Source: Limihaloglobus sulfuriphilus (lineage in GTDB: Bacteria > Planctomycetota > Phycisphaerae > Sedimentisphaerales > Sedimentisphaeraceae). From it: a DNA stretch of 64,000 nucleotides. The stretch spans positions 3,100,001 through 3,164,000 of the forward strand of contig NZ_CP019646.1 in NCBI RefSeq assembly GCF_001999965.1. Direction: 5' to 3'. This document shows positions 1-64,000 of this stretch, in pieces. Within the stretch, counting starts at the first letter, position 1, and the number at the start of each line of letters is the position of its first letter. The translations under genes and the position numbers were made by a program. The notes under the pieces are model-generated. The model searched no databases, was not told the origin of the DNA, and worked only from the letters and a program-made list of their open reading frames with translations.

Positions 1-181
1 GACGATCCTGGGGTTTTGGGTTGTCAACCGTTATCTGATTATCTTCCACAGCGAGATCAACCGAAGAATCTAACTTCATCTCAAGGCTGCCTTTGGGTCC
101 AGAGACCTTGAGCTTGCCGCCGCTTGTTTCTACTTTTACCCCTGCGGGGATTTCTATTGGTTTTTTACCTATTCGACTCAT
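1..181 (-). CDS. rplF: 50S ribosomal protein L6 (partial, C-terminus beyond window)
   Basis: Reading the minus strand from the ATG at 181 gives the L6 N-terminus MSRIGKKPIEIPAGVKV, followed by the typical KVSGPKGSL segment. About 60 residues are visible before the left edge. L6 binds 23S rRNA near the factor-binding site. The gene starts 1 nt after the rpsH stop, which is the normal spc order (S14, S8, L6). Confidence 0.96.
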   Translation of the reverse strand, partial: MSRIGKKPIEIPAGVKVETSGGKLKVSGPKGSLEMKLDSSVDLAVEDNQITVDNPKPQDR

Positions 182-182
182 A

Positions 183-581
183 TCAGCTCACCGAACAAAG
201 AATTTCGCCGCCTATGTTCTGTTCACGGCATTGTCTGTCGCTCATTACACCACGGTTAGTGGTAACTATGTTGATGCCAAGACCGCCTAAGACCTTTGGC
301 ATATCCTCGACATTGCTGTAAACACGTTTTCCAGGTGTGCTGACGCGCGATATATCTGTAATTGCCTGCCCGCCGTCGGGGGTGTATTTCAGCATAACGC
401 GTATCAGGCCCTGTTTGCCGTCATCGATTATATCGAAATCTACGATATAACCCTCTTCCTTAAGAACAGTGGCAACACCCTTGCATACTTTCGAGCTCTT
501 AACCATTACCTGGCTTTTGCGCGTGCTCGAGGCGTTGCGTATTCTTGTCAGCATATCTGCGATTGGATCATTTAAACTCAT
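183..581 (-). CDS. rpsH: 30S ribosomal protein S8
   Basis: The 132-residue product begins MSLNDPIADMLTRIRNA, the S8 signature start, and ends in the conserved block around GVMSDRQCREQNIGGE, with RENIGG-like changes typical of divergent phyla. S8 binds the central domain of 16S rRNA; in E. coli it also represses the spc operon. It sits between rpsN and rplF with no room for other genes. Confidence 0.97.
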   Translation of the reverse strand: MSLNDPIADMLTRIRNASSTRKSQVMVKSSKVCKGVATVLKEEGYIVDFDIIDDGKQGLIRVMLKYTPDGGQAITDISRVSTPGKRVYSNVEDMPKVLGGLGINIVTTNRGVMSDRQCREQNIGGEILCSVS

Positions 582-632
582 TAAAAGCTCCGATAGTATC
601 TTACTTTTGCTATTCTTTCAGCAAGGACAGGC

Positions 633-818
633 TTACCAGCTTGCCTTCTTGACACCCGGTATTTTACCTTCGTTCGCCATTGTCCTGAAACAAATTCGGC
701 AAACTCTGAACTTGCGGTACACCGCTCGGGACCGCCCGCAAAGCTCACATCTGGTATAGCCGCGTACTTTGAATTTGGGAGTTTTTCTCGCCTTATTTTC
801 CAGTGCCGTTGTTGACAT
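633..818 (-). CDS. rpsN: 30S ribosomal protein S14, zinc-binding type
   Basis: This 61-residue protein has two CxxC pairs, CELCGR and CRICFR, which mark the short zinc-ribbon (type Z) S14. The C-terminal [11 protein letters not shown] is also diagnostic. It lies in the usual place between rplE and rpsH and assembles into the 30S head. Confidence 0.96.
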
Positions 819-837
819 TAATCAGCTCCGTCCTGTC

Positions 838-1377
838 TTAGTTTTTAAATGGCATTCCGAACAAGCGAAGCATCTCAAGCGATTCCTCGTTCGTATTTGC
901 CGTTGTAACAACACAAATATTCATACCCTGCGGTGCGGTTATCCTGGCAGAGTCAATCTCAGGGAATATAGACTGTTCACTGAAACCTATTGCATAGTTG
1001 CCGCGACCGTCAAAGCTCTTGGTAGAGAGCCCGCGAAAGTCTTTTACACGCGGTATCGCAAGGTTAATAAGACGGTCGAGAAACTCGTACATCCGCTCGC
1101 CGCGAAGTGTAACCTTGAGACCGATCGGCTCATCCTCACGCAGTTTGAAGTTAGAGACGCTGACTTTGGCCTTGCAGACCAGCGGCTTCTGGCCGGTTAT
1201 CAGCGTTATATCTTCTGTAGCTGTTTCGAGGAACTTTTTGTCCTGAATTGCCTTGCCTACACCCATAGATACTACGATCTTTTCGACACGCGGTATCGCC
1301 ATTGGGCTTTTGTAGTCAAACTTCTCCTGCAGGGCAGGAACTATATTACTTTTATATACATCTCTTAAACGAGCCAT
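838..1377 (-). CDS. rplE: 50S ribosomal protein L5
   Basis: The 179-residue product matches L5 over its full usual length, with PRVEKIVVSMGVGKA near the N-terminus and a late GMNICVVTTANTNEE block. L5 binds 5S rRNA and contacts the P-site tRNA. It follows rplX by 17 nt in a tightly packed operon. Confidence 0.96.
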   Translation of the reverse strand: MARLRDVYKSNIVPALQEKFDYKSPMAIPRVEKIVVSMGVGKAIQDKKFLETATEDITLITGQKPLVCKAKVSVSNFKLREDEPIGLKVTLRGERMYEFLDRLINLAIPRVKDFRGLSTKSFDGRGNYAIGFSEQSIFPEIDSARITAPQGMNICVVTTANTNEESLEMLRLFGMPFKN

Positions 1378-1394
1378 TAGAACACCTTAGAGCT

Positions 1395-1733
1395 TTATTT
1401 CTTAACAGCTTTCTTTAATGTACCGATCACAGTTCCGTCGCTTGCTACACGCTGCTTCTCACCGTTGTCGGTAAACTTTATTTTCACACGAGTGCCCTTG
1501 CCGGTCTTGGGATTAACCGGAAGAACGTTGCTTACATGCAGGGGCTGTTCAACATGAATCTGGCCGCCCTGCGGATAACGCTGCGAGGGGCGTACATGCT
1601 TGGTGACTATATTAACACCAGCTACTACGCACCTGCGGCCGTCATCAAGGACTTCGATAACCTTGCCGGTTTTACCCTTGTCGTCGCCGGTAATAACCTG
1701 CACAGTATCATTTTTTCTTATATGTCTTGCCAT
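1395..1733 (-). CDS. rplX: 50S ribosomal protein L24
   Basis: The protein has the KOW motif expected of L24 (IRKNDTVQVITGDDKGKTGK, residues 5-24) in a 112-residue chain of normal length. L24 is an assembly-initiating protein of the 50S subunit. The gap to rplN (58 nt) holds short TTAATTC/CTAATTC-type repeats similar to those at 25087-25163. Confidence 0.96.
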   Translation of the reverse strand: MARHIRKNDTVQVITGDDKGKTGKVIEVLDDGRRCVVAGVNIVTKHVRPSQRYPQGGQIHVEQPLHVSNVLPVNPKTGKGTRVKIKFTDNGEKQRVASDGTVIGTLKKAVKK

Positions 1734-1791
1734 GATTTTCTCGATTATATGGAGTTAGAATTCTTAATTCCTAATTCGCAATTCTTTATTG

Positions 1792-2181
1792 TTATACAAC
1801 TTCACTTGCAAGAGAGATAATCTTCATAAAGTTCTTCTCACGAAGCTCTCTTGCCACAGCACCGAAAATACGGGTGCCGATAGGATTGTTCTCGGCGTCT
1901 ATCATCACTGCCGCATTGCTGTCGAAGCGTACATAACTGCCGTCAGGACGTTTGACGGGGGCTTTTGTCCGGACGATAACGCATTTATATACCTTCTTGG
2001 TGTCAAGCTGACAGTTGGGAAGGTTCTTTTTGATCGCTACAGTAACGATGTCACCCACACCCGCGGTAGGACGCGTATCCTTACCTGTGCGAGAACCGCT
2101 GTGGCCGATCACCTTGATGCACTGTGCCGTTTTAACACCGCTGTTATCAGCGATCTTTAACATGGTTTCCTGCTGTATCAC
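1792..2181 (-). CDS. rplN: 50S ribosomal protein L14
   Basis: The start MIQQETMLKIADNSG is the hallmark of L14, and VGDIVTVAIKK and the late GTRIFGAVARELR are the conserved core and C-terminal blocks. It is 129 residues, slightly longer than the usual 122. It binds 23S rRNA near bridge B8 and lies between rpsQ and rplX as in most bacteria. Confidence 0.97.
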   Translation of the reverse strand: MIQQETMLKIADNSGVKTAQCIKVIGHSGSRTGKDTRPTAGVGDIVTVAIKKNLPNCQLDTKKVYKCVIVRTKAPVKRPDGSYVRFDSNAAVMIDAENNPIGTRIFGAVARELREKNFMKIISLASEVV

Positions 2182-2201
2182 GTCTATATCCTCTATTATT
2201 T

Positions 2202-2465
2202 TTACTTAATGACTGCTTCTTCAAGTACCTGAATCAGACGCCAGCTGATTGTCTTGCTGATAGGACGGCATTCGGTGATCTCAACAAGGTCGCCGACTTT
2301 GGCAACGTTTTTAGGATCATGAACGCCCAGTTTTGTGCGTCTGTTGATATATTTTCCGTAAAGAGGGTGTTTGACCTTGTATTCGATCATAACACGGATA
2401 CTCTTATCGCCGCTGCGGCTGACTACTTTGCCGCGCCTTGTTTTCATAACTTTGCTATTTTCCAT
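2202..2465 (-). CDS. rpsQ: 30S ribosomal protein S17
   Basis: The 87-residue protein carries the S17 pattern [16 protein letters not shown] followed by HPLYGKY and the C-terminal [17 protein letters not shown]. The ATG overlaps the rpmC stop by one base (TAATG), suggesting translational coupling. S17 is a primary binder of 16S rRNA. Confidence 0.96.
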
Positions 2466-2659
2466 TAGTTACCAGACCTTTTTTCATTAAGAACGGTTTT
2501 CATTCTGGCAATATCTTTGCGACAGTTTTTTATTGCATGGCTGTTTTCGTTTTTCTCGGTTACATTCTGGCACCGAAGCTCAAACAGCTTTTTTTGCATT
2601 TCCTGCAGTTTTACCTGCATGTCTTCTTGTTTCATTTCTCGTATTTCAGAAGGTTTCAT
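2465..2659 (-). CDS. rpmC: 50S ribosomal protein L29
   Basis: L29 is recognised by [15 protein letters not shown] at the start and the paired-helix segment [14 protein letters not shown]. An upstream ATG at 2710 is open but would overlap rplP by 37 nt. The start at 2659 gives a normal 64-residue L29, 14 nt after the rplP stop, with AGGGAT upstream. L29 lies at the peptide-exit tunnel. Confidence 0.93.
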
Positions 2660-2673
2660 ATTTATCGATATCC

Positions 2674-3096
2674 CTATGCTATAGAGTGTCTTCTTGTAGT
2701 GAACCTGCATCTAATCGGCAGTTTCGCCGCTACACGTGCCATAGCACCGCGTGCTATATCCTCTGGAACGCCGCCGATCTCAAACATCACGGTACCCGGT
2801 TTTACACAGGCAACCCAGCCTTCGATCTCACCCTTACCCTTACCCATACGGGTTTCAAGGGGGGTAGAAGTATAAGACTTATGAGGGAATATACGGATAT
2901 ATACCTTGCCTTCCCTGCGGAGGAAGTGCGTTGCCGCGACACGGCCGGCCTCTATCTGGCGGGCTGTTATCCAGGACGTTCCCAGGCTTTGAAGGCCGAA
3001 ATCTCCAAACGCTACATAATTGCAGCGGCTGGCATTGCCCTTCATTTTACCTCTTTGATGTTTACGATATTTAACTCTTTTAGGCATTAAAGCCAT
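2674..3096 (-). CDS. rplP: 50S ribosomal protein L16
   Basis: [17 protein letters not shown] at the N-terminus and [17 protein letters not shown] in the middle are diagnostic of L16. At 140 residues it has the usual length. It helps shape the A-site region of the 50S subunit. Either MALMPKRV (used here) or the inner MPKRV could be the true start. Confidence 0.96.
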
Positions 3097-3125
3097 GGTA
3101 TTACCTCTTTTATAAAGTAATCAAA

Positions 3126-3875
3126 TTAATTATTACTCTTATTTCCGCCTTGGAAATCACGGCCGCCGCCTTTACGCTGACGCCGCGGTCCGCCCTTGCG
3201 GCCGCCTCGCTGGGGACGTGCCTGGGGCTGGATTTCCTCGCCGAATTTGCCCTTATAGATCCAAACCTTAACACCTATCGCTCCGTAAGTAGTGAAGCTG
3301 GTGCTTGATGCGTAATCAACATTGGCATCAAGAGTCTGGAGCGGAATGCTGCCGAGCTTCTGAGTTTCGCGGCGTGCCATCTCAGCACCGCCGAGCCGCC
3401 CTGAGCACATGATTTTGCATCCGAGGGCTCCGGAGTTCATAATATTTTCACACTGCATTTTCATAACGCGGCGGAAAGGTGCACGGCGCTGGAACTGCTG
3501 GGCAATCCCGTCTGCCACGAGTTTGGCGTCGAGATTGGGATCGGCAATTTCGACAACGTTGACGTTTACCTTGCGGTCGATGAGCTCTTCGAGCTGCTCA
3601 CGCAGTACGTCAACCTCAGCCCCCTTGGGGCCGATAACCATACCGGGCCGGCCGGTATGAAGGATAACCTTGACCTCGTTACGTGTACGCGCTATCTCAA
3701 TCTTGGATACCGCTGCGTAAGGCGGCTGCTGGTTGAACTTTTTATCTACAAAATCGCGAACTTTTTTATCCTCTACCAGGAATTCACCATAGTTTGCCTT
3801 CGGGGCATACCAGGTACTCTGCCAGTCGAGTGTTATTCCAGTTCTAAAGCCTATTGGAGAAGTCTTTTGACCCAT
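3126..3875 (-). CDS. rpsC: 30S ribosomal protein S3
   Basis: The protein starts MGQKTSPIGFRTGI as S3 does and contains the KH-domain GRPGMVIGPKGAEVDVL (about residues 77-93). The C-terminus after residue ~220 is a basic Gly/Arg-rich tail (RPQRGGRKGGPRRQRKGGG), longer than in E. coli. S3 lies at the mRNA entry site and takes part in mRNA unwinding. Confidence 0.96.
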   Translation of the reverse strand: MGQKTSPIGFRTGITLDWQSTWYAPKANYGEFLVEDKKVRDFVDKKFNQQPPYAAVSKIEIARTRNEVKVILHTGRPGMVIGPKGAEVDVLREQLEELIDRKVNVNVVEIADPNLDAKLVADGIAQQFQRRAPFRRVMKMQCENIMNSGALGCKIMCSGRLGGAEMARRETQKLGSIPLQTLDANVDYASSTSFTTYGAIGVKVWIYKGKFGEEIQPQARPQRGGRKGGPRRQRKGGGRDFQGGNKSNN

Positions 3876-3887
3876 CAGCTAAATTCC

Positions 3888-4436
3888 TTAATTCTCTGCA
3901 ACTGTTACAATAATATGGCTTGCCTGTTTGCGTATAGGATGAGCGCGGCCTCTGTCCTTGGCAATCCAGCCTTTCGTTCCGATACGTCTTCCGGCGCCGT
4001 CAATACGTGCCTCGGAGACATAAAGCCTCTCTACATCGGCTTCCTGCTCGTCGGCGTTGGAAATCGCTGTTTCAAGCACCTTGCGAACCATTTCCGCGGA
4101 ACGCTTTGGGGTGAACTTGAGTGTATCAAGTGCATCCTGAGCGGTGCGTCCGGCAATCAGCCTGGCTACCAGCCTGGCCTTTGTCGGCGAGGTTGGTGCG
4201 TACTTATGACGCGAGCTCCATTGGCTTATAGCGTTTACAGAAACATGAAGTCCCCGGGCCAGAGCCTCGATATCCTCGCTGGTTGGCATCGGTTTATAAA
4301 GGCAGTTCTGCCAGTTTTTAACCGCTGCCAAAGCCTGTTTTTCAGTTCGGCCGCCGATACGCACCATCTCCGCAAGCTCTTGCGAGCTTACACCGTTGGT
4401 ACGGGCATATTCTTTTAGTTTTATTCCGTTTAACAT
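3888..4436 (-). CDS. rplV: 50S ribosomal protein L22 with N-terminal HTH-like extension
   Basis: Residues ~75-182 are an ordinary L22 (SRHKYAPTSPTKARLVARL, then the IAKDRGRAHPIRKQASHI loop that lines the exit tunnel). Before this is an extra stretch of about 72 residues. It starts IKLKEYARTNGVSSQELAEM, and after a linker reads EDIEALARGLHVSVNAISQW, which resembles a helix-turn-helix of the XRE kind. L22 is normally about 110-120 residues. The extension has no internal stop, its codon use looks like the rest, and spacing to rpsS (32 nt) is normal, so it is probably translated. A shorter start inside the gene cannot be excluded, but no in-frame ATG lies near residue 75. Confidence 0.93.
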   Translation of the reverse strand: MLNGIKLKEYARTNGVSSQELAEMVRIGGRTEKQALAAVKNWQNCLYKPMPTSEDIEALARGLHVSVNAISQWSSRHKYAPTSPTKARLVARLIAGRTAQDALDTLKFTPKRSAEMVRKVLETAISNADEQEADVERLYVSEARIDGAGRRIGTKGWIAKDRGRAHPIRKQASHIIVTVAEN

Positions 4437-4468
4437 GTTTTATAATCCTGAAGTTTTATCTTCTGCAA

Positions 4469-4732
4469 TTACTTACTGCCGGAGTGGCCTTTGAAGGTTC
4501 TGGTCACCGAGAATTCGCCGAGTTTATGGCCTACCATATCCTCGGTTACGAATACCTTATGAAACATCCTTCCGTTGTGAACCAGGAACGTAAATCCCAC
4601 AAACTCCGGAATTATGGTGCTTCGCCTTGACCATGTCTTTATCGGATTCTTTGATCCGCTATCAAGCTGGTTAGCTACCTTTTTTAGTAGTTTCTCATCT
4701 ACAAATGGGCCTTTTTTAAGCGATCTTCCCAT
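4469..4732 (-). CDS. rpsS: 30S ribosomal protein S19
   Basis: [19 protein letters not shown] and the C-terminal [18 protein letters not shown] identify S19, 87 residues long. It forms part of the 30S head near the A site and lies between rplB and rplV in the standard S10 order. Confidence 0.97.
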
Positions 4733-4754
4733 GTATAAAGTCCTGTCGGTTGAA

Positions 4755-5609
4755 TTACAATACTAACTGTTGACCACGATTATTCTTACGACGCCGTATT
4801 ATTCGCCTGCTGCTCGCCTTGCGTTTACTACGTGTCTTTCCGCCCTTAGCCGGCACACCGGTTGGAGAACAGGGGTGACGTCCGCCGTTACTGCGGCCCT
4901 CACCACCGCCCATCGGGTGGGCTACGGGGTTCATCGCCTTGCCGCGTACGTGCGGACGACGGCCCATGTGGCGTTTGCGGCCGGCCTTGCCGATGCTGAC
5001 ATTCTGATAATCAGAATTGCCGAGCTGGCCTATCGTGGCACGGCACTCAACGCGTATCATACGCATTTCGCCGCTGGGCATGATTAGTGTCGCCCAGCCG
5101 CCCTCACGGGCAAGCAAACGGGCACAACCTCCGGCTGAGCGGGCCAACTTGCCCCCCTGGCCGGGATTCATTTCTATATTGTGAACCTCTACTCCGAGAG
5201 GGATTGAGGCCAAAGGCATTGCGTTGCCAACAACAGGCTCTACCTTGCTGCCGCTGACTATCTTTGAGCCTATTCCAAGTCCCTCAGGGGCAAGGATATA
5301 ACGCTTCTCACCGTCGCCGTACTCTACAAGAGAGATAAAGCAGTTGCGGTTTGGATCGTATTCTATCGTCTTGACTGTCGCGGAACTGTCATCCTTGTCA
5401 CGCCTGAAGTCTATTACGCGATAGATCTTTCTCGCTCCGCCGCCGCGAAAACGCACCGTTGTTTTACCGTGGTGGTTTCTGCCGCCGGTCTTTTTGATAC
5501 GTTTACAAAGTGTCTTTTCGGGTGTATCGGTTGTCAGAATCGACCTGTAATCAATTACTGAGCTGTTTCTCCGACCCGGACTCGTTGGTTTGTATATCTT
5601 AATAGCCAT
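4755..5609 (-). CDS. rplB: 50S ribosomal protein L2
   Basis: At 284 residues it shows [17 protein letters not shown] at the start, [18 protein letters not shown] in the RNA-binding core and the loop [16 protein letters not shown] near the peptidyl transferase centre (about residues 231-246). L2 is needed for subunit joining and peptide-bond formation. Confidence 0.98.
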
Positions 5610-5627
5610 CTTAAATTCGCCTGCAAA

Positions 5628-5906
5628 TTAGTATAGATCTATACGATGATTCTCACTGAGAACGACAACTGCTTTTTTCCACATATCCGTCCTGCCGAAG
5701 TTACGTCCGCGGCGGCGGGGTTTGCCTTTGTAGTTCATGGTTCGAACGTCGATAACCTTTACATCATAAAGTTTTTCAACCGCGTTCTTGATCTGTATCT
5801 TATTAGCCTTGGTGTTTACCTTAAAAGCATAAGCATTGCGTGTATTGGCAAAATGCATACTCTGTTCGGTTATTACCGGCCTTACTATTATATTGCTGTT
5901 ATCCAC
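5628..5906 (-). CDS. rplW: 50S ribosomal protein L23
   Basis: The 92-residue protein has the L23 features IIVRPVITEQSM at the start, the central NKIQIKNAVEKLYDVKV, and GKPRRRGRNFGRTDMWKKA near the end. It is a docking site for trigger factor and SRP at the exit tunnel. It lies between rplD and rplB. Confidence 0.96.
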   Translation of the reverse strand: MDNSNIIVRPVITEQSMHFANTRNAYAFKVNTKANKIQIKNAVEKLYDVKVIDVRTMNYKGKPRRRGRNFGRTDMWKKAVVVLSENHRIDLY

Positions 5907-5938
5907 TTTAGTACCTTACTTTCGTGTTTACCTTAGTG

Positions 5939-6568
5939 TTATGCTGACTGCCTGGCGGCAAGCAGTTTCTCAAAGGCCTCTTTGGTAATGACCAGTTTCT
6001 GCTTGTTAAGAACATCGCCGGCATTCAGGTCTGAAACAACTGACACGTCAACCTTATATATATTTCTCGCTGAGAGATAAACGTTTTTGTCGTTTTCCTT
6101 GACTGTCAGCAGACAGCCGCGGTTCACGTCGAGATTCTTCAGGATAGAAGCCATCTCTTTTGTCTTTGGAGCGTCAAAAGAGAGCTCATCGACAACTACT
6201 ACACTCTGGCTGCTCATTTTTGCCAGAAGTGCCGAATCAAGAGCCAGACGCCTCATCTTCCTGTTCATGTCCTTGCCGAAATCGCGGGCACGCTTGGCAA
6301 ACGCCACACCGCCGCCGACACGCTTGTGGGTGCGGCTTGCACCGACACGTGCGTTACCGGTACCCTTCTGCCGGAACAGCTTGCGGGTAGAACCGGCGAC
6401 CATGCCGCGGCTTTTAGTAGCGGCGGTGCCGACACGCTTGTTCGCATGATACATTACAAGAGCCTGCTTGAGAAGAGCGTGGCGTACCTCGCCGCCGAAG
6501 AGCGACTCATCGACCTGGATCTTCTCGATCTCTTTACCTTCTTTATTATATACTGCTACGTCTATCAT
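5939..6568 (-). CDS. rplD: 50S ribosomal protein L4
   Basis: This 209-residue L4 contains the tunnel loop RKLFRQKGTGNARVGASRT, with GGGVAFAKRARDF just after. In gammaproteobacteria L4 also represses the S10 operon by binding its leader; whether that happens here is unknown, although a structured leader exists at 7601-7861. Confidence 0.96.
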   Translation of the reverse strand: MIDVAVYNKEGKEIEKIQVDESLFGGEVRHALLKQALVMYHANKRVGTAATKSRGMVAGSTRKLFRQKGTGNARVGASRTHKRVGGGVAFAKRARDFGKDMNRKMRRLALDSALLAKMSSQSVVVVDELSFDAPKTKEMASILKNLDVNRGCLLTVKENDKNVYLSARNIYKVDVSVVSDLNAGDVLNKQKLVITKEAFEKLLAARQSA

Positions 6569-6593
6569 TTTGCAAAATCCGTGCTAAATATAT

Positions 6594-7235
6594 TTACTTC
6601 TTGCTCGCCTTGACGATTACATATCCGCCTGACGGGCCTGCCACGGCACCCTTGACAACGATAAGATTCTTTTCGTTATCAACTGAGATCACCTCGTGGT
6701 TTTTGGTGGTAACACGTGTGTTACCCATGTGCCCGCCCATGCGTTTACCTTTTTTGACGTTACCGCCGTGACCGGCATCACTGGCATGACTGGCGATAGA
6801 ACCCGGGGCACGGTGCTTACGTTCGGTACCGTGTGTAGCGGGAAAACCGCCGAATCCGTGCCGTTTCATTACACCGGCAAAACCGCGGCCCTTGCTCGTG
6901 CCGACAACATCAACTGAACTTATATCAGAAAAAACATCAACGCCGATCTCGTCGCCGAGTTCAACATTGATGTCACTGTCTGAATTTACGCGCATCTCGC
7001 GCACAAAACGTTTAGGATTGGTACTTGCTTTTTCAGCATGGCCGATAGCCGGCTTTTTCTGGCGGGATGATTTAATATCGTCATACCCAAGCTGAACAGC
7101 ACTGTAACCATCTGTATCTTCTGTCTTTATCTGAGTAACAACACAAGGGCCGGCCTGTATCACCGTTACCGGCTTGATACGACCTTCGTCATATACCTGT
7201 GTCATTCCAATTTTTTTTCCAAGCAGCATTGCCAT
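6594..7235 (-). CDS. rplC: 50S ribosomal protein L3
   Basis: L3 is shown by MAMLLGKKIGMTQVYDEG and by the central HGFGGFPATHGTERKHRAPG loop that reaches the peptidyl transferase centre. The frame is open up to 7256, but the ATG at 7235 has AAGGA at good spacing and gives the canonical N-terminus, so that start was used. Confidence 0.95.
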   Translation of the reverse strand: MAMLLGKKIGMTQVYDEGRIKPVTVIQAGPCVVTQIKTEDTDGYSAVQLGYDDIKSSRQKKPAIGHAEKASTNPKRFVREMRVNSDSDINVELGDEIGVDVFSDISSVDVVGTSKGRGFAGVMKRHGFGGFPATHGTERKHRAPGSIASHASDAGHGGNVKKGKRMGGHMGNTRVTTKNHEVISVDNEKNLIVVKGAVAGPSGGYVIVKASKK

Positions 7236-7288
7236 TTTTATGTCCTTCTTATTCACTTAAAGCTTCAAAGCAGGGTTATCAAAAGTTA

Positions 7289-7600
7289 TCAGGCCTTGAT
7301 CTTTACGAATACGCCGGCCGGTACAACGAGTTTGTTAAGAGCCTCGACAGTGCGGGCGTTAGCCTCGAAGATATCGATGAGTCTCTTGTGCGTCCTGAGC
7401 TCAAACTGCTCACGGGACTTCTTGTTGACGTGAGGACTACGCAGAACTGTGTAGCGCTCGATTCGGGTCGGAAGCGGAACCGGGCCGCTCACACGTGCAT
7501 TTGTCCGGCGGGCCTGCTCCACAATTTCTTTCGCTGATGAGTCCAGCGACTTGTGGTCGTAAGCTTCCATTCTTATTCTGATTTTTTCAGCTTCAGCCAT
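7289..7600 (-). CDS. rpsJ: 30S ribosomal protein S10
   Basis: The 103-residue protein includes [40 protein letters not shown] and [15 protein letters not shown], all classic S10. The ATG is preceded by AGGAACAAAT. It is the first gene of the S10-spc operon here; no tuf or fusA is seen upstream. S10 can also act with NusB in antitermination. Confidence 0.97.
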
Positions 7601-7861
7601 ATTTGTTCCTGTTTTTATAGCTATTACTAAACTAACATTGCTATTAACAAGGCAGTTTTATTAAGTCTTTTCTGTACTCTGCTAAGGCAAACTCCAAAAA
7701 AAGTTATAACAGAAAAACTGCCTCACAAAACCTTTGGGGACGATTCGACAGGATTACGAGCATTGCGGTATAATGATATACTGCAAACATTTACAACGTT
7801 TTTGCTCGTGGTCCCACTCGAAACGCGTCGCTGTGCAACGCTCGCTCCGACCAGTTTAGAG
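7601..7861 (-). promoter_or_regulatory. Structured 5' leader of the S10 operon
   Basis: The predicted transcript from the promoter at 7868-7895 has about 260 nt before rpsJ. It can fold into a three-part arm: GGGAC (7737-7741) with GTCCC (7811-7815), ACGAGC (7756-7761) with GCTCGT (7804-7809), and an apical 8-bp hairpin with an ATGA loop at 7765-7784. Nearer the gene, AAAAACTGCCT (7713-7723) is complementary either to AGGCAGTTTT (7650-7659) or, more briefly, to AGGCA (7685-7689), so two alternative folds are possible. Autoregulation by a ribosomal protein is an inference from position. Confidence 0.5.
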
Positions 7862-7867
7862 TCACAA

Positions 7868-7895
7868 ATCATACAGTGATTGATATTTAAGTCAA
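7868..7895 (-). promoter_or_regulatory. Sigma70-type promoter of the S10 operon
   Basis: On the minus strand TTGACT (7895-7890) and TATGAT (7873-7868) are separated by 16 bp, close to the consensus. It is the best promoter upstream of rpsJ and places transcription start near 7861. A second weaker candidate (TTGTAA/TATACC) lies inside the leader. Confidence 0.6.
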
Positions 7896-8078
7896 GCAAT
7901 TAGAAGAAAAAAAATTATTTTTCTGATTATTGTTTACAATCATTAGACCTGCCTACACAGGCAATACCACCATATATAGTAGATTTTATAACAATAAAAA
8001 TAGGATAAGCCCTAAATAACCCGCAAAAATTATAACAAAAAAAATTTCCCCGCCGACCGCCACCAGCCCCGCAACATC

Positions 8079-8241
8079 AGAGCCGCGACAGTAATGGAGC
8101 GGTTATACAAAATCACCGTACCACGCAAAAACACCAGAATAACCGCAGGCAACATTAAACGGTAAAAACTACATACAGTTATTCGCCTGCCGACCCCGCG
8201 ACGGGTTGCCGGCATTACCGCTCATTCACATTCGCGGCTCG
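8079..8241. repeat. 163-bp terminal-inverted-repeat element, copy 1 (MITE-like)
   Basis: It begins AGAGCCGCGACAGTAATGG and ends with the imperfect complement (CCGCTCATTCACATTCGCGG). The terminal inverted repeats are about 25 bp and no ORF is carried. Copy 2 at 8281-8443 is nearly identical throughout. A third element at 45272-45435 has the same ends and length but a different interior. Confidence 0.75.
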
Positions 8242-8280
8242 GATTGTCACGAAACACACCATCTAACCCTGCGTAACGTC

Positions 8281-8443
8281 AGAGCCGCGACAGTTATGGA
8301 GCGGTTATACAAAATCACCGTACCACGCAAAAAACACCTGAATAAACGCAGGCAACATTAAACGGTAAAAACTACATACTGTTATTCGTCTGCCAATCCC
8401 GCGACGGGTTGCCGGCGTTACCGCTCATTCACATTCGCGGCTC
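8281..8443. repeat. 163-bp terminal-inverted-repeat element, copy 2 (MITE-like)
   Basis: It is a direct repeat of copy 1 in the same orientation, 39 bp further on, with scattered substitutions and single-base length changes. The shared interior includes GGAGCGGTTATACAAAATC and CATTAAACGGTAAAAACTAC. It lies between the S10 leader and the terminator of the metallo-hydrolase gene. Confidence 0.75.
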
Positions 8444-8462
8444 GGATTGCAGCAAATGCGCG

Positions 8463-8514
8463 AAAAAATACCCGGTCAGAGTTCTGGAACATGCCGGAAC
8501 CGCCGCCGGGTATA
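8463..8514 (-). terminator. Intrinsic terminator after the MBL-rhodanese gene
   Basis: On the minus strand ATACCCGG and CCGGGTAT pair across a 30-nt loop that itself contains a TTCCGG/TTCCAGAA-type inner stem, and are followed by a T6 run. It lies 19 bp downstream of the stop at 8534. Confidence 0.7.
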
Positions 8515-8533
8515 TTTAATCGTTTTTCAGAGC

Positions 8534-9916
8534 TTATTTACTCTTTTTGTAATTCTGCCACGCCGCAAAACCGCCAATCAGGATAAAGATATGGGTATAT
8601 CCCTGTCCTTTGAGGTAGCTGCCGGCGATATTGGCACGGTAACCGGATTGGCATACAACAGTTACGTGTGTATCTTTCTTGTAGCCAAGCTGGTCGGGAC
8701 CGTTTTTGATTAGCTCGTTAATCGGCATATGCTCTGAGCCTTCGACGTAGCCGTTTTTGCGTTCCTGGCCCGTGCGGACGTCGAGCACCTTGTGATCTTT
8801 GTACTTATCCAGCACATGAATCAGGCTCTCAACACTGAGCTGGGGCAGATAATTCAGCGGCTTGCCCCTGGAAGCCCAGGAACTTACGCCGTTATCGACA
8901 TAACCTATAATATTATCGTATCCGGCGCGCTGGAACTGCCAGATCGCATCCAGAGCGTCTGCCTTGTTCTCGGCCAGGGTAATCAGCTCTTTATCCGCCG
9001 GCACAATTGCGCCGAGCCAGTTGACCGAATTGGGCGAGAGCCCGATATTCAATGAGCCGTACACAAACGCCGCACCGAAGGATGTCTGCTTGCGGATATC
9101 CACAAGGACAGCACCTTTATTCACGGCGTCTTCCACGTGGTCCAGTGTCATCTTGACCGGTTCGAGGCTCTCGCTGATCAGCGACGGCCCCTGGCGGTTC
9201 TTATCCACCATACACATGAAATTTGACGGGCGAAGCTCAAACTCACCCGCCATGACATCATGAAACTCCTCGAACGACATACTCAAAAGTTTGTTATGTC
9301 TGCGTTCGAAGCCTAATGTTGTCATAGGTTTAGCGCTCATTCCCTTGCCGCACAGTGAGCCCTGGCCGTGTGAGGGGTAAATCTCTGTCCAGTCCGGGTA
9401 GCTGCCCAGCTTGTTGTAAAGGCTCTCGTATAGGTTTTTGATCTGCTGCTCGAGAAGATCCTCTCCCGCCAGATCCGGCCTGCCGATATCGCCTACAAAG
9501 AGAACATCGCCGGTGAGAATACCGAATGGCTCCTCGCCCCGGGCAAGGTCGGTAACCGCCAGCGATATCGAGTTGGGTGTATGCCCGGGCGTATAAATCG
9601 CTTCCAGGCTGGCATTTCCGAACTTGAACACATCGCCTTCCTTTACCGGCGTATGCTCGTATTCGGCTTCTGCCGCCGGGTGAATATATATCGGGGCTCC
9701 GGTTCGTTTGGCAAGCTCCTGGGTGCCGGTGATATGGTCGGCGTGAACGTGGGTGTCGAATATAGCAGTAATCCTGACGTTTTCCTTCTCCGCCATATCG
9801 ATATAACGCTCTACGTGGCGTTCGGGGTCAACCACGCACGCGGTGCCCGCACCCGGACAGCCGATAAGATAAGAGTAGCACCCAAGCCCGTTTACTTTAA
9901 ACTGCTCGAATAACAT
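8534..9916 (-). CDS. MBL-fold persulfide dioxygenase-like protein with two rhodanese domains
   Basis: Residues ~1-240 form a metallo-beta-lactamase fold of the ETHE1/persulfide dioxygenase type, with the metal motif THVHADH at 55-61 and GHTPNSIS and GDVLFVGDIGRPDL further on. Two rhodanese-like domains follow. The first (about 255-360) has no cysteine in the expected loop (YVDNGVSSW); the second (about 365-460) has the active-site loop VVCQSGYRA with Cys422. This layout matches CstB-like enzymes that oxidise protein or low-molecular persulfides. It lies 45 bp downstream of a peroxiredoxin gene, probably in one operon, suggesting a role in sulfide and oxidant handling. The ATG has GAGGA upstream. 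Exact substrate is not shown by the sequence. Confidence 0.88.
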   Translation of the reverse strand: MLFEQFKVNGLGCYSYLIGCPGAGTACVVDPERHVERYIDMAEKENVRITAIFDTHVHADHITGTQELAKRTGAPIYIHPAAEAEYEHTPVKEGDVFKFGNASLEAIYTPGHTPNSISLAVTDLARGEEPFGILTGDVLFVGDIGRPDLAGEDLLEQQIKNLYESLYNKLGSYPDWTEIYPSHGQGSLCGKGMSAKPMTTLGFERRHNKLLSMSFEEFHDVMAGEFELRPSNFMCMVDKNRQGPSLISESLEPVKMTLDHVEDAVNKGAVLVDIRKQTSFGAAFVYGSLNIGLSPNSVNWLGAIVPADKELITLAENKADALDAIWQFQRAGYDNIIGYVDNGVSSWASRGKPLNYLPQLSVESLIHVLDKYKDHKVLDVRTGQERKNGYVEGSEHMPINELIKNGPDQLGYKKDTHVTVVCQSGYRANIAGSYLKGQGYTHIFILIGGFAAWQNYKKSK

Positions 9917-9961
9917 AAATCTGTCCTCGTTTTAATGTTAGAGTTCTATCAGCGAAAACTT

Positions 9962-10612
9962 TTATTTTTCAAGAGGCTTGTGGCAGAACCACCAGTCGAA
10001 GTTTTCGTATTCGCTGCAGCGCTTGCCGGCTGTGTCCATATCGCTTGCCGGCGGCACGATGATCCGGTCGCCGATAAGTGCGTTGTTGGGCCAGTCTGCC
10101 GGAACAGCGCCCTGCTTGTCAGATACCTGAAGCGCCTTGACGGCACGGACGATCTCGTCCATGTTGCGGCCGACTTCCTGCGGGTAGTACATAATCAGGC
10201 GGATTTTACCTTCCGGATCAACGATAAATACCGCGCGGACAGTGTTGGTGCCTTTGCCCGGATGGAGCATTCCAAGTTTCATGGCGATTGAGTCGTTTGC
10301 CGCGACAATCGGGAACTGGATATCTATGTTAAGTGCTTCCTTGATCCACTGCACCCATTTGATGTGTGAGAAGACCTGGTCAACCGACATGCCTACAAGG
10401 TCACAGCCGATTTCATTGAACTGGTCGATTCTCGCCTGGAAAGCCGCGAATTCCGTGGTGCACACCGGTGTAAAGTCTGCCGGATGGCTGAAAAGTACAA
10501 ACCATTTACCCTTTTTATCCCCGGGAAGACTCATCGGCCCGTGGGTTGTTTTGACGTCTAACTGCGGGAAATCATCTCCGAGCAAGGGCATGTTTGTTTT
10601 GCATTCTTCCAT
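9962..10612 (-). CDS. 1-Cys-type peroxiredoxin (Prx6 family)
   Basis: The peroxidatic site [13 protein letters not shown] places the catalytic Cys at residue 51, and the C-terminal extension with [15 protein letters not shown] is typical of the Prx6/AhpC-TSA group, 216 residues in all. Extra cysteines near the C-terminus ([16 protein letters not shown]) may act as resolving residues. The frame is open to 10627, but the ATG at 10612 has GAGGAG at ideal spacing. It reduces peroxides and organic hydroperoxides in the cytoplasm, and is the first gene of an apparent pair with the MBL-rhodanese gene. Confidence 0.92.
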
Positions 10613-10688
10613 TGTAATTCTCCTCATGAATTTTAATAATTATAAATATATGTAAACTTTAGTCCTATAAATAATATCAGTATTTGGA

Positions 10689-10717
10689 ATTTAAACAAAT
10701 CATAACATTTAAGTCAA
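10689..10717 (-). promoter_or_regulatory. Candidate promoter of the peroxiredoxin operon
   Basis: On the minus strand TTGACT (10717-10712) and TTAAAT (10694-10689) are 17 bp apart. The -35 and the next bases (TTGACTTAAAT) are identical to those of the S10 promoter. The -10 is weak, so this is tentative. Confidence 0.4.
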
Positions 10718-10974
10718 CATAAAATTATAGAGGTAAATTTTATAAAATCACCATTCTTAATATAATTACATGTCTGCAAATAACTTGCAAATAGGAATAA
10801 AAACTATTTAATTGATAGAGTTTTTATATTTTTTCAATACCCTAAACTTAAATCACAAAAGATGGCATCTTTATCCGGGCAGAAAAGATGTAAAAAATTC
10901 GTAACTATTTTCTTCGGAACTCAGTGGCAACATAAGCGCGACACCGCTTTTGAGAATATTGTTTGTACCGGCGT

Positions 10975-10997
10975 AGAGACGTATTGCATACGTCTCT
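10975..10997. repeat. 23-bp palindrome, family member 1
   Basis: Perfect 10-bp arms AGAGACGTAT and ATACGTCTCT enclose TGC. The same palindrome with the spacer complemented recurs at 59446-59468, and a variant is at 11042. Confidence 0.7.
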
Positions 10998-11041
10998 TTA
11001 ACTAAATAAACGTTCTTAAATCCATTTGCGATCGAAAGTTG

Positions 11042-11064
11042 AGAGCCGCATGCAATGCGGCTCT
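11042..11064. repeat. 23-bp palindrome, family member 2
   Basis: Arms AGAGCCGCAT and ATGCGGCTCT enclose GCA. Arm and spacer lengths equal those of the copy at 10975, with compensatory changes (A to C and T to C against the matching positions), which suggests selection for the hairpin or palindrome. Confidence 0.65.
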
Positions 11065-11201
11065 ACTGGGCAAAGAATATCAGAGGTTTTTAATTCCTTT
11101 TACATTTAGCCGCAGGAATGTGAAATTAAATATAAATTTTGGGCTTGCAAAACTTCAAGCCATTGACATAATACTAACAGTTCTTTTTAAAATTGAATCA
11201 T

Positions 11202-11448
11202 GTCTCCAGGACAAGGCCGTTATGGTCTTGCACGAGGGAACACGGTTAGAATCCGTGGCGGACGCGCCGCTGTATTCGCTTTCCGGTCTAAATGAAACGT
11301 CAATCAATGCGATTGACCAGTTCAGGCCGGCGAATCGGGCGAGAAACCACTGTTGGCAACTTGTTTTATTTGATTAACTTAAACACAACAAGCTGCGAGC
11401 GGGAAGGTGCCCGATATTGAAGCGTAAGTCAGAAAACCTGCCTGAGAC
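11202..11448 (+). ncRNA. Cobalamin (B12) riboswitch aptamer
   Basis: The conserved core is present: GAGGGAACACGGTTAGAATCC, the CGCGCCGCTGT element, and the B12 box AGTCAGAAAACCTGCC at about 11427-11442. GTCTC (11202-11206) and GAGAC (11444-11448) can close the P1 stem. The class senses adenosyl- or methyl-cobalamin and acts on transcription or translation. An intrinsic terminator follows at 11545, which fits transcription control. No recognised B12 uptake or synthesis gene lies downstream: the next gene on this strand is at 18.2 kb and the next gene at all is convergent. Confidence 0.85.
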
Positions 11449-11544
11449 AGAATACTTGTATATGGTTCTCGCGCTATGGAGCCTGGTATTGATCTTTTTA
11501 ACCTCTATCCCTGTATTGCGGGGCCGGAGGAAAACAAGCAGATT

Positions 11545-11582
11545 AAAAGCCGTCATCCAGTGCGTGATGACGGCTTTTTTTA
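11545..11582. terminator. Intrinsic terminator downstream of the riboswitch
   Basis: A perfect 9-bp stem, GCCGTCATC (11549-11557) with GATGACGGC (11566-11574), is flanked by AAAA on the left and T7 on the right, so it can work in both directions. On plus it is the likely expression platform or end of the riboswitch transcript; on minus it lies about 130 bp beyond the SYLF lipoprotein stop. Confidence 0.8.
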
Positions 11583-11708
11583 TTGTCATTTACGCGGCCT
11601 TTTACCAGCCGCTTTATGAACCTTTTTACCTTACCATACTTTACTTAGTTAGCCGGATTACTGCTGTCCTTTTATACCCCAGGGCAGCAGTGATTCGCTG
11701 ACAAAACA

Positions 11709-12275
11709 TCAATTCAGCTCACCGTCTTTCCAGTATTTTGTGCCTGTTACAGTGGCCTGGAGTGCAAGTCCGGTCTCTGTAAGTGAGTACGCGCTTATGC
11801 CTTTGCCGACCGCTCCGTGGGCGCTGCCTTCGCCGCCTTTATCGCCGGACTTGGCCGCCGCGTCGGCGTGGCCGCCGAACTCCCAGCCCTTTTCAATAAA
11901 GCTGTTGAGCGTCTCGTCGTCGTGGAAAATCAAAAGAAGCCTGAAATCTTTGGCTCCCAGACCCAGGCCGAAACCGCCCATACCCATTTTCATGTATGTC
12001 TTCTCACGTGTATCGTTATCGGTTACAACCCCGTAACCGCCGCCGGCACTTGCGAAGATGAGATTGATGTTGATGTTGCTGAACACGCCGTAGCCCTCTG
12101 CTTTTTCAACACGTTCTTTGATACCCGCGTCTTCCTGGTAGAATTTAGAAAGAGCTTCCTGTTCCATGGAGATGATTGAGCTTTTTCTCTCGCTGACTGT
12201 GCCCTTTGGCGAGCCGCAACCGGCGAAGACGAGAATAAAACCTGTAATTAAGATAACTGTTATTACTTTTTTCAT
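11709..12275 (-). CDS. SYLF (Ysc84-type) domain lipoprotein
   Basis: The 188-residue protein begins with a lipoprotein signal, lipobox VFAGC with Cys20. The rest is a SYLF/DUF500 domain: residues 60-75 GYGVFSNININLIFAS, then AGGGYGVVTDNDTREKTYMKM and the FGLGLGAKDFRLLLIFHD block. The family binds lipids; in bacteria the members are usually exported lipoproteins of unknown function. It stands alone, convergent with the riboswitch transcript, so read-through of that RNA would be antisense to it. Confidence 0.85.
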   Translation of the reverse strand: MKKVITVILITGFILVFAGCGSPKGTVSERKSSIISMEQEALSKFYQEDAGIKERVEKAEGYGVFSNININLIFASAGGGYGVVTDNDTREKTYMKMGMGGFGLGLGAKDFRLLLIFHDDETLNSFIEKGWEFGGHADAAAKSGDKGGEGSAHGAVGKGISAYSLTETGLALQATVTGTKYWKDGELN

Positions 12276-12349
12276 TATTGGTTCCTGTGTAAAATATTAT
12301 GGATATTATTTCCAGCCGAAACGGCTAACCAGCATACTTATGAGAAACA

Positions 12350-12388
12350 AAAAAAACCTGTCACAACAACAATATAACTTGTGTCATA
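12350..12388 (-). terminator. Probable terminator of the sulfatase operon
   Basis: On the minus strand TGACACAA pairs with TTGTGACA apart from one A/A mismatch, and GG plus a T8 run follow. It is 22 bp beyond the stop of the last operon gene. Confidence 0.45.
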
Positions 12389-12410
12389 ACACTACACAGA
12401 TGCTGGTACT

Positions 12411-13427
12411 TTATAAACTATTATCATTAAGCCATTCTGTTGACATCATCGCAAAATCATAGAAATCTACAATACAGTCTGGCTCACCCGTAGGCCCTGA
12501 TATATCTGCTCTATAGTTAAGTAACTTATCGTGCACATCATAGCAAGATAAAAGATAGAAATTCCATTTATCTCCCACTGTTAACAGCTCGGTCCCATCA
12601 TCTGAACCCGTTGAATCATAGGTATCTACCCTCCAGTAACACCTTTCACTCGGGAAAACATAATCAAAAGGGATTTGGACAGACGTAACGGACTGTTTAT
12701 CAACGAGTTTCACTGCATTCTGCATATCAAAACTATTACTGCCCCACACATCAACTTTAATCACACCATCAGGGTTGACTGGTTCGGGATTTGTCCAGCT
12801 TAACAACTCTCCCATCTGATTAAGCGTAAGCTGCGAATTATTAGCTGGAAATGGGCTAGTTGCCTTGTTGGGTTCAATCAAGGTTACAGCATCAATCTGG
12901 TAATGTCCAGGACAACGAAGCCCTGAGTCATCTGCAATACGGAATGCTAAATTGATATACGCAGCCTCTGGCTTTATTATATTATAATCTAAGTTATATA
13001 CATGATACTCACCATCTTTAGGGACATCATAATATGAAGTTGAATCAGTCCTTAGCCATTGACTTTCTGAATCAAATTCAGCGATAGTAAAACGCAGATA
13101 AGTATCGCCGTCAGATATTTTTTTTGCAGCAAACGAAATCTTAATTCTACTGCCGGTAACATTTAGCCTGTTACCGATAGCCCTGTCAAGACCAAAATCT
13201 GCTCCAGGTATCGCAGCATCAAAGGCAAGTATTTGCATGGAAACCGCCTGCAAACCTTCATAGGCATCATCGGTAATTGTGAATACACCCTCGCAACCTT
13301 CACCAACGGCAAAGGTCCTCCAATCCGTAAAGCCACTCTCAAAGCTGCCATTTGTCAGATTATATGCGAACATATAACTGACCGTAATGCATGAAATTAA
13401 CACAAAAAATATTACTCTGTTATTCAT
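12411..13427 (-). CDS. Secreted protein with binding-type domain, Fn3-like segment and dockerin-like tail
   Basis: A signal peptide (residues 1-21) is followed by a ~170-residue beta-rich domain starting NGSFESGFTDWRTFAVGEG. The domain is clearly shared with the sulfatase at 13428 and the PEP-CTERM protein at 17247. After a Pro/Asn linker (SPFPANNSQ) comes an Fn3-like region with SERCYWRVDTYD. The C-terminus, PDCIVDFYDFAMMSTEWL, resembles the Asp-rich dockerin-type repeat common in this group. No catalytic domain is seen, so a substrate-binding or surface-anchoring role is likely. It starts directly after the sulfatase stop (TAGATG), so the two are translationally coupled. Confidence 0.75.
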   Translation of the reverse strand: MNNRVIFFVLISCITVSYMFAYNLTNGSFESGFTDWRTFAVGEGCEGVFTITDDAYEGLQAVSMQILAFDAAIPGADFGLDRAIGNRLNVTGSRIKISFAAKKISDGDTYLRFTIAEFDSESQWLRTDSTSYYDVPKDGEYHVYNLDYNIIKPEAAYINLAFRIADDSGLRCPGHYQIDAVTLIEPNKATSPFPANNSQLTLNQMGELLSWTNPEPVNPDGVIKVDVWGSNSFDMQNAVKLVDKQSVTSVQIPFDYVFPSERCYWRVDTYDSTGSDDGTELLTVGDKWNFYLLSCYDVHDKLLNYRADISGPTGEPDCIVDFYDFAMMSTEWLNDNSL

Positions 13428-15566
13428 CTACTGCCCCTCAACCTCTAAAAAAGGATTATTGCAATCCTCTAACATGGGATCATTGCAATCTCCCCATTGT
13501 TCAAAAAGCAATTGAAGGTCGGAAAGATCAACTTTTCCATCTCTTTGACCTTCTACACCTGTAATATCACTTATATAGCTGTTTTTCGGCCAAGGATAGA
13601 CCTCAACTCCGGCCCCAGTTCCTTCTTTGGGGGCTGTAGTCCATGGATTGTCATCTGCCCAGCTCTCAAGCGCATCAGTTAAAGTCTCTACGATATCAGG
13701 ATTTTCTTCTGCTAAATTTTTGGTTTCTGCCGGATCCTCAACAATATCATATAGAGCTACCCTGCTGCCATCCTGATTCATCAGCAATTTCCATTGCCCT
13801 AAACGAATAGCCATTGCCGGGGAATAATCAATAAATTTCCCTTTAACCGGTGTCCGTATCTCCCACATAAGAGGCTCTCTACTTAATATCGGTGTTCCCA
13901 ATACTGCCGCTGAAACATCCTCGCCATCAAGCTGCTGTGCTATCTCTTCTGCCACATCAATTTCTGCGATTTTGCAGGCTGTCGCCAACCAGTCCAAACC
14001 TGAGAAAATTGTTGTATTATCTACATTTCCTGCAGGAATATGCCCGGGCCATCGCATAATAAGAGGCGTCCGAATACCGCCTTCATAAAGACTTGATTTA
14101 CGCCCTCTAAAAGGGCCTGTACTGCCAACACTGCTATAAGAAGATTTATTATAGGCACATATATACTCTGGCCCATTATCACTCAAAAATGCTACCAAAG
14201 TACATCCGTCAATACCGAGTTGCGTGAGCCTGTTCATAAGCCGTCCAATTTGAGCATCCATATTAGAGACCACAGAGTAGTAAACCTTCATAGCTCCCTT
14301 ATGGTTTTTTCCTGTTGAACCAACAGGCATAAGATTATCATACTGAGCAAGTTGACTAAGTGTAGGGTTGAGAGGCGCACCAGGGTCTGAAAGCCAAATA
14401 TTTAAATAAAAGAAATCATCTTTATTCTGCTCAATAAAGTTTATAGCCTCATCAATAATAAGCTCAGAAGAATACGGCTGAAAAGTATCATCATTCCAGT
14501 TAGGATCATTCTCTCGAAGAGCTTGCCAATCATCCCTCACCCAGCTTGATTTGCCTCCTATTGGATTAAATCCCCCCTTACACCTATATGTGTCTATACC
14601 ATAAGCTGTTGGAGCTGGGGCGTTATCGGTTTGTCCAAGATACCACTGCCCGAAATGCCCTGTTTTGTAGCCGGCACTTTTAAAGAGTGATGTTACTGTT
14701 GGTACTGAGGTGGTAAGAAAATCCGGCATACCATAATTGGCATTGGCTGCTTCATCAGAAAATGTTTCATGAATGCGGAATTTGGCCGGGTATTGCCCCG
14801 TCATAAGCCCGACCCTTGCTGGCGATGAAGCAGTTGCACTGCTGTAAAAATTAGTGAAAGAAATACCGCTATGCGCCAACTGGTCGATGTTAGGCGTATT
14901 TATGAGGTTGTGACCAAAGAAGCCGGTATCTCCCCAGCCCATATCATCGGCCACTATCTGTATTATATTTGGTCTTCTATCAACCGGTTGGGTGCTAACC
15001 TCCTTTACGCTAACAGCATCAAGGTAATACTTGCCGGTACATTTGAGTCCGTTTTCAATGATACGAAATCCAATATTAACATACACTGAATTGCTTGAAA
15101 TCCTGTTATATTCAACTGTAAAAAGATGGTAATTCGCATCAAAAGGCACTTCAAAACTATAATTGGTGTTGGTTCCAGTCCAATTTTTATCTGCATCAAA
15201 CTCAGAGACAGTAAGCTGTATTTTACTGCCGTTATCAAGCATTTTCTTTGCAGCAAATGTAATTTCAAGACGATCTTTACCTGTAAAATCCAACTTTCCG
15301 GTACCAGGGTCTTTGGGGCTTCTGTCAATAGCGAAATCCTGAGCCAGAGGATTTGTAATATATGTTACATGCATTGAAGCGGCATTTTCACCATCATAGC
15401 TGTCTGTGACTATTTCAAAAGTTGCTTGGGCCCCGCCAACAGCAAATTTTCGCCAATCAGTAAAACCGTCTTCAAAACTGCCATTAGTCAGCATTTCTGC
15501 TGTCAAAGAAGAAGACACAAACAATATTAAAAAAGCAAGACACGTATTTATTTTCTTTATTTTCAT
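13428..15566 (-). CDS. Secreted sulfatase (Ser-type) with N-terminal binding domain and dockerin-like tail
   Basis: The signal peptide (1-23) precedes the shared domain (24-190, NGSFEDGFTDWRKFAVGG). A formylglycine-dependent arylsulfatase domain runs from about 198 to 640, with the metal site VADDMGWGD and the nucleophile motif S-S-P-A-R at 247-251. The modified residue is therefore Ser, which needs an anaerobic radical-SAM maturase (anSME); none is in the window. The C-terminus RDGKVDLSDLQLLFEQW is dockerin-like. The frame is open to 15608, but the ATG at 15566 has AAAGG upstream and starts the signal peptide. It probably desulfates an algal or host polysaccharide outside the cytoplasm. Confidence 0.9.
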   Translation of the reverse strand: MKIKKINTCLAFLILFVSSSLTAEMLTNGSFEDGFTDWRKFAVGGAQATFEIVTDSYDGENAASMHVTYITNPLAQDFAIDRSPKDPGTGKLDFTGKDRLEITFAAKKMLDNGSKIQLTVSEFDADKNWTGTNTNYSFEVPFDANYHLFTVEYNRISSNSVYVNIGFRIIENGLKCTGKYYLDAVSVKEVSTQPVDRRPNIIQIVADDMGWGDTGFFGHNLINTPNIDQLAHSGISFTNFYSSATASSPARVGLMTGQYPAKFRIHETFSDEAANANYGMPDFLTTSVPTVTSLFKSAGYKTGHFGQWYLGQTDNAPAPTAYGIDTYRCKGGFNPIGGKSSWVRDDWQALRENDPNWNDDTFQPYSSELIIDEAINFIEQNKDDFFYLNIWLSDPGAPLNPTLSQLAQYDNLMPVGSTGKNHKGAMKVYYSVVSNMDAQIGRLMNRLTQLGIDGCTLVAFLSDNGPEYICAYNKSSYSSVGSTGPFRGRKSSLYEGGIRTPLIMRWPGHIPAGNVDNTTIFSGLDWLATACKIAEIDVAEEIAQQLDGEDVSAAVLGTPILSREPLMWEIRTPVKGKFIDYSPAMAIRLGQWKLLMNQDGSRVALYDIVEDPAETKNLAEENPDIVETLTDALESWADDNPWTTAPKEGTGAGVEVYPWPKNSYISDITGVEGQRDGKVDLSDLQLLFEQWGDCNDPMLEDCNNPFLEVEGQ

Positions 15567-15595
15567 GACTAGATTTTCTACCTTTACTGATTCAT

Positions 15596-17092
15596 CTATT
15601 CCGGCCATGGATATTCTTTAGGACCCTGCCCGACATTTGCTAAAGGAGCCTTAGTCCACGGATTTGAATTAGACCAGGCCAGCAATTGTTGTGATAATGA
15701 GCTCGCAATATCAGGATATTTATCAGCAACGTTATTCACTTCAAGGGTATCTGATAGAATATCATATAACTCTAAACGGCTGCTATCCTGATTTACAAGT
15801 AATTTCCACTGTTTCCAACGAATTGCCAAGGCGGGCGAACGAGCAGAATAATCCCCGTTAGCCATACCTCTTATCTCCCACATTACAGGCTTTCGCTCTT
15901 CTATTGGCGTACCAAACCACGCCTGAGAAACATCGATGCCATCAAATTTTTCTGTAATTTCTTGAGGCAAGTCAATCTCAGCAATTTCGCACATTGTTGG
16001 CAATAAATCTGAACCAGCCATTAAAGTTGTATCGTCAACAATTCCCTTAGGTGTATGCCCTGCCCAGCGAACAATCAAAGGGGTCCTTATGCCGCCATCG
16101 TACAAGGTGTGTTTTTGGCCTCTAAAGGGTCCCGGCGTACCAACACCGCTATGGGCAGCCTCTCCAATACCAATACAAATGTATTCCGGACCATTATCAC
16201 TTGTAAAGGTTATTATCGTATCATTATCAAGCCCAAGCCGTTTGATTTTATTTAAAATTCGACCAATTTGTTTATCCATATTGGTAATAACTGAATAGTA
16301 CACAGCTTCTGCGCTTTTAAAATTATCGCCTTCTGGAGCATCAGGGTTATATTCTTTATATTCTTCCATCTGCCCAAGTGTAGGATTTAGCTGAGCGTGT
16401 GGATCTGTAAACCACAGATTAAGGCAGAAAGGTTCATCTTTAAACTCCTCGATAAACCTAACTCCCTCATCAATTATCAACTCTGTCGAATATGGCTGCC
16501 AGTCATCATCATCCCAGCCATCTACGCGCTCACGGAGATGCTGCCAGTCTTGTGGTGTCCAAACCGGCCCTCCGCTGTGTCCAAAATCTTGCCTGCGGCG
16601 ATATTGATCGATTCCATATTCACTTGGAGGCGGTGCATCTGGAGTATGCCCAAGGTGCCATTTTCCAAAATGACCTATCTTATAACCATTATCATTGAAG
16701 ATTTTCATCATATTTGGAGCATCCGTAGGCAGGTAATCTATCATATCATTTAAGATATTGACTTCTGGATTACCGCTTAACCCCCCCCAGACCCTGTAAC
16801 TTGCAGGAAACTGACCAGTTACAATGCCAACTCTTGACGGTGAACAGCTTGGTCCATTGACATAGAAATTAGTGAACGATATTCCTTCTCTTGCCATCTT
16901 GTCAAGGTAGGGTGTTTTTACTTTACTATGTCCAAAACATGCGATATCGCCCCATCCCATATCATCTGCCAGGATATGTATAAAATTAGGTTTTCTGCCT
17001 GAAACCGCCTTGGCATCCGGCGCAGAAAATGCAGACGAAGAGGCTGACAAGACGGATAACGCTGATAATTTCAAGAAATCTCTTCGCAGCAT
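15596..17092 (-). CDS. Tat-exported sulfatase (Cys-type)
   Basis: The start MLRRDFLKLSALSV carries a twin-arginine motif, and GGAG lies 9 nt before the ATG at 17092; the longer open frame to 17173 has no such support. The sulfatase domain starts at KPNFIHILADDMGWGD and has the nucleophile motif C-S-P-S-R at 83-87, with SDNGPEYICIG and RWAGHTPKG further on. It is 498 residues without the N-terminal domain or tail of its neighbour. Protein similarity to the 13428 sulfatase is high across the catalytic domain, so the pair probably arose by duplication. It acts in polysaccharide desulfation. Confidence 0.9.
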   Translation of the reverse strand: MLRRDFLKLSALSVLSASSSAFSAPDAKAVSGRKPNFIHILADDMGWGDIACFGHSKVKTPYLDKMAREGISFTNFYVNGPSCSPSRVGIVTGQFPASYRVWGGLSGNPEVNILNDMIDYLPTDAPNMMKIFNDNGYKIGHFGKWHLGHTPDAPPPSEYGIDQYRRRQDFGHSGGPVWTPQDWQHLRERVDGWDDDDWQPYSTELIIDEGVRFIEEFKDEPFCLNLWFTDPHAQLNPTLGQMEEYKEYNPDAPEGDNFKSAEAVYYSVITNMDKQIGRILNKIKRLGLDNDTIITFTSDNGPEYICIGIGEAAHSGVGTPGPFRGQKHTLYDGGIRTPLIVRWAGHTPKGIVDDTTLMAGSDLLPTMCEIAEIDLPQEITEKFDGIDVSQAWFGTPIEERKPVMWEIRGMANGDYSARSPALAIRWKQWKLLVNQDSSRLELYDILSDTLEVNNVADKYPDIASSLSQQLLAWSNSNPWTKAPLANVGQGPKEYPWPE

Positions 17093-17246
17093 AGAGAAAA
17101 GCTCCAGATAATTATTAGAATAAGTGCGCAAAAACAAAATCAAAGGGTAACATACATTACCTCTGATGCGCATAAACAGTTTAAATTAAGACAATTAGAT
17201 AAAAGTAACTAATTATAGCGGAACAGATGTCACTTTGAGTGTTGCG

Positions 17247-17858
17247 CTATTTCCGTTTGAGAAATAGCCCGCCAACGGCAAATAGAATTGCAGTCATAGG
17301 TTCGGGAACAACATTAACTGCATCAATATAATATTGACCTTCATATTTTTGACCTGCGTTATCTGCTACAGTAAACTGTATATTAAGTGATACTGCGTCA
17401 TCATGCAAACTGTCAAGGTCAAAACTGAACAATTGATATTCGTCTGAAGTTACAACATAGTCAACTTGCGTTCTGGTTGACATAAGAGGCGCTGTATTTG
17501 AGTCAAATTGGATGGTAACAACCCTAAGCCTGCTGGCAGGGTCACTATCTACCTTCTTAGCTGCAAAAGATATGTTTAAATCAGTTTCACTTCCAATCAC
17601 GATCATATCAGTGCGTTTATCCAGTGCCGTATCGTGTCCGGGCTGGGCGGGATAATCGATATATGTGACATTCATAGATGCCGCCTTATCGCCTTCATAA
17701 GCATCATTTACTATCGTAAACTCCGTTGTACAACCGCCAACAGCATATCCACGCCAAGCAGTAAAATCAGCTTCAAAGCCTCCATTGTTAACCATATTTG
17801 CCATTAAGGGCGATAAAGCATAAGACAGGAACACCAACAATAAAATTCTCTTTTTCAC
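17247..17858 (-). CDS. PEP-CTERM protein with the operon's shared binding-type domain
   Basis: The 203-residue protein starts at GTG with AAAGGAG 7 nt upstream. A signal peptide (1-20) is followed by NGGFEADFTAWRGYAVGG, the domain also found in the two genes further down the operon. It ends in VPEPMTAILFAVGGLF plus basic residues, a PEP-CTERM sorting signal (PEP, hydrophobic helix, Lys/Arg) that is processed by an exosortase. It is the first gene of the sulfatase cluster and may hold substrate at the cell surface. Confidence 0.82.
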   Translation of the reverse strand: MKKRILLLVFLSYALSPLMANMVNNGGFEADFTAWRGYAVGGCTTEFTIVNDAYEGDKAASMNVTYIDYPAQPGHDTALDKRTDMIVIGSETDLNISFAAKKVDSDPASRLRVVTIQFDSNTAPLMSTRTQVDYVVTSDEYQLFSFDLDSLHDDAVSLNIQFTVADNAGQKYEGQYYIDAVNVVPEPMTAILFAVGGLFLKRK

Positions 17859-18263
17859 AGTAATTCTCCTTTTTAAATGATTTACACAATTTTTTTAATT
17901 CAAAATTAAATTTGCAAAGAGTCTTCTATAAACACTAAAGAAATACACTAACAGTAAAATTCCTCTAAGCAGTTTTCTTTCTATGTGAAAATAGATTATA
18001 ATATAAAACAGTTAACATTTACAAGCACAAAATCAAAAATTTTGTTTATTATATGAGCCGACAGCTGGGATATATAACAGAAGTTTATTGTCAAAAGTAC
18101 AACAATTCAGCAGGTCAATCGCGCCCCAACCCATTATCGCCTGTAATATTTTATTTACTCACAATTTTGTTTGTATCCTTGGAAACTGTTATTATAATAC
18201 CTAACAGGTACTTATGGAAGTTCTACTGATAAGGCGGAAAAAATAAATAAACGACTTAACATT
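17859..18263. other. AT-rich divergent intergenic region
   Basis: This stretch separates the minus-strand sulfatase operon from the plus-strand ATP-grasp gene and should hold both promoters. TATAAT-like boxes are seen near 17998 and at about 18192 on plus (ATTATAATAC), but no pair of clear -35/-10 elements stands out. The short ORF ATG at 18214 (ten codons) overlaps the ATP-grasp leader. Confidence 0.4.
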
Positions 18264-19217
18264 TTGTTTACATGCGTCGGCAGGCGTGTTGGTCTGATAA
18301 ACCTTTTTCGCGAATCTGCGCTGCGCCTGGGCATTGAGCTGGGCGTGTATGGCTGCGATGCGGAAAAACTCAGTCCTGCGCTGTATGCCTGCGACGAGCA
18401 TCAGGTTGTAAATTCTGTTCTCGACGAAACTTACATAGAAACTCTGCTTGATATGATCAAAAAGTGGGATATCGGTCTGATTATTCCAACGATCGACACA
18501 GAGCTGCCGGTGCTGGCTGAACATAAGCAGCGGATACTGGATTGCGGCTGCGAAGTTCTCGTATCTGAGCCGCGGGTGATCAAGGCATGTTACGACAAAT
18601 TAAACACGTATAAATACCTCAGCGCGCACAACGTCGGCACACCGATGACCTGTTTGCCCGGTGAGGCCCTTGCTTCAAAAGATTTTGAGTATCCATGCAT
18701 CCTTAAACCCGCTCACGGTTCCGCAAGCCGCGGGATCCATAAAGCTTACAGCAGAAAAGATATAGAGTTTTTCTCAAATAGACACAGAGATGTCATTGTG
18801 CAAGAGTATGTTCAGGGCAAAGAATTCACCTGCGATGTATTTGTGGACCGCGGCGGAGAAGTCCGCTGCTGCGTGCCGAGACAACGAATCGAAACCCGCG
18901 GCGGCGAGGTAAGCAAATCACAAATCGTCAAGCGGCAAGACCTTATAGATGAAGCCGTTAAGGCGGTTAAATCTCTGGGTTGTTCGTTTGGTATGATCAC
19001 CGTTCAGGAGCTGCTGGCCGACAACGGAGATATAATGATATTTGATATTAACCCCCGCTTCGGCGGCGGTGTTCCGCTGGCAATTCACGCCGGTGCCGAT
19101 TTCCCCGGCTGGATAATGCAGTCACTCGGGGGAGAATTAGACCACGATAAAATCAATTTCTACGATTATCAGGACGGTCTTATAATGCTTCGCTATGACA
19201 GCGAAATATGGCTATAA
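18264..19217 (+). CDS. ATP-grasp domain protein (CarB-like)
   Basis: The protein begins FTCVGRRVGLINLFRESA, the usual N-terminal nucleotide-binding start of small CarB-like ATP-grasp proteins. It has the ATP-grasp core YPCILKPAHGSASRGIH (about 137-153) and the metal-binding MIFDINPRFGGGVPLA (about 261-276). Such enzymes ligate a carboxylate to an amine or thiol with ATP; the substrate is unknown, but the neighbour is a cell-envelope sugar-phosphate transferase. No ATG is available. The TTG at 18264 is used here, but AAGGCGG (18231-18237) fits better with an ATA codon at 18243, which would add seven residues. Confidence 0.75.
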   Translation: MFTCVGRRVGLINLFRESALRLGIELGVYGCDAEKLSPALYACDEHQVVNSVLDETYIETLLDMIKKWDIGLIIPTIDTELPVLAEHKQRILDCGCEVLVSEPRVIKACYDKLNTYKYLSAHNVGTPMTCLPGEALASKDFEYPCILKPAHGSASRGIHKAYSRKDIEFFSNRHRDVIVQEYVQGKEFTCDVFVDRGGEVRCCVPRQRIETRGGEVSKSQIVKRQDLIDEAVKAVKSLGCSFGMITVQELLADNGDIMIFDINPRFGGGVPLAIHAGADFPGWIMQSLGGELDHDKINFYDYQDGLIMLRYDSEIWL

Positions 19218-19253
19218 ATAAACCAATAACACGGCTTAGAGGAACAAATTTAT

Positions 19254-20441
19254 ATGAATCTTAACATTTTAGCAAATACATTCTGTGCCGGTTTTATCGG
19301 CCATGAAAGGCCTTTGGGCTGGGTTCTGGCATTTCTGCCGGTATTTATAGCATCCCTTGCGGGCGGGCTTTGGGCTACATGGATATGCAAAAAACTTGCT
19401 ACCAAGCTCAATATTACCGACAAACCTGATGCAACAGTGAAAACACATACAGAGCCCGTTGCCTATCTGGGCGGGATCGGTATGCTGGTGGGTGTTATTT
19501 TCGGGATTCTAACCGGAATGTATCTGCTGATAGGCGAGGATGTTTTCAACCTCCAGTTCAAATGGCTCGCCGGCATACTTGTTGGAGCGGTTATTACCTG
19601 CACCGTGGGCGTTGTTGACGATCTGGTTGACATAAAACCCTGGCAAAAACTCGCGGGCCAGTTCACCGCGGCACTGATACTCGTAGGAGTTGGGATTCTC
19701 CCCGACCTGTCGTGGACATTCGAAGCTGTAGAAAAGGTAACGGGCATCCCACTTTCGATGCCGCCGCTGCTGAACACCATACTTGGGATTCCAGTTGTTA
19801 TAATCTTTGTTCTTGGAGCGACAAACTCGCTGAACCTGCTCGACGGCCTTGACGGGCTCTGCGGCGGAGTAACGGCGATTATTACGTTTGGAATGCTTAT
19901 TCTGGCAATACACCTGAGCAGCTGGAACTTCAGCCGCACCGGTGATGCTGTCCGTATAATAATCTGTATGGCGCTTTGCGGAGCAGTGCTGGGATTTCTG
20001 CCCTTCAACAGGCATCCCGCGAAGATATTCATGGGTGATGCCGGCAGCCTTTTGCTGGGATTCTGTGTGGCGGCGCTGATGATAATGTTCGCCGAGAGCA
20101 ATCCCCGCTGGTGGTTCGCATCGGTTATGCTGTTTGGACTGCCGATACTTGATACGGCAACAGCACTTGTCCGGCGGAAGCTCAACGGCAGGCCGCTGAT
20201 GGTCTCTGACCGCGGGCACATATACGACCAGCTGATGGACCGTGGACTGGGGCTGAAAAAGTCTGTCCAGATAAGCTATGCTATAGCATTAACTTACGCT
20301 GTAATCGGGCTGCTTATGAGCCAGATACGTACGCGTTACGCGATTATCGTTTATATAATTGTGTTTATTGTTTCAGGGTTTATTGTGTGGAAAAAGGGCT
20401 TTCTTAAGATGGACGGCCTCCGCGGCGCGGCGAAGAAATAA
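19254..20441 (+). CDS. Undecaprenyl-phosphate sugar-1-phosphate transferase (WecA/MraY family)
   Basis: This integral membrane protein of 395 residues has about ten hydrophobic helices and the family motifs: VGVVDDLVDIKPWQKLAGQ, NSLNLLDGLDGLCGG, KIFMGDAGSLLLGF and DRGHIYDQLMDRGL. It transfers a HexNAc-1-phosphate to undecaprenyl phosphate at the cytoplasmic face, starting an O-antigen, teichoic acid or other glycan. It is more like WecA/TagO than MraY because it lies outside a murein cluster and carries the HIYDQL form of the HIHH-type loop. AGAGGAA precedes the ATG. Confidence 0.88.
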   Translation: MNLNILANTFCAGFIGHERPLGWVLAFLPVFIASLAGGLWATWICKKLATKLNITDKPDATVKTHTEPVAYLGGIGMLVGVIFGILTGMYLLIGEDVFNLQFKWLAGILVGAVITCTVGVVDDLVDIKPWQKLAGQFTAALILVGVGILPDLSWTFEAVEKVTGIPLSMPPLLNTILGIPVVIIFVLGATNSLNLLDGLDGLCGGVTAIITFGMLILAIHLSSWNFSRTGDAVRIIICMALCGAVLGFLPFNRHPAKIFMGDAGSLLLGFCVAALMIMFAESNPRWWFASVMLFGLPILDTATALVRRKLNGRPLMVSDRGHIYDQLMDRGLGLKKSVQISYAIALTYAVIGLLMSQIRTRYAIIVYIIVFIVSGFIVWKKGFLKMDGLRGAAKK

Positions 20442-20500
20442 TATCGACTCCGCGAACGTAAAATCTTCGGCGGCAGAAAACAATTTGTTTTGAGAAGCTA

Positions 20501-21466
20501 ATGAACACTCGCGGCAAATACACATACGACTGGCCCAGGCCGATGGTAACGGTGAACGCTTTGGTTTTCAGCATTGGCAAGGATACTACAAGCGTTCTTC
20601 TGATCAGGCGAGGCAATGAGCCTTTTAAGGGCCGGTGGGCTATCCCGGGCGGATTTCTTGAAATGGGCGAGACGATTTGCGACTGCGCCGCACGTGAGCT
20701 CAAAGAAGAAACCGGCCTGAAGGATATACCCCTGTATGAAATGAAGGTGTTTGCCGACCCGGGGAGACACCCCGAAGGCAGACTGATAAGTATAGCTTAT
20801 ATGGGCTTTTGCGATAAAGACCGGCACACTCCAAAGGCCGGCGATGATGCGGCGGATGCCCGCTGGTTCGATACCCGCCGGCTGCCGGAACTGGCATTTG
20901 ACCACGCCGCGATAATCAGCTACGGGCTTAGCCGTTCCGCTCATTTTTCACAGGAGATACTGCCGTCAATCACCGGCGAATTCGATGAACTGCGGGAGCT
21001 GGCTTTTACAGACGAGCTGACCGGCCTGCACAACCGCAGGTACGCATTCAATTTGCTGGAAAAACTCACCGCCAGGGCTGACAGCGATGACCCGCTGACG
21101 TTTATTCTGTTTGACCTTAACGATTTTAAAGCAATCAACGACACTTACGGCCACCCCGCCGGCGATGAAGCACTCAAAGCCGCGGCCGCGGCGTTGAAGG
21201 ATGCCTGCCGCACAGGCGATATTATCGCACGCATCGGGGGAGATGAGTTTCTTGTGATACAGCGGCATCGCAAAGCCGCCCGACGGTCGGGACCAATCAG
21301 CAAACGGCTTCAAAACGCGATAAATTCTACCTCAATAACACACCAAAGCAAGACCATCAGACTTTCAGCGTCAACCGGAACGGCGGTTTTTCCTGATGAG
21401 GCCGGCAGCGTAGAAGCTCTTTTCAGCCTGGCTGATGAGCGCCTGCTAAAAGATAAGAAAAGATGA
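20501..21466 (+). CDS. Nudix hydrolase-GGDEF diguanylate cyclase fusion
   Basis: Residues 14-145 are a Nudix domain with a complete Nudix box at 51-73 (G-x5-E-x7-REL-x-EE-x-G-L), of the ADP-ribose pyrophosphatase/NrtR-like kind. Residues 165-320 are a GGDEF domain: TDELTGLHNRR, DLNDFKAINDTYGH and the active site RIGGDEF (GGDEF at 246-250) are all intact. The protein therefore could make c-di-GMP under control of a nucleotide-sugar or NAD-type ligand bound by the Nudix part. No signal peptide or membrane helix is present. Fusion of the two domains is uncommon; both look catalytically complete. Confidence 0.88.
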   Translation: MNTRGKYTYDWPRPMVTVNALVFSIGKDTTSVLLIRRGNEPFKGRWAIPGGFLEMGETICDCAARELKEETGLKDIPLYEMKVFADPGRHPEGRLISIAYMGFCDKDRHTPKAGDDAADARWFDTRRLPELAFDHAAIISYGLSRSAHFSQEILPSITGEFDELRELAFTDELTGLHNRRYAFNLLEKLTARADSDDPLTFILFDLNDFKAINDTYGHPAGDEALKAAAAALKDACRTGDIIARIGGDEFLVIQRHRKAARRSGPISKRLQNAINSTSITHQSKTIRLSASTGTAVFPDEAGSVEALFSLADERLLKDKKR

Positions 21467-21542
21467 TACAGGGCTTCATATAAATCGGCACTGGATTTTT
21501 TGCCGCTGATAAAGCCGGAATTGCAAAAACCTGTTTGGGGCT

Positions 21543-22667
21543 CTACTCGACGATAATCGTCGCGTCAGCCGGAGCGCTTGTGAGCACTTCATATACTATT
21601 GTGCCTCGCGCCTTTGCCAGCGCCTCGGCGCTGCATGGAGAGCCGGGTCTGTCATCGAGAATCGTGGCGCTTGCCCCGGGGCTTGCCCAGGGTATATCAG
21701 TCAGGTCTATTACCGTCAGGCTCATGGTTACCCTGCCGATAACCGGCGCCTTGCAGCCGCACACCTTCATGACCGCGTTTGACGAATGCCGCAGGTCGTA
21801 GCCGTCGGCGTATCCGACAGGCACAATACCGATAGTCGTCTCTCTTTGGGCGGTGAATGTCCTGCCGTAGCTTACGCTCTGGCCTTGTTTTATGGTGGCT
21901 ATGTGAATGATGGGCGCTGTGAGCCGCATAACGGGTTTGAGTTTTATTCCTGTAATCTCGGGCAGGCTCAGACAGCCGTACATCCCCAGCCCGCATCTGA
22001 CCATGTCAAGGCGGGTTTCCGAAAGCCGCAGCGCCGCGGCGCTGTTGGCGGCGTGCAGGATAACATCATTGCTGATATTACCGCGTGATTCAGAGATAAT
22101 TGATTCAAACTCGTTTATCTGTTTACGTGTGAATGTAAGGTCTTCCTCGTCTGCGGCGGGGAAGTGGGTATAAATGCCGACAAGTTTTAAAGTTTCTTGC
22201 TGATTTACAAACTCCAGCAGTTGCGGGAATTCTTCATGCTGTATGCCGCAGCGTCCCATGCCGGTATCAATATTTATGTGTACCTTTAACGGAATTTTTG
22301 TGTTTTCAAGCATTGCGGCGGCATATTCAGCGCTTTGCAGACTGGCGATAGTACATTCCACCCCCAGCTCGGCTGCCTCATGAAGGAGCACCCCCGGCAT
22401 ATCAGGGTGAACCGGCTCGAGAGCGAGGTATTTCTGTTTCACTTTGCCGGCGTAATCAAAGGCTTCGTCGGGAGTGAAAACGCCGAAGTATTCAATGTCG
22501 CTTTGAGCAAGCAGCTTTGTTATTTCACAACTTCCGTGGCCGTATGCGTTTGCCTTGGTGATGGCGCAGAACCTTACGCGGCTGCCGCAGATGCCGCGTA
22601 TCTGGCGAACGTTCTCTAACAGAGCAGAGCTGTTAATATGCAGTGATAAGTTGCTTCTTTTTCTCAC
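21543..22667 (-). CDS. alr: Alanine racemase
   Basis: The fold-III PLP enzyme has its cofactor lysine in AITKANAYGHG (Lys38), and the catalytic-tyrosine region SYGRTF followed by VPVGYADGYDLR. Length, 374 residues, is normal. It supplies D-alanine for peptidoglycan. The GRVTMSLTVIDLT block replaces the more usual GRVSMDQ, a mild oddity. It is convergent with the Nudix-GGDEF gene and follows the beta-propeller gene at 22696 on the same strand. Confidence 0.92.
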   Translation of the reverse strand: MRKRSNLSLHINSSALLENVRQIRGICGSRVRFCAITKANAYGHGSCEITKLLAQSDIEYFGVFTPDEAFDYAGKVKQKYLALEPVHPDMPGVLLHEAAELGVECTIASLQSAEYAAAMLENTKIPLKVHINIDTGMGRCGIQHEEFPQLLEFVNQQETLKLVGIYTHFPAADEEDLTFTRKQINEFESIISESRGNISNDVILHAANSAAALRLSETRLDMVRCGLGMYGCLSLPEITGIKLKPVMRLTAPIIHIATIKQGQSVSYGRTFTAQRETTIGIVPVGYADGYDLRHSSNAVMKVCGCKAPVIGRVTMSLTVIDLTDIPWASPGASATILDDRPGSPCSAEALAKARGTIVYEVLTSAPADATIIVE

Positions 22668-22695
22668 AGAGTGTGATTTTACAATAGTTTATGCT

Positions 22696-25032
22696 TTATT
22701 TGCTTTCGCCGGCTACCTCCGCCATTATGCTCTTATAAAGCTCATTTCCGGCGGCATCGCTTATTTTCAGGGTAATCACATAATTCCCCGCATCGAGTTT
22801 TTCGGTTTTAATGGTAAACTTCTCAGAGACCGTGTCAAAGATAAGGTCATCGGGTATCACGGCATTCCATTTATCCTGCCCGCTGATGTTGTATTCCACT
22901 TTTTTGATGTTTGTCAGGTTGTCAACGGCAGATAAGGCAATTGTAACGACGCCGTCTTTTGCGGACTTCTCAATAGATTCCACAACCGGTGCCGTGTTGT
23001 CTATCATTACCGCCTCGCTGTCTTTATAACCGGTCATACTGGTAGCGGCATTGTTATCGAGCCTGTCACTGGCAACAACCCGAACCTGTACAATTCCGTC
23101 CGGCACTGTCTTGGTGTTCCATTTGAACTCCGGTTCTTCCCAGTCTTCTTTGATCGTTATCCATACCCCGCTGCCCCTTAGAGAATATTTCGCTGTGTAG
23201 AGCAGTTTATCGTTATTAGGGTCTGCCGCCTCGGCGCGGATAACGACAATATCCGGATCCTGTGTTCCGGAGAAACCGACATTTGCAACTCTTGGCGGCA
23301 GGTTTTCAAATACGTTGGAAATAGTTGTTTCCGTGATTTTGGGCGTTTTGTCGTCGCTTCCCTTGAGCAGCAGCCTGTACTGGGCGAATCTGCCGGCGGG
23401 CACCTCGAGTTTATCCTGTTTTGTAATAACTGCCGGCTCGCTCCATTCACCGAAGGCCGCGTCGTCGTCCTGATCGTTTACGTTGCCGGTTCTTACTGAA
23501 TAGCTGACCTGGCAGTCATCGGGAATATCGGCATCTATCGAGATTGTTCCCCACAGCGAAGGCTGGCCTGCATCTATCAGGGAGGAGGTATAGGTACCGG
23601 TTGCCGCGAAGTGCCTGCTGACGGAAATAATTTTGGCGGGGTTGCTCGTGCCGAGAATGTATCCGTCTTTGACCGGCAGCAGTGCTGTAATCTGCATGGA
23701 GGTTTTATCTTTGTATTCGGTGGTTACAATCCTGCCGGCCGGATCAATTCTGAGCAGCTCGCAGTTTGCCGTTCCCGCGGCGGCGAGTATATCATTCCCG
23801 TCGGCAGCGATGGCAAATATATCCGCCCCATCGCTGTAAACCATATCTGTCAATCCGTTTGGCATGATACGTACTATGCCGCTTTTGCCTCCGGCGGGTG
23901 AGGGCTGTCCGCCGCCGTTGTCATCGCGTCTCATTGCCATTCTCTGAGCCTGGCGGCTTGTTCCGCCGTTCATTTCTTTCAACGCGGAACGGGCGGCGGC
24001 GATCCGTTCTTGTTTTGTCATATCAGGTTCATACTCGGCCCGGGTGAAGTTTTCCTCCTGGGCAGGGCCCTGTGGCGATCCCTGCTGTGCCGCTTGTTCC
24101 TGGGCGGAGAGCTGGTACATCATCTCCTGCTGCTGCGAGGGACCTGTTGAAGAGATGTATATATCGTCATTTACCACGATAATATCAGTTATGTCAGTAT
24201 GGTCACTGTCATAAATGATGCGGGCAGAGTTGTCTTTGAGATTGACGCAGTAGAGTATGCCGCGTGTGTCCGAACCGGCGTAGAGTTTACTGCCCTTGAG
24301 GCAGAGGCTGATAATATTGTTGTCCTGGGCGGTATAGACAACGCTTGATTTACCGCCGGCGAGTTTGATGATTTTGCCGGTTGGTCCGGTTGCCATGTAT
24401 ATTTCGCCGCCGGGGCCCTGTTCTATGTCGAAGATATATTTTGCCTCATCGCTGGTGCCGTCGTATAGCTCTTTTGCGTTTCCATCGGCGGATATTTCAA
24501 GCAGTTTGCACTCATTGCCGCTGATTCCGGCAAGCACTGTATCCGCGGAGGTCTTTTTTATAGCGAAAATGTGCAGATTCGCGCCGACATCGGCGACGGG
24601 TTTGGCGTCCTGGGGCTGTTTGTCGTTTTCTGAATCTGCGGAGCCGTTTTCGGCGTCTTCATCAGCGGCGGGTTTTTCTTCTTCACTGCTGTTTTTATTT
24701 TCTTCTTCTACGACTGCCGCCTGGGGCCGGTAGAAGGTCTTGAGCTCTCCTTCATTTCCGCAGTAGTAGATGATGCCGTTTGGGCTTGTGCCGACATAAA
24801 CGCCGCTGCCGTCCTCTGATATACAGTTTATTGACCATGAATCCTCAAACTCGGAGAAGAGCTCACTGTAATCCATGCCCAGTGAGATTGTACCCTCAGA
24901 GTCGATTACTGTCATCTCTGTTTCGCCGTCAAGGGCCTTGGGGTTGTCGAATCTGTTGATATTGCTGTTTACCGCCAGTGAAAACGAGCAGGCGAATAAG
25001 GTTATCAAAGCCGTGATTTTCGATATTGACAT
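22696..25032 (-). CDS. Secreted beta-propeller-like protein with low-complexity inserts
   Basis: A signal peptide (1-20) precedes a run of beta-propeller-like blades (GSGVYVGTSPNGIIYYC, GEIYMATGPTGKIIKL, GSKLYAGSDTRGILYCV, GYILGTSNPAKIISV). Two inserts interrupt the blades: an acidic stretch around 108-145 and a Gln/Ala-rich stretch around 300-375. The last ~250 residues look like Ig/Fn3-type beta sandwiches (PPRVANVGFSG, TAPVVESIEKSA, KISDAAGNELY). No catalytic motif is seen. It probably works in the periplasm; the product of the next gene upstream (S55 peptidase) is also exported. Function unknown. Confidence 0.7.
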   Translation of the reverse strand: MSISKITALITLFACSFSLAVNSNINRFDNPKALDGETEMTVIDSEGTISLGMDYSELFSEFEDSWSINCISEDGSGVYVGTSPNGIIYYCGNEGELKTFYRPQAAVVEEENKNSSEEEKPAADEDAENGSADSENDKQPQDAKPVADVGANLHIFAIKKTSADTVLAGISGNECKLLEISADGNAKELYDGTSDEAKYIFDIEQGPGGEIYMATGPTGKIIKLAGGKSSVVYTAQDNNIISLCLKGSKLYAGSDTRGILYCVNLKDNSARIIYDSDHTDITDIIVVNDDIYISSTGPSQQQEMMYQLSAQEQAAQQGSPQGPAQEENFTRAEYEPDMTKQERIAAARSALKEMNGGTSRQAQRMAMRRDDNGGGQPSPAGGKSGIVRIMPNGLTDMVYSDGADIFAIAADGNDILAAAGTANCELLRIDPAGRIVTTEYKDKTSMQITALLPVKDGYILGTSNPAKIISVSRHFAATGTYTSSLIDAGQPSLWGTISIDADIPDDCQVSYSVRTGNVNDQDDDAAFGEWSEPAVITKQDKLEVPAGRFAQYRLLLKGSDDKTPKITETTISNVFENLPPRVANVGFSGTQDPDIVVIRAEAADPNNDKLLYTAKYSLRGSGVWITIKEDWEEPEFKWNTKTVPDGIVQVRVVASDRLDNNAATSMTGYKDSEAVMIDNTAPVVESIEKSAKDGVVTIALSAVDNLTNIKKVEYNISGQDKWNAVIPDDLIFDTVSEKFTIKTEKLDAGNYVITLKISDAAGNELYKSIMAEVAGESK

Positions 25033-25086
25033 TTTAATCTCCGTTATGTTTTTTCTTTATCCGCAAAAGCGGGTGTTAGATGTTAT

Positions 25087-25163
25087 ATTTCAAATTTCAA
25101 ATTTCAAATTTCAGAAATTCCTAATTCCTAATTCCTAATTCTTAATTCTTAATTCTTAATTAT
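25087..25163. repeat. Heptad tandem repeats
   Basis: Four tandem units of AAATTTC-type are followed by about seven units of CTAATTC/TTAATTC. They fill the space between the S55 peptidase and beta-propeller genes. Similar short units occur at 1755-1790 between rplX and rplN. Confidence 0.8.
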
Positions 25164-25168
25164 ACAGA

Positions 25169-26998
25169 TTACCATTTATCTTTTACCTGTATCCGGAAAC
25201 CAACTCTGTTGCTGACTATCTTGGGTGAGTCGTATTCCTTTGTAATGTAATGCCTTAGTGCCTGTACGGCGGTTGAGCGTTTTCCCGTTGATAGGGGTAC
25301 TATTTTGCTGTATGGCAGTTTCGGCAGCTCGGAGTTCTCTATGGATATTCCCGAGGTCTGAAGTGCCAGCACGCAGTACATCTTGTAGTTGTCCATCGAT
25401 TCAAGCTCCCGTATCGACCGCAGGGCCGAGTCAAGATTTATCGGCATATACCTGTGTGAGTTGTACTGCGCCATCATATTGCGGTACTGCGGACCTCCGG
25501 CGACTGTGAGAGTATAAGCGCCGGGCTCGATATCTTCGGGCAGTTCAAATTCGAGCGGCCTGCTGATAGTCTGGGCAAGCGGCGATTTTATAATAACATC
25601 CGCCCTTACTGTATCTCCAGGTGTGAGCCTGACATCACGTATGATAACATCTGCGATTGCGGCGGTTGTATCTTCATTGCTCATATTCATATAAACTTCG
25701 ATACCGGTGATGTCCGGCCGCTCGTAAGGGTTATTCATCAGAAGCATGATCGGTTCAATAATTGAATACGCTGCGTCGCTGATGCCCCGCTGTGAAGTGG
25801 TCTTTTCTATAACAAGATCCTCGCGGCCTTCGATACCAATACGCACCTTTGAGCTGATGGTGTGTTCATTTGGCAGCTCTCCGCGGGACATAAGAGCGCC
25901 GGCAGAGGCACTGCCCGAGAGCATAGGTGTGTAGTATTTGTCCACAGCCACCTGGCAATTGTATTCCCTCGTCCGCTGGTCGTTGAACCTGTCGATTGTA
26001 ATTTTCAGCGGTATCATCGGGGCTTCTTCTCCGATGACGCCGTAGATACCGGTAGATTCATCCGCCCGCAGCGATCCGATAATCTGCCCTGCGGCTCCAT
26101 ACTTAAATGAGCTGACATGACTGGCAACGACCATGTGAACGTAACCTGTTGACATAGGTAGGTTTACTTCTCCCATACCCTCAAAAGCATGGCCAAAGGC
26201 ATATACCTTGTCGCCGTCAACCTCGGTAATCGTACCGATGGCAGACATCCTGATATCTCCCTCTACCAGGGGAACAGCGACGATAGAACCGGGCTCGAAA
26301 TTGGGTGTGAGAGTGTAATCTTCGGCTGATTTGGCAGTTACGCCTGTAATGACATTCATGCCTATCGATTCGGAGAACTTTGACAGAAAATCGCAAGAGC
26401 CGCTTGGCAGGGAAGTTACAAGCGGGGTTTTCAAAGGCTTCATGCTGTAAAGCTCTCTTTTGTCCGGCGTTGCGGCGTTGTCAATGGATTTGCGTAATTC
26501 AGTCAGATTCAAGGGCTTTGAATAGTCTATACTGAAAGAGGAGGATTTATCGGGGCTCTGATCCTGGTAGTTTTCATCAAACTCATAGCCGATACGCAGC
26601 ATCTCTTCGATGGGTGTTACCCCGTAGAGCGGGTCAATCGTATTTGGCCAGCCGAACGCCAAAGCGCCTGCCATACGCCCATCGATATAAACCGGTGAGC
26701 CGCTGCAGCCCTGAACGGCGCCAGTGTGGATAAAACGCTCGTCCGTGCCGACAACAAAAATCGCGTCTTTGCCGGGTTTGTTGTCACGGGCTACGCTGAG
26801 TACCTTTAGCGAGAATTTCTCGATCTTTGTGCCGGCGTAAACACTCAAAGCGTAAGCGTCCATCCCCGGCTTTATCTCATCTAATGATATATACTTAGAG
26901 CGGTCAAGCTCGAAGTCGTCAGCGCCGCGGACTCCGGAGATCGCCGGCAGAGCCAAAAGTACGGCTGCCAGGATCCGGAATTTGCCGTTTCTGATCAT
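25169..26998 (-). CDS. SpoIVB-like (S55) serine peptidase family protein
   Basis: A signal peptide (1-25) is followed by an S55-type domain: AVQGCSGSPVYIDGRMAGAL holds the likely nucleophile Ser99, and VYAFGHAFEGMGEVNLPM is the second conserved block. The family includes SpoIVB, which self-cleaves and triggers sigma factor processing in Bacillus; in non-sporulating phyla the role is unknown. The C-terminal third (beta-rich, ADVIIRDVRLTPGDTVRAD) is outside the peptidase domain. It is exported, 609 residues. Confidence 0.82.
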   Translation of the reverse strand: MIRNGKFRILAAVLLALPAISGVRGADDFELDRSKYISLDEIKPGMDAYALSVYAGTKIEKFSLKVLSVARDNKPGKDAIFVVGTDERFIHTGAVQGCSGSPVYIDGRMAGALAFGWPNTIDPLYGVTPIEEMLRIGYEFDENYQDQSPDKSSSFSIDYSKPLNLTELRKSIDNAATPDKRELYSMKPLKTPLVTSLPSGSCDFLSKFSESIGMNVITGVTAKSAEDYTLTPNFEPGSIVAVPLVEGDIRMSAIGTITEVDGDKVYAFGHAFEGMGEVNLPMSTGYVHMVVASHVSSFKYGAAGQIIGSLRADESTGIYGVIGEEAPMIPLKITIDRFNDQRTREYNCQVAVDKYYTPMLSGSASAGALMSRGELPNEHTISSKVRIGIEGREDLVIEKTTSQRGISDAAYSIIEPIMLLMNNPYERPDITGIEVYMNMSNEDTTAAIADVIIRDVRLTPGDTVRADVIIKSPLAQTISRPLEFELPEDIEPGAYTLTVAGGPQYRNMMAQYNSHRYMPINLDSALRSIRELESMDNYKMYCVLALQTSGISIENSELPKLPYSKIVPLSTGKRSTAVQALRHYITKEYDSPKIVSNRVGFRIQVKDKW

Positions 26999-27118
26999 AA
27001 ATATCCTTTCTATACAGATTATTCAGCTATGATTACTAAGATTGCCGTTATTTATACCATAAACGGCACAACTTACAAGCACACTTTGCAATAATCGCCC
27101 AGATACGGGCTATGCTTA

Positions 27119-27146
27119 TTGACAGCGGTTGTTTTTTTTATATTCT
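27119..27146 (+). promoter_or_regulatory. Candidate promoter for the DUF2062-symporter pair
   Basis: TTGACA (27119-27124) and TATTCT (27141-27146) are 16 bp apart; a perfect TATAAT at 27147 is 22 bp from the -35, too far for ordinary use. Confidence 0.45.
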
Positions 27147-27256
27147 TATAATACGCTGAAGACAAGAATAACGTTTTCACCATTAAGCCAAATCTTCGGC
27201 GCAGTAAGAGGGCAAACCCGGCCATTAAACTAAAACCGTAATTATTGAGCAAAGAT

Positions 27257-27808
27257 ATGCACTACTGGTTTCGATTATGGAAGAAAAAACAGTTTCGCAT
27301 GAAACGAAGCCTCAGAGGAAGCCATATCTTCAGGATATGGGGGCATAAGCTGTTTGCAAATTTTCTCTGGAAGATGGATAAACGCAGTCTTGCCGGCGGG
27401 CTGAGTCTTGGTTTGTTTGTGGCTTTTCTGCCGACAATCGGTTTTCAGATGATTATTGCCGCGTTCGGGGCGATAGTTTTCAAGGTAAACCTGCCGCTGG
27501 CGCTGCTGGCGTGCTGGGTGACAAATCCTTTGACGGCGATACCTATATACACGGCAGAGTGGCGGTTAGGCAGATACATACTTGAGGATTTTGCACTTCT
27601 TAAGGAAACTTTTGACCTTTACAATATGGAAGGCAGAGGTGTGCGGATGATTCTGCACGGTGTCTATATCTGGACCGGCTCGTTTGTTTTTTCATCTGTT
27701 TCCGCGGTTCTGGGCAACATCGGAGTAAGGGTATTGTGGAACCTGCTCTCAATGATAAGAGAAAAGACCAAAAAAAAAAGTGCTGAAAACATGAAAGGGA
27801 TTATATGA
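27257..27808 (+). CDS. DUF2062 membrane protein
   Basis: The Lys/Arg-rich N-terminus is followed by the DUF2062 pattern AGGLSLGLFVAFLPTIGFQM, then LLACWVTNPLTAIPIYTAEW. About three hydrophobic helices are present in 183 residues. The family's function is not known. An in-frame TTG at 27245 is also possible; neither start has a strong ribosome site. Its stop overlaps the next start (ATGA), so it is coupled to the symporter. Confidence 0.8.
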   Translation: MHYWFRLWKKKQFRMKRSLRGSHIFRIWGHKLFANFLWKMDKRSLAGGLSLGLFVAFLPTIGFQMIIAAFGAIVFKVNLPLALLACWVTNPLTAIPIYTAEWRLGRYILEDFALLKETFDLYNMEGRGVRMILHGVYIWTGSFVFSSVSAVLGNIGVRVLWNLLSMIREKTKKKSAENMKGII

Positions 27809-29559
27809 CCGCTATCGATACAATAATTATCGCGGCTTATTTTGTTGTGGTGATGGGGTTGGGTCTGTATTACCAGCGAAGCTCGGCAGCCAGCCTTGAT
27901 TCGTATTTCCTGGGCAATAAGGATATACCCTGGTATCTGCTCGCTTTTTCAGGCAGCGCGACAAACTTTTCTGTCTGCGGCACCGTGTGGCAAATATCGG
28001 TACTGTTTTTTCTCGGCATGAAATCTTTCTATATACACCTGGCCTGGGGCTCTGTAATACCTGCTTTCTGGATGGCGTATGCGGCAATATGGATCAGACG
28101 CTCCAGAGTAATGACCGCGGCAGAGCTGGTACAGCTGAGATTTGGCCCGGGCAGCGGCTCGAGATGTGCCAGGACATCTTATGCACTGCTGGGGGTACTC
28201 GGCGCCGCGGGCATAATCGGCATGGCGTTTGTTGTTCTGGCGGAATTTTCCAAGGTTTACGGACTCCCGCCTGTAAAAACGGCAACCGCAATTACCTTGC
28301 TCACATCAGCTTATGTCTTGCTGGGCGGTTTCAAAGGCGTTATTATAACCGACTTTATACAAAGCATACTCCTGGCTCTAAGCGGTATTGTAATGGCTGT
28401 GATAGCTTACAGGGTGGTTGACCCGCAGATACTGGCTGAAAATATAGGCAATATTGATGACTGGCTTTCGCTGGGGATTCCTGAAAAAACAAATGTGCCG
28501 GAGTATGAGAACTTCAGGTCAATCACTTTATCCCGAATGTTTATCGGTACTATGCTTTGCTTTACCGTGACCGCCGGCGGTTTCGGAGAACAGAGATTTT
28601 TAGCCGCGAAAAGCACCGCGGAGGCCGCGAAGATAAGCGCATTCTGGAATATTGTTTTGATACCCCGCTGGCTTTTTACCGCCGCGATAGCATTTCTGGG
28701 CTTGTATGCCTTTTCTGATATCAATCGGGACCAGGTAGATCAGCTGCTGCCGATGGTACTGAACAAATATCTTACAACCGGGATTCGGGGGTTAGTGGTT
28801 GTAAGCCTTGTCGCGGCTTTTATGTCAACGATAAGCTCTTTGATAAATTCAGGCGCGTCTATGATGATGCGGGACATTATACAGCCCTTATTAAAAACCG
28901 GCGACGGGGAAAAACGGCTTGTATGGCTCAGTTATTTAAGCACTGCAATAATAATCGCGGCGGGTCTTGCAATTGGGATAATAAGCTGCAGTTATTCAAC
29001 TTTGAACAGCCTCTGGAGCTGGATTATGGCCGGACTGGGAGCATCGGTAATCTTTCCAAACGTGCTGAGGTGGTACTGGTGGCGGGTGAACGGCTGGGGG
29101 TTTATGACGGGTTTCTTTTCTGGTCTGGTTGTAGCCTTGCTGATGCTGATCCCGAATTTCCCGTTATCAGATAACGCAATGTCGATTCTGTGTGTATTGG
29201 TTTCCGGTGCGGGCTGTGTTATCGGATCGCTTCTAACCGAGCCTGTTAAAGAGGATTACATCAACGAATTCTATAAAAGGGTGCGGCCTTTTGGTTTTTG
29301 GAAGAAAGTGTACAAACGCCTTGGAATGAGTGAACAGGACCATAAAAAACGTTCAGATAATCCATATCTTGTGTTCTTCAACGCAATTATAGCGGGTATT
29401 GCACTTCACGCCTATTACATGTGCTCCATTTATGTTGTCGGCCATTTTTTCAAAGAAACCCTTATCTCCCTGGCTGTCGCGGCAGTCACTTCAATCGTTT
29501 TGTATTTTACATGGTATCGCATGACCATTCTCAAAGAACAAGAGAGCAAAGAAGAATAA
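27805..29559 (+). CDS. Sodium:solute symporter (SSS family)
   Basis: The 584-residue protein has about 14 hydrophobic helices and the SSS signs YFLGNKDIPWYLLAFSGSATNFS near the N-terminus, GGFKGVIITDFIQ, and the sodium-site region VAAFMSTISSLINSGASM (about 333-350). It probably imports a sugar or organic acid with Na+. The substrate cannot be read from the sequence; the sulfatase and glycosidase genes nearby suggest a carbohydrate. Start overlaps the DUF2062 stop. Confidence 0.88.
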   Translation: MTAIDTIIIAAYFVVVMGLGLYYQRSSAASLDSYFLGNKDIPWYLLAFSGSATNFSVCGTVWQISVLFFLGMKSFYIHLAWGSVIPAFWMAYAAIWIRRSRVMTAAELVQLRFGPGSGSRCARTSYALLGVLGAAGIIGMAFVVLAEFSKVYGLPPVKTATAITLLTSAYVLLGGFKGVIITDFIQSILLALSGIVMAVIAYRVVDPQILAENIGNIDDWLSLGIPEKTNVPEYENFRSITLSRMFIGTMLCFTVTAGGFGEQRFLAAKSTAEAAKISAFWNIVLIPRWLFTAAIAFLGLYAFSDINRDQVDQLLPMVLNKYLTTGIRGLVVVSLVAAFMSTISSLINSGASMMMRDIIQPLLKTGDGEKRLVWLSYLSTAIIIAAGLAIGIISCSYSTLNSLWSWIMAGLGASVIFPNVLRWYWWRVNGWGFMTGFFSGLVVALLMLIPNFPLSDNAMSILCVLVSGAGCVIGSLLTEPVKEDYINEFYKRVRPFGFWKKVYKRLGMSEQDHKKRSDNPYLVFFNAIIAGIALHAYYMCSIYVVGHFFKETLISLAVAAVTSIVLYFTWYRMTILKEQESKEE

Positions 29560-29736
29560 CAAATCTGCTGCCGGCGCTTTGCCGCCCTATCAGAGCCATT
29601 CCGACGTGTATCGGGATAAAAGAGCGATTAGCCGCGAACGTTCTTGGCGATTTTTCAAAAAACAGTTGAACCGCGTTTTTCGATAACTTATAATCAGTTT
29701 AAAATTGCTAAGTATTATAAATTAAAGGAGTTTCAA

Positions 29737-30828
29737 ATGAAAAAAGGACTGATTCTCACCATCGTACTATCTTCAATTCTCAGCAGCAGTTTTGCCGTGC
29801 TTTCGGGCAGCGGTACGGAGGCCGAGCCGTATCTTATCCAGAACCTGGCGGATTTTAACGAGTTTCGCAGTAACTTTGACTACCGCGCCGAAGGTGTTTA
29901 CTCTAAACTCATGACAGATATTGATTTAAGCGGCCAGAGCTATACGTCGGCGATTGTCACGGGCTACTTTTACGGCATATTTGACGGCAACAACCGAACA
30001 ATTGTAAACGCCGCGCTCACCAGTGCCAATGGCGGGTTGTTCTATTATGTTTACGGTACCGTTAAAAACCTTCAGCTTACGGGAATCGCCTTCTCGGGCA
30101 ACGCTGCCGCGGGGATTTGCGGTAAAGTTGACAATGTAAGCTCTCTAATTGAAAACTGTTATGTCCAGGGAACTCTCTCGGGCTTTAATGTCGGCGGTAT
30201 CACCTCGAACAATTCAGGCACAATCACGGGCTGTTTTGCCGATTGCCAAAGCTCTGGCACCAGCCATTCGGGGAATATTGCAGCATCAAACTATGGTATA
30301 ATAGAAAACTGCTATTCATCCGGCACGCTGACAGCCACGACGGACGGCTATTTCGGCGGGCTTGTCGGCTATAACGTTGAAGGCCATATCAGCAAATGCT
30401 ACTCTGAAGTCGAGCTGATAAACGAAAATCCAACTTACTATCACTGCGCATTTGTCGGCAGACAGACCGGAACAGTCCGCGACTGCTTCTGGAACGCGGA
30501 CGTAAACCCCGGTCTGGAAGGATACAAGCTGTCAACCAGCGATACCACCGCCACCGGACTGACAGCGGCTCAGATGCTTGTTGAGTCAAACTTTACAAAT
30601 GCCGGCTGGGATTTTGCCGGCGAGACGGCAAACGGAACGGATGATATCTGGATGATGCCCGAATCCGGAACCGGGCCGGTATTTAGCTGGATACACAACG
30701 GGACATACTGCCTCAACCCCCAGAGCGGTGATGTAACCGGTGATTGTGTTGTTGACCTTGCGGATTTTGCACTGATGGCGGCAAACTGGCTCGGCTGCGG
30801 ATACGCCAATCAGCAGCTGTGTCCGTAA
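29737..30828 (+). CDS. Secreted GLUG-repeat protein with dockerin-like tail
   Basis: The ATG at 29737 has AAAGGAG 7 nt upstream and opens a signal peptide (1-20); the frame is open to 29644 but without support. The middle is a right-handed beta-helix with GLUG-type repeats: GGLFYYVYGTVKNLQLTG, GGITSNNSGTITGCFAD, GGLVGYNVEGHISKCYS. The tail GDVTGDCVVDLADFALMA is the Asp-rich dockerin-like module seen in other exported proteins of this window. A surface or adhesive role is likely. Confidence 0.8.
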   Translation: MKKGLILTIVLSSILSSSFAVLSGSGTEAEPYLIQNLADFNEFRSNFDYRAEGVYSKLMTDIDLSGQSYTSAIVTGYFYGIFDGNNRTIVNAALTSANGGLFYYVYGTVKNLQLTGIAFSGNAAAGICGKVDNVSSLIENCYVQGTLSGFNVGGITSNNSGTITGCFADCQSSGTSHSGNIAASNYGIIENCYSSGTLTATTDGYFGGLVGYNVEGHISKCYSEVELINENPTYYHCAFVGRQTGTVRDCFWNADVNPGLEGYKLSTSDTTATGLTAAQMLVESNFTNAGWDFAGETANGTDDIWMMPESGTGPVFSWIHNGTYCLNPQSGDVTGDCVVDLADFALMAANWLGCGYANQQLCP

Positions 30829-30835
30829 ATTAGAA

Positions 30836-32431
30836 TTATTTCACTGTTATTATCGCCCAGGTTTCAACAGCGGGCAGGCTCACGGTGCAGGTATCGGATT
30901 TTTGGGTAACTGCAAAGGCGGTTTCCTCTTGTTTGTCGTTGAAGATCACATCAATCTCGAGCTCTTCACCGCCGGATTTGAAGCTGCTTTTATTTAGCGT
31001 TATTTCAAGGGGTTTAGTGTTCTGTTCGTCCCACTCGACAACGTGAATAACCGCCGGCGCATCTGGTTTGCCCGGCTGAACGCGAACCGCTGCGCAGACT
31101 TTGCCCGAGCCGCCCTGTATGGCAACCGGTGCGGGCTTGTTATCATCTCGAGGCGGGATTTCATAGCCGCAGGTATTCGCCGCAGCGTAACCATCGAAAA
31201 GGGCGGCGTTTTCACGGATCATTTTAAAGAGGTAGGCGTAGTCCTCGGGTTTGCCGAAATATCTGGGGTTGTCTCTGGGCATGTATATATCCCAGGGAAC
31301 CATCATGTGCCCGCCGAAGGCATAGCTTGAGGCGATACACTTTCGCACAAGGTGTTTGAGGTGGGGGTATTCCTTGTCCCAGTCGGTAACGCCGGCCCTG
31401 TCGTGGGGTTTGGGCATGGTGAAAATCTGCGCCTTGCCTGTTTGCGCAGATTTGCGGAAAATATCATACAGATATGCCGGCGAGGCATTTGGGTATGAAA
31501 GCTCTCGGATTCCAAAATCGAATGTATCCATGGGAGTTCCCTCGACGGCGGGTATGCCATTGCACGATATGGGTATATAGCGGCCCGCGTATTCGTTGAG
31601 CTCTTTTCTGCATTCAGCGAGGAACTGCCGGACAGACTGCTGCTGAAACAGCTCAAACTCTTTGCGGAGCTCTTCGGGGGCCTGCCGCAGGTTTTGATCT
31701 TTGACATGTTCGAGGACGTATTGTTTTATATCGAAAAACGGAATCGGTGCCGTTTCGTCTGCGCGCCGGATAAACTTGTGTTCTTCGAGAGAGAAGACTT
31801 TCCCTTTTTCAGCGAGGAATTTGCTGAATCCCCTGACGCAATCATCGCAGAAACAGCCCGGGCCGGTGTTGTTCGGGCCTGCCTTGCCGGGCTTCCAGAG
31901 AACAGCATGGCCGTTCATTCGCTGGTCGTCATGCTGAAATGAGCTCGGCTTGAGGTCGGCGTAGTATTTCGCCCACGCCATCCATGCTTCGCGCCAGCCG
32001 TCTGTGCTGCAGCAGCCCCAGTTTGTGCCCTCCCACGTCATCCAGGGCGCGGTAATCTTGTTGCCGTGGACATCAACCATCCGCCCTTTGTCCCAGGTAT
32101 CGCCGCCGGGCTCGTCGCTCATGTTGGCGTTGAGTGTCGGCTGGATATCCAGACCCGCCGCCCTTATCTTTTCCACCCAGGCGGTATTCGTGTACGGATA
32201 CACCCAGTCCAGACGCGTCGCGTGAATCGCCTGGGCCGCGAGAATCGTGTTGTCCATTACCGTCTCGCCCTCGTGCGGCATCACCGAACGCATACAAACA
32301 TCGCTGAGCCGCGGCAGGTAATCGGCGCGCTCAAACTCGGGCTCGATATCGTAAACGGTTTCGATTACACCAATAACTGTTGGGACACAAACGAGTGTTA
32401 ATATTAAAACAGGGATGCATAAATTCTGCAT
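30836..32431 (-). CDS. Exported protein, possible TIM-barrel glycoside hydrolase
   Basis: A signal peptide (1-22) leads a ~400-residue domain that reads like a (beta/alpha)8 hydrolase: HATRLDWVYPYTNTAW, then a Cys-containing loop GPGCFCDDCVRGFSKFL, ISCNGIP and GGHMMVPWDIYMPRDN. A beta-sandwich C-terminus follows (VIHVVEWDEQNTKPLEITL). I cannot assign it to a CAZy family; acidic residues that could be catalytic are present, but not provably so. It is convergent with the GLUG gene (7 bp between stops). Confidence 0.55.
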   Translation of the reverse strand: MQNLCIPVLILTLVCVPTVIGVIETVYDIEPEFERADYLPRLSDVCMRSVMPHEGETVMDNTILAAQAIHATRLDWVYPYTNTAWVEKIRAAGLDIQPTLNANMSDEPGGDTWDKGRMVDVHGNKITAPWMTWEGTNWGCCSTDGWREAWMAWAKYYADLKPSSFQHDDQRMNGHAVLWKPGKAGPNNTGPGCFCDDCVRGFSKFLAEKGKVFSLEEHKFIRRADETAPIPFFDIKQYVLEHVKDQNLRQAPEELRKEFELFQQQSVRQFLAECRKELNEYAGRYIPISCNGIPAVEGTPMDTFDFGIRELSYPNASPAYLYDIFRKSAQTGKAQIFTMPKPHDRAGVTDWDKEYPHLKHLVRKCIASSYAFGGHMMVPWDIYMPRDNPRYFGKPEDYAYLFKMIRENAALFDGYAAANTCGYEIPPRDDNKPAPVAIQGGSGKVCAAVRVQPGKPDAPAVIHVVEWDEQNTKPLEITLNKSSFKSGGEELEIDVIFNDKQEETAFAVTQKSDTCTVSLPAVETWAIITVK

Positions 32432-32448
32432 GTAAAACTCCTTATTAT

Positions 32449-33192
32449 TTATTTTCCGGAATTAAATTTTACCAGTTTAGACCAATCTATTTCACCATTA
32501 TCAAAACAAAAATTATTAGCAAATTCTTTAGTGAACACATTTATCATACGATTGTAAGAATCTGCAAAATCTGCGTTTCTTTCTTTCGCTTTGTGACCTA
32601 AAGGTTCAATAATATCAACGTAAAGGTTTGTGTCACCTGATATGAATTCCCAGAAATCCTGCCCACAATATTTGAAATGGGTTCCGTAATCACTGATTCT
32701 GGATTTGCCATAACAACAACCATTCACCGCTTCTATAGTTAAACCTGAATTGCTTGTTCTAAGTGTTTTACGTGCAGCGGCAAAATCCGTTTTCATTTTT
32801 GCAATCTGACTGCTGTTTCCCCAGTTCGGCCCAGATTTTATTGCAACAATATACCTGGTACCATCTTTGTCAAACTCAAGATCAATACCTGTTATCCCTG
32901 ATTTCCAGCCGCTATAAACCAAACTATTAATGAATATGGCAAGCCCTTCAAGCCAGTCCCCGAATATGGTTTCCTCGTGGGAAGAGATAAATGCGTCAAC
33001 AAGGCTTCTTACAATGAGCTCAGAAGTACAGATTTGTTTTGCTTTGAAAAGATATGGATTTTTTCTTTTTAAAACCTTTGTGAGTTTAAGCTGATCAAGG
33101 CAGTCAATTCTTTTTTGGTGAAAAACACCTATATTCTCTTCAACGTACTGCGTAACTTTTGCTGTCAGATGATTGCTCATATCGATCCTCAA
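32449..33192 (-). CDS. Type II restriction endonuclease, EcoO109I/PmeII-like
   Basis: The central segment GIDLEFDKDGTRYIVAIKSG followed by PNWGNSSQIAKMKTDF matches the EcoO109I-like endonucleases (PF14511 type), where an aspartate and a lysine of a PD-(D/E)XK-like site lie 10-20 residues apart. No acidic residue stands two before the lysine, so the site is a variant. It starts within the last 53 bp of the methyltransferase gene. It is AT-richer than the flanking genes, fitting transfer. The target sequence is unknown. The inner ATG at 33180 (MSNHL) is also possible. Confidence 0.7.
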   Translation of the reverse strand: MRIDMSNHLTAKVTQYVEENIGVFHQKRIDCLDQLKLTKVLKRKNPYLFKAKQICTSELIVRSLVDAFISSHEETIFGDWLEGLAIFINSLVYSGWKSGITGIDLEFDKDGTRYIVAIKSGPNWGNSSQIAKMKTDFAAARKTLRTSNSGLTIEAVNGCCYGKSRISDYGTHFKYCGQDFWEFISGDTNLYVDIIEPLGHKAKERNADFADSYNRMINVFTKEFANNFCFDNGEIDWSKLVKFNSGK

Positions 33193-34036
33193 AAAGGGGC
33201 AGATTCATAGATTGCATTTCTGTAGAGACCATATCAAAATACTCTTCAACCGTATCAATTCCAATGGAATTTCTGCTCATTCTGTTCGCTACTATGTTGG
33301 TAGTTCCAGAGCCCATGAAAGGATCAAGTACTGTGTCTCCGGTTTTAGTGAACAGTTTTATGAACCATTCGGGCAGAGCCTGAGGAAATGCGGCGCTGTG
33401 GTTCTTGTTGTTGCATTCGGTAGCTAAGTGTAATACGTTTGAGGGGTATGCCTTATCTCTGCTTAGCCAGTTGGATATATTCTTACCAAAACCGCTTCCA
33501 ACCCTTGAATTGTCTCTCCTTTTATCTGTATCGCTCAGATTTTTCAGTCTGGTGTCGGCCCAGTCTCCCATCGGCACCATGACTTCTTCCTGATACATAT
33601 TGAATTTTTTGTTTTTGTTGAACTGCAAGAGCCTTTCCCATGCATCCCTGAAGCGATTTGGCCATTTACCGGGATAGCAATTTTTTTTATGCCAAATAAA
33701 CTCTTCTGTCCACAGCCAGCCTTGTTTCTGCATTTCAAGTATTAGTTCTATCACATAAGTACTTCTCTGCCCGTCTATTACCTTTTCTTTTATGTTCAGA
33801 ACAAATGTCCCCGTTGGTTTCAAAACCCGTAAAAGCTCTTGAGATATCGGAAGAAACCATTCGACATATTTCTTTGGGTGGATTCCACCGTAAGTGTTTC
33901 TCCTCTGGTCAGCGTACGGAGGAGAGGTGATAATCAGGTCTATGCTATTATCCTCTATGTTCTTAAGGACATATTTGCTGTCCCCAAGATACAAATCTGT
34001 TCTAATATCAAGATAGGAAAAACTTTTAACTTTCAT
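33140..34036 (-). CDS. DNA methyltransferase, beta class (N4-cytosine type likely)
   Basis: The catalytic motif LIITSPPYADQRRNTYGG (about 34-51) precedes the SAM-binding DPFMGSGTTNIVANRM (about 242-257), the order of beta-class N-methyltransferases. A TSPPY motif favours N4-methylcytosine. It protects DNA from the partner endonuclease, whose start it overlaps by 53 bp, so the two are a co-transcribed pair with the modification gene first. Confidence 0.88.
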   Translation of the reverse strand: MKVKSFSYLDIRTDLYLGDSKYVLKNIEDNSIDLIITSPPYADQRRNTYGGIHPKKYVEWFLPISQELLRVLKPTGTFVLNIKEKVIDGQRSTYVIELILEMQKQGWLWTEEFIWHKKNCYPGKWPNRFRDAWERLLQFNKNKKFNMYQEEVMVPMGDWADTRLKNLSDTDKRRDNSRVGSGFGKNISNWLSRDKAYPSNVLHLATECNNKNHSAAFPQALPEWFIKLFTKTGDTVLDPFMGSGTTNIVANRMSRNSIGIDTVEEYFDMVSTEMQSMNLPLFEDRYEQSSDSKSYAVR

Positions 34037-34166
34037 GAGATTATTTTATCATAAAATCAATGAGTTTCAAAACAAAATAAAACATATTTTATTCTAAGGG
34101 ATTTCTGCACATGTGTCAGTAGGTTTTTTGTTCCTGCTGAGTTGTCAGATGTAAGTTTTTATTATA

Positions 34167-35558
34167 CTAAGATGTCTTTTCGGGGATATTTTTTACACCG
34201 GTGATTGATTCAACCTTGAGTGAGACGGGTTTGTTTGTCCGCCAGTTTCCTCTGGTGAAGTCGGGCACGTCCACGGGGCGTGAGCGGTTGGCGATTGACT
34301 CGATTGAGAGCGGTCTAATAGCTGACCACAGCGCTGCGTCGTAGCAGTCCATGTCAACCGGCAGTCCATTGCGAAGGCAGTTTATCAGTGACCAGTCCAT
34401 GAGGAAGTCCATGCCGCCGTGTCCGCCGATCTGTTTTGCGGTCTTGCCAAGCAGTTTTATCAGCTCGGGCGAGTATTTCTCGTACAGCTTCTCAAGCTCG
34501 TCATCGCTTACAATTTCATGTCCGAAGGCTATATGGGTCTTTGGCCATTTCTGGGCGAAGGCCTTTGTGCCGGAAACCATGTGAATCCTCGAGTACGGCC
34601 TCGGCGAGCTGACATCGTGCTGTATCATTATGGTTTTGCCGCCGATAGTGCGGATCAGTGTTGTGTTCATATTGCCGCGGTAGGGCTGATCAACGAAGGG
34701 CTTATAAAAGCCGTCCTCCGCAGCGCGTTTTTTTGCCTCGGTGTTCATTGTGAAATCGCTTCCTGCCATAGAGACAAGGTAATCCATTCTGTCGCCTCGG
34801 TTGATGTTCATGCACTGGCATATCGGGCCCAGGCCGTGTGTCGGGTAGAGGTTTCCGTTGTGTGTGGCGTTCTGCCAGAGCCGCCACATGTCGGCATAAC
34901 CGTCCTTGCTGAATTTAAAATCGACAAGGTTGTGAATGTATGCGCCTTCGCCGTGAATCACTTCGCCAAAGACTCCCTGGCGCACCATGCTCAGTGTAAG
35001 CATCTCAAAATAATCATAACAGCAGTTCTCGAGTATCACGCAGTGTTTTTTAGTACGCTCGGAAGTTTCCACAAGCTGCCGGCATTCTTCCAGCGTCGTC
35101 GCGGCGGGTACTTCGGCGGCGGCGTGCTTGCCCTGCTCCATGGCAAAGACCGCCATCGGTGCGTGCAGCTTCCAGGGGGTGACGATATAGATCAGGTCGA
35201 GATCATCCCTTGTGCACAGCTCTTTCCATATGTCCTCGGTGCCGGCATATACCGCGGGCTTAGCGAGCCCAAGCCGGGCCATTCGTTTCAGAGCATCGTC
35301 AGCGCGGTCAGTGTACTTGTCGCATATCGCGCGTATTTCTACACCCTCGATAAGCGCCATTCGTTCAATCACTGCCGGCCCGCGGTTGCCCAGGCCGATA
35401 AGGCCGATCCGTACCGTTGGTATTTTCGGCGCAGCATAGCCGCACATGCTGAATACCGGTTTGGATTTGAAGGTTCGGGAACTGCCGCAGCCGCTAAGTA
35501 TTGTGCCGGCTCCAACGGCAAGTGCGGTGCTCTTGATAAAGTCTCTTCTATTACTCAT
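34167..35558 (-). CDS. Tat-exported Gfo/Idh/MocA oxidoreductase
   Basis: The start MSNRRDFIKSTALAVGAG is a twin-arginine signal, followed by a lipobox-like LSGC (Cys24). The Rossmann fold begins VRIGLIGLGNRGPAVIERM, and the sugar-dehydrogenase signature YIVTPWKLHAPMA and AEVPAATTLEECRQL follow. The C-terminal half is of the exported Phycisphaerae/Planctomycete kind. It probably oxidises or rearranges a sugar outside the cytoplasm using a tightly held NAD(P). It lies next to the IS cluster. Confidence 0.85.
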   Translation of the reverse strand: MSNRRDFIKSTALAVGAGTILSGCGSSRTFKSKPVFSMCGYAAPKIPTVRIGLIGLGNRGPAVIERMALIEGVEIRAICDKYTDRADDALKRMARLGLAKPAVYAGTEDIWKELCTRDDLDLIYIVTPWKLHAPMAVFAMEQGKHAAAEVPAATTLEECRQLVETSERTKKHCVILENCCYDYFEMLTLSMVRQGVFGEVIHGEGAYIHNLVDFKFSKDGYADMWRLWQNATHNGNLYPTHGLGPICQCMNINRGDRMDYLVSMAGSDFTMNTEAKKRAAEDGFYKPFVDQPYRGNMNTTLIRTIGGKTIMIQHDVSSPRPYSRIHMVSGTKAFAQKWPKTHIAFGHEIVSDDELEKLYEKYSPELIKLLGKTAKQIGGHGGMDFLMDWSLINCLRNGLPVDMDCYDAALWSAIRPLSIESIANRSRPVDVPDFTRGNWRTNKPVSLKVESITGVKNIPEKTS

Positions 35559-35597
35559 GTTTCATCCTTTTTAGAATATGCGAAGGTATTTTTTTTC

Positions 35598-36724
35598 GCG
35601 GATTCAACTCCCAAGTGCAATTAAGTTAAATCCTGTTTTGTTATCCTGTTAGTTTTTTCCTCTTATAGAATACTTCATTTGGGGTTAAAAATCCAAGAGA
35701 TTTTCTGGGTCGATTATTCAGTCGATTCATTATGTGCTCAATCTTCTGATTGGTCAGCATTCGGATGTCACTTCCTTTTGGTACATACTGACGGATCAAG
35801 CCATTGGTATTCTCATTCAAGCCCCGCTGCCATGCACTGTAGGGATCGGCAAAGAAGACCTTAATTTTAAGGTTATGGGCAATAGATTCATGGTTTGAAA
35901 ATTCTTTGCCATTGTCCACTGTCAGTGTATAGGTTCGTCGGGGCAGCGTGCCGATCAGGGCGATAATGGTCCGTTCAAACCGCTTCGGCGGTATAACGAT
36001 CTACCTTACCGATCAGCGTCAGCTTGCTTTTGCGGTCAACCAGGGTTACCAGGGCTCCCTGATGGTTTTTTCCCCACGACGGTGTCGCCTTCCCAGTCCC
36101 CGATGCGGTTTTTTCTCTCTACAACCGGTGGGCGTTTTTTTTCGATACCAACCCTGTTTTTGATCGTTCCACGGCCGGTCCCGGCTGTTTCTTCGTTTTC
36201 TTCTTTGTTTTTGGTCCCGGCAATCCGCAGATGGGTATACAGGGTTTCTCCCCGGGCTTTATCCTGCCAAATGTGCTGGTAAATCCGCTCATGACTGACG
36301 GCCGGCCCCTGCCAGTGGGGATCGGTTTTCATGCGTTTTGCGATCTGCTCCGGCGAATGTTGCTGCCGGAGGCGGGATTTCAATGTATTCTATCGTCTCC
36401 GGCTTCATTTTGACTGCTTTACGGGCGGCCATCCGTCGATATAAAGCCTTTTGCTGGGCCTGCTTAGGGCGATAGCCCCGCAGACCTGTATTGCGGGCCA
36501 GTTCCCTGCTGATCGTGCTGGGAGAAACGCCCAACGCCGCAGCTATTTGTTTTTGTTGATTTCCTGCTTGCTTCATGGCATATATTTCGATACGATCGTC
36601 TTCGGTGAGCTGCTTGTACGCTCTCATAAGTGTTCCTTTCGTTGAGGTCACCATAATTCAGTGAGAGAGTATACCAGCTCACCACAATTTTGGCGACTTA
36701 ATTGCACTTATGAGTTGAATCCGC
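35598..36724 (-). mobile_element. IS30-family insertion sequence (decayed)
   Basis: Ends are inverted repeats: left GGATTCAACTCCCAAGTGCA at about 35600 and right, read on minus, GGATTCAACTCATAAGTGCA, both continuing ATTAAGT. The element is about 1.1 kb and carries one broken IS30-type transposase on minus. A GCGG/CCGC pair at the outermost ends is part of the symmetry. Confidence 0.8.
35641..36627 (-). pseudogene. IS30-family transposase, three frameshifts
   Basis: The N-terminus MRAYKQLTEDDRIEIYAMKQ with the helix-turn-helix SPSTISRELARN, the middle HWQGPAVSHERIYQHIWQDK and NRIGDWEGDTVVGKK (first catalytic Asp), and the C-terminus VDNGKEFSNHE (second Asp) plus LNENTNGLIRQYVPKG (catalytic Glu) together make a full IS30 DDE enzyme. 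They lie in three frames. Each break is one extra base in a short run: C near 36378, A near 36070, T near 35981. The product is inactive unless these are assembly errors. Confidence 0.85.
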
Positions 36725-37749
36725 TTTTAACAATATCTTAACATTGTATCTCTGAAATTCAAACAGAAACCGTACATTTTTTGGCTTAACCCCAATTTCT
36801 CACTTAGGTCTCGAAACCGGTAAAAATAAAAATATTTTCGATGTTTCTGGCCTTTGAGGGGTGTTTCGATTCTGGATTTGGCTTTGGTACAGACCTGCCC
36901 TATTGCATAGGTGAATTTCTATGCGATAATTTGGGTATGTATTTGAAAAAGCACAGGCGTAAAAAGAACGGTAAATGCAACACCTATTACAGTATTGCTG
37001 AGAAGCGGAAGGTCTCCGGTAATCGGCATGTGGAGAAGGTGGTTCTTTACCTTGGTGAGATCAGCGACTCTCAAAAGAAGGCCTGGCAGAGATCAATTGA
37101 GATAATCAACGAAGATAACAAACCTGTACACAAAACCCTTTTTGCTTTTGATCAGGACAACCAGAGCTGTCACGATGTTGATACGATACCGGTTAACATC
37201 TCAAAGATGAGACTGGAACGACCGCGTAGGTTTGGCGATTGCTGGCTGGCTTCTGAGATGTGGGATCAGCTTGGTTTTGACCGCTTCTGGTCAGAGCGGA
37301 TTGATACAGACAGATCGCCGGTCGCATTCTCAAAAGTCCTCAAGTTGCTTACGGTGAGCAGGCTGATAAAACCTTCTGCCGAATACTTTGTCCATCAGCA
37401 CTGGTTCAGCCAGAGTGCTATGGACGCCATCCTTGATTGTGATTTTGAGATTGCCGAGAAAAACAGGCTCTAACCGTTGTCTTGACCGTATCCTTCCATA
37501 CAAAGACGAACTTTGCAAATACCTTAAAGACACCTGGCAAGGAATGTTCAACCTTGAGTACGACATCCTGCTCTATGATATCACCAGCACGTATTTCGAG
37601 GGGCTATGCAAGCAGAATCCCAAGGCAGAATTCGGCCACAGCAAAGACAGACGCAGTGATTGCAGACAGGTGCTGATAGCCCTTGTTGTTACGCCGGAGG
37701 GCTTTCCTCTTGACTATGAAGTACTTCAGGGAAATACATCTGAAAAGAC

Positions 37750-39072
37750 GGTTCTTCCGGTTAATGAGTAGGTATCTTTACAAAAAAAGACATGGCTGTA
37801 TTATATGTGGAAAAAAATAAAACCACATATTTGGAGATATAGCCATGTCCATATCGTTTTTGCATCATACTTTCAAAACACCTGGAGTTCAACACATTAG
37901 TTCTTTTTTTTTTTGCGACAGAACCGTTCTCAATTGCCGTCTGCACCCTAATTATGAGAGGTGCTCTAACTGCAAGTCTCGTAATACTATACACTACGGT
38001 AAGAGAACAAGAACTTTCAAGATGCTTCCTGTGGGCAACACAAAAGTTGAAATGTCAGTCAGCATTCCCCGTCTGCACTGCAATGATTGCGGCAGCATTC
38101 GCCAGCCCGATTTACCCTTTGCTGATCCTAAAAAGCATTACGTCAGGGCCTTAAAGCGTTACGTAATTGACCTGTGCAGGTTAGCTTCTATCCGCGATGT
38201 TGCACAGATAACGGGATTGAGCTGGGATACGGTTAAAGATATTCATAAAGAGTACTTACAGAAAAAGTACAAGTCGATAAACCTCAAAACAGTCCGCCGG
38301 ATAGCGATCGATGAAAAGTACCTGGGCAAGAAACGTAAATTCATTACCATAGTATTTGATCTGGATATGGGCAGGGTAATACATGTTGGAAATGGTAAGG
38401 GCAAGGATGCTCTAAAGGGATTCTGGAAAACGCCTGAAAACTTCAAAGGCCAAAATCAAGGCAGTCGCCACAGATATGGCCAGCGGGTATATTTTTGCTG
38501 TGATGGATAATCTACCCAAAGCAGAGCTTGTACTGGATCACTTCCATCTGGTTAAATGGTTCAATGAGAAGCTTACAAGACTGCGAAGGCAAATGTTTAA
38601 TGAAGCTGATCTGATTGGCAAAAAAATCTTGAAGGGTTCAAGGTGGTTGTTGCTTAAATGTCCTGAAAATCTCAAGATACATTCACAACAGAATAAAGAT
38701 GAACGCTATCGTTTACAGCAGGCTCTGGAGTTAAATCAGCCTCTTGCAACGGCATATTACATGAAGGAGAGACTTAGGCTTTTGTTTGAGTGTGCCAGTG
38801 AGAATAATGCCAGAACCGAATTGTACAACTGGATAAAAGAAGCCGAATCAAGTGGTATCAGAATTCTCAAAGAAGCTGCAAGACAATTGAGGATTTGGAG
38901 ACGGCTTATCCTCAACTGGTACAAATATCCTATCAGTACAGGCAAAGTAGAAGCAGCGAACCGCAAAATTGGAACCCTGCAACGTAACGCATACGGATAC
39001 AGAGATGAGGAATATCTAATGCTGAGAATATACCACCTACACAAATCAAACTACTCATTAACCGGATGAGCC
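37750..39072 (+). mobile_element. ISL3-family insertion sequence inside IS1634-like copy 1
   Basis: Terminal inverted repeats are GGTTCTTCCGGTTAATGAGT on the left and, read on minus, GGCTCATCCGGTTAATGAGT on the right. An 8-bp target duplication GAAAAGAC is at 37742-37749 and 39073-39080, as expected for ISL3. The uninterrupted copy 2 has a single such site, proving the insertion. Confidence 0.93.
37845..39069 (+). pseudogene. ISL3-family transposase, one frameshift
   Basis: The first part has the zinc-ribbon start NYERCSNCKSRNTIHYGK and the HTH (ITGLSWDTVKDIHKEYL), then RRIAIDEKYLGKKRKF with the first catalytic Asp. The second part, in another frame, has ATDMASGYIFAV, the DHFHLVKWFNEKL segment and the acidic GKVEAANRKIGTLQRNAYG near the end. 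The shift is one extra A in the run at about 38427-38430 (GGAAAACG). Without it the frame reads FWKRLKTSKAKIKAVATDM. All catalytic blocks are otherwise present. Confidence 0.87.
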
Positions 39073-40381
39073 GAAAAGACGACATTAAGACCCCTGCTCA
39101 ACAAGATAGAAACAATGTACGGCAAGGCCAACAGGGTCTGGCTGATGGACAGGGGCATACCAACGGAAGCTACGCTCAAGTTCATGCGTAAGAACAATAT
39201 AAGCTATCTTGTTGGCACACCCCGCAGACAGCTCGATGATTATAGCAGTGAACTTTCTCAAAAGGACTGGGAGCAGGTAAACAGCAGTGTTCATGTGAAA
39301 TACATCGAAAAAGAGGGCGAATGCTATGTCCTTGCCAGGAGCAGGGATCGTATGCAAAAGGAGAGGGCCATGCGTAAAAGAAAACTGCGTAAATATCTTG
39401 ACGGACTTGAAAAACTCAAGGGATATCGCAATTATGAACGTTTTTATAAACGCCTTGGGGCTTTGCAATCGCAGGCCGGTAAAGCTTATAGATGTGTGGA
39501 GCTCAATATTCCGGGGCAAAAGGAGCGGATTGAAGCCGGCGAATTCAGGTATCACATAAACCGGCAGAAATACCGTGATATGATCTATCGTGACGGCAAG
39601 TACTTTTTGCGGACCAATCAGAAGGGCAAGGATGGTAAGGCACTCTGGAATGAGTATATGCTGCAGTGCAACGTTGAGCAGTCTTTCAGAGAACTCAAGA
39701 GTGATCTTGGCATTCGCCCTGTATATCACCATAAAGAAGAGCGTGTTGATGCCCATATCTTTGTGGCGTTTATAAGTTATTGCCTGCAGGTGACATTGCG
39801 GCATAAGCTGCGGGTGAGTGCCTGCGGCCTGACCGCACAGGCTGCCCTGGAAACGATGAGCCGTATCCAGATGCTTGATGTGACATTTGAAACACTTGAC
39901 GGTCGGTACCTCTTGATGGAGAGGTACACCGAGCCCGAGGCAGATCAGCGTCTGATACTGCACCACCTGAACATGGATCTGCCGCTGCAGAAGCCACCCA
40001 AAATATACAGCAGCCAGGTCAAAGATTAAGACCCCCTTTGGCGACACACCAACACCGCGGGCGCTACCATAAACCCTGTTTTACACCCCTAAGTGAGAAA
40101 TTGGGGTTAACCGCATTTTCCGATGATTTTTTTTATTGTCCTTACAAGATGAACTTATCAGAGCTTCAGTGATTGAGCCGGATTTTTTTCAAACAGAATC
40201 CGTGCAGCGACGTCTTACGGTGAAAAGCCTGTTCGGCTTTTGAATTGAAAATTATATAGAGCAGTGAAACTTGATGAAAGCTCACGCTTTAGCATGAAAA
40301 ATATGCAAACTAAAGTTTGAACTCTTACAATTTGCTCACGACGTATTACGGTCTTTGGAAAATAAACACACAGGGAATATT

Positions 40382-41950
40382 ATGGCATATAAAACATCAT
40401 CTATCACCAACGGCGAAATCTCGGGCGAATATGTTCAGTGGCTGATCGAACACCAGTGGCCTTCTCGGCTCTCGCGTTTTGAGCAGCTGTGGGATTACTA
40501 CGACAACCGTCCCGAATCGGTCTTTGACAAACCGGCTGAGCTGTCAAAGGCCAATGAAATGAGCCGCACATTTGTCTTGCCGCAGGAGGCGGGTCTTCCG
40601 CCGCGGATTACCGGCGTAACAAAAACCGGCCCGAACATTTCAAACCCGCTAACAGAAATTCAGCGAAAAGAAGTCGTGATAGAAAACGATATCGGCTGGC
40701 GGATAAACGCGATGGTTGACTACCTCTTCGGCAGCGGCATAAAACTGCTCAGCAAGGCCGAAGACGCGGGCCGCAAAAGCCGGATAGAAAATATACTCAA
40801 CGCGGTATTCGAACATAACGGAGCAGCGTCGCTGTTTCAGGAGATGGCGGTCCTGGGCAGCGTCTATGGCTATGTAGATTGTCTAATCCGCTGCGGCGGG
40901 CTGTTTGAACCTTTCCGTATTTCACAGCTCAAGCACAGCACCTCTGCAAATCCCAACACCGGCCAAAGCCTCACTTCACAGCATTTCACTTCAGCGCCCG
41001 ACGTTGAACAGCTTGCCCGTGAGATTACGATCGAGCTCATAGAAGCGCCCAGGTCGCTGCCCGTTCTCGATGAGAATGATTACCGCTCATACCGGCTCTA
41101 CGTTCAGCATTTTATCCGCAGCAATAACGCACTCGAGACGAACGAAAGTTTTCTCACGCGGATACTGCGAAAAGAGCAGCCTGCACTGCCGCGGTCTCAG
41201 ACGAGCGTTACCGAGGTGTTCTCCCAGAGCGGCTGGCAGCGTTACGAAGACGGTGAGCTTGTGATGCGAGGCGAGAATCCGCTTGGCGTAATACCGGTTG
41301 TGCATATCCAGAATATGGCAAGGCCGTGCTTCTACGAGGGGCACAGTGATGTTGAGCCGCTGATACCGCTGCAGGATGAGCTCAACACTCGTCTGAGCGA
41401 CAGGGCAAACAGAATCACATTTCAGTCGTTCCGTATGTTTCTGCTAAAGGGAATTGACGCGGGCACCGAAAAGCAGATGATGCCCGGCAGGCTCTGGAGC
41501 ACATTCAACGAAAACGCGTCAATCGATGAATTCGGCGGCGATGCAAACTGCCCCAGCGAAACAGAGCATATCGGCGAGATACGCGAAGCGCTCGACAAGG
41601 TCAGCGGCGTTACCCCGATAGTCGCCGGCGTGATTCGTGATAAGCTGGGCAACCTGACAAGCGCGGTCGCGCTGCGAATGACACTGATGGGAATGCTCGC
41701 CAAGACACAGCGCAAGCGGCTCACCTACGGCGAGGGCATACGCAGAATTTGCCGGCTGATACTGCTGGCGTTTGACAAGTCGGGAATCTTTCACACAGAG
41801 CCGCGGGAGAGGGAAATCGAAATCATATTCCCAAATCCACAGCCCGAGGATACGATCGAGAAACTCCGCGAGGCCCAGCTCAAACAGGAGCTTGGCATAT
41901 CCAGAGAGCAGGTTCTAAAAGAGCTTGGCTACTCTGTGGAAGGCGAATAG
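40382..41950 (+). CDS. Phage-type portal protein (SPP1 gp6-like)
   Basis: The 522-residue protein has the portal pattern: N-terminal WPSRLSRFEQLWDYYDNRPE, then AMVDYLFGSGIKLLS, a beta-rich middle (GWQRYEDGELVMRGENPLG), the stem region IPLQDELNTRLSDRANRITF and the late GNLTSAVALRMTLMGMLAK. Portals form the dodecameric DNA gate at a capsid vertex. The ATG at 40382 has CAGGGAA upstream; the frame is open to 40355. It leads a short capsid cassette but no terminase gene is upstream; IS1634-like copy 1 ends 275 bp before it. Confidence 0.75.
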   Translation: MAYKTSSITNGEISGEYVQWLIEHQWPSRLSRFEQLWDYYDNRPESVFDKPAELSKANEMSRTFVLPQEAGLPPRITGVTKTGPNISNPLTEIQRKEVVIENDIGWRINAMVDYLFGSGIKLLSKAEDAGRKSRIENILNAVFEHNGAASLFQEMAVLGSVYGYVDCLIRCGGLFEPFRISQLKHSTSANPNTGQSLTSQHFTSAPDVEQLAREITIELIEAPRSLPVLDENDYRSYRLYVQHFIRSNNALETNESFLTRILRKEQPALPRSQTSVTEVFSQSGWQRYEDGELVMRGENPLGVIPVVHIQNMARPCFYEGHSDVEPLIPLQDELNTRLSDRANRITFQSFRMFLLKGIDAGTEKQMMPGRLWSTFNENASIDEFGGDANCPSETEHIGEIREALDKVSGVTPIVAGVIRDKLGNLTSAVALRMTLMGMLAKTQRKRLTYGEGIRRICRLILLAFDKSGIFHTEPREREIEIIFPNPQPEDTIEKLREAQLKQELGISREQVLKELGYSVEGE

Positions 41951-42011
41951 AAAATCAGCAAAGATTTGAGTATAAACGCTAAATGATAACCAGGAACTAA
42001 AGGAACGATCA

Positions 42012-42398
42012 ATGGACGAAAATCAAAACACAGAACAGGTTGAATCGCCGCGAGGGGACGGTGAGACGCAGAAACTGAAAACCGAAAACGAGCTTCTTCG
42101 CTCGCTTGCCGCCGAGGGCGTAAGCGATCTCGAGTCGGCTCTTGCTGTGGCGGTTAAGCGGATTGCGGATACGCCCGAGGCGAAACCGGGGGATGTCGTG
42201 GGACAGCTGAAAAGGGACAAGGCGTATCTGTTCGCAAAGCCGGCTCTGCTGACGCCGAAAACCAGCGGCGAAAAATATTCTTACGCATCGGCCGGCGGCA
42301 GCGCCGCGATCGAGAACGCCGCCAAAACCGCAAGACTCTCCGGCAGCATAAAGGCAGTAGCCGAATATATGAGACTGCGAAGGAAGAACAGTATTTAA
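42012..42398 (+). CDS. Probable capsid scaffold or head accessory protein
   Basis: This 128-residue soluble protein starts with an acidic coil (DENQNTEQVESPRGDGETQK) and a leucine-rich helix, and ends in a basic RLRRKNSI. Size, charge and place between portal and capsid suit a scaffold or assembly protein, but no family signature is visible. AAAGGAA precedes the ATG. Confidence 0.5.
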   Translation: MDENQNTEQVESPRGDGETQKLKTENELLRSLAAEGVSDLESALAVAVKRIADTPEAKPGDVVGQLKRDKAYLFAKPALLTPKTSGEKYSYASAGGSAAIENAAKTARLSGSIKAVAEYMRLRRKNSI

Positions 42399-42509
42399 GT
42401 GAAAAGTGAAGAAGGCGGAATCGGCAACTCATACCACTTAACTCTTATCTCTTCACTCACATTTGTTTTGCTTGCATAATTTATCAACTAAAATACAAAG
42501 GAAGCCAAA

Positions 42510-43667
42510 ATGTCTTTTACAGGAAAATCAACATTCTCAGCCGGGGCGGCTCTGCCGGAGCTTGCCGAAGACGTATCGGATATCATCAGTATCGTATCAC
42601 CGTTCGAGACACCGGTGCTCGATATCATCGGCGACGGCGCCGCTCACGCGCGCAGCACGTATCACGAGTGGCTCGAGGACTCTCTGCTGTCCAACACAGA
42701 CACGATAGCATCGACATCGTTTATCGATCCGCAAAGTGACTCATCATTCAACGTTGAAAACCCATCGCGTTTTCGAGTTGGTGATCAGATACGTGTTGCG
42801 GATAATTCCGAGCTGATGCTGATCATTTCTATCGACAGTGCACAGCTTACAGTGACCCGCGGCTATGGCGGCACAACCGCTGAATCGATATCAGTAGGTG
42901 ATACAGTTTACAACCTCGGAGGTGCCGCGGTCGAAGGCGCCGACAGGCCAGAAGCCGAGTACACATCACGGATCAGACGAGGCAACTACACCCAGATATT
43001 CACCGCATCGGTGGAGGTGAGCGGCAGTAATCTCGCCGCCAGTCAGATTGGACTTGAAAACGAGATGGACTATCAGAAACAGCAGCGAATCCGAGAGCTG
43101 ATCCGCGATCTTGAGAATACCGTAATCAACGGCGGCCAGGCACAGTCCAACCCGCACGGCACGCAGTCATCGCCGCGGACTATGAAGGGAATCATCCGGC
43201 ACATCTCGACTAACAGCTACAGCGTTGACGATGCTCCAGTGCCGGGCGAGACGGCTGATCTTGACGAGGAGAAACTCAACTTCATGCTAAAGACTATCTG
43301 GCAGAACAGCACCGGCAGCGTTGATACTATAATCGTCAACGGCACACAGAAACGGCGTATCAATCAGCTGCTCGACGCATCACGTATGTACGGCCCGGAC
43401 GACCTGCGTTTCCGCAACGTTGTCAACTACTACGAAAGCGACTTCGGGCTCTGCCGTGTTATTCTCTCCCGCTGGGTGCCGGCGGATTCTGTTATGTTCG
43501 TTGATTCTTCGCGGCTGAGCGTCATACCGCTTGCAGGCAGGAGCTTTCATTTCAAACCGCTTGTCTCCGGCGGCGACTATGAAGCCGGCCAGGTCATCGG
43601 CGAGTACACACTTGAGATGCGCAACGAAGAAGCACACGGAATTTTGAAAGGGCTCAGCACGGAGTAA
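42510..43667 (+). CDS. Major capsid protein, SU10-like (DUF5309)
   Basis: The 385-residue protein begins FTGKSTFSAGAALPELAEDV and has SIVSPFETPVLDIIGDGAAH and HEWLEDSLLSNT, the start typical of the DUF5309/SU10-type HK97-fold capsid. An inserted beta domain VGDQIRVADNSELMLIISID follows, then IIVNGTQKRRINQLLDASR and SDFGLCRVILSRWVPADSV of the P- and A-domains. It should form the shell with the portal. AAAGGAAGCC precedes the ATG. Confidence 0.8.
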   Translation: MSFTGKSTFSAGAALPELAEDVSDIISIVSPFETPVLDIIGDGAAHARSTYHEWLEDSLLSNTDTIASTSFIDPQSDSSFNVENPSRFRVGDQIRVADNSELMLIISIDSAQLTVTRGYGGTTAESISVGDTVYNLGGAAVEGADRPEAEYTSRIRRGNYTQIFTASVEVSGSNLAASQIGLENEMDYQKQQRIRELIRDLENTVINGGQAQSNPHGTQSSPRTMKGIIRHISTNSYSVDDAPVPGETADLDEEKLNFMLKTIWQNSTGSVDTIIVNGTQKRRINQLLDASRMYGPDDLRFRNVVNYYESDFGLCRVILSRWVPADSVMFVDSSRLSVIPLAGRSFHFKPLVSGGDYEAGQVIGEYTLEMRNEEAHGILKGLSTE

Positions 43668-43771
43668 AATCAATTAGGAGTCAAGAGTGAAGAGTTGTGA
43701 AATCCGCAACTCTTACCTCTTCGCTTTTAACTGTTAAACTTTTTTTGCCAACATTTTTAATACGAAAAACC

Positions 43772-44446
43772 ATGAACACATTTTCAAAAGACATTGACAT
43801 TGCACGTATCGAACCGGGGCTGTTTCTTGAGCCGGCGTTTATTATCTACAGGATTTTTGAAGCAGCGGGCGTGTCGATCACTTCCGGCGTGCTCACTTCG
43901 GAAGGCGCAGCGTTTACCACTTGCGGCATTGAACCGGGCTGTATGCTGATGGTTGACGATGCTTCGATAGTAACGCTCTATGAGATTGCGGAAATAATCT
44001 CTGATGAGCAGCTTGCGGTTTCCATAATCAACCCGCCCGGGGCGGATGCGGTTTCGCCTCCGGATAAAACCGCGGTCGCGGTCTCGGTTGTTTCGTTTAA
44101 GCCGCTGGCCGCGGAGACGCATAACCATATCAGCAGGCTGTTCGGGCTGGCCCCCGGCTCACCGGAATCGCTCTCAAGCACGGACAACATCGCAGACATT
44201 GAACCGCTGCGGCAGGTGTCTGTATTCGGTGTGTGCCGGCGGGCGTTTGAGATTCTCGCCACCAGCGCCGCCGCACAGTCGCCGATAGATGCTGACCTGG
44301 TTGAACACCTCAAGGACAAGGCCGCCGCGTATCAGAGAAGGTACTACCGTTCGATGGAATCGGTCTGGTTTACTGTCAACATAGCAGGCTCGGCGGCCGC
44401 AACCCGGACGATCCGCGGCGGACTGACAAACGCGGTTAGAAACTAA
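43772..44446 (+). CDS. Uncharacterised protein of the capsid cassette
   Basis: The 224-residue protein begins MNTFSKDIDIARIEPGLFL and has a small beta-rich domain (CGIEPGCMLMVDDASIV) followed by a helical half. Position after the capsid gene suggests a head-completion or connector protein, but no family is recognised. The frame is open to 43697; the ATG at 43772 seems the likeliest start although its ribosome site is weak. Confidence 0.5.
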   Translation: MNTFSKDIDIARIEPGLFLEPAFIIYRIFEAAGVSITSGVLTSEGAAFTTCGIEPGCMLMVDDASIVTLYEIAEIISDEQLAVSIINPPGADAVSPPDKTAVAVSVVSFKPLAAETHNHISRLFGLAPGSPESLSSTDNIADIEPLRQVSVFGVCRRAFEILATSAAAQSPIDADLVEHLKDKAAAYQRRYYRSMESVWFTVNIAGSAAATRTIRGGLTNAVRN

Positions 44447-44459
44447 GTTAAAAAAAGTT

Positions 44460-44640
44460 GAGGAATTGTTAAGACAGGATTACAGGATTGACAGGATGAT
44501 ATTTTGGTTTTGAAATTTTAAGATTTCAGATAATTAGACAGGATTAACAAGATTTACAGGATTGTTATTTAATAATTTATTCTTGTTAATCTTGTTAATC
44601 ATGTCCACTTAATATCAATTTAATAATCTGCGGATAAAAA
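44460..44640. repeat. Degenerate GGATTAACAAGATT-type repeats
   Basis: Variants of ACAGGATTAACAAGATTTAC occur several times (44475-44500, 44540-44565), and the complement (CTTGTTAATCTTGTTAATC) follows at about 44583-44601, giving a loose inverted pair. No gene is present between 44447 and 44653. Confidence 0.55.
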
Positions 44641-44653
44641 AGGAAAGGAAAAA

Positions 44654-45244
44654 ATGAAAGCAATACTTATCGCATCACTGCTTATAGTTATAACCGGCTG
44701 TGAAACATTTCGGCCGGCACCTGACGAGGTTCAGAAACAAAATGCCTGGCTCCATCAGCAGACCTGCTCGCTGGCGGCGAAAACGGCGCGGCAGCAGGGA
44801 GGCTCGCCCCAGCTTTGCGGTCTGACCGATTTAAGCCATACCCAATCGCAGGCGTGGACGGCGTGGACTGGTATGCCGGATTCGCCGCGGACTTTTACAG
44901 ACGCCGATGATATTCTCAGTGACGAAAACTACACGCTCGCCGAACAGGCTGCCCAGTCGGCGGCGAAGAGAATTACGCCGGATGAATATGTGCTGGAGTT
45001 TCTCGATATGGCCGCACTGATCGCGGCTGTTGTCGGCGGTGCCGCCGGGCTCAAGATTTCCGCCGCGATAAAGACTGCCCGCGACAAAGCCGCCGCCGTC
45101 AGGGAGATTATCACCGGCAACGAGATATTTAAAGCCGCGAACCCCCAGGCCGCCGACGCGTTCAAGCGGGCACAGGCGATCCAGTCACCCCAGACACGCA
45201 CGATCGTAACACAGTTAAAAACCAAAACAGCATCGCCAACATAA
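44654..45244 (+). CDS. Predicted lipoprotein at the end of the capsid cassette
   Basis: The signal ends in a lipobox VITGC (Cys16). The mature part is Ala- and Gln-rich with one hydrophobic helix near residues 115-130 (FLDMAALIAAVVGGAAGLKI) and a helical tail. AAGGAAAGGAAA precedes the ATG. It follows the capsid genes on the same strand, but no phage lysis family can be named with confidence. Confidence 0.5.
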   Translation: MKAILIASLLIVITGCETFRPAPDEVQKQNAWLHQQTCSLAAKTARQQGGSPQLCGLTDLSHTQSQAWTAWTGMPDSPRTFTDADDILSDENYTLAEQAAQSAAKRITPDEYVLEFLDMAALIAAVVGGAAGLKISAAIKTARDKAAAVREIITGNEIFKAANPQAADAFKRAQAIQSPQTRTIVTQLKTKTASPT

Positions 45245-45271
45245 ACACAGCCGGCCCGCAGTTGCCGCATC

Positions 45272-45435
45272 AGAGCCGCGAGTGTAAACGAGCGGTTATT
45301 CCGTCAGCCATGTGCAGGATAGTCCACGTAAAATCCGGCAGGAGTTTTACACCCCTGACAAAATACAGCGTTTATTTCTGGTATTATGTTGCGACACTGC
45401 GTATTACCTAACCGCTCATTGACATTCGCGGCTCT
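45272..45435. repeat. 164-bp terminal-inverted-repeat element, copy 3 (MITE-like)
   Basis: Starts AGAGCCGCGAGTGTAAACGA and ends with the near-complement ATTGACATTCGCGGCTCT, so the ~26-bp inverted ends match the elements at 8079 and 8281. Length is also the same, but the interior differs. It lies between the lipoprotein gene and the DUF4143 ATPase. Confidence 0.7.
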
Positions 45436-45493
45436 GAAATAGATACAGAAACGGCAAACATTCCTCTTTCGGGGTTTGGCAGAGCCGGCAAAG

Positions 45494-45611
45494 AAAATAC
45501 CTTGCAGATTGACCATCAGACGGTTGATTTGCAAGGTATTTTTACATGTATTTGTGAAAAAACACCAAATTACCTTGCAAAACTACCATGCTATGGTTAA
45601 AATACAAGGTA
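45494..45611 (+). promoter_or_regulatory. Two 41-bp hairpins upstream of the DUF4143 ATPase
   Basis: Hairpin A (45498-45538, stem extended by 4 bp on each side to 45494-45542) and hairpin B (45571-45611) both start TACCTTGCA, continue with a ...ACCAT...GGTT... inner pair and end CAAGGTA. Each is exactly 41 bp and they are 73 bp apart. The last A of hairpin B is the first base of the gene's ATG. They could be operators, mRNA structures hiding the start site, or ends of a mobile unit. Confidence 0.75.
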
Positions 45612-46843
45612 TGTACAAAGAGAGATTGATAACAGAGAAGCTCAAAAGACTTGTCAACACTTTCCCTGCGGTAGTGCTAACAGGTGCCAGGCAGGTTGGC
45701 AAGAGCACTCTGCTTACGCACATATTCCCAAATTTCGAGCACGTTACATTTGACCCTGTTATTGATATTGGCTATTCCAGTGATGAACCGGATATCTTTC
45801 TGCGAAACCATCCCACGCCGGTCATTTTAGATGAAATCCAATACGCCCCTGAGCTAATTTCGGCAGTAAAAAGGCGTATTGACAACGACCGTTCACCGGG
45901 CCAATACATAATTACCGGCTCCCAGCAGTGGGCTGTAATGAAGAATATTTCAGAAGCTCTTACAGGCCGTGCAGTTATAGTTGATATGGAAGGTTTTTCT
46001 CTTTCCGAAATCGCCGGCCGTATAACCGAAAAAAACTGGCTTTCAAATTGGCTAAACCTCAGTCCGGAAGAATTTAAAGCAGGACATACACGACTGCCGG
46101 CACAAAGACCGCTTTTCGAACAGCTCTGGAGGGGTTGGCTGCCGGAGGTTGAAAGACTCGCGGCAGAAGATATTATCATATATCTGCGCTCTTATATTCA
46201 GACTTATGTCGAACGTGATGTGAGGAATCTGCTGGATACCAGCGACTGGCAGTCTTTCGGCAAATTCCTGCAGATGATATCTGCCCTGACCGCTCAGGAA
46301 ATGAACTATTCTCGTTTCGGTAATGATTTAGATATTTCTCCGCAGACTGTTCGTCGCTGGTTTTCAGTGATCGAAGGCACATTCCAGTGGTTTAATATTG
46401 CTTCGTTCAGCGGCAATACGCTTAAGCGGATCTGCCGAAGACAAAAAGGTTATTTCGCGGATACCGGCCTTGCTTGCAGTCTCAACCGGATTTCATCGCA
46501 CCGCTCGCTATTGGGGCACCCAATAGCCGGAGCTCTTTTTGAAACGGCAGTAGTTTCGGAAATACGCAAACTCTCAACAACACTGGCAATGCCGCCGCAA
46601 TTCTACCACTGGAGGACAGCCGGAGGGGCAGAGGTTGACCTGATAATGGAACGTGACGGCTCTTTGTTTCCCGTAGAGATCAAAATGACATCAAACCCCG
46701 GAAAGAAACACCTCAGCGGGATAAACGCATTCAGAAGAACATACCCGAAACTCTCAATCGCGCCGGGACTGGTAATTTGCCCGTGCGAAAAATTTGTTCA
46801 GATATCCCAAACAGATTATGCCCTTCCATGGGACAGTGTTTAA
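45611..46843 (+). CDS. AAA family ATPase with DUF4143 domain
   Basis: Residues 1-140 form an AAA ATPase with Walker A VVLTGARQVGKST (Lys31) and Walker B PVILDEIQYAPEL, followed by ITGSQQWAVMKNISEALTGR. The C-terminal part is DUF4143, with a nuclease-like segment RTAGGAEVDLIMERDGSLFPVEIK that looks like a PD-(D/E)XK fold (EVD...EIK). The frame is open to 45476, but the hairpins and family alignment (MYKERLITEK) favour 45611. Families of this kind are common accessory genes with no settled function; toxin-antitoxin, defence or mobile roles are all possible. Confidence 0.82.
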   Translation: MYKERLITEKLKRLVNTFPAVVLTGARQVGKSTLLTHIFPNFEHVTFDPVIDIGYSSDEPDIFLRNHPTPVILDEIQYAPELISAVKRRIDNDRSPGQYIITGSQQWAVMKNISEALTGRAVIVDMEGFSLSEIAGRITEKNWLSNWLNLSPEEFKAGHTRLPAQRPLFEQLWRGWLPEVERLAAEDIIIYLRSYIQTYVERDVRNLLDTSDWQSFGKFLQMISALTAQEMNYSRFGNDLDISPQTVRRWFSVIEGTFQWFNIASFSGNTLKRICRRQKGYFADTGLACSLNRISSHRSLLGHPIAGALFETAVVSEIRKLSTTLAMPPQFYHWRTAGGAEVDLIMERDGSLFPVEIKMTSNPGKKHLSGINAFRRTYPKLSIAPGLVICPCEKFVQISQTDYALPWDSV

Positions 46844-47070
46844 CCGCGGTATTTGATGTATAAAGTTTTGCGATACAACGACTCCAACTGCCGTATAAGT
46901 TCATTTTATTCTAATTTGATCTGTCTGCCGGCGATAGAGCGGATTGACAAAATATAACTTATGAGCCGAATTCAACGCTTGAAATAAAATTCTGTTTTGC
47001 TAATATAATTCACAGTTTCGTTACGATTAACTCGAAAATTACTACTAACCGAAATAAAAGAGGTCCTCAG

Positions 47071-48252
47071 ATGCGTAAACAAATATTTCTGCTGGCATTA
47101 TCTGCTGTTTTAATGGTTCTATATACCGGTTGTAAGCCGCCAAAACCGGAAGAAAAGGATTATAACCGTCCGCTTCTGCCCGGTGAAGATGCCCTTGTAA
47201 AGATTACCGACCCGGCGAGAATACCCGACTTTACCACTGCCTGCAGAAACACTTACAATCTTGTTGATGCGATTGACCGTTCGCTCAACTACATGGCCAA
47301 GCCCTCGAGCGAGCAGTTTTTCCCCATGCAGGACATCACGCATCAGGACGTTGTCGAGAGCCTTCGGGCGTTTCGCGATATTGTTACCTCCGGCATGAGC
47401 GCAGAGGATATGAACCGCGAGATACGCGCAAGATTTGATGTTTATCAGTCGGTCGGCTGCGACAGCCACGGCACAGTGCTCTTTACCGGCTACTACACCC
47501 CTATATTCAACGGCTCACTCGAGCAGACAGAACGTTTTAAATACCCGCTCTACTCCATGCCCGAAGACCTTGTAAAGGATGATATGGGCAATATCCTGGG
47601 CCGAAAAACCGCCGGCGGCGGATATGAAGCCTACCCTGACCGTGAGCAGATCGATTCAAGCGGTATGCTTGCCGGCCAGGAGCTGATCTGGATGGAAGAC
47701 GCTTTTGAGGTGTATATCGCCCATGTTCAGGGCTCTGCGAAAATTCGCCTGCCCAATGGGCGTCTGGTAACCGTAGGCTACGCGGCGACTAACGGCCACG
47801 AATACAGGAGTATCGCCCGCGACCTCAGCAATGAAGGCGGGATACCTCTGGACAAGATGAGCCTCAAGGCGATGATTGACTACTTCAAGGCAAACCCCGA
47901 CCAGGTCTCGAGATACGTCAACCGCAACCCGCGGTATGTATTTTTCCGTGAAACCGAGGGCAACCCGACCGGCAGTATCAACGAGCCGGTAACATACCTG
48001 CGGACAATCGCCACCGACAAGACCATATTCCCGCGGGCCTCGGTTGTGTTTATAGACACAAACCTGCCCAGGCTGATCGGTGATTATGTGGATATACTGC
48101 CCTTTAAAGGGTTTATGCTTGACCAGGACACCGGCGGGGCTATCCGGGCTGCCGGCAGGTGCGACATCTACCTCGGCGAGGGTGAAAGTGCCGGACTCGT
48201 AGCGGGTAAGACCTACGAAGAAGGCTCAATGTATTACCTGATACTCAAATGA
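47071..48252 (+). CDS. MltA-type lytic murein transglycosylase (lipoprotein)
   Basis: A lipoprotein signal with lipobox LYTGC (Cys21) leads a MltA domain (VLFTGYYTPIFNGSLEQTERF, IWMEDAFEVYIAHVQGSAKI). A C-terminal 3D domain follows (IDTNLPRLIGDYV, FMLDQDTGGAIRAAGRCDIYLG) with the three aspartates that give the domain its name. It cleaves the MurNAc-GlcNAc bond, forming 1,6-anhydro ends. 393 residues, AAAGAGG upstream. Confidence 0.9.
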   Translation: MRKQIFLLALSAVLMVLYTGCKPPKPEEKDYNRPLLPGEDALVKITDPARIPDFTTACRNTYNLVDAIDRSLNYMAKPSSEQFFPMQDITHQDVVESLRAFRDIVTSGMSAEDMNREIRARFDVYQSVGCDSHGTVLFTGYYTPIFNGSLEQTERFKYPLYSMPEDLVKDDMGNILGRKTAGGGYEAYPDREQIDSSGMLAGQELIWMEDAFEVYIAHVQGSAKIRLPNGRLVTVGYAATNGHEYRSIARDLSNEGGIPLDKMSLKAMIDYFKANPDQVSRYVNRNPRYVFFRETEGNPTGSINEPVTYLRTIATDKTIFPRASVVFIDTNLPRLIGDYVDILPFKGFMLDQDTGGAIRAAGRCDIYLGEGESAGLVAGKTYEEGSMYYLILK

Positions 48253-48269
48253 TTGAGTAAAATTACTCA

Positions 48270-48520
48270 CTAAACCCGGCAAACCTGAAAGGCTTGGATA
48301 GAATAGCCCGGGGCAATGCCCTGGAAAACCGTGGCGTGAACCAATCCATCCCTTTCACCGCTCCACCGGAGACGGCGATTTTGTGTCGGGCTGGAAGCCC
48401 GGCCTACGTAATATACACATAGGGCGATGCCCCATGCTAAGATATTTCGCACCGTTGGTGCTGCGGGGTCAGACTTTGCTTCGCCCAACCCCGTAGAGAG
48501 AATTCACGAATTCTCTAAAA
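48270..48520. repeat. Probable degenerate intergenic repeat
   Basis: The stretch after the transglycosylase has GC-rich inverted segments such as GGGCTGGAAGCCCGG and GGGCGATGCCCC, and no credible ORF. Such REP-like pieces are common in planctomycete intergenic DNA; no second copy lies in this window, so repeat status is inferred. Confidence 0.35.
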
Positions 48521-48779
48521 ATTGTAACGCAGCCAGAAGTGGAAAACATAAATACAACAATTAAGTGGGTTTATGTTGCAACCTTATTAAAAAGAGACTT
48601 CACCCCATTTCGTTTGCCCTACATAATTTCTTTTTTCTTTGGTATCGGCCAGAAAACTTTATCACCTTCTCGGTCATCCCATAATTTTGGGTTTCCATTA
48701 TAATAATATTTCACAACACCCCCGTCATCAACCATATTATATCCATATGAATATAACTTGAAGCTGTCATTTGTCTTAA

Positions 48780-50764
48780 CCCCAATTTCTCACTTAGGGG
48801 TGTAAAACAGGGTTTATGGTAGCGCCCGCGGCGTTGGTGTGTCGCCAAAGGGGGTCTTAATCTTTGACCTGGCTGCTGTATATTTTGGGTGGCTTCTGCA
48901 GCGGCAGATCCATGTTCAGGTGGTGCAGTATCAGACGCTGATCTGCCTCGGGCTCGGTGTACCTCTCCATCAAGAGGTACCGACCGTCAAGTGTTTCAAA
49001 TGTCACATCAAGCATCTGGATACGGCTCATCGTTTCCAGGGCAGCCTGTGCGGTCAGGCCGCAGGCACTCACCCGCAGCTTATGCCGCAATGTCACCTGC
49101 AGGCAATAACTTATAAACGCCACAAAGATATGGGCATCAACACGCTCTTCTTTATGGTGATATACAGGGCGAATGCCAAGATCACTCTTGAGTTCTCTGA
49201 AAGACTGCTCAACGTTGCACTGCAGCATATACTCATTCCAGAGTGCCTTACCATCCTTGCCCTTCTGATTGGTCCGCAAAAAGTACTTGCCGTCACGATA
49301 GATCATATCACGGTATTTCTGCCGGTTTATGTGATACCTGAATTCGCCGGCTTCAATCCGCTCCTTTTGCCCCGGAATATCGAGCTCCATACATCTATAA
49401 GCGTTACCGGCCTGCGATTGCAAAGCCCCAAGGCGTTTATAAAAACGTTCATAATTGCGATATCCCTTGAGTTTTTCAAGTCCGTCAAGATATTTACGCA
49501 GTTTTCTTTTACGCATGGCCCTCTCCTTTTGCATACGATCCCTGCTCCTGGCAAGGACATAGCATTCGCCCTCTTTTTCGATGTATTTCACATGAACACT
49601 GCTGTTTACCTGCTCCCAGTCCTTTTCAGAAAGTTCACTGCTATAATCATCGAGCTGTCTGCGGGGTGTGCCAACAAGATAGCTTATATTGTTCTTACGC
49701 ATGAACTTGAGCGTAGCTTCCGTTGGTATGCCCCTGTCCATCAGCCAGACCCTGTTGGCCTTGCCGTACATTGTTTCTATCTTGTTGAGCAGGGGTCTTA
49801 ATGTCGTCTTTTCAGATGTATTTCCCTGAAGTACTTCGTAGTCAAGAGGAAAGCCCTCCGGCGTAACAACAAGGGCTATCAGCACCTGTCTGCAATCACT
49901 GCGTCTGTCTTTGCTGTGGCCGAATTCTGACTTGGGATTCTGCTTGCATAGCCCCTCGAAATACGTGCTGGTGATATCATAGAGCAGGATGTCGTACTCA
50001 AGGTTGAACATTCCTTGCCAGGTGTCTTTAAGGTATTTGCAAAGTTCGTCTTTGTATGGAAGGATACGGTCAAGACAACGGTAGAGCCTGTTTTTCTCGG
50101 CAATCTCAAAATCACAATCAAGGATGGCGTCCATAGCACTCTGGCTGAACCAGTGCTGATGGACAAAGTATTCGGCAGAAGGTTTTATCAGCCTGCTCAC
50201 CGTAAGCAACTTGAGGACTTTTGAGAATGCGACCGGCGATCTGTCTGTATCAATCCGCTCTGACCAGAAGCGGTCAAAACCAAGCTGATCCCACATCTCA
50301 GAAGCCAGCCAGCAATCGCCAAACCTACGCGGTCGTTCCAGTCTCATCTTTGAGATGTTAACCGGTATCGTATCAACATCGTGACAGCTCTGGTTGTCCT
50401 GATCAAAAGCAAAAAGGGTTTTGTGTACAGGTTTGTTATCTTCGTTGATTATCTCAATTGATCTCTGCCAGGCCTTCTTTTGAGAGCCGCTGATCTCACC
50501 AAGGTAAAGAACCACCTTCTCCACATGCCGATTACCGGAGACCTTCCGCTTCTCAGCAATACTGTAATAGGTGTTGCATTTACCGTTCTTTTTACGCCTG
50601 TGCTTTTTCAAATACATACCCAAATTATCGCATAGAAATTCACCTATGCAATAGGGCAGGTCTGTACCAAAGCCAAATCCAGAATCAAAACACCCCTCAA
50701 AGGCCAGAAACATCGAAAATATTTTTATTTTTACCGGTTTCGAGACCTAAGTGAGAAATTGGGG
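48780..50764 (-). mobile_element. IS1634-like insertion sequence, copy 2 (intact)
   Basis: The element is 1985 bp, beginning CCCCAATTTCTCACTTAGG and ending with its complement. TTAA lies on each side (48776-48779, 50765-50768). Removing the element and one TTAA joins FVYI to KTNDSF in frame in the host gene, which shows that TTAA is the duplicated target and fixes the element ends. Confidence 0.92.
48857..50617 (-). CDS. IS1634-family transposase
   Basis: The 586-residue protein is complete. It starts MYLKKHRRKKNGKCNTYYSI, contains the first Asp region YDILLYDITSTYFEGLCKQ and the second Asp region ANRVWLMDRGIPTEATLKF, and has the late Glu block NEYMLQCNVEQSFRELKS, as in IS1634/IS4-type DDE enzymes. 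The frame is open to 50713 (MFLAFEGC), but those residues do not look like the family. It can probably still transpose; copy 1 shows a once-active relative. Confidence 0.88.
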   Translation of the reverse strand: MYLKKHRRKKNGKCNTYYSIAEKRKVSGNRHVEKVVLYLGEISGSQKKAWQRSIEIINEDNKPVHKTLFAFDQDNQSCHDVDTIPVNISKMRLERPRRFGDCWLASEMWDQLGFDRFWSERIDTDRSPVAFSKVLKLLTVSRLIKPSAEYFVHQHWFSQSAMDAILDCDFEIAEKNRLYRCLDRILPYKDELCKYLKDTWQGMFNLEYDILLYDITSTYFEGLCKQNPKSEFGHSKDRRSDCRQVLIALVVTPEGFPLDYEVLQGNTSEKTTLRPLLNKIETMYGKANRVWLMDRGIPTEATLKFMRKNNISYLVGTPRRQLDDYSSELSEKDWEQVNSSVHVKYIEKEGECYVLARSRDRMQKERAMRKRKLRKYLDGLEKLKGYRNYERFYKRLGALQSQAGNAYRCMELDIPGQKERIEAGEFRYHINRQKYRDMIYRDGKYFLRTNQKGKDGKALWNEYMLQCNVEQSFRELKSDLGIRPVYHHKEERVDAHIFVAFISYCLQVTLRHKLRVSACGLTAQAALETMSRIQMLDVTFETLDGRYLLMERYTEPEADQRLILHHLNMDLPLQKPPKIYSSQVKD

Positions 50765-52630
50765 TTAATATATACAAAAGGTTCATTACTGAAAGGGTCA
50801 ATTGGTATCGCGTTTAAATCGCCGCTATCTATAAGTTTACTTAGTGAATCTGGATAATAATTATAATTCGAATGATATCTCAAAATAGCAATTATTAGAG
50901 ACAATGAGTCTCCATCTGCCCGGCACGCATGGCTCAATTTATGAATTCGAGCTAATGCCGGAGCTATAATTGATACAGTTACATTTCCATCGGTTAGATG
51001 ATCTGTTTTTTCGACAATGTCGATGTTTTGCTCTTTGAGTTTTGCAGGGCTTTGAGCGGACACAGAATCTGCGTAAGAATACAACTCATCAAGAGCAGAT
51101 TTAGTTTTGTCACGCCCCGGATGTGTCAATAAATAAAAGACGGCCTTAAAACTGTCTGCTATATCATCTACTTCAATGTCGGTTATCTCCACATATTTAA
51201 AACTTTTGAGAAGGCCCGGCCATGTTACATGGATATGCCCCCTCCAAATCCGCCATCTGTGAAAGTACGCTGTAATCCATCATATGCAGTTATTTTACTG
51301 AGTTCAAATGTAATACTACAATCCCGGCCAGTATTAATATTCGTATATCTCTCGGATAGATTAGCAAGTTGATACGATGTAAGATTGTATTTATATAACA
51401 TGTTCCGAATATGTTCTACAGACTTACCTTGCAGTGAAATCCCTGCAAGTTGTTCTATAAGCAGTTTTGGCCCTTCCATCATTAATCGCCCCAGCTTGTA
51501 ACAAGTTAATAAATCTTTAAACGCTGAGTTAAAATCTCCCTGTTCAGCTTTAATATAAGCACTGTAGAAAAGAAAATCTGACAAATACTGGATGTCCTGG
51601 CATATTTTATAGTCGATAGTCCGCATTCCGAAAATAGACGTTTCATAGCTATATGTCTGCCAGAAATGCGGCTTAGCCGCTGCTTTTTCAATCCAGCTAA
51701 AAGCCTCTGAAGCATCTTCAATTATTTCTTTAATGACCTGTTTATGTATATCAGACAATTCTGAATAGGGTTCACCCCAGGCACTCACAGTATACTCACT
51801 TGCAGAGTTAAAGCTCTGGCCCATCCCGGGAAGTGATTCTGGAATTGTAGTTGTACGTGTAATTTTCAGCTTTTCTTCTGTTAATTCCGGCAGGGCGTCA
51901 ATCCCTTTTATGATATAGGGAAATGCGTTGAGTGTCTCGTCTTCTGATAACGGGGCTTTTTCGTTAAGTACTTTTACATAATCGATACGAGCTACTGGTT
52001 CACCGCTTGTAAGCCACAAGATGTATAAAAGCAAACAGACGAATGAAAGGCCGATTAACTGGAAACTTCGGGCTGCCATTTTCCGCCATAATGGCCGGCA
52101 GCGTTTTTTTGCACGTCGCAATAATTTTCCGAGAAGTTTGGGATCGCCGAAGTTTTCTATCAATTCTTTTACGGTTTCCTCTCTTTCCTGCGGGGCGGTT
52201 ATGCATTCAAGCTCATCCTCAAAATGAGCGACCAGTTCAGCCTGGACTTCTGCACGAACCTTTTTTCGGTAACCCATCTTACGCATGACGTAAAGTATGA
52301 ATTCTGAAATCTCTTTTGGTGTTTCCTTATTAAGCTTGGGAAGAGTTGTTTTGGGCTTTCTTGTTCTAATGAAACGGATAATTGCACGTAATATATCAAT
52401 GATCAAACCGGGCACAATACCAAAAATGATAGTAATTCCAAAGATGCTTCCATCCTGACCGCCATCCATAGTCAGCAGCAGCATACTGAAAAAACAGGCC
52501 GCACTTAAGATAAGCGTAACTGCGAAAAATTTCAGCAGTTTACGGCCCCTTGTATTGTTATCTATTTTTGTCATGGGCTTGTTTTTTAATATCCTTTCGG
52601 AGTTTCGTTAATAAAATTTTGTCAATTTTT

Positions 52631-52969
52631 CTAAGTCGGGTATTCAGCCGTTCCAGATACGGAATCGAGGCCGGTTCGCAGATGATCTATAGACTGTTTA
52701 TGTTCTGCCAGATATGCCTTGCCCTTGCTTGTGATGGAGTAGTACCGTCGTTTTCTGCCGTTGGCAGCGGTCTGCCAGTTGGCATTTATAAGCTTTTTTG
52801 CCTCAAGGGTGTAGAGAAGAGGGTAAAGTATCCCCTTGCCAAGCGAGAGAATATTCCCACATTTTGATAACGCTTTACTTAACTCGTAACCGCACATCTT
52901 GCCGCGTGATAGAATCTCCAAAACCACTTTTGGTGCTCTCCCCTTCAATAGCTGATTTTCTAATTTCAT
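52631..52969 (-). CDS. PadR-family transcriptional regulator
   Basis: The 112-residue winged-helix protein has the PadR pattern KVVLEILSRGKMCGYELSKAL, LGKGILYPLLYTLEAKKLI and the wing RRYYSITSKGKAYLAEH. GAGGAAAA precedes the ATG. It lies 57 bp upstream of the membrane gene it presumably represses, the usual pairing. Confidence 0.9.
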   Translation of the reverse strand: MKLENQLLKGRAPKVVLEILSRGKMCGYELSKALSKCGNILSLGKGILYPLLYTLEAKKLINANWQTAANGRKRRYYSITSKGKAYLAEHKQSIDHLRTGLDSVSGTAEYPT

Positions 52970-53257
52970 TTTTCCTCATGTTAAAAGTGTTTTTAATAAT
53001 AGTTTGTCACAAACCGTATATATGTCAAATATTACTTAAATAAAGTTTAAATGAGAATAAAATGTATCAGATTCTTGCATATGGTAAGGGAAAAAATAAA
53101 GGATCGAGTCCTCTTTTTATTGCATAAATTTTATATGTCCTTTAATGAAAGTATTTTACATCTCAAACTCTGGTTATGTTTTAAAGTGTTATACATGTCT
53201 TTGCTGTATTGGTCTGCCCCGCTTGAGATTCACAGCGGAAGGGAATGTTCCGCTCTG

Positions 53258-55627
53258 CTATGGGGAGGTATCTGTTTTGTCTTGATTTTTATCCGGGTTT
53301 TGCGGCTCGACGGGTGTTTGTTGTTCTGCGTGGTTGAGTTTTCCGCCGGTTTCGTCGGTTGCGTTGGGACTTTTGCCGGTTTTTTTCTCCTTTTCCCGCA
53401 ACGCCTGCAGCAGAAGAAGCAGAAACTCTATTCTCGGCTCGTCGGGTTTACGCAGCTGCTCAAGGCACCTCTGTGCGGCATAGACGGCAGCTTCCGTAAG
53501 CCCCTGAGGCGGATATTTTTCGAACAGCTCACAAAGCCTGTCCGCTCCGGTTCTCATCTTGCCGTTGGCAAACGCCGAAACCGCAGACTGATAAGCGGCT
53601 TTGACGTCATCAGTATTGAGGGTATCTGCATGTAGTTTCCGCAATGAGAGCAGAATCCTGGCTGTAGCGGTACCTGGTTTTTTACGCAGGCGCCTGTCCA
53701 TAAGTATATACAGGTTTTCATTGCCCATTATCTTTGCTATCGCCCAGGCGGCCTCACTGCGGCTGGGCTGATCCTCAAGCTCGCAAAGCAGGTTGAACAT
53801 CTTATCAATAGCCTCGTTGGCGTGCAAAGCCCCCAGAGCAGAGGCATACGCCAGGCGAAGCCCGTTGTCATCGATCTCATTCATCCTTTGCAGCATAAAG
53901 GACTTACTGTCCACATCGCCGAGCCTTCCCAGCGACCTTGCCGCCGCGGCCTGCAACAGCTCATACTCGCTGAGAAGCAGCTCGCGCAGCGGAATTATCG
54001 CCGTACGGTCACCCAGTTTCCCAAGCGAACGAACCGCCGAGAGTGCCAGGTCAGGCTGCTCACCCGCGGCGACTCCCAGCAGGGCGTTGATGATATCAGG
54101 ATGGCTTTTGAGCCGTGCAAGCGAGTTTATCGCTTCATGGCGGACATGGAAACTCGGGTCATCAAGGGCATCAATCAGCTCGTCCATGCTGATCGAGCCG
54201 CCGGCGAGACCAAGCCGCTCTGTAATGTCTGCGCGGAAGGTCTCGTCGCCGCCGCGGTGGAACCTGATTATATTACCCAGAGCCGATACCGGATTGCCCT
54301 GGAAAAAGATTCCGACAAACTGCTGTGTCGTAAGTCTGCCGTCTGACTGGAGATGTTTAATAACAAACGCCGCGGCAAGAAGTATCAATATAGCCGAGCC
54401 GAAAAGAAGCGAATACGAGTCAAAACTCAGCTTCCAGATTGAATACGAAAAATCGCCGGTACTTTCCAGCAGCAGACCTGCCAGCAGCGGGCCCGTACCG
54501 GCAAGAAGTCCCGTAACAGCATAGAAGACAGGCATATATGCGCCTTTTTTCTCTTCCGGCACAATGGTATTATACAGATACTGGCCCATCGCGACAAGCC
54601 AGCCGATGTTTGAGGCTCCCCCTGCAAATGACATAAAAAACGCCAGAACAGGCGTTGAGGCAGAGCCCCGCGGCAGGAAATACCACAACATTGGAACAAA
54701 CGCCAGAAGCGCCAGGCTTGTGAGCATTACCGGCCGGCTGCCGTATCGGTCGCAGGCCCAGCCCCAGAGGTAGCTGAGCATGATCGAGCCGGTCATTCCG
54801 CCAAGATCAATCCAGACAATAGTGCCGGCCTCTATTCCGGCTACTTCTTTCATATAGAGCGGCAAAAACGAAAACAGCGCCCCGCTGCCCAGCACTCCAA
54901 GGCTCACACCGGTAAGGTATTTAAGGTAGAGCCGGTCTTTGAGAGAAGACAAAATCGCCGTAAAGCCGGCATTTTTTCTTTCTGATTCATGTACGGCTGT
55001 GCCGCCGGGCAAAAGGTAATAGAAAACCAGCGAAACATATCCCATTAGCAAACCGGCACTTATGAGTATCATAAACCGAGACAGCCCCAGATGCTCAAAG
55101 CGGCGAAGGACATAACCGGAAATGGCGAAGGTTGCCATCATGGTCAGCGTTGAGATGATGCTGTTTACAGAGCTGAATTTGCCGCGTATGCTGTTTGGTA
55201 TAATCTCCTGCGTCCAGGCGACAAATCCGGTTTCTCCGCACGCCCTGCAAATCGCAAACGAAAGGAAAATCCCCATAAACACATAATACGCACCTTGTGT
55301 GCCGTATTTGCCGGCAACAAAGGGAACCAAGAGAATCATCGACATTATGAGCGTTCTGGCAAGGCTGAAGGATAAAAACATCTTGCGGTATCCAACCCTG
55401 GCGATCAGAGGCCCGACAAATATACCCAGAACCTGGCAAAACGGCATCAGTGATATTATTGTACCTGTCTGGGATTTGCTGAAACCAAGCTCATTGAGAA
55501 ACAGAATGAAAACCGAGCCGGCAAATGTCAGGATGACGAACACGGAGTTTGTCATTGACGCCGCTACCAGCCAGGGCAGTTTCATAAGTTTTTCGACTTC
55601 GGTAAGCCTTTTTACTTTTGCTGACAT
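53258..55627 (-). CDS. MFS transporter fused to HEAT-like repeats
   Basis: Residues ~15-430 form a 12-helix MFS transporter (FLNELGFSKSQTGTIISL, GPLIARVGYRKMFLSFSLAR, WGWACDRYGSRPVML with the conserved DRYG-type loop). Residues ~480-690 are a cytoplasmic array of HEAT-like helical repeats (DDPSFHVRHEAINSLARL, LALSAVRSLGKLGDRTAI, LQAAAARSLGRLGDVD). The C-terminus is Pro/Glu-rich and disordered. The substrate is unknown. A 7-bp hairpin (AGCGGAA/TTCCGCT) lies just after the stop but has no T-run. Confidence 0.85.
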   Translation of the reverse strand: MSAKVKRLTEVEKLMKLPWLVAASMTNSVFVILTFAGSVFILFLNELGFSKSQTGTIISLMPFCQVLGIFVGPLIARVGYRKMFLSFSLARTLIMSMILLVPFVAGKYGTQGAYYVFMGIFLSFAICRACGETGFVAWTQEIIPNSIRGKFSSVNSIISTLTMMATFAISGYVLRRFEHLGLSRFMILISAGLLMGYVSLVFYYLLPGGTAVHESERKNAGFTAILSSLKDRLYLKYLTGVSLGVLGSGALFSFLPLYMKEVAGIEAGTIVWIDLGGMTGSIMLSYLWGWACDRYGSRPVMLTSLALLAFVPMLWYFLPRGSASTPVLAFFMSFAGGASNIGWLVAMGQYLYNTIVPEEKKGAYMPVFYAVTGLLAGTGPLLAGLLLESTGDFSYSIWKLSFDSYSLLFGSAILILLAAAFVIKHLQSDGRLTTQQFVGIFFQGNPVSALGNIIRFHRGGDETFRADITERLGLAGGSISMDELIDALDDPSFHVRHEAINSLARLKSHPDIINALLGVAAGEQPDLALSAVRSLGKLGDRTAIIPLRELLLSEYELLQAAAARSLGRLGDVDSKSFMLQRMNEIDDNGLRLAYASALGALHANEAIDKMFNLLCELEDQPSRSEAAWAIAKIMGNENLYILMDRRLRKKPGTATARILLSLRKLHADTLNTDDVKAAYQSAVSAFANGKMRTGADRLCELFEKYPPQGLTEAAVYAAQRCLEQLRKPDEPRIEFLLLLLQALREKEKKTGKSPNATDETGGKLNHAEQQTPVEPQNPDKNQDKTDTSP

Positions 55628-55950
55628 CGTTTGCTTCTTGTCTTAGCTTAAATTGTAAAATCAACTCCCCCCTCACCGAGGCGGGCCTTAAAGTAAGCCT
55701 GTTGTGTTTAGTTCAACATTTAGGATAATAGCAAACATACAATAAAATACAACACGCACTTGACGGTTAAAGGCATATTTAAAAGAAATAGGCTATATTT
55801 TTTCAGATTCCGGCTGATAAGCATATGCGAGATTTTCCCTTAGAGCGCGGCGGCGGGTAGATACGCAAGCATTGCGCACCTACAGAGGGCGGCCCGTAAA
55901 CGCAGGCAGAGCAGGTCCCGATGCAGGCCGGGGCATCTCTACGGGCGGGG
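55628..55950. other. Intergenic stretch without a gene
   Basis: No ORF is supported. The lower half (55855-55945) is GC-rich with decayed inverted pieces such as TACGCAAGCATTGCG that recall the 23-bp palindrome family. The rest is AT-rich and should hold the promoter of the MFS gene. Confidence 0.5.
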
Positions 55951-57306
55951 TTAAACCTTGTAGTCGTCTTCTGTTATGGCGAGTTTCTTCTCCAGCTCGA
56001 TCGCTTCGTTGACCTTGAGAACTGTAACCGCGCTCTCGTAGCCTTCTTCGGCGGGGCAGTTGAGCTTTGCCTTGCCTCGGATCGCGTCGAAGAAATTCTC
56101 CAGGTGCGGCTGGTGGTATTTCTTTTCCATTGTAACGTTAAAGGTGTATGCCGGCGGCGCGAGTGTCTCACGAACATCGAGAATCGCGTCCGGATCCGCC
56201 GCGGCTTCTGCCGGCTCTTCTTCCACGGGTTCGATAAGGATGCCCGCCTTGACCCATTTATCCCACTCGGGGGCGTTTGGCTCACGGTAAACCGCGCCGC
56301 GGCCGCTCGATTCGGAGATGCCCAGCGTGCCCATGTCACCCATGAAGGTCTCGTAGTAGCCGTTGTTGCTGTTGGTGGTCAGCGTCTGGTAAAACGCCCT
56401 TACCATGCCCTGCTTTGTCGGGTATTCGTATATCGCCATGACGTTGTCGTACCACTCGTGCGTGGCCTTGTCGTAGTAATCCGTGCCGCCGCCGGCGATT
56501 ACCGAAGAGGGCTTTGCCCCGAGGAACCAGTTGTAAATATCGATTTGATGAGAGCCCAGATCAACTATCGGGCCGCCGCCAAGTCCCTTATACCACCGCC
56601 AGTTACGGAACTGGTGCATGCTGTCAAAGCCGTACATGTTCAAAACGGCCTCATCGATCGCCGCCTTCTCCGGCCAGCCCAGGTCGGGCTTTGCCGAGCG
56701 GTTCCACTGGCCGTTAATGTTGGTAATCCGTCCCAGAAGGCCGGCTTCCTTGATAATCTTGTCATAGACAAACTGATAACGCGGGTTGCTGCGGCGCTGG
56801 TGGCCGATCTGAAGGAGTTTTTCGCTCGAACGGGCGGCCTCAACCATCTTGCGGGCGCCTTCCAGGGTGTTACTCATCTCTTTTTCGCAGTACACATGCA
56901 GGCCCGCATTGAGACAGTCAACCGTCTGAGGAGCGTGCCAGAAATCCGGCGTGGCGATGATAACAGCGTCGAGGTCTGTTTCCTGGGCGAGCATCTCCTT
57001 GTAGTCGATATAGGTGTTCACATCATGCTTATAAGCCTTGAGAAGACGTGAGACCTTGCGGAGGTTGTACGCCTCCCAGATGTCGCAGACCGCCTTAAAA
57101 CGAACATTAGGTATCTGGAGACAGGAGTTTACAAGGACGTTGCCCTGTTCGCCGGCTCCGATAAGTGCTACGTTTATATCATTGCTCCCCGCTGCCGCGG
57201 CGGATACAGTGCTGATGCGGTTTGCCAATACCAGCCCCGCGCCGGCAATCGCCGAGCCGCGGAGAAAACTGCGTCTGTCGATGTTTCCTGTAATGTTTTC
57301 CAGCAT
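55951..57306 (-). CDS. Tat-exported Gfo/Idh/MocA oxidoreductase
   Basis: The ATG at 57306 has CAGGAG upstream. A twin-arginine signal DRRSFLRGSAIAGAGLVL leads a Rossmann domain (INVALIGAGEQGNVL), then AVIIATPDFWHAPQTVDCL and HVYCEKEMSNTLEGARKM with the EK(P) motif in a variant form. The C-terminal half has GGGPIVDLGSHQIDIYNWFL. The family reduces or oxidises sugars with bound nucleotide; exported members are common in this phylum. An acidic insert lies near residue 365 (EPVEEEPAEAAADPD). Confidence 0.88.
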   Translation of the reverse strand: MLENITGNIDRRSFLRGSAIAGAGLVLANRISTVSAAAAGSNDINVALIGAGEQGNVLVNSCLQIPNVRFKAVCDIWEAYNLRKVSRLLKAYKHDVNTYIDYKEMLAQETDLDAVIIATPDFWHAPQTVDCLNAGLHVYCEKEMSNTLEGARKMVEAARSSEKLLQIGHQRRSNPRYQFVYDKIIKEAGLLGRITNINGQWNRSAKPDLGWPEKAAIDEAVLNMYGFDSMHQFRNWRWYKGLGGGPIVDLGSHQIDIYNWFLGAKPSSVIAGGGTDYYDKATHEWYDNVMAIYEYPTKQGMVRAFYQTLTTNSNNGYYETFMGDMGTLGISESSGRGAVYREPNAPEWDKWVKAGILIEPVEEEPAEAAADPDAILDVRETLAPPAYTFNVTMEKKYHQPHLENFFDAIRGKAKLNCPAEEGYESAVTVLKVNEAIELEKKLAITEDDYKV

Positions 57307-57505
57307 TTTTGCTCCTGCCTGGGGCACTTATGTGCCTGGTTAACGAAATGTTATTAAAATATCACAGCTAAAGCCTCAATATGTGCTCATCTGAAAAGTA
57401 TAAAAACAGTCAAAAATAAAGCAAGAACTTCCTGGCCCTTCGCGGCGATTATTTGGGCGGGATTGCCTTTGGTTATTTTTTCTCGATGTTTAGATTGATA
57501 ATATT

Positions 57506-57534
57506 TTAGCATTTTTATATAAATGGTGTATAAT
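57506..57534 (+). promoter_or_regulatory. Candidate promoter of the response regulator gene
   Basis: TTAGCA (57506-57511) and a perfect TATAAT (57529-57534) are 17 bp apart, 52 bp before the ATG at 57586. Confidence 0.55.
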
Positions 57535-57585
57535 ATTCGCTCTGTTTGAGATTATTGAACGATATGTTTTAAAAGGATACAGCTG

Positions 57586-58041
57586 ATGAGCTGCACGAAA
57601 AACCACATAGATACGATATTAGTAGTTGATGACAATGAACAGAACCTTGAGCTGATACAGGCCTACCTCGAGGACCTCGACTGCCGCACGCTGGCGGCGA
57701 CGGACGGCGAAGAGGCTATCGATATTGTCAAAGAGCAGATGCCGGATTTGATCCTGCTGGATGTCATGATGCCCAAAATGAGCGGCTACGAGGTCTGCAA
57801 GCGGCTTAAGGCAAAGCCGGAAACCACTGATATACCTGTAATTATGGTTACCGCTCTAAGCGAGCTGGGCGATATTGAACGCGCGGTGGAGTGCGGCACG
57901 GACGATTTTCTCAGCAAGCCGGTAAACAAACTTGAGCTGCTCACACGCGTAAAAACCATGCTGAAACTCAAAAGCGTTACCGACAAGCTCCAGAAAACCC
58001 TTGCTTACTTAGAAGCCCTGCAAATCCAGGCCCCGCAATAG
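57586..58041 (+). CDS. Single-domain response regulator (REC)
   Basis: The 151-residue protein is a CheY-like receiver: acidic pair VVDDN (Asp15-16), phosphoacceptor LLDVMMPKMSGYEV (Asp59) and SKPVN with the conserved Lys near residue 110. A short helical tail (ALIYLEAL-like, from about 130) follows and there is no output domain. It may act by protein-protein contact or by passing phosphate on. No histidine kinase is nearby. AAAAGGA precedes the ATG. Confidence 0.9.
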   Translation: MSCTKNHIDTILVVDDNEQNLELIQAYLEDLDCRTLAATDGEEAIDIVKEQMPDLILLDVMMPKMSGYEVCKRLKAKPETTDIPVIMVTALSELGDIERAVECGTDDFLSKPVNKLELLTRVKTMLKLKSVTDKLQKTLAYLEALQIQAPQ

Positions 58042-58082
58042 TTTAACTGCCCCGGAATTCTCCGTCTAACGCCCGGTCAGGC

Positions 58083-59192
58083 TTAGAAACTCTCTACGGT
58101 CTCGACGACGGCCCTTACATTTTCCAGCGGTATGTCGTAAAACAGATAATCGCTGGCGCCGACCATGTGCTTGCGTCCCTTTGTCGCTTCCAGCACCACC
58201 AAAGTCGCCTCTTTGACCTCATCAACGGTGCCGTTGAGCAGGATATCGAGGCCGATATTGCCGCGTGTGCACATCTCGGACGGCAGTATTTTGCGGGCAT
58301 CAGCGAGACTCTCGACATTACCCACCGGCGGCGGCGAAAGCGTCTCGAACAAATCTATCCCCATGCGGTTATACAGCCCCATATCCAAAAACGGCTGAAC
58401 CGGCGAGCAGATATGCGTATAGGCGAGTTTGCCCAGCGAGCGGATAAAATCAGTCAAAACCTTCGAGTCGGGTATAAGAAAATCCTCATACAGACCGGGC
58501 GAGAGCATCTCGGAGCCGGGCCCGCCGAGGAATACAAAGTCCGCGTCGGCGCGGAAAACCGCCTTGCAGATTTCCATGTTGATATCAAGCAGATAATCAC
58601 AGCACCTGCGGTATTCATCGTGATGCAGCATCGCCAGCATGACCAGATTCTCCACCGTCGGCAGCCCGAAAAGCTCAAACGGCTGCATGTTCCACTGCAC
58701 CGATACCGGCCCGTGCGGCTGGAGTTTCGCCAGGTCGGCCCCGAGGCTGTCCGTGATATAATCCAGATTCGCGGCGTGCTGGTCGGCGTACCAGCGGACA
58801 ATGTCGAAGGCCCTGGTCTCGTCCGCCGAGCTTACAGGGTACTTCAGCGGCACAAAACCCTGTTTGGGTACCTCGTGGCCCTTCCAGTACAGCTCGCCGT
58901 AAGGCGTAGTGAGCCACTGCTCCACGACACGCTCGGTCTCGCGGTTTTCGGTTTTGGTCTTGCGTTTGAGGGCGGGATTTCCGCCGGCGGCATCGGGCAG
59001 GCCGACATTAAAAAGCGGGTATCCGCCGGCCAGCTCATACGCCCTGATCAAATCGTCGAGAGTTGTCTCGGAGTTCCAGCGTTTGCCCGCCAGCTTGGTA
59101 TCAAAGCCGGCACCGGCTCCTATCTGCATTGAAACAAAGGGCTTATCTCCGCCGTGGTTTACATAGTGGATAAATTCTTCTCTCGCTGACAT
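58083..59192 (-). CDS. Uroporphyrinogen decarboxylase (URO-D) family protein
   Basis: The 369-residue protein has the URO-D-like barrel with PVSVQWNMQPFELFGLPTVE, DADFVFLGGPGSEMLSPGLY and a metal-type HICSPVQPFLD late. Family members of this kind act as methyltransferase or demethylase partners rather than in haem synthesis; the N-terminal arginines of true HemE are not seen. The ATG at 59192 has GGAG upstream; the frame is open to 59306. Substrate unknown. Confidence 0.78.
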   Translation of the reverse strand: MSAREEFIHYVNHGGDKPFVSMQIGAGAGFDTKLAGKRWNSETTLDDLIRAYELAGGYPLFNVGLPDAAGGNPALKRKTKTENRETERVVEQWLTTPYGELYWKGHEVPKQGFVPLKYPVSSADETRAFDIVRWYADQHAANLDYITDSLGADLAKLQPHGPVSVQWNMQPFELFGLPTVENLVMLAMLHHDEYRRCCDYLLDINMEICKAVFRADADFVFLGGPGSEMLSPGLYEDFLIPDSKVLTDFIRSLGKLAYTHICSPVQPFLDMGLYNRMGIDLFETLSPPPVGNVESLADARKILPSEMCTRGNIGLDILLNGTVDEVKEATLVVLEATKGRKHMVGASDYLFYDIPLENVRAVVETVESF

Positions 59193-59445
59193 CTGTTGTC
59201 TCCGCAATCTACTGCCATTATTAAAATATACCGGATTCGAATATCCGGTCGAATAGTTCGCATAATACCCGCCCGCCGGATTACAGTCAAATGTAAAATG
59301 CACCAAAGAAGTAGTTTTTACATTATCCCCGGCAATACGTTTGCGGGGTGTTATGGTAAGAGTTCAAACTTTAGTTTGTTTATCCTTGTAGAGACATTTT
59401 ACGGGAGCCTCTTAAATATTTACAGGAAAAGATTTTAGAGCGTTG

Positions 59446-59468
59446 AGAGACGTATGCAATACGTCTCT
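59446..59468. repeat. 23-bp palindrome, family member 3
   Basis: Arms AGAGACGTAT and ATACGTCTCT enclose GCA, the complement of the spacer at 10975. A few bases of flank (TCTCTACGGGAG) are also seen near 59388, so the unit may be part of a longer repeat. Confidence 0.7.
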
Positions 59469-59504
59469 ACGGGAGCCCGCTTCAAAGAAAAATCAATTAG
59501 GATG

Positions 59505-59534
59505 TTGACTTCACGCCGCGGACAATATTATAAT
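59505..59534 (+). promoter_or_regulatory. Strong promoter of the 59.5-kb small RNA
   Basis: TTGACT (59505-59510) and a perfect TATAAT (59529-59534) are 18 bp apart, and the RNA hairpins begin 4 bp later. No coding gene follows. Confidence 0.7.
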
Positions 59535-59537
59535 ATC

Positions 59538-59682
59538 TCCCTGGATGTCCCAATAGCAGGGAACCGATAGCGGCAGGGCGGATGCCGGTTGTTTGGTATC
59601 ACGTCCGCCCTGTACGTGGAAATCTGTTTTCAAAGCGAAAACAGGCAGAGGAATTCGCTCAAGAGCGGCTTCCTCTTTTTTT
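59538..59682 (+). ncRNA. Structured small RNA, ~145 nt, of unknown family
   Basis: Four hairpins follow in order: TCCCTG (59538-59543) with CAGGGA (59557-59562); CAGGGCGGATG (59574-59584) with CGTCCGCCCTG (59602-59612); CTGTTTTC (59624-59631) with GAAAACAG (59637-59644); and the terminator stem GAGGAA..CGCTC with GAGCG..TTCCTC. A near-consensus promoter lies directly upstream and no gene follows for 640 bp. It does not fit tRNA, tmRNA, SRP RNA or RNase P by eye; 6S-like function cannot be excluded. Confidence 0.65.
59648..59682 (+). terminator. Intrinsic terminator of the small RNA
   Basis: Stem GAGGAA/TTCCTC (59648-59653 and 59670-59675) continues inward as CGCTC/GAGCG with a 2-bp internal loop, and is followed by T7. 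Confidence 0.8.
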
Positions 59683-59739
59683 ACGGGCAAACGAGAGACA
59701 CCGATTTTCATGCCGGCTCAAATGATACCCCCCTGGCCG

Positions 59740-60060
59740 GCAGCTGTTTGTTTATTATTATATTAATAGATATTTAAATATAACAGTAGTAATAATAGTC
59801 GCTGTTAGATTGTTATGTTTCGTACACGAAAGTTCGTAAAATTACTGTTAGCGGAATGTTAGCACAGAAAGTTATGCACAAATTTTGTGGAAAACCTGTT
59901 GAGAAGTCTGTTCCCAATACCCCTCTAATATAACAGGAGTTTAAGAGTTATCGCAGATAACCTGCCGCGGCTGTTACATTCTGGAAAATTTGTAACAGCC
60001 CTGCCAACAGCTTATCCACGAAGTTTGTAACATTTCGGTAACAGTTTTTCCACAAAAAAC
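59740..60060. other. Candidate replication origin (DnaA-box cluster with AT-rich stretch)
   Basis: An AT-rich run (59749-59805, including TTATTATATTAATAGATATT) precedes four DnaA-box-like 9-mers: TTATGCACA (59872), TGTGGAAAA (59886, minus), TTATCCACG (60012) and TTTTCCACA (60046). Each differs from TTATCCACA by one base. TTTGTGGAAAACCTGTTGAG is the kind of text seen beside dnaA in many genomes. A perfect 10-bp inverted repeat GGCTGTTACA/TGTAACAGCC lies at 59969-60000. No dnaA, dnaN or parB gene is in the window, so this is a candidate only. Confidence 0.5.
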
Positions 60061-60213
60061 ACCCGCCTCACCGCCGCGAGAGAGGGGATTTGTGCAAATG
60101 TCAGTCTTTTACTCTCTTTCCCGCGGCAGCGCTGGCCAAAAGCAAAATGAGAGCCGATTTAATCCCCTGATAACTGTATGACATCTAATAACTCCCCGCC
60201 GCGGCTGTGTGCT

Positions 60214-60273
60214 ACTTATAGTATCGTAGATTTTGAGCAGGAAATCCATACCATGAATTATACCACTTATAGT
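60214..60273 (+). promoter_or_regulatory. Controller-protein boxes (C-boxes) of the RM island
   Basis: ACTTATAGT occurs at 60214-60222 and again at 60265-60273, the second 52 bp before the controller ATG at 60326. It resembles the half-site pattern bound by C proteins of restriction-modification systems. Autoregulation is inferred. Confidence 0.6.
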
Positions 60274-60325
60274 GTGCAATCGTGAGCGCTTTCTGCTCAG
60301 GAAATATTTTAAAGAAAGAGTTTTT

Positions 60326-60538
60326 ATGGAATCAAATATTTTAAAAACATTCGGCAAAAATGTCCGTGAACTCAGACTCTCTAAAGGCTGGTCCCAGGAA
60401 GAACTCGCCAGAAGATGCGACCTGCATAGAACCTATATTGGAAGCATAGAGCGCCACGAGCGAAATGTAAGTTTAATTAACGTCGAGCTGATTGCGAAAG
60501 CTCTGGATGTAAAGATTTGTAATTTGGTTGAAGATTGA
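60326..60538 (+). CDS. XRE-type controller protein of the RM island
   Basis: The 70-residue protein is almost wholly one helix-turn-helix domain (FGKNVRELRLSKGWSQEELA, HRTYIGSIERHERNVSL), the size and pattern of restriction controller (C) proteins. The frame is open to 60272; the ATG at 60326 is the natural start. Its stop is one base before the methyltransferase ATG. It most likely times expression of the restriction genes. Confidence 0.82.
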   Translation: MESNILKTFGKNVRELRLSKGWSQEELARRCDLHRTYIGSIERHERNVSLINVELIAKALDVKICNLVED

Positions 60539-60539
60539 T

Positions 60540-61982
60540 ATGAGTGGAAATGTTGCAAACAGAAAAAGACTGATATCCATAACAAAAGGCAATATAAAAA
60601 ATGGTCATATCTATTTGAGTGGTCATCATGATTTTTTCCCTAAAGAATGTTATGGAAAATCTAATCAAAAAGCAGGACAAGGCAAACTCTTAAATTTGTT
60701 TTTGGACGGAATAGGGGACACTGTACAAACAGATATCTCGATCGATAGAAACGGCAATCCGAGAAATTTTTTTAGAAAAAGGGATTGGGTGGCGCGTTTC
60801 TTTCAAAAATATCGGATTCAGGAAGGAGATGTGGTTGCCATAGAAAAAATAGGACGGTATAGCTACCGTTTGTATCCCTTTGAAACACAGAATATGAGAA
60901 CTGGCGCAGAGGTTTCGCTGCACTGGCCTCCCTTAGACCCTCGCAAACCTACGGCGATAGATTTATTTGCAGGCTGTGGAGGCTTTTCATATGGTTTAAA
61001 ACAAGCAGGCTTTGAGAATTTATTATCTGTTGAGTGGGACAGTGCTTGTTGTGAAACATTTAAAAAGAATATCAGCTCACGCATTTTGAACTGTGCTATT
61101 CAAGAAGTCGTCAATTTCCCGGAATGTGACCTGCTTGTTGGGGGGCCTCCGTGTCAAGGCTTTAGTAACCTGGGTGAAAAATTGCCTAATGACCCACGAC
61201 GCCAACTGTGGAGGCACTTTATCAGGGCTGTAAAAGAAGCATATCCTTTGATTTTTATTATGGAAAATGTTCCCCCGATCATAAAATCTCAAGAATATCA
61301 GGAAATACTAAAAGAGTCACAAAAGTTAGGCTATATAATAGAGGGTCGTGTATTGAACACAGCTTTTTACGGTGTGCCCCAACAAAGAAAAAGGGCAATT
61401 ATTATCGGTAGCCGGATAGGCCCCCCGGCGTTCCCCAAACCGACACATATTGACCCTAATGAGAAAAATCTTTACAATACCGAGTTGCCTCATTGGCGCA
61501 CAGTCCAAGATGCAATCGGCGATATGCCGCGTAAACCAGACGGCCATAATTGGCACATAGGCAGAAACCCAACAGCAAAATCACAGAAAAGATATAGGTG
61601 TATTCCGCCTGGGGGGAATCGATGGGATTTGCCACAGGAATTGATGCCCGAATGCTGGAAACGCAAAACAAAAGGTGGAACAGACTTATTTGGTCGGCTT
61701 TTTTGGGATAAGCCGTCTGTAACGATAAGAACGGAGTTTTACAAGCCGGAAAAAGGTAGATACCTTCATCCTGTTGAACATAGACCTATTACTCACAGAG
61801 AAGCAGCCAGGCTCCAGGGATTTGAAGATAGTTTTGAGTTTATAGGGAAAAAAATCGAAGTTGGGATACAGATAGGCAATGCAGTGCCTCCGCCTTTTGC
61901 CTGCCAAATAGGTTTAACTGTAAAAAAACAAATCGACAATTGGAAGCGGAATCAAAATGACGTTAGAAAAAGCCAGTTATGA
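60540..61982 (+). CDS. DNA (cytosine-5) methyltransferase with N-terminal B3/EcoRII-N-like domain
   Basis: Residues ~10-115 resemble a B3/EcoRII-N DNA-binding domain (LISITKGNIKNGHIYLSGHH, FFRKRDWVARFFQKY, GDVVAIEKIGRYSYRL). A complete C5 methyltransferase follows: motif I DLFAGCGGFSYGLKQAGF (141-158), motif IV GGPPCQGFSN with the nucleophile Cys205, motif VI FIMENVP, motif VIII QQRKRAIIIGSR, a target-recognition region, motif IX REAARLQGF and motif X GNAVPPPFA. It methylates an unknown site. It overlaps the next gene by 26 bp. It is AT-richer than the neighbouring housekeeping genes. Confidence 0.92.
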   Translation: MSGNVANRKRLISITKGNIKNGHIYLSGHHDFFPKECYGKSNQKAGQGKLLNLFLDGIGDTVQTDISIDRNGNPRNFFRKRDWVARFFQKYRIQEGDVVAIEKIGRYSYRLYPFETQNMRTGAEVSLHWPPLDPRKPTAIDLFAGCGGFSYGLKQAGFENLLSVEWDSACCETFKKNISSRILNCAIQEVVNFPECDLLVGGPPCQGFSNLGEKLPNDPRRQLWRHFIRAVKEAYPLIFIMENVPPIIKSQEYQEILKESQKLGYIIEGRVLNTAFYGVPQQRKRAIIIGSRIGPPAFPKPTHIDPNEKNLYNTELPHWRTVQDAIGDMPRKPDGHNWHIGRNPTAKSQKRYRCIPPGGNRWDLPQELMPECWKRKTKGGTDLFGRLFWDKPSVTIRTEFYKPEKGRYLHPVEHRPITHREAARLQGFEDSFEFIGKKIEVGIQIGNAVPPPFACQIGLTVKKQIDNWKRNQNDVRKSQL

Positions 61983-62889
61983 ACAACAAGTAGAAAATCT
62001 AATCGCTGAAGCAGAGGCTCTTCTTTCAAGTTACAAACAGCAATGGAAAGGGCTTTCTTGGCGTGAGAAAGTGTTGTTACTAGTGGATTTAAATATACCC
62101 ATATCAGACTTGGGGGTCTATTCTAATTATAGAGTAGCAAATCTTGCTGCAAGAGAGAGGCTTCGTTTATATTTCATAGAACATGTCGGGGAAATAATTC
62201 ATAAAGAGGAACTTCGTGTTGTAAGTGGTATATCAGAGTTTGGGCGTAGGGTTCGCGAATTGAGGGTTGAGGATGGCTATAAGATTATTACCGGTGTCGG
62301 TGATAGTGGAGAGTTTTTGGGACTAACCCCGGAAGAATATAAACTCTTAGACAAGGAGCCGGACCTGAATGCTGCGCACAGATGGCACATCGCAAATAGG
62401 ATTAAAAGAGAAACAAAAGGAGGCAGTCAAGCAAAAATTCTTTGTTTTCTGAAAGAATTTGTTGGGAAAGTGGTGACTAATGATGAGTTGTATAATGTCT
62501 CAGGTGCGAAGGAATTTGGCAGAAGAGTCAGGGAGCTAAGAACGGAAGAAGGCTATGCAATATCAACCAAATTTACAGGTCGCCCTGATTTAAGGGTTGG
62601 GGAATATGTCTTAGAATCTCTAAATCGAGTAGCAGATCCCCATGATCGGAAAATACCTTACGAGGTACAAAAACAAGTCTACGAAAGGGATAATAATACA
62701 TGTAGGCTGTGCGGCTGGAATCATCATAAATGGACAAAGCAGGATCCGAGAATTCTCGAATTACACCACATTCGGGAACATGCAAAGGGAGGTCAAAACT
62801 CATTAGACAATGTTATTTTGCTTTGCAGTAAATGTCACGACAAGGTTCATGCAAAAAAACTTTCAGTACCAGATAATATTTTAGATTAA
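61957..62889 (+). CDS. HNH endonuclease with two winged-helix-like repeats (probable restriction enzyme)
   Basis: Two related segments, RLRLYFIEHVGEIIHKEELR plus EFGRRVRELRVEDGYKI and KILCFLKEFVGKVVTNDELY plus EFGRRVRELRTEEGYAI, look like DNA-binding repeats. An HNH domain follows at about 232-300: CRLCGWNHHKW, ILELHHIREHAKGGQNSLDN and LLCSKCHDKVH, with two CxxC pairs for zinc. It lies between the methyltransferase and Vsr and is the best candidate for the cutting enzyme of the system. Confidence 0.8.
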   Translation: MTLEKASYEQQVENLIAEAEALLSSYKQQWKGLSWREKVLLLVDLNIPISDLGVYSNYRVANLAARERLRLYFIEHVGEIIHKEELRVVSGISEFGRRVRELRVEDGYKIITGVGDSGEFLGLTPEEYKLLDKEPDLNAAHRWHIANRIKRETKGGSQAKILCFLKEFVGKVVTNDELYNVSGAKEFGRRVRELRTEEGYAISTKFTGRPDLRVGEYVLESLNRVADPHDRKIPYEVQKQVYERDNNTCRLCGWNHHKWTKQDPRILELHHIREHAKGGQNSLDNVILLCSKCHDKVHAKKLSVPDNILD

Positions 62890-62893
62890 AAAT

Positions 62894-63304
62894 ATGGCTG
62901 ACACATTATCACAACAAGATAGATCCAAGTGTATGTCGGCTAATAAAAACAGTAATACAAAACCTGAAATGCTTGTTAGGCGGTTGGTGTTTTCTCTGGG
63001 TTACAGGTACCGTTTACATAACCGGAAGTTGCCGGGGTGTCCGGATCTGGTTTTTGCCGGACACAAAAAAGTCATCTTTGTGAATGGTTGTTACTGGCAT
63101 AGGCACAATTGCAAAAAAGGTAAATCAACACCCCAAACACGCCAAGAGTTTTGGGAAACTAAATTTAAACGAACGGCTGAACGGGATAAAGAAAATATAA
63201 AGCTTTTGGAAAAAAAAGGGTGGAAAGTTTTGGTTATTTGGGAATGCCAGATAAAGAAAGATATTAAAAAGGTGCAAGAAAAAATCGTTAAATTTTTGGG
63301 TTAG
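62894..63304 (+). CDS. vsr: Very short patch repair endonuclease (Vsr)
   Basis: The 136-residue protein has the Vsr pattern: DRSKCMSANKNSNTKPEMLV at the start, the catalytic CPDLVF with Asp51, and NGCYWHRHNCKKG with Trp68 and His69, positions equal to those of E. coli Vsr. The late WKVLVIWECQIKKD is also typical. It nicks 5' of a T:G mismatch left by deamination of 5-methylcytosine, so it protects the sites of the neighbouring methyltransferase. Confidence 0.93.
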   Translation: MADTLSQQDRSKCMSANKNSNTKPEMLVRRLVFSLGYRYRLHNRKLPGCPDLVFAGHKKVIFVNGCYWHRHNCKKGKSTPQTRQEFWETKFKRTAERDKENIKLLEKKGWKVLVIWECQIKKDIKKVQEKIVKFLG

Positions 63305-63308
63305 CGCC

Positions 63309-64000
63309 ATGCGGGACAAATATATAGCATACGCTTACGGGACGAACCGAGCAGGTAGCAATAAAGCGAATTCCTATGTGAACGCCTTAGACTATCTCCG
63401 TGATATTTTTGCTTCCTCGAATTGTGAGTTTCGCGGTTTGAATGTTTGGCAAGTCACAGATGCCGGTAAACTAACAGATTTGTATCATTTTATCTTAGAG
63501 CAGCAAAGGCTTGGCACTGACGGAATATTCAGAGAGGGCAAACGGTCGAGTTACTGGAAAAATCGGTTTTACTCGGCAGCAATAAAAAATTATGTTGAGT
63601 TTTTGGTAGAGTACCGGTTTGAGGAAAAATTAGATAGTGTTTGCCGCAGTCACTCTGACGGCAGGGCCTTATCAAACGAGCTTATAAAACAAAGAGTAGA
63701 GAACATTGACGCTTTGATACGGTGCGACATTGAAAAGGAAGGCAAGGACGTTGAGGCGACTGTAAAGACAAGGCTCAATCAGAATTACTTTAGGAAAATG
63801 GTTCTGGGCAATTATAGCCATCGCTGCTGTGTTACCGGATTGCCGATACCGGCGATTCTACGTGCTAGTCATATTGCATCTTGGGCCGAGGATAAGAGCA
63901 ACAGGTTAAACCCGTCAAACGGATTGTGTTTGTCCGCGACTTATGACGCGGCGTTCGATAAACATCTGATTAGTTTTGACAAGAATTATCGTTTGCTTTT
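63309..64000 (+). CDS. HNH restriction endonuclease (partial, cut by window end)
   Basis: The ATG at 63309 follows the vsr stop by 4 bp. The 230 visible codons start MRDKYIAYAYGTNRAGSNKA and reach an HNH region of the McrA-like kind: SHRCCVTGLPIPAILRASHI, then NPSNGLCLSATYDAAFDKHL. The C-terminus lies beyond the window. It may be the true restriction enzyme of the island or a second, modification-dependent one. Confidence 0.75.
   Translation, partial: MRDKYIAYAYGTNRAGSNKANSYVNALDYLRDIFASSNCEFRGLNVWQVTDAGKLTDLYHFILEQQRLGTDGIFREGKRSSYWKNRFYSAAIKNYVEFLVEYRFEEKLDSVCRSHSDGRALSNELIKQRVENIDALIRCDIEKEGKDVEATVKTRLNQNYFRKMVLGNYSHRCCVTGLPIPAILRASHIASWAEDKSNRLNPSNGLCLSATYDAAFDKHLISFDKNYRLL

Follow-up and report, generated by a model that had tools for sequence, protein, structure and literature searches.

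Palindromic operators predicted in the putative leaderless promoter of a PDC-S01-type ATPase-nuclease gene of Limihaloglobus sulfuriphilus

Two 41-bp palindromes, designated O1 and O2, precede an AAA_14-DUF4143 ATPase gene in the window, a 64,000-nt stretch of the Limihaloglobus sulfuriphilus genome (contig NZ_CP019646.1) from whose first base positions are numbered. The reading favored here, with a probability of roughly 0.7, is that both palindromes act as double-stranded DNA and form operators within the gene's own leaderless promoter, most likely read by the encoded ATPase-nuclease, which would in this way repress its own expression. Autoregulation, already raised in the original prediction, appears to be the best-supported function of the palindromes in view of the promoter elements found within O2 and of an association between operator and recognition helix among homologs.

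Two palindromes and a promoter-like element at the start codon

The upstream palindrome, O1, occupies positions 45498-45538 (TACCTTGCAGATTGACCATCAGACGGTTGATTTGCAAGGTA) and O2 positions 45571-45611 (TACCTTGCAAAACTACCATGCTATGGTTAAAATACAAGGTA); as operator-like dyads, neither is assigned to a strand. Their centers lie 73 bp apart, they are 72% identical over 46 nt, and the last base of O2 is A45611 of the ATG codon at 45611-45613. The original prediction, made for the span 45494-46843, which includes both palindromes and the gene, was therefore right about their length, their distance and the position of the second one. The palindromes are also specific to the ATPase gene: when the whole 3.87-Mb genome was scanned, the pattern TACCTTGCA-N20..30-CAAGGTA was present at two sites only, O1 and O2. 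The looser pattern ACCTTG-N24..30-CAAGGT retrieved one further site, and a broad regulon was rejected on this count. No third copy was found 3' of the gene, where the original prediction had proposed to look for one, both copies being on the 5' side.

A promoter-like element, TTGCAA-N17-TAAAAT, is embedded in O2, taking the sigma-70 consensus to apply to Planctomycetota. The -35-like hexamer (45575-45580, plus strand) lies in the left arm, with a spacing conserved in orthologs, and the -10-like hexamer (45598-45603, plus strand) lies in the right half and ends 7 nt before the ATG. Taken alone, the match in the window is not significant: one was found, and the 450 bp scanned would yield 0.8 by chance. 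The geometry recurs, however, in the homologs, whose start codons were assigned by rule. In 55 of 117 of them, versus about 14 in shuffled sequences, the best promoter match has a -10 hexamer that ends 6-10 nt short of the ATG, and a -10-like hexamer matching at least four of six positions is found at this distance in 56% of homologs versus 15% of control ORFs. At -1, 83% of the 117 homologs have a pyrimidine, and Shine-Dalgarno-like motifs occur less often than among the window's control ORFs (19/129 versus 16/40). Seven of the eight closer homologs, L014 being the exception, carry two promoter-like hexamers separated by 16-18 nt, the -10 of which ends 6-9 nt ahead of the start codon; this codon, found in the group 24 residues upstream of the Walker A motif, is GTG in L013. 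This geometry points to transcription that would begin at the start codon itself and yield a leaderless messenger.

Upstream regions of the homologs

With the single protein as query, the genomes yielded two loci and the viral contigs yielded none; the alignment query retrieved 41 viral loci. The comparison covers homologs from bacteria and from viral contigs. Homologs sharing 26-60% identity with the window protein carry palindromes of different sequence at the same upstream position, and the prediction that the arrangement is not accidental, which called for relatives to carry such structures, holds at the family level. Palindromes significant against dinucleotide shuffles (p<=0.05) were detected in 58 of 117 upstream regions, versus 7 of 115 controls taken at a greater distance upstream and 6 of 117 taken from coding sequence, and their centers cluster near -13, -19/-20 and -28/-29. 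When direct repeats are counted as well, the proportion rises to 78/128 upstream regions versus 11/128 coding controls, and the pattern was recovered in an independent set of viral contigs (10/36 versus 1/34 controls). It is shared by plasmid members of the family from Moraxella, Azotobacter, Thermus, Allochromatium and Octadecabacter. About 40% of the homologs fall below significance in the palindrome and repeat tests, and these include some closer orthologs such as L014.

Direct repeats were found in 31 of 128 loci, with spacings of 22/23 bp (17 loci), 31-33 bp (5), 40-41 bp (2) and 73 bp (1). These values are mostly close to two, three, four and seven helical turns, which fits proteins bound on one face of the DNA. 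In one subgroup (L096, L104, L115 and L119), direct repeats that include GCCG follow one another every 23 bp in tandem before the ATG in place of a palindrome, and the proteins have SRPTIRDY-like helices. Paralogs encoded in the same genome as the window gene mostly have palindromes or repeats of their own that differ from one another (L003, L006, L007, L008 and L009, as judged by eye, some of them not significant); upstream of L004, no clear palindrome was seen. Genes for more distant AAA_14 proteins, from Bacteroides, Acinetobacter and Lactobacillus, have no palindrome upstream, and the claim is therefore limited to the branch of the window protein.

Domains of the encoded protein

The coding sequence extends from the ATG at 45611 to 46843 on the plus strand and encodes 410 residues, numbered here from Tyr2 (positions in the full-length protein are one higher). 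Its identification as a DUF4143 ATPase was correct, since both AAA_14 and DUF4143 domains are present, and the PADLOC profile PDC-S01 matches it over its full length (E 6e-97, residues 3-408 of 409). The nucleotide-binding domain of AAA/STAND type (45665-46012, plus strand) contains a conserved Walker A motif (GARQVGKS, G24-K30) and a Walker B motif (D73 E74). An AlphaFold2 prediction, for which the input alignment contained no plasmid rows, reached a pLDDT of 93.7 and comprises a P-loop domain, a winged helix and a C-terminal domain. The predicted winged helix (46247-46405, plus strand), for which both the model and the fold matches argue, overlaps the start of DUF4143 and consists of helices 212-224, 232-239 and 243-255 followed by strand 259-264.

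A single-sequence search of the PDB with the ATPase protein returned no match. Two archaeal STAND ATPases are the folds nearest to the model, namely 2qen (Z 15.3, rmsd 4.6, 249 residues aligned) and 2fna (Z 14.4), followed by plant NLRs (RPP1), CED-4 and Avs5. The C-terminal PD-(D/E)XK nuclease-like domain (46514-46840, plus strand), modeled alone with a pLDDT of 96.2, has its closest match in McrC (Z 8.4, rmsd 2.6, 104 residues aligned) and also aligns with Can2 and other PD-(D/E)XK nucleases. Its E310, D342, E355 and K357, which make up the E, D, E-x-K set, are invariant or nearly so, in agreement with the PD-(D/E)XK-like segment that had been noticed in the sequence. The protein is thus modeled as a STAND/NLR-like ATPase with a winged helix and a putative nuclease domain. 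A P-loop domain with a winged helix C-terminal to it is present in the NOD arrangement typical of this class; sensor repeats (LRR, TPR or WD), which form the C-terminus of class members, are absent, the 410-residue protein ending in PD-(D/E)XK.

The protein predicted to read the operators

Identity in 384 segments of 13 residues was scored as a predictor of how similar the operators are, with identity elsewhere in the protein taken into account. The best segment, residues 239-251 (LDISPQTVRRWFS), lies at the predicted recognition helix (46340-46378, plus strand, the PQTVRRWFSVIEG region), with a partial association of 0.157 against a mean of 0.041 and a standard deviation of 0.044. A second stretch, 319-337, scores 0.12-0.13 in the same scan. 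All these partial associations are small, the segments overlap one another and the correction for common ancestry is partial. Operator motifs track helix motifs, also across phyla, QPT[VA]HR being found with GAATGATTATCATTC in Planctomycetota and in Thermus. Against this, an operator close to those of the window (ACCTTGCA...TGCAAGGT-ATG) was observed upstream of 480 in L133, on an Octadecabacter plasmid; the protein encoded there shares about 26% identity with the window protein and has a different recognition helix, and the likeness may reflect either convergence or shared contact residues.

The association between helix and operator points to the encoded protein as the reader, and these comparisons make the ATPase-nuclease itself the most likely candidate. 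It is unlikely that a different, host-encoded regulator binds the operator and that the ATPase gene is merely its target. Binding by the ATPase is something that we infer, and many defense genes are placed under separate regulators, for instance those of the WYL-domain family, whose BrxR-type members control phage-defense genes through inverted-repeat operators. The window is similar in having a predicted inverted-repeat operator at a candidate defense gene. It differs in that a WYL regulator is encoded by a separate gene, and no regulator gene was seen at the window locus, either adjoining the ATPase gene or conserved in its neighborhood. A host regulator would moreover have to accommodate paralogs that possess different operators in one and the same genome, an operator essentially confined to the ATPase locus, and operator types that vary, in different phyla alike, with the recognition helix of the ATPase itself.

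A convenient test case is offered by a cultured member of the family, a gene of Thermus thermophilus HB27 on plasmid pTT27 (L175:4854-6074, minus strand) with a GAATGA(T/C)TATCATTC operator. CTGAATGACTATCATTCA precedes its ATG and its helix reads QPTVHRYLN. According to its map position, this gene is probably TT_P0211 (AAA_14, DUF4143, HTH), for which a published study lists a 6.6-fold rise in RNA when a plasmid is present in Ago+ HB27 cells (PMC4406477). This rise may be a hint of a trigger.

Proposed mode of action

According to the mechanism proposed here, the left arm of O2 would hold the -35 element of a leaderless promoter and the right half of O2 its -10 element, and O1 would act as a second site on the same side of the double helix, seven turns farther upstream, with binding probably cooperative or looped. 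The winged helix of this STAND/NLR-like ATPase would have retained a sequence-specific recognition helix. In the resting state, protein bound to O1 and O2 would block RNA polymerase and keep its own level low. A trigger, coming from invading DNA or from the nucleotide state, would then release the protein, so that expression would increase and the nuclease would be freed.

The protein might instead bind its operator as an activator, or be parked there as a sensor, without strong repression. Activators such as MalT do occur among STAND proteins and several upstream sites are seen in the paralogs L006 and L009, yet O2 spans the -35 and -10 hexamers as well as the start site, an arrangement that usually excludes polymerase, and this possibility is rather improbable. 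Autorepression remains the preferred reading. Its extension to the whole NLR-like candidate family can be put forward only tentatively, and may well fail: the STAND winged helix of each protein would be a fast-diversifying DNA reader, each gene would have a private operator in its leaderless promoter, and release driven by the invader or by the nucleotide would couple derepression to nuclease activation.

A private operator at each promoter would provide a reporter of the triggering of the system as well as a DNA ligand for biochemistry and structural work, and the natural series of helix-operator pairs would allow tests of specificity. If the proposal is true, the NLR-like winged helix, mostly known as a part of the switch, would be linked to sequence-specific DNA reading.

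Relation to known systems

The window protein matches PDC-S01, a candidate phage-defense family (AAA_14-DUF4143, COG1373) whose defensive role is putative. In its published description, PDC-S01 ranks as the fourth most common candidate defense gene in prokaryotes, and most such candidates await validation (PMC12988326). The likeness extends to the full-length profile match and to the ATPase fused to PD-(D/E)XK reported in that paper, a search of which turned up nothing on promoter, operator or autoregulation (PMC12988326). In the literature covered, which left out most subscription journals and preprints and was consulted in part as passages on the family, no prior description of such regulation was found for PDC-S01, DUF4143 or COG1373, and nothing on the mechanism of PDC-S01.

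The core of nucleotide-binding domain and winged helix aligns over about 249 residues with the archaeal STAND ATPases PAB2304 (2qen) and SSO1545 (2fna), together with which the NLR, CED-4, Apaf-1 and Avs proteins are listed as sharing this core. Unlike these relatives, the window protein has a nuclease domain after the core and no sensor repeats, and its winged helix seems to recognize DNA in the promoter of its own gene. The closest regulatory parallel is AbiEi/Rv2827c of the type IV AbiE system, a winged-helix protein specific for cognate inverted repeats that cover its own promoter and start site (PMC7319586). The window gene likewise combines a winged helix with inverted repeats over its own promoter. 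However, AbiEi is the small antitoxin of a two-gene operon, whereas the window protein would be regulator and effector in one; no partner toxin gene of this kind is found in the same operon, the next gene encoding MltA.

Covariation of the palindrome stems

Six 41-mers of the window type were available for the analysis of covariation, namely O1, O2 and the copies found upstream of homologs L010, L011, L016 and L064. In these sequences 83.3% of the cells are paired, versus 31-43% in slid controls, and both sides have changed in 11 of 20 pairs, a value reached by 1 of 500 shuffles. The stems therefore change in ways that keep pairing, and the dyad seems to be under selection, as originally predicted. 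For a DNA dyad, such covariation means that both half-sites shift together as one binding specificity drifts.

The original prediction had also suggested that the structure controls access to the start site, and a transcribed palindrome that folds to hide or to time the start codon would account for the covarying stems; the O2 transcript is indeed foldable (-12.0 kcal/mol). This RNA hairpin is nevertheless very unlikely. The -35 and -10 elements are inside the palindrome, and a transcript starting at the AUG, as the promoter geometry suggests, would leave the palindrome upstream of the RNA. The stems of the 58 significant palindromes comprise 801 Watson-Crick pairs, 19 G-T pairs and 26 A-C mismatches; selection on RNA would favor G-T, which does not exceed A-C and so counts against a hairpin. 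The palindrome centers vary in position among -13, -20 and -28, whereas the promoter keeps a constant distance from the ATG, and in many homologs phased direct repeats replace the palindrome altogether. Finally, no curated Rfam family was matched at the gathering score, and matches to miRNA families that fell far short of the cut-off were taken as chance. The covariation of the orthologous palindromes is better understood as that of DNA dyads.

Genomic surroundings

It is very unlikely that the repeats serve the recombination or replication of a mobile unit, be it as its ends, as a resolution site or as repeats bound by an initiator: the patchy distribution (158 of 392 genomes), the copies on plasmids and viral contigs, the pairing of ATPase and nuclease domains and the adjoining phage-like genes would suit such a unit, but both repeats are on one side, with no terminal repeat at the 3' end, their position is locked to the promoter and the ATG throughout the family, and no integrase or transposase lies within the unit. 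The idea of a mobile unit bounded by the palindromes was thus not upheld. The gene that follows the ATPase gene, about 230 nt downstream, encodes MltA, and two genomes of the same family simply lack the ATPase gene beside it. Comparison with these putative empty sites yielded the MltA gene and a few weak matches only, from which the boundaries of a unit are not definable.

Other features of the neighborhood deserve mention. A 168-bp stretch at 45270-45437 has 29-nt inverted ends (TCAGAGCCGCGAGTGTAAACGAGCGGTTA), and the motif at its ends is matched 19 times across the genome, in part in arrays with a spacing of about 203 bp (genome positions 3806629-3809323); it is a repeated element, perhaps MITE-like. 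Phage-like genes at 40355-45244, including a portal (phrog_64) and a major head protein (phrog_1328), are located just upstream of the ATPase gene between transposase genes, and were not found beside the MltA gene in the two genomes of the same family. The segments 39085-40047 and 48839-49801 are nearly identical and belong to two copies of a DDE_Tnp_1 transposase, one truncated and the other full (48857-50713, minus strand), which flank the phage-like genes and the ATPase gene in opposite orientation.
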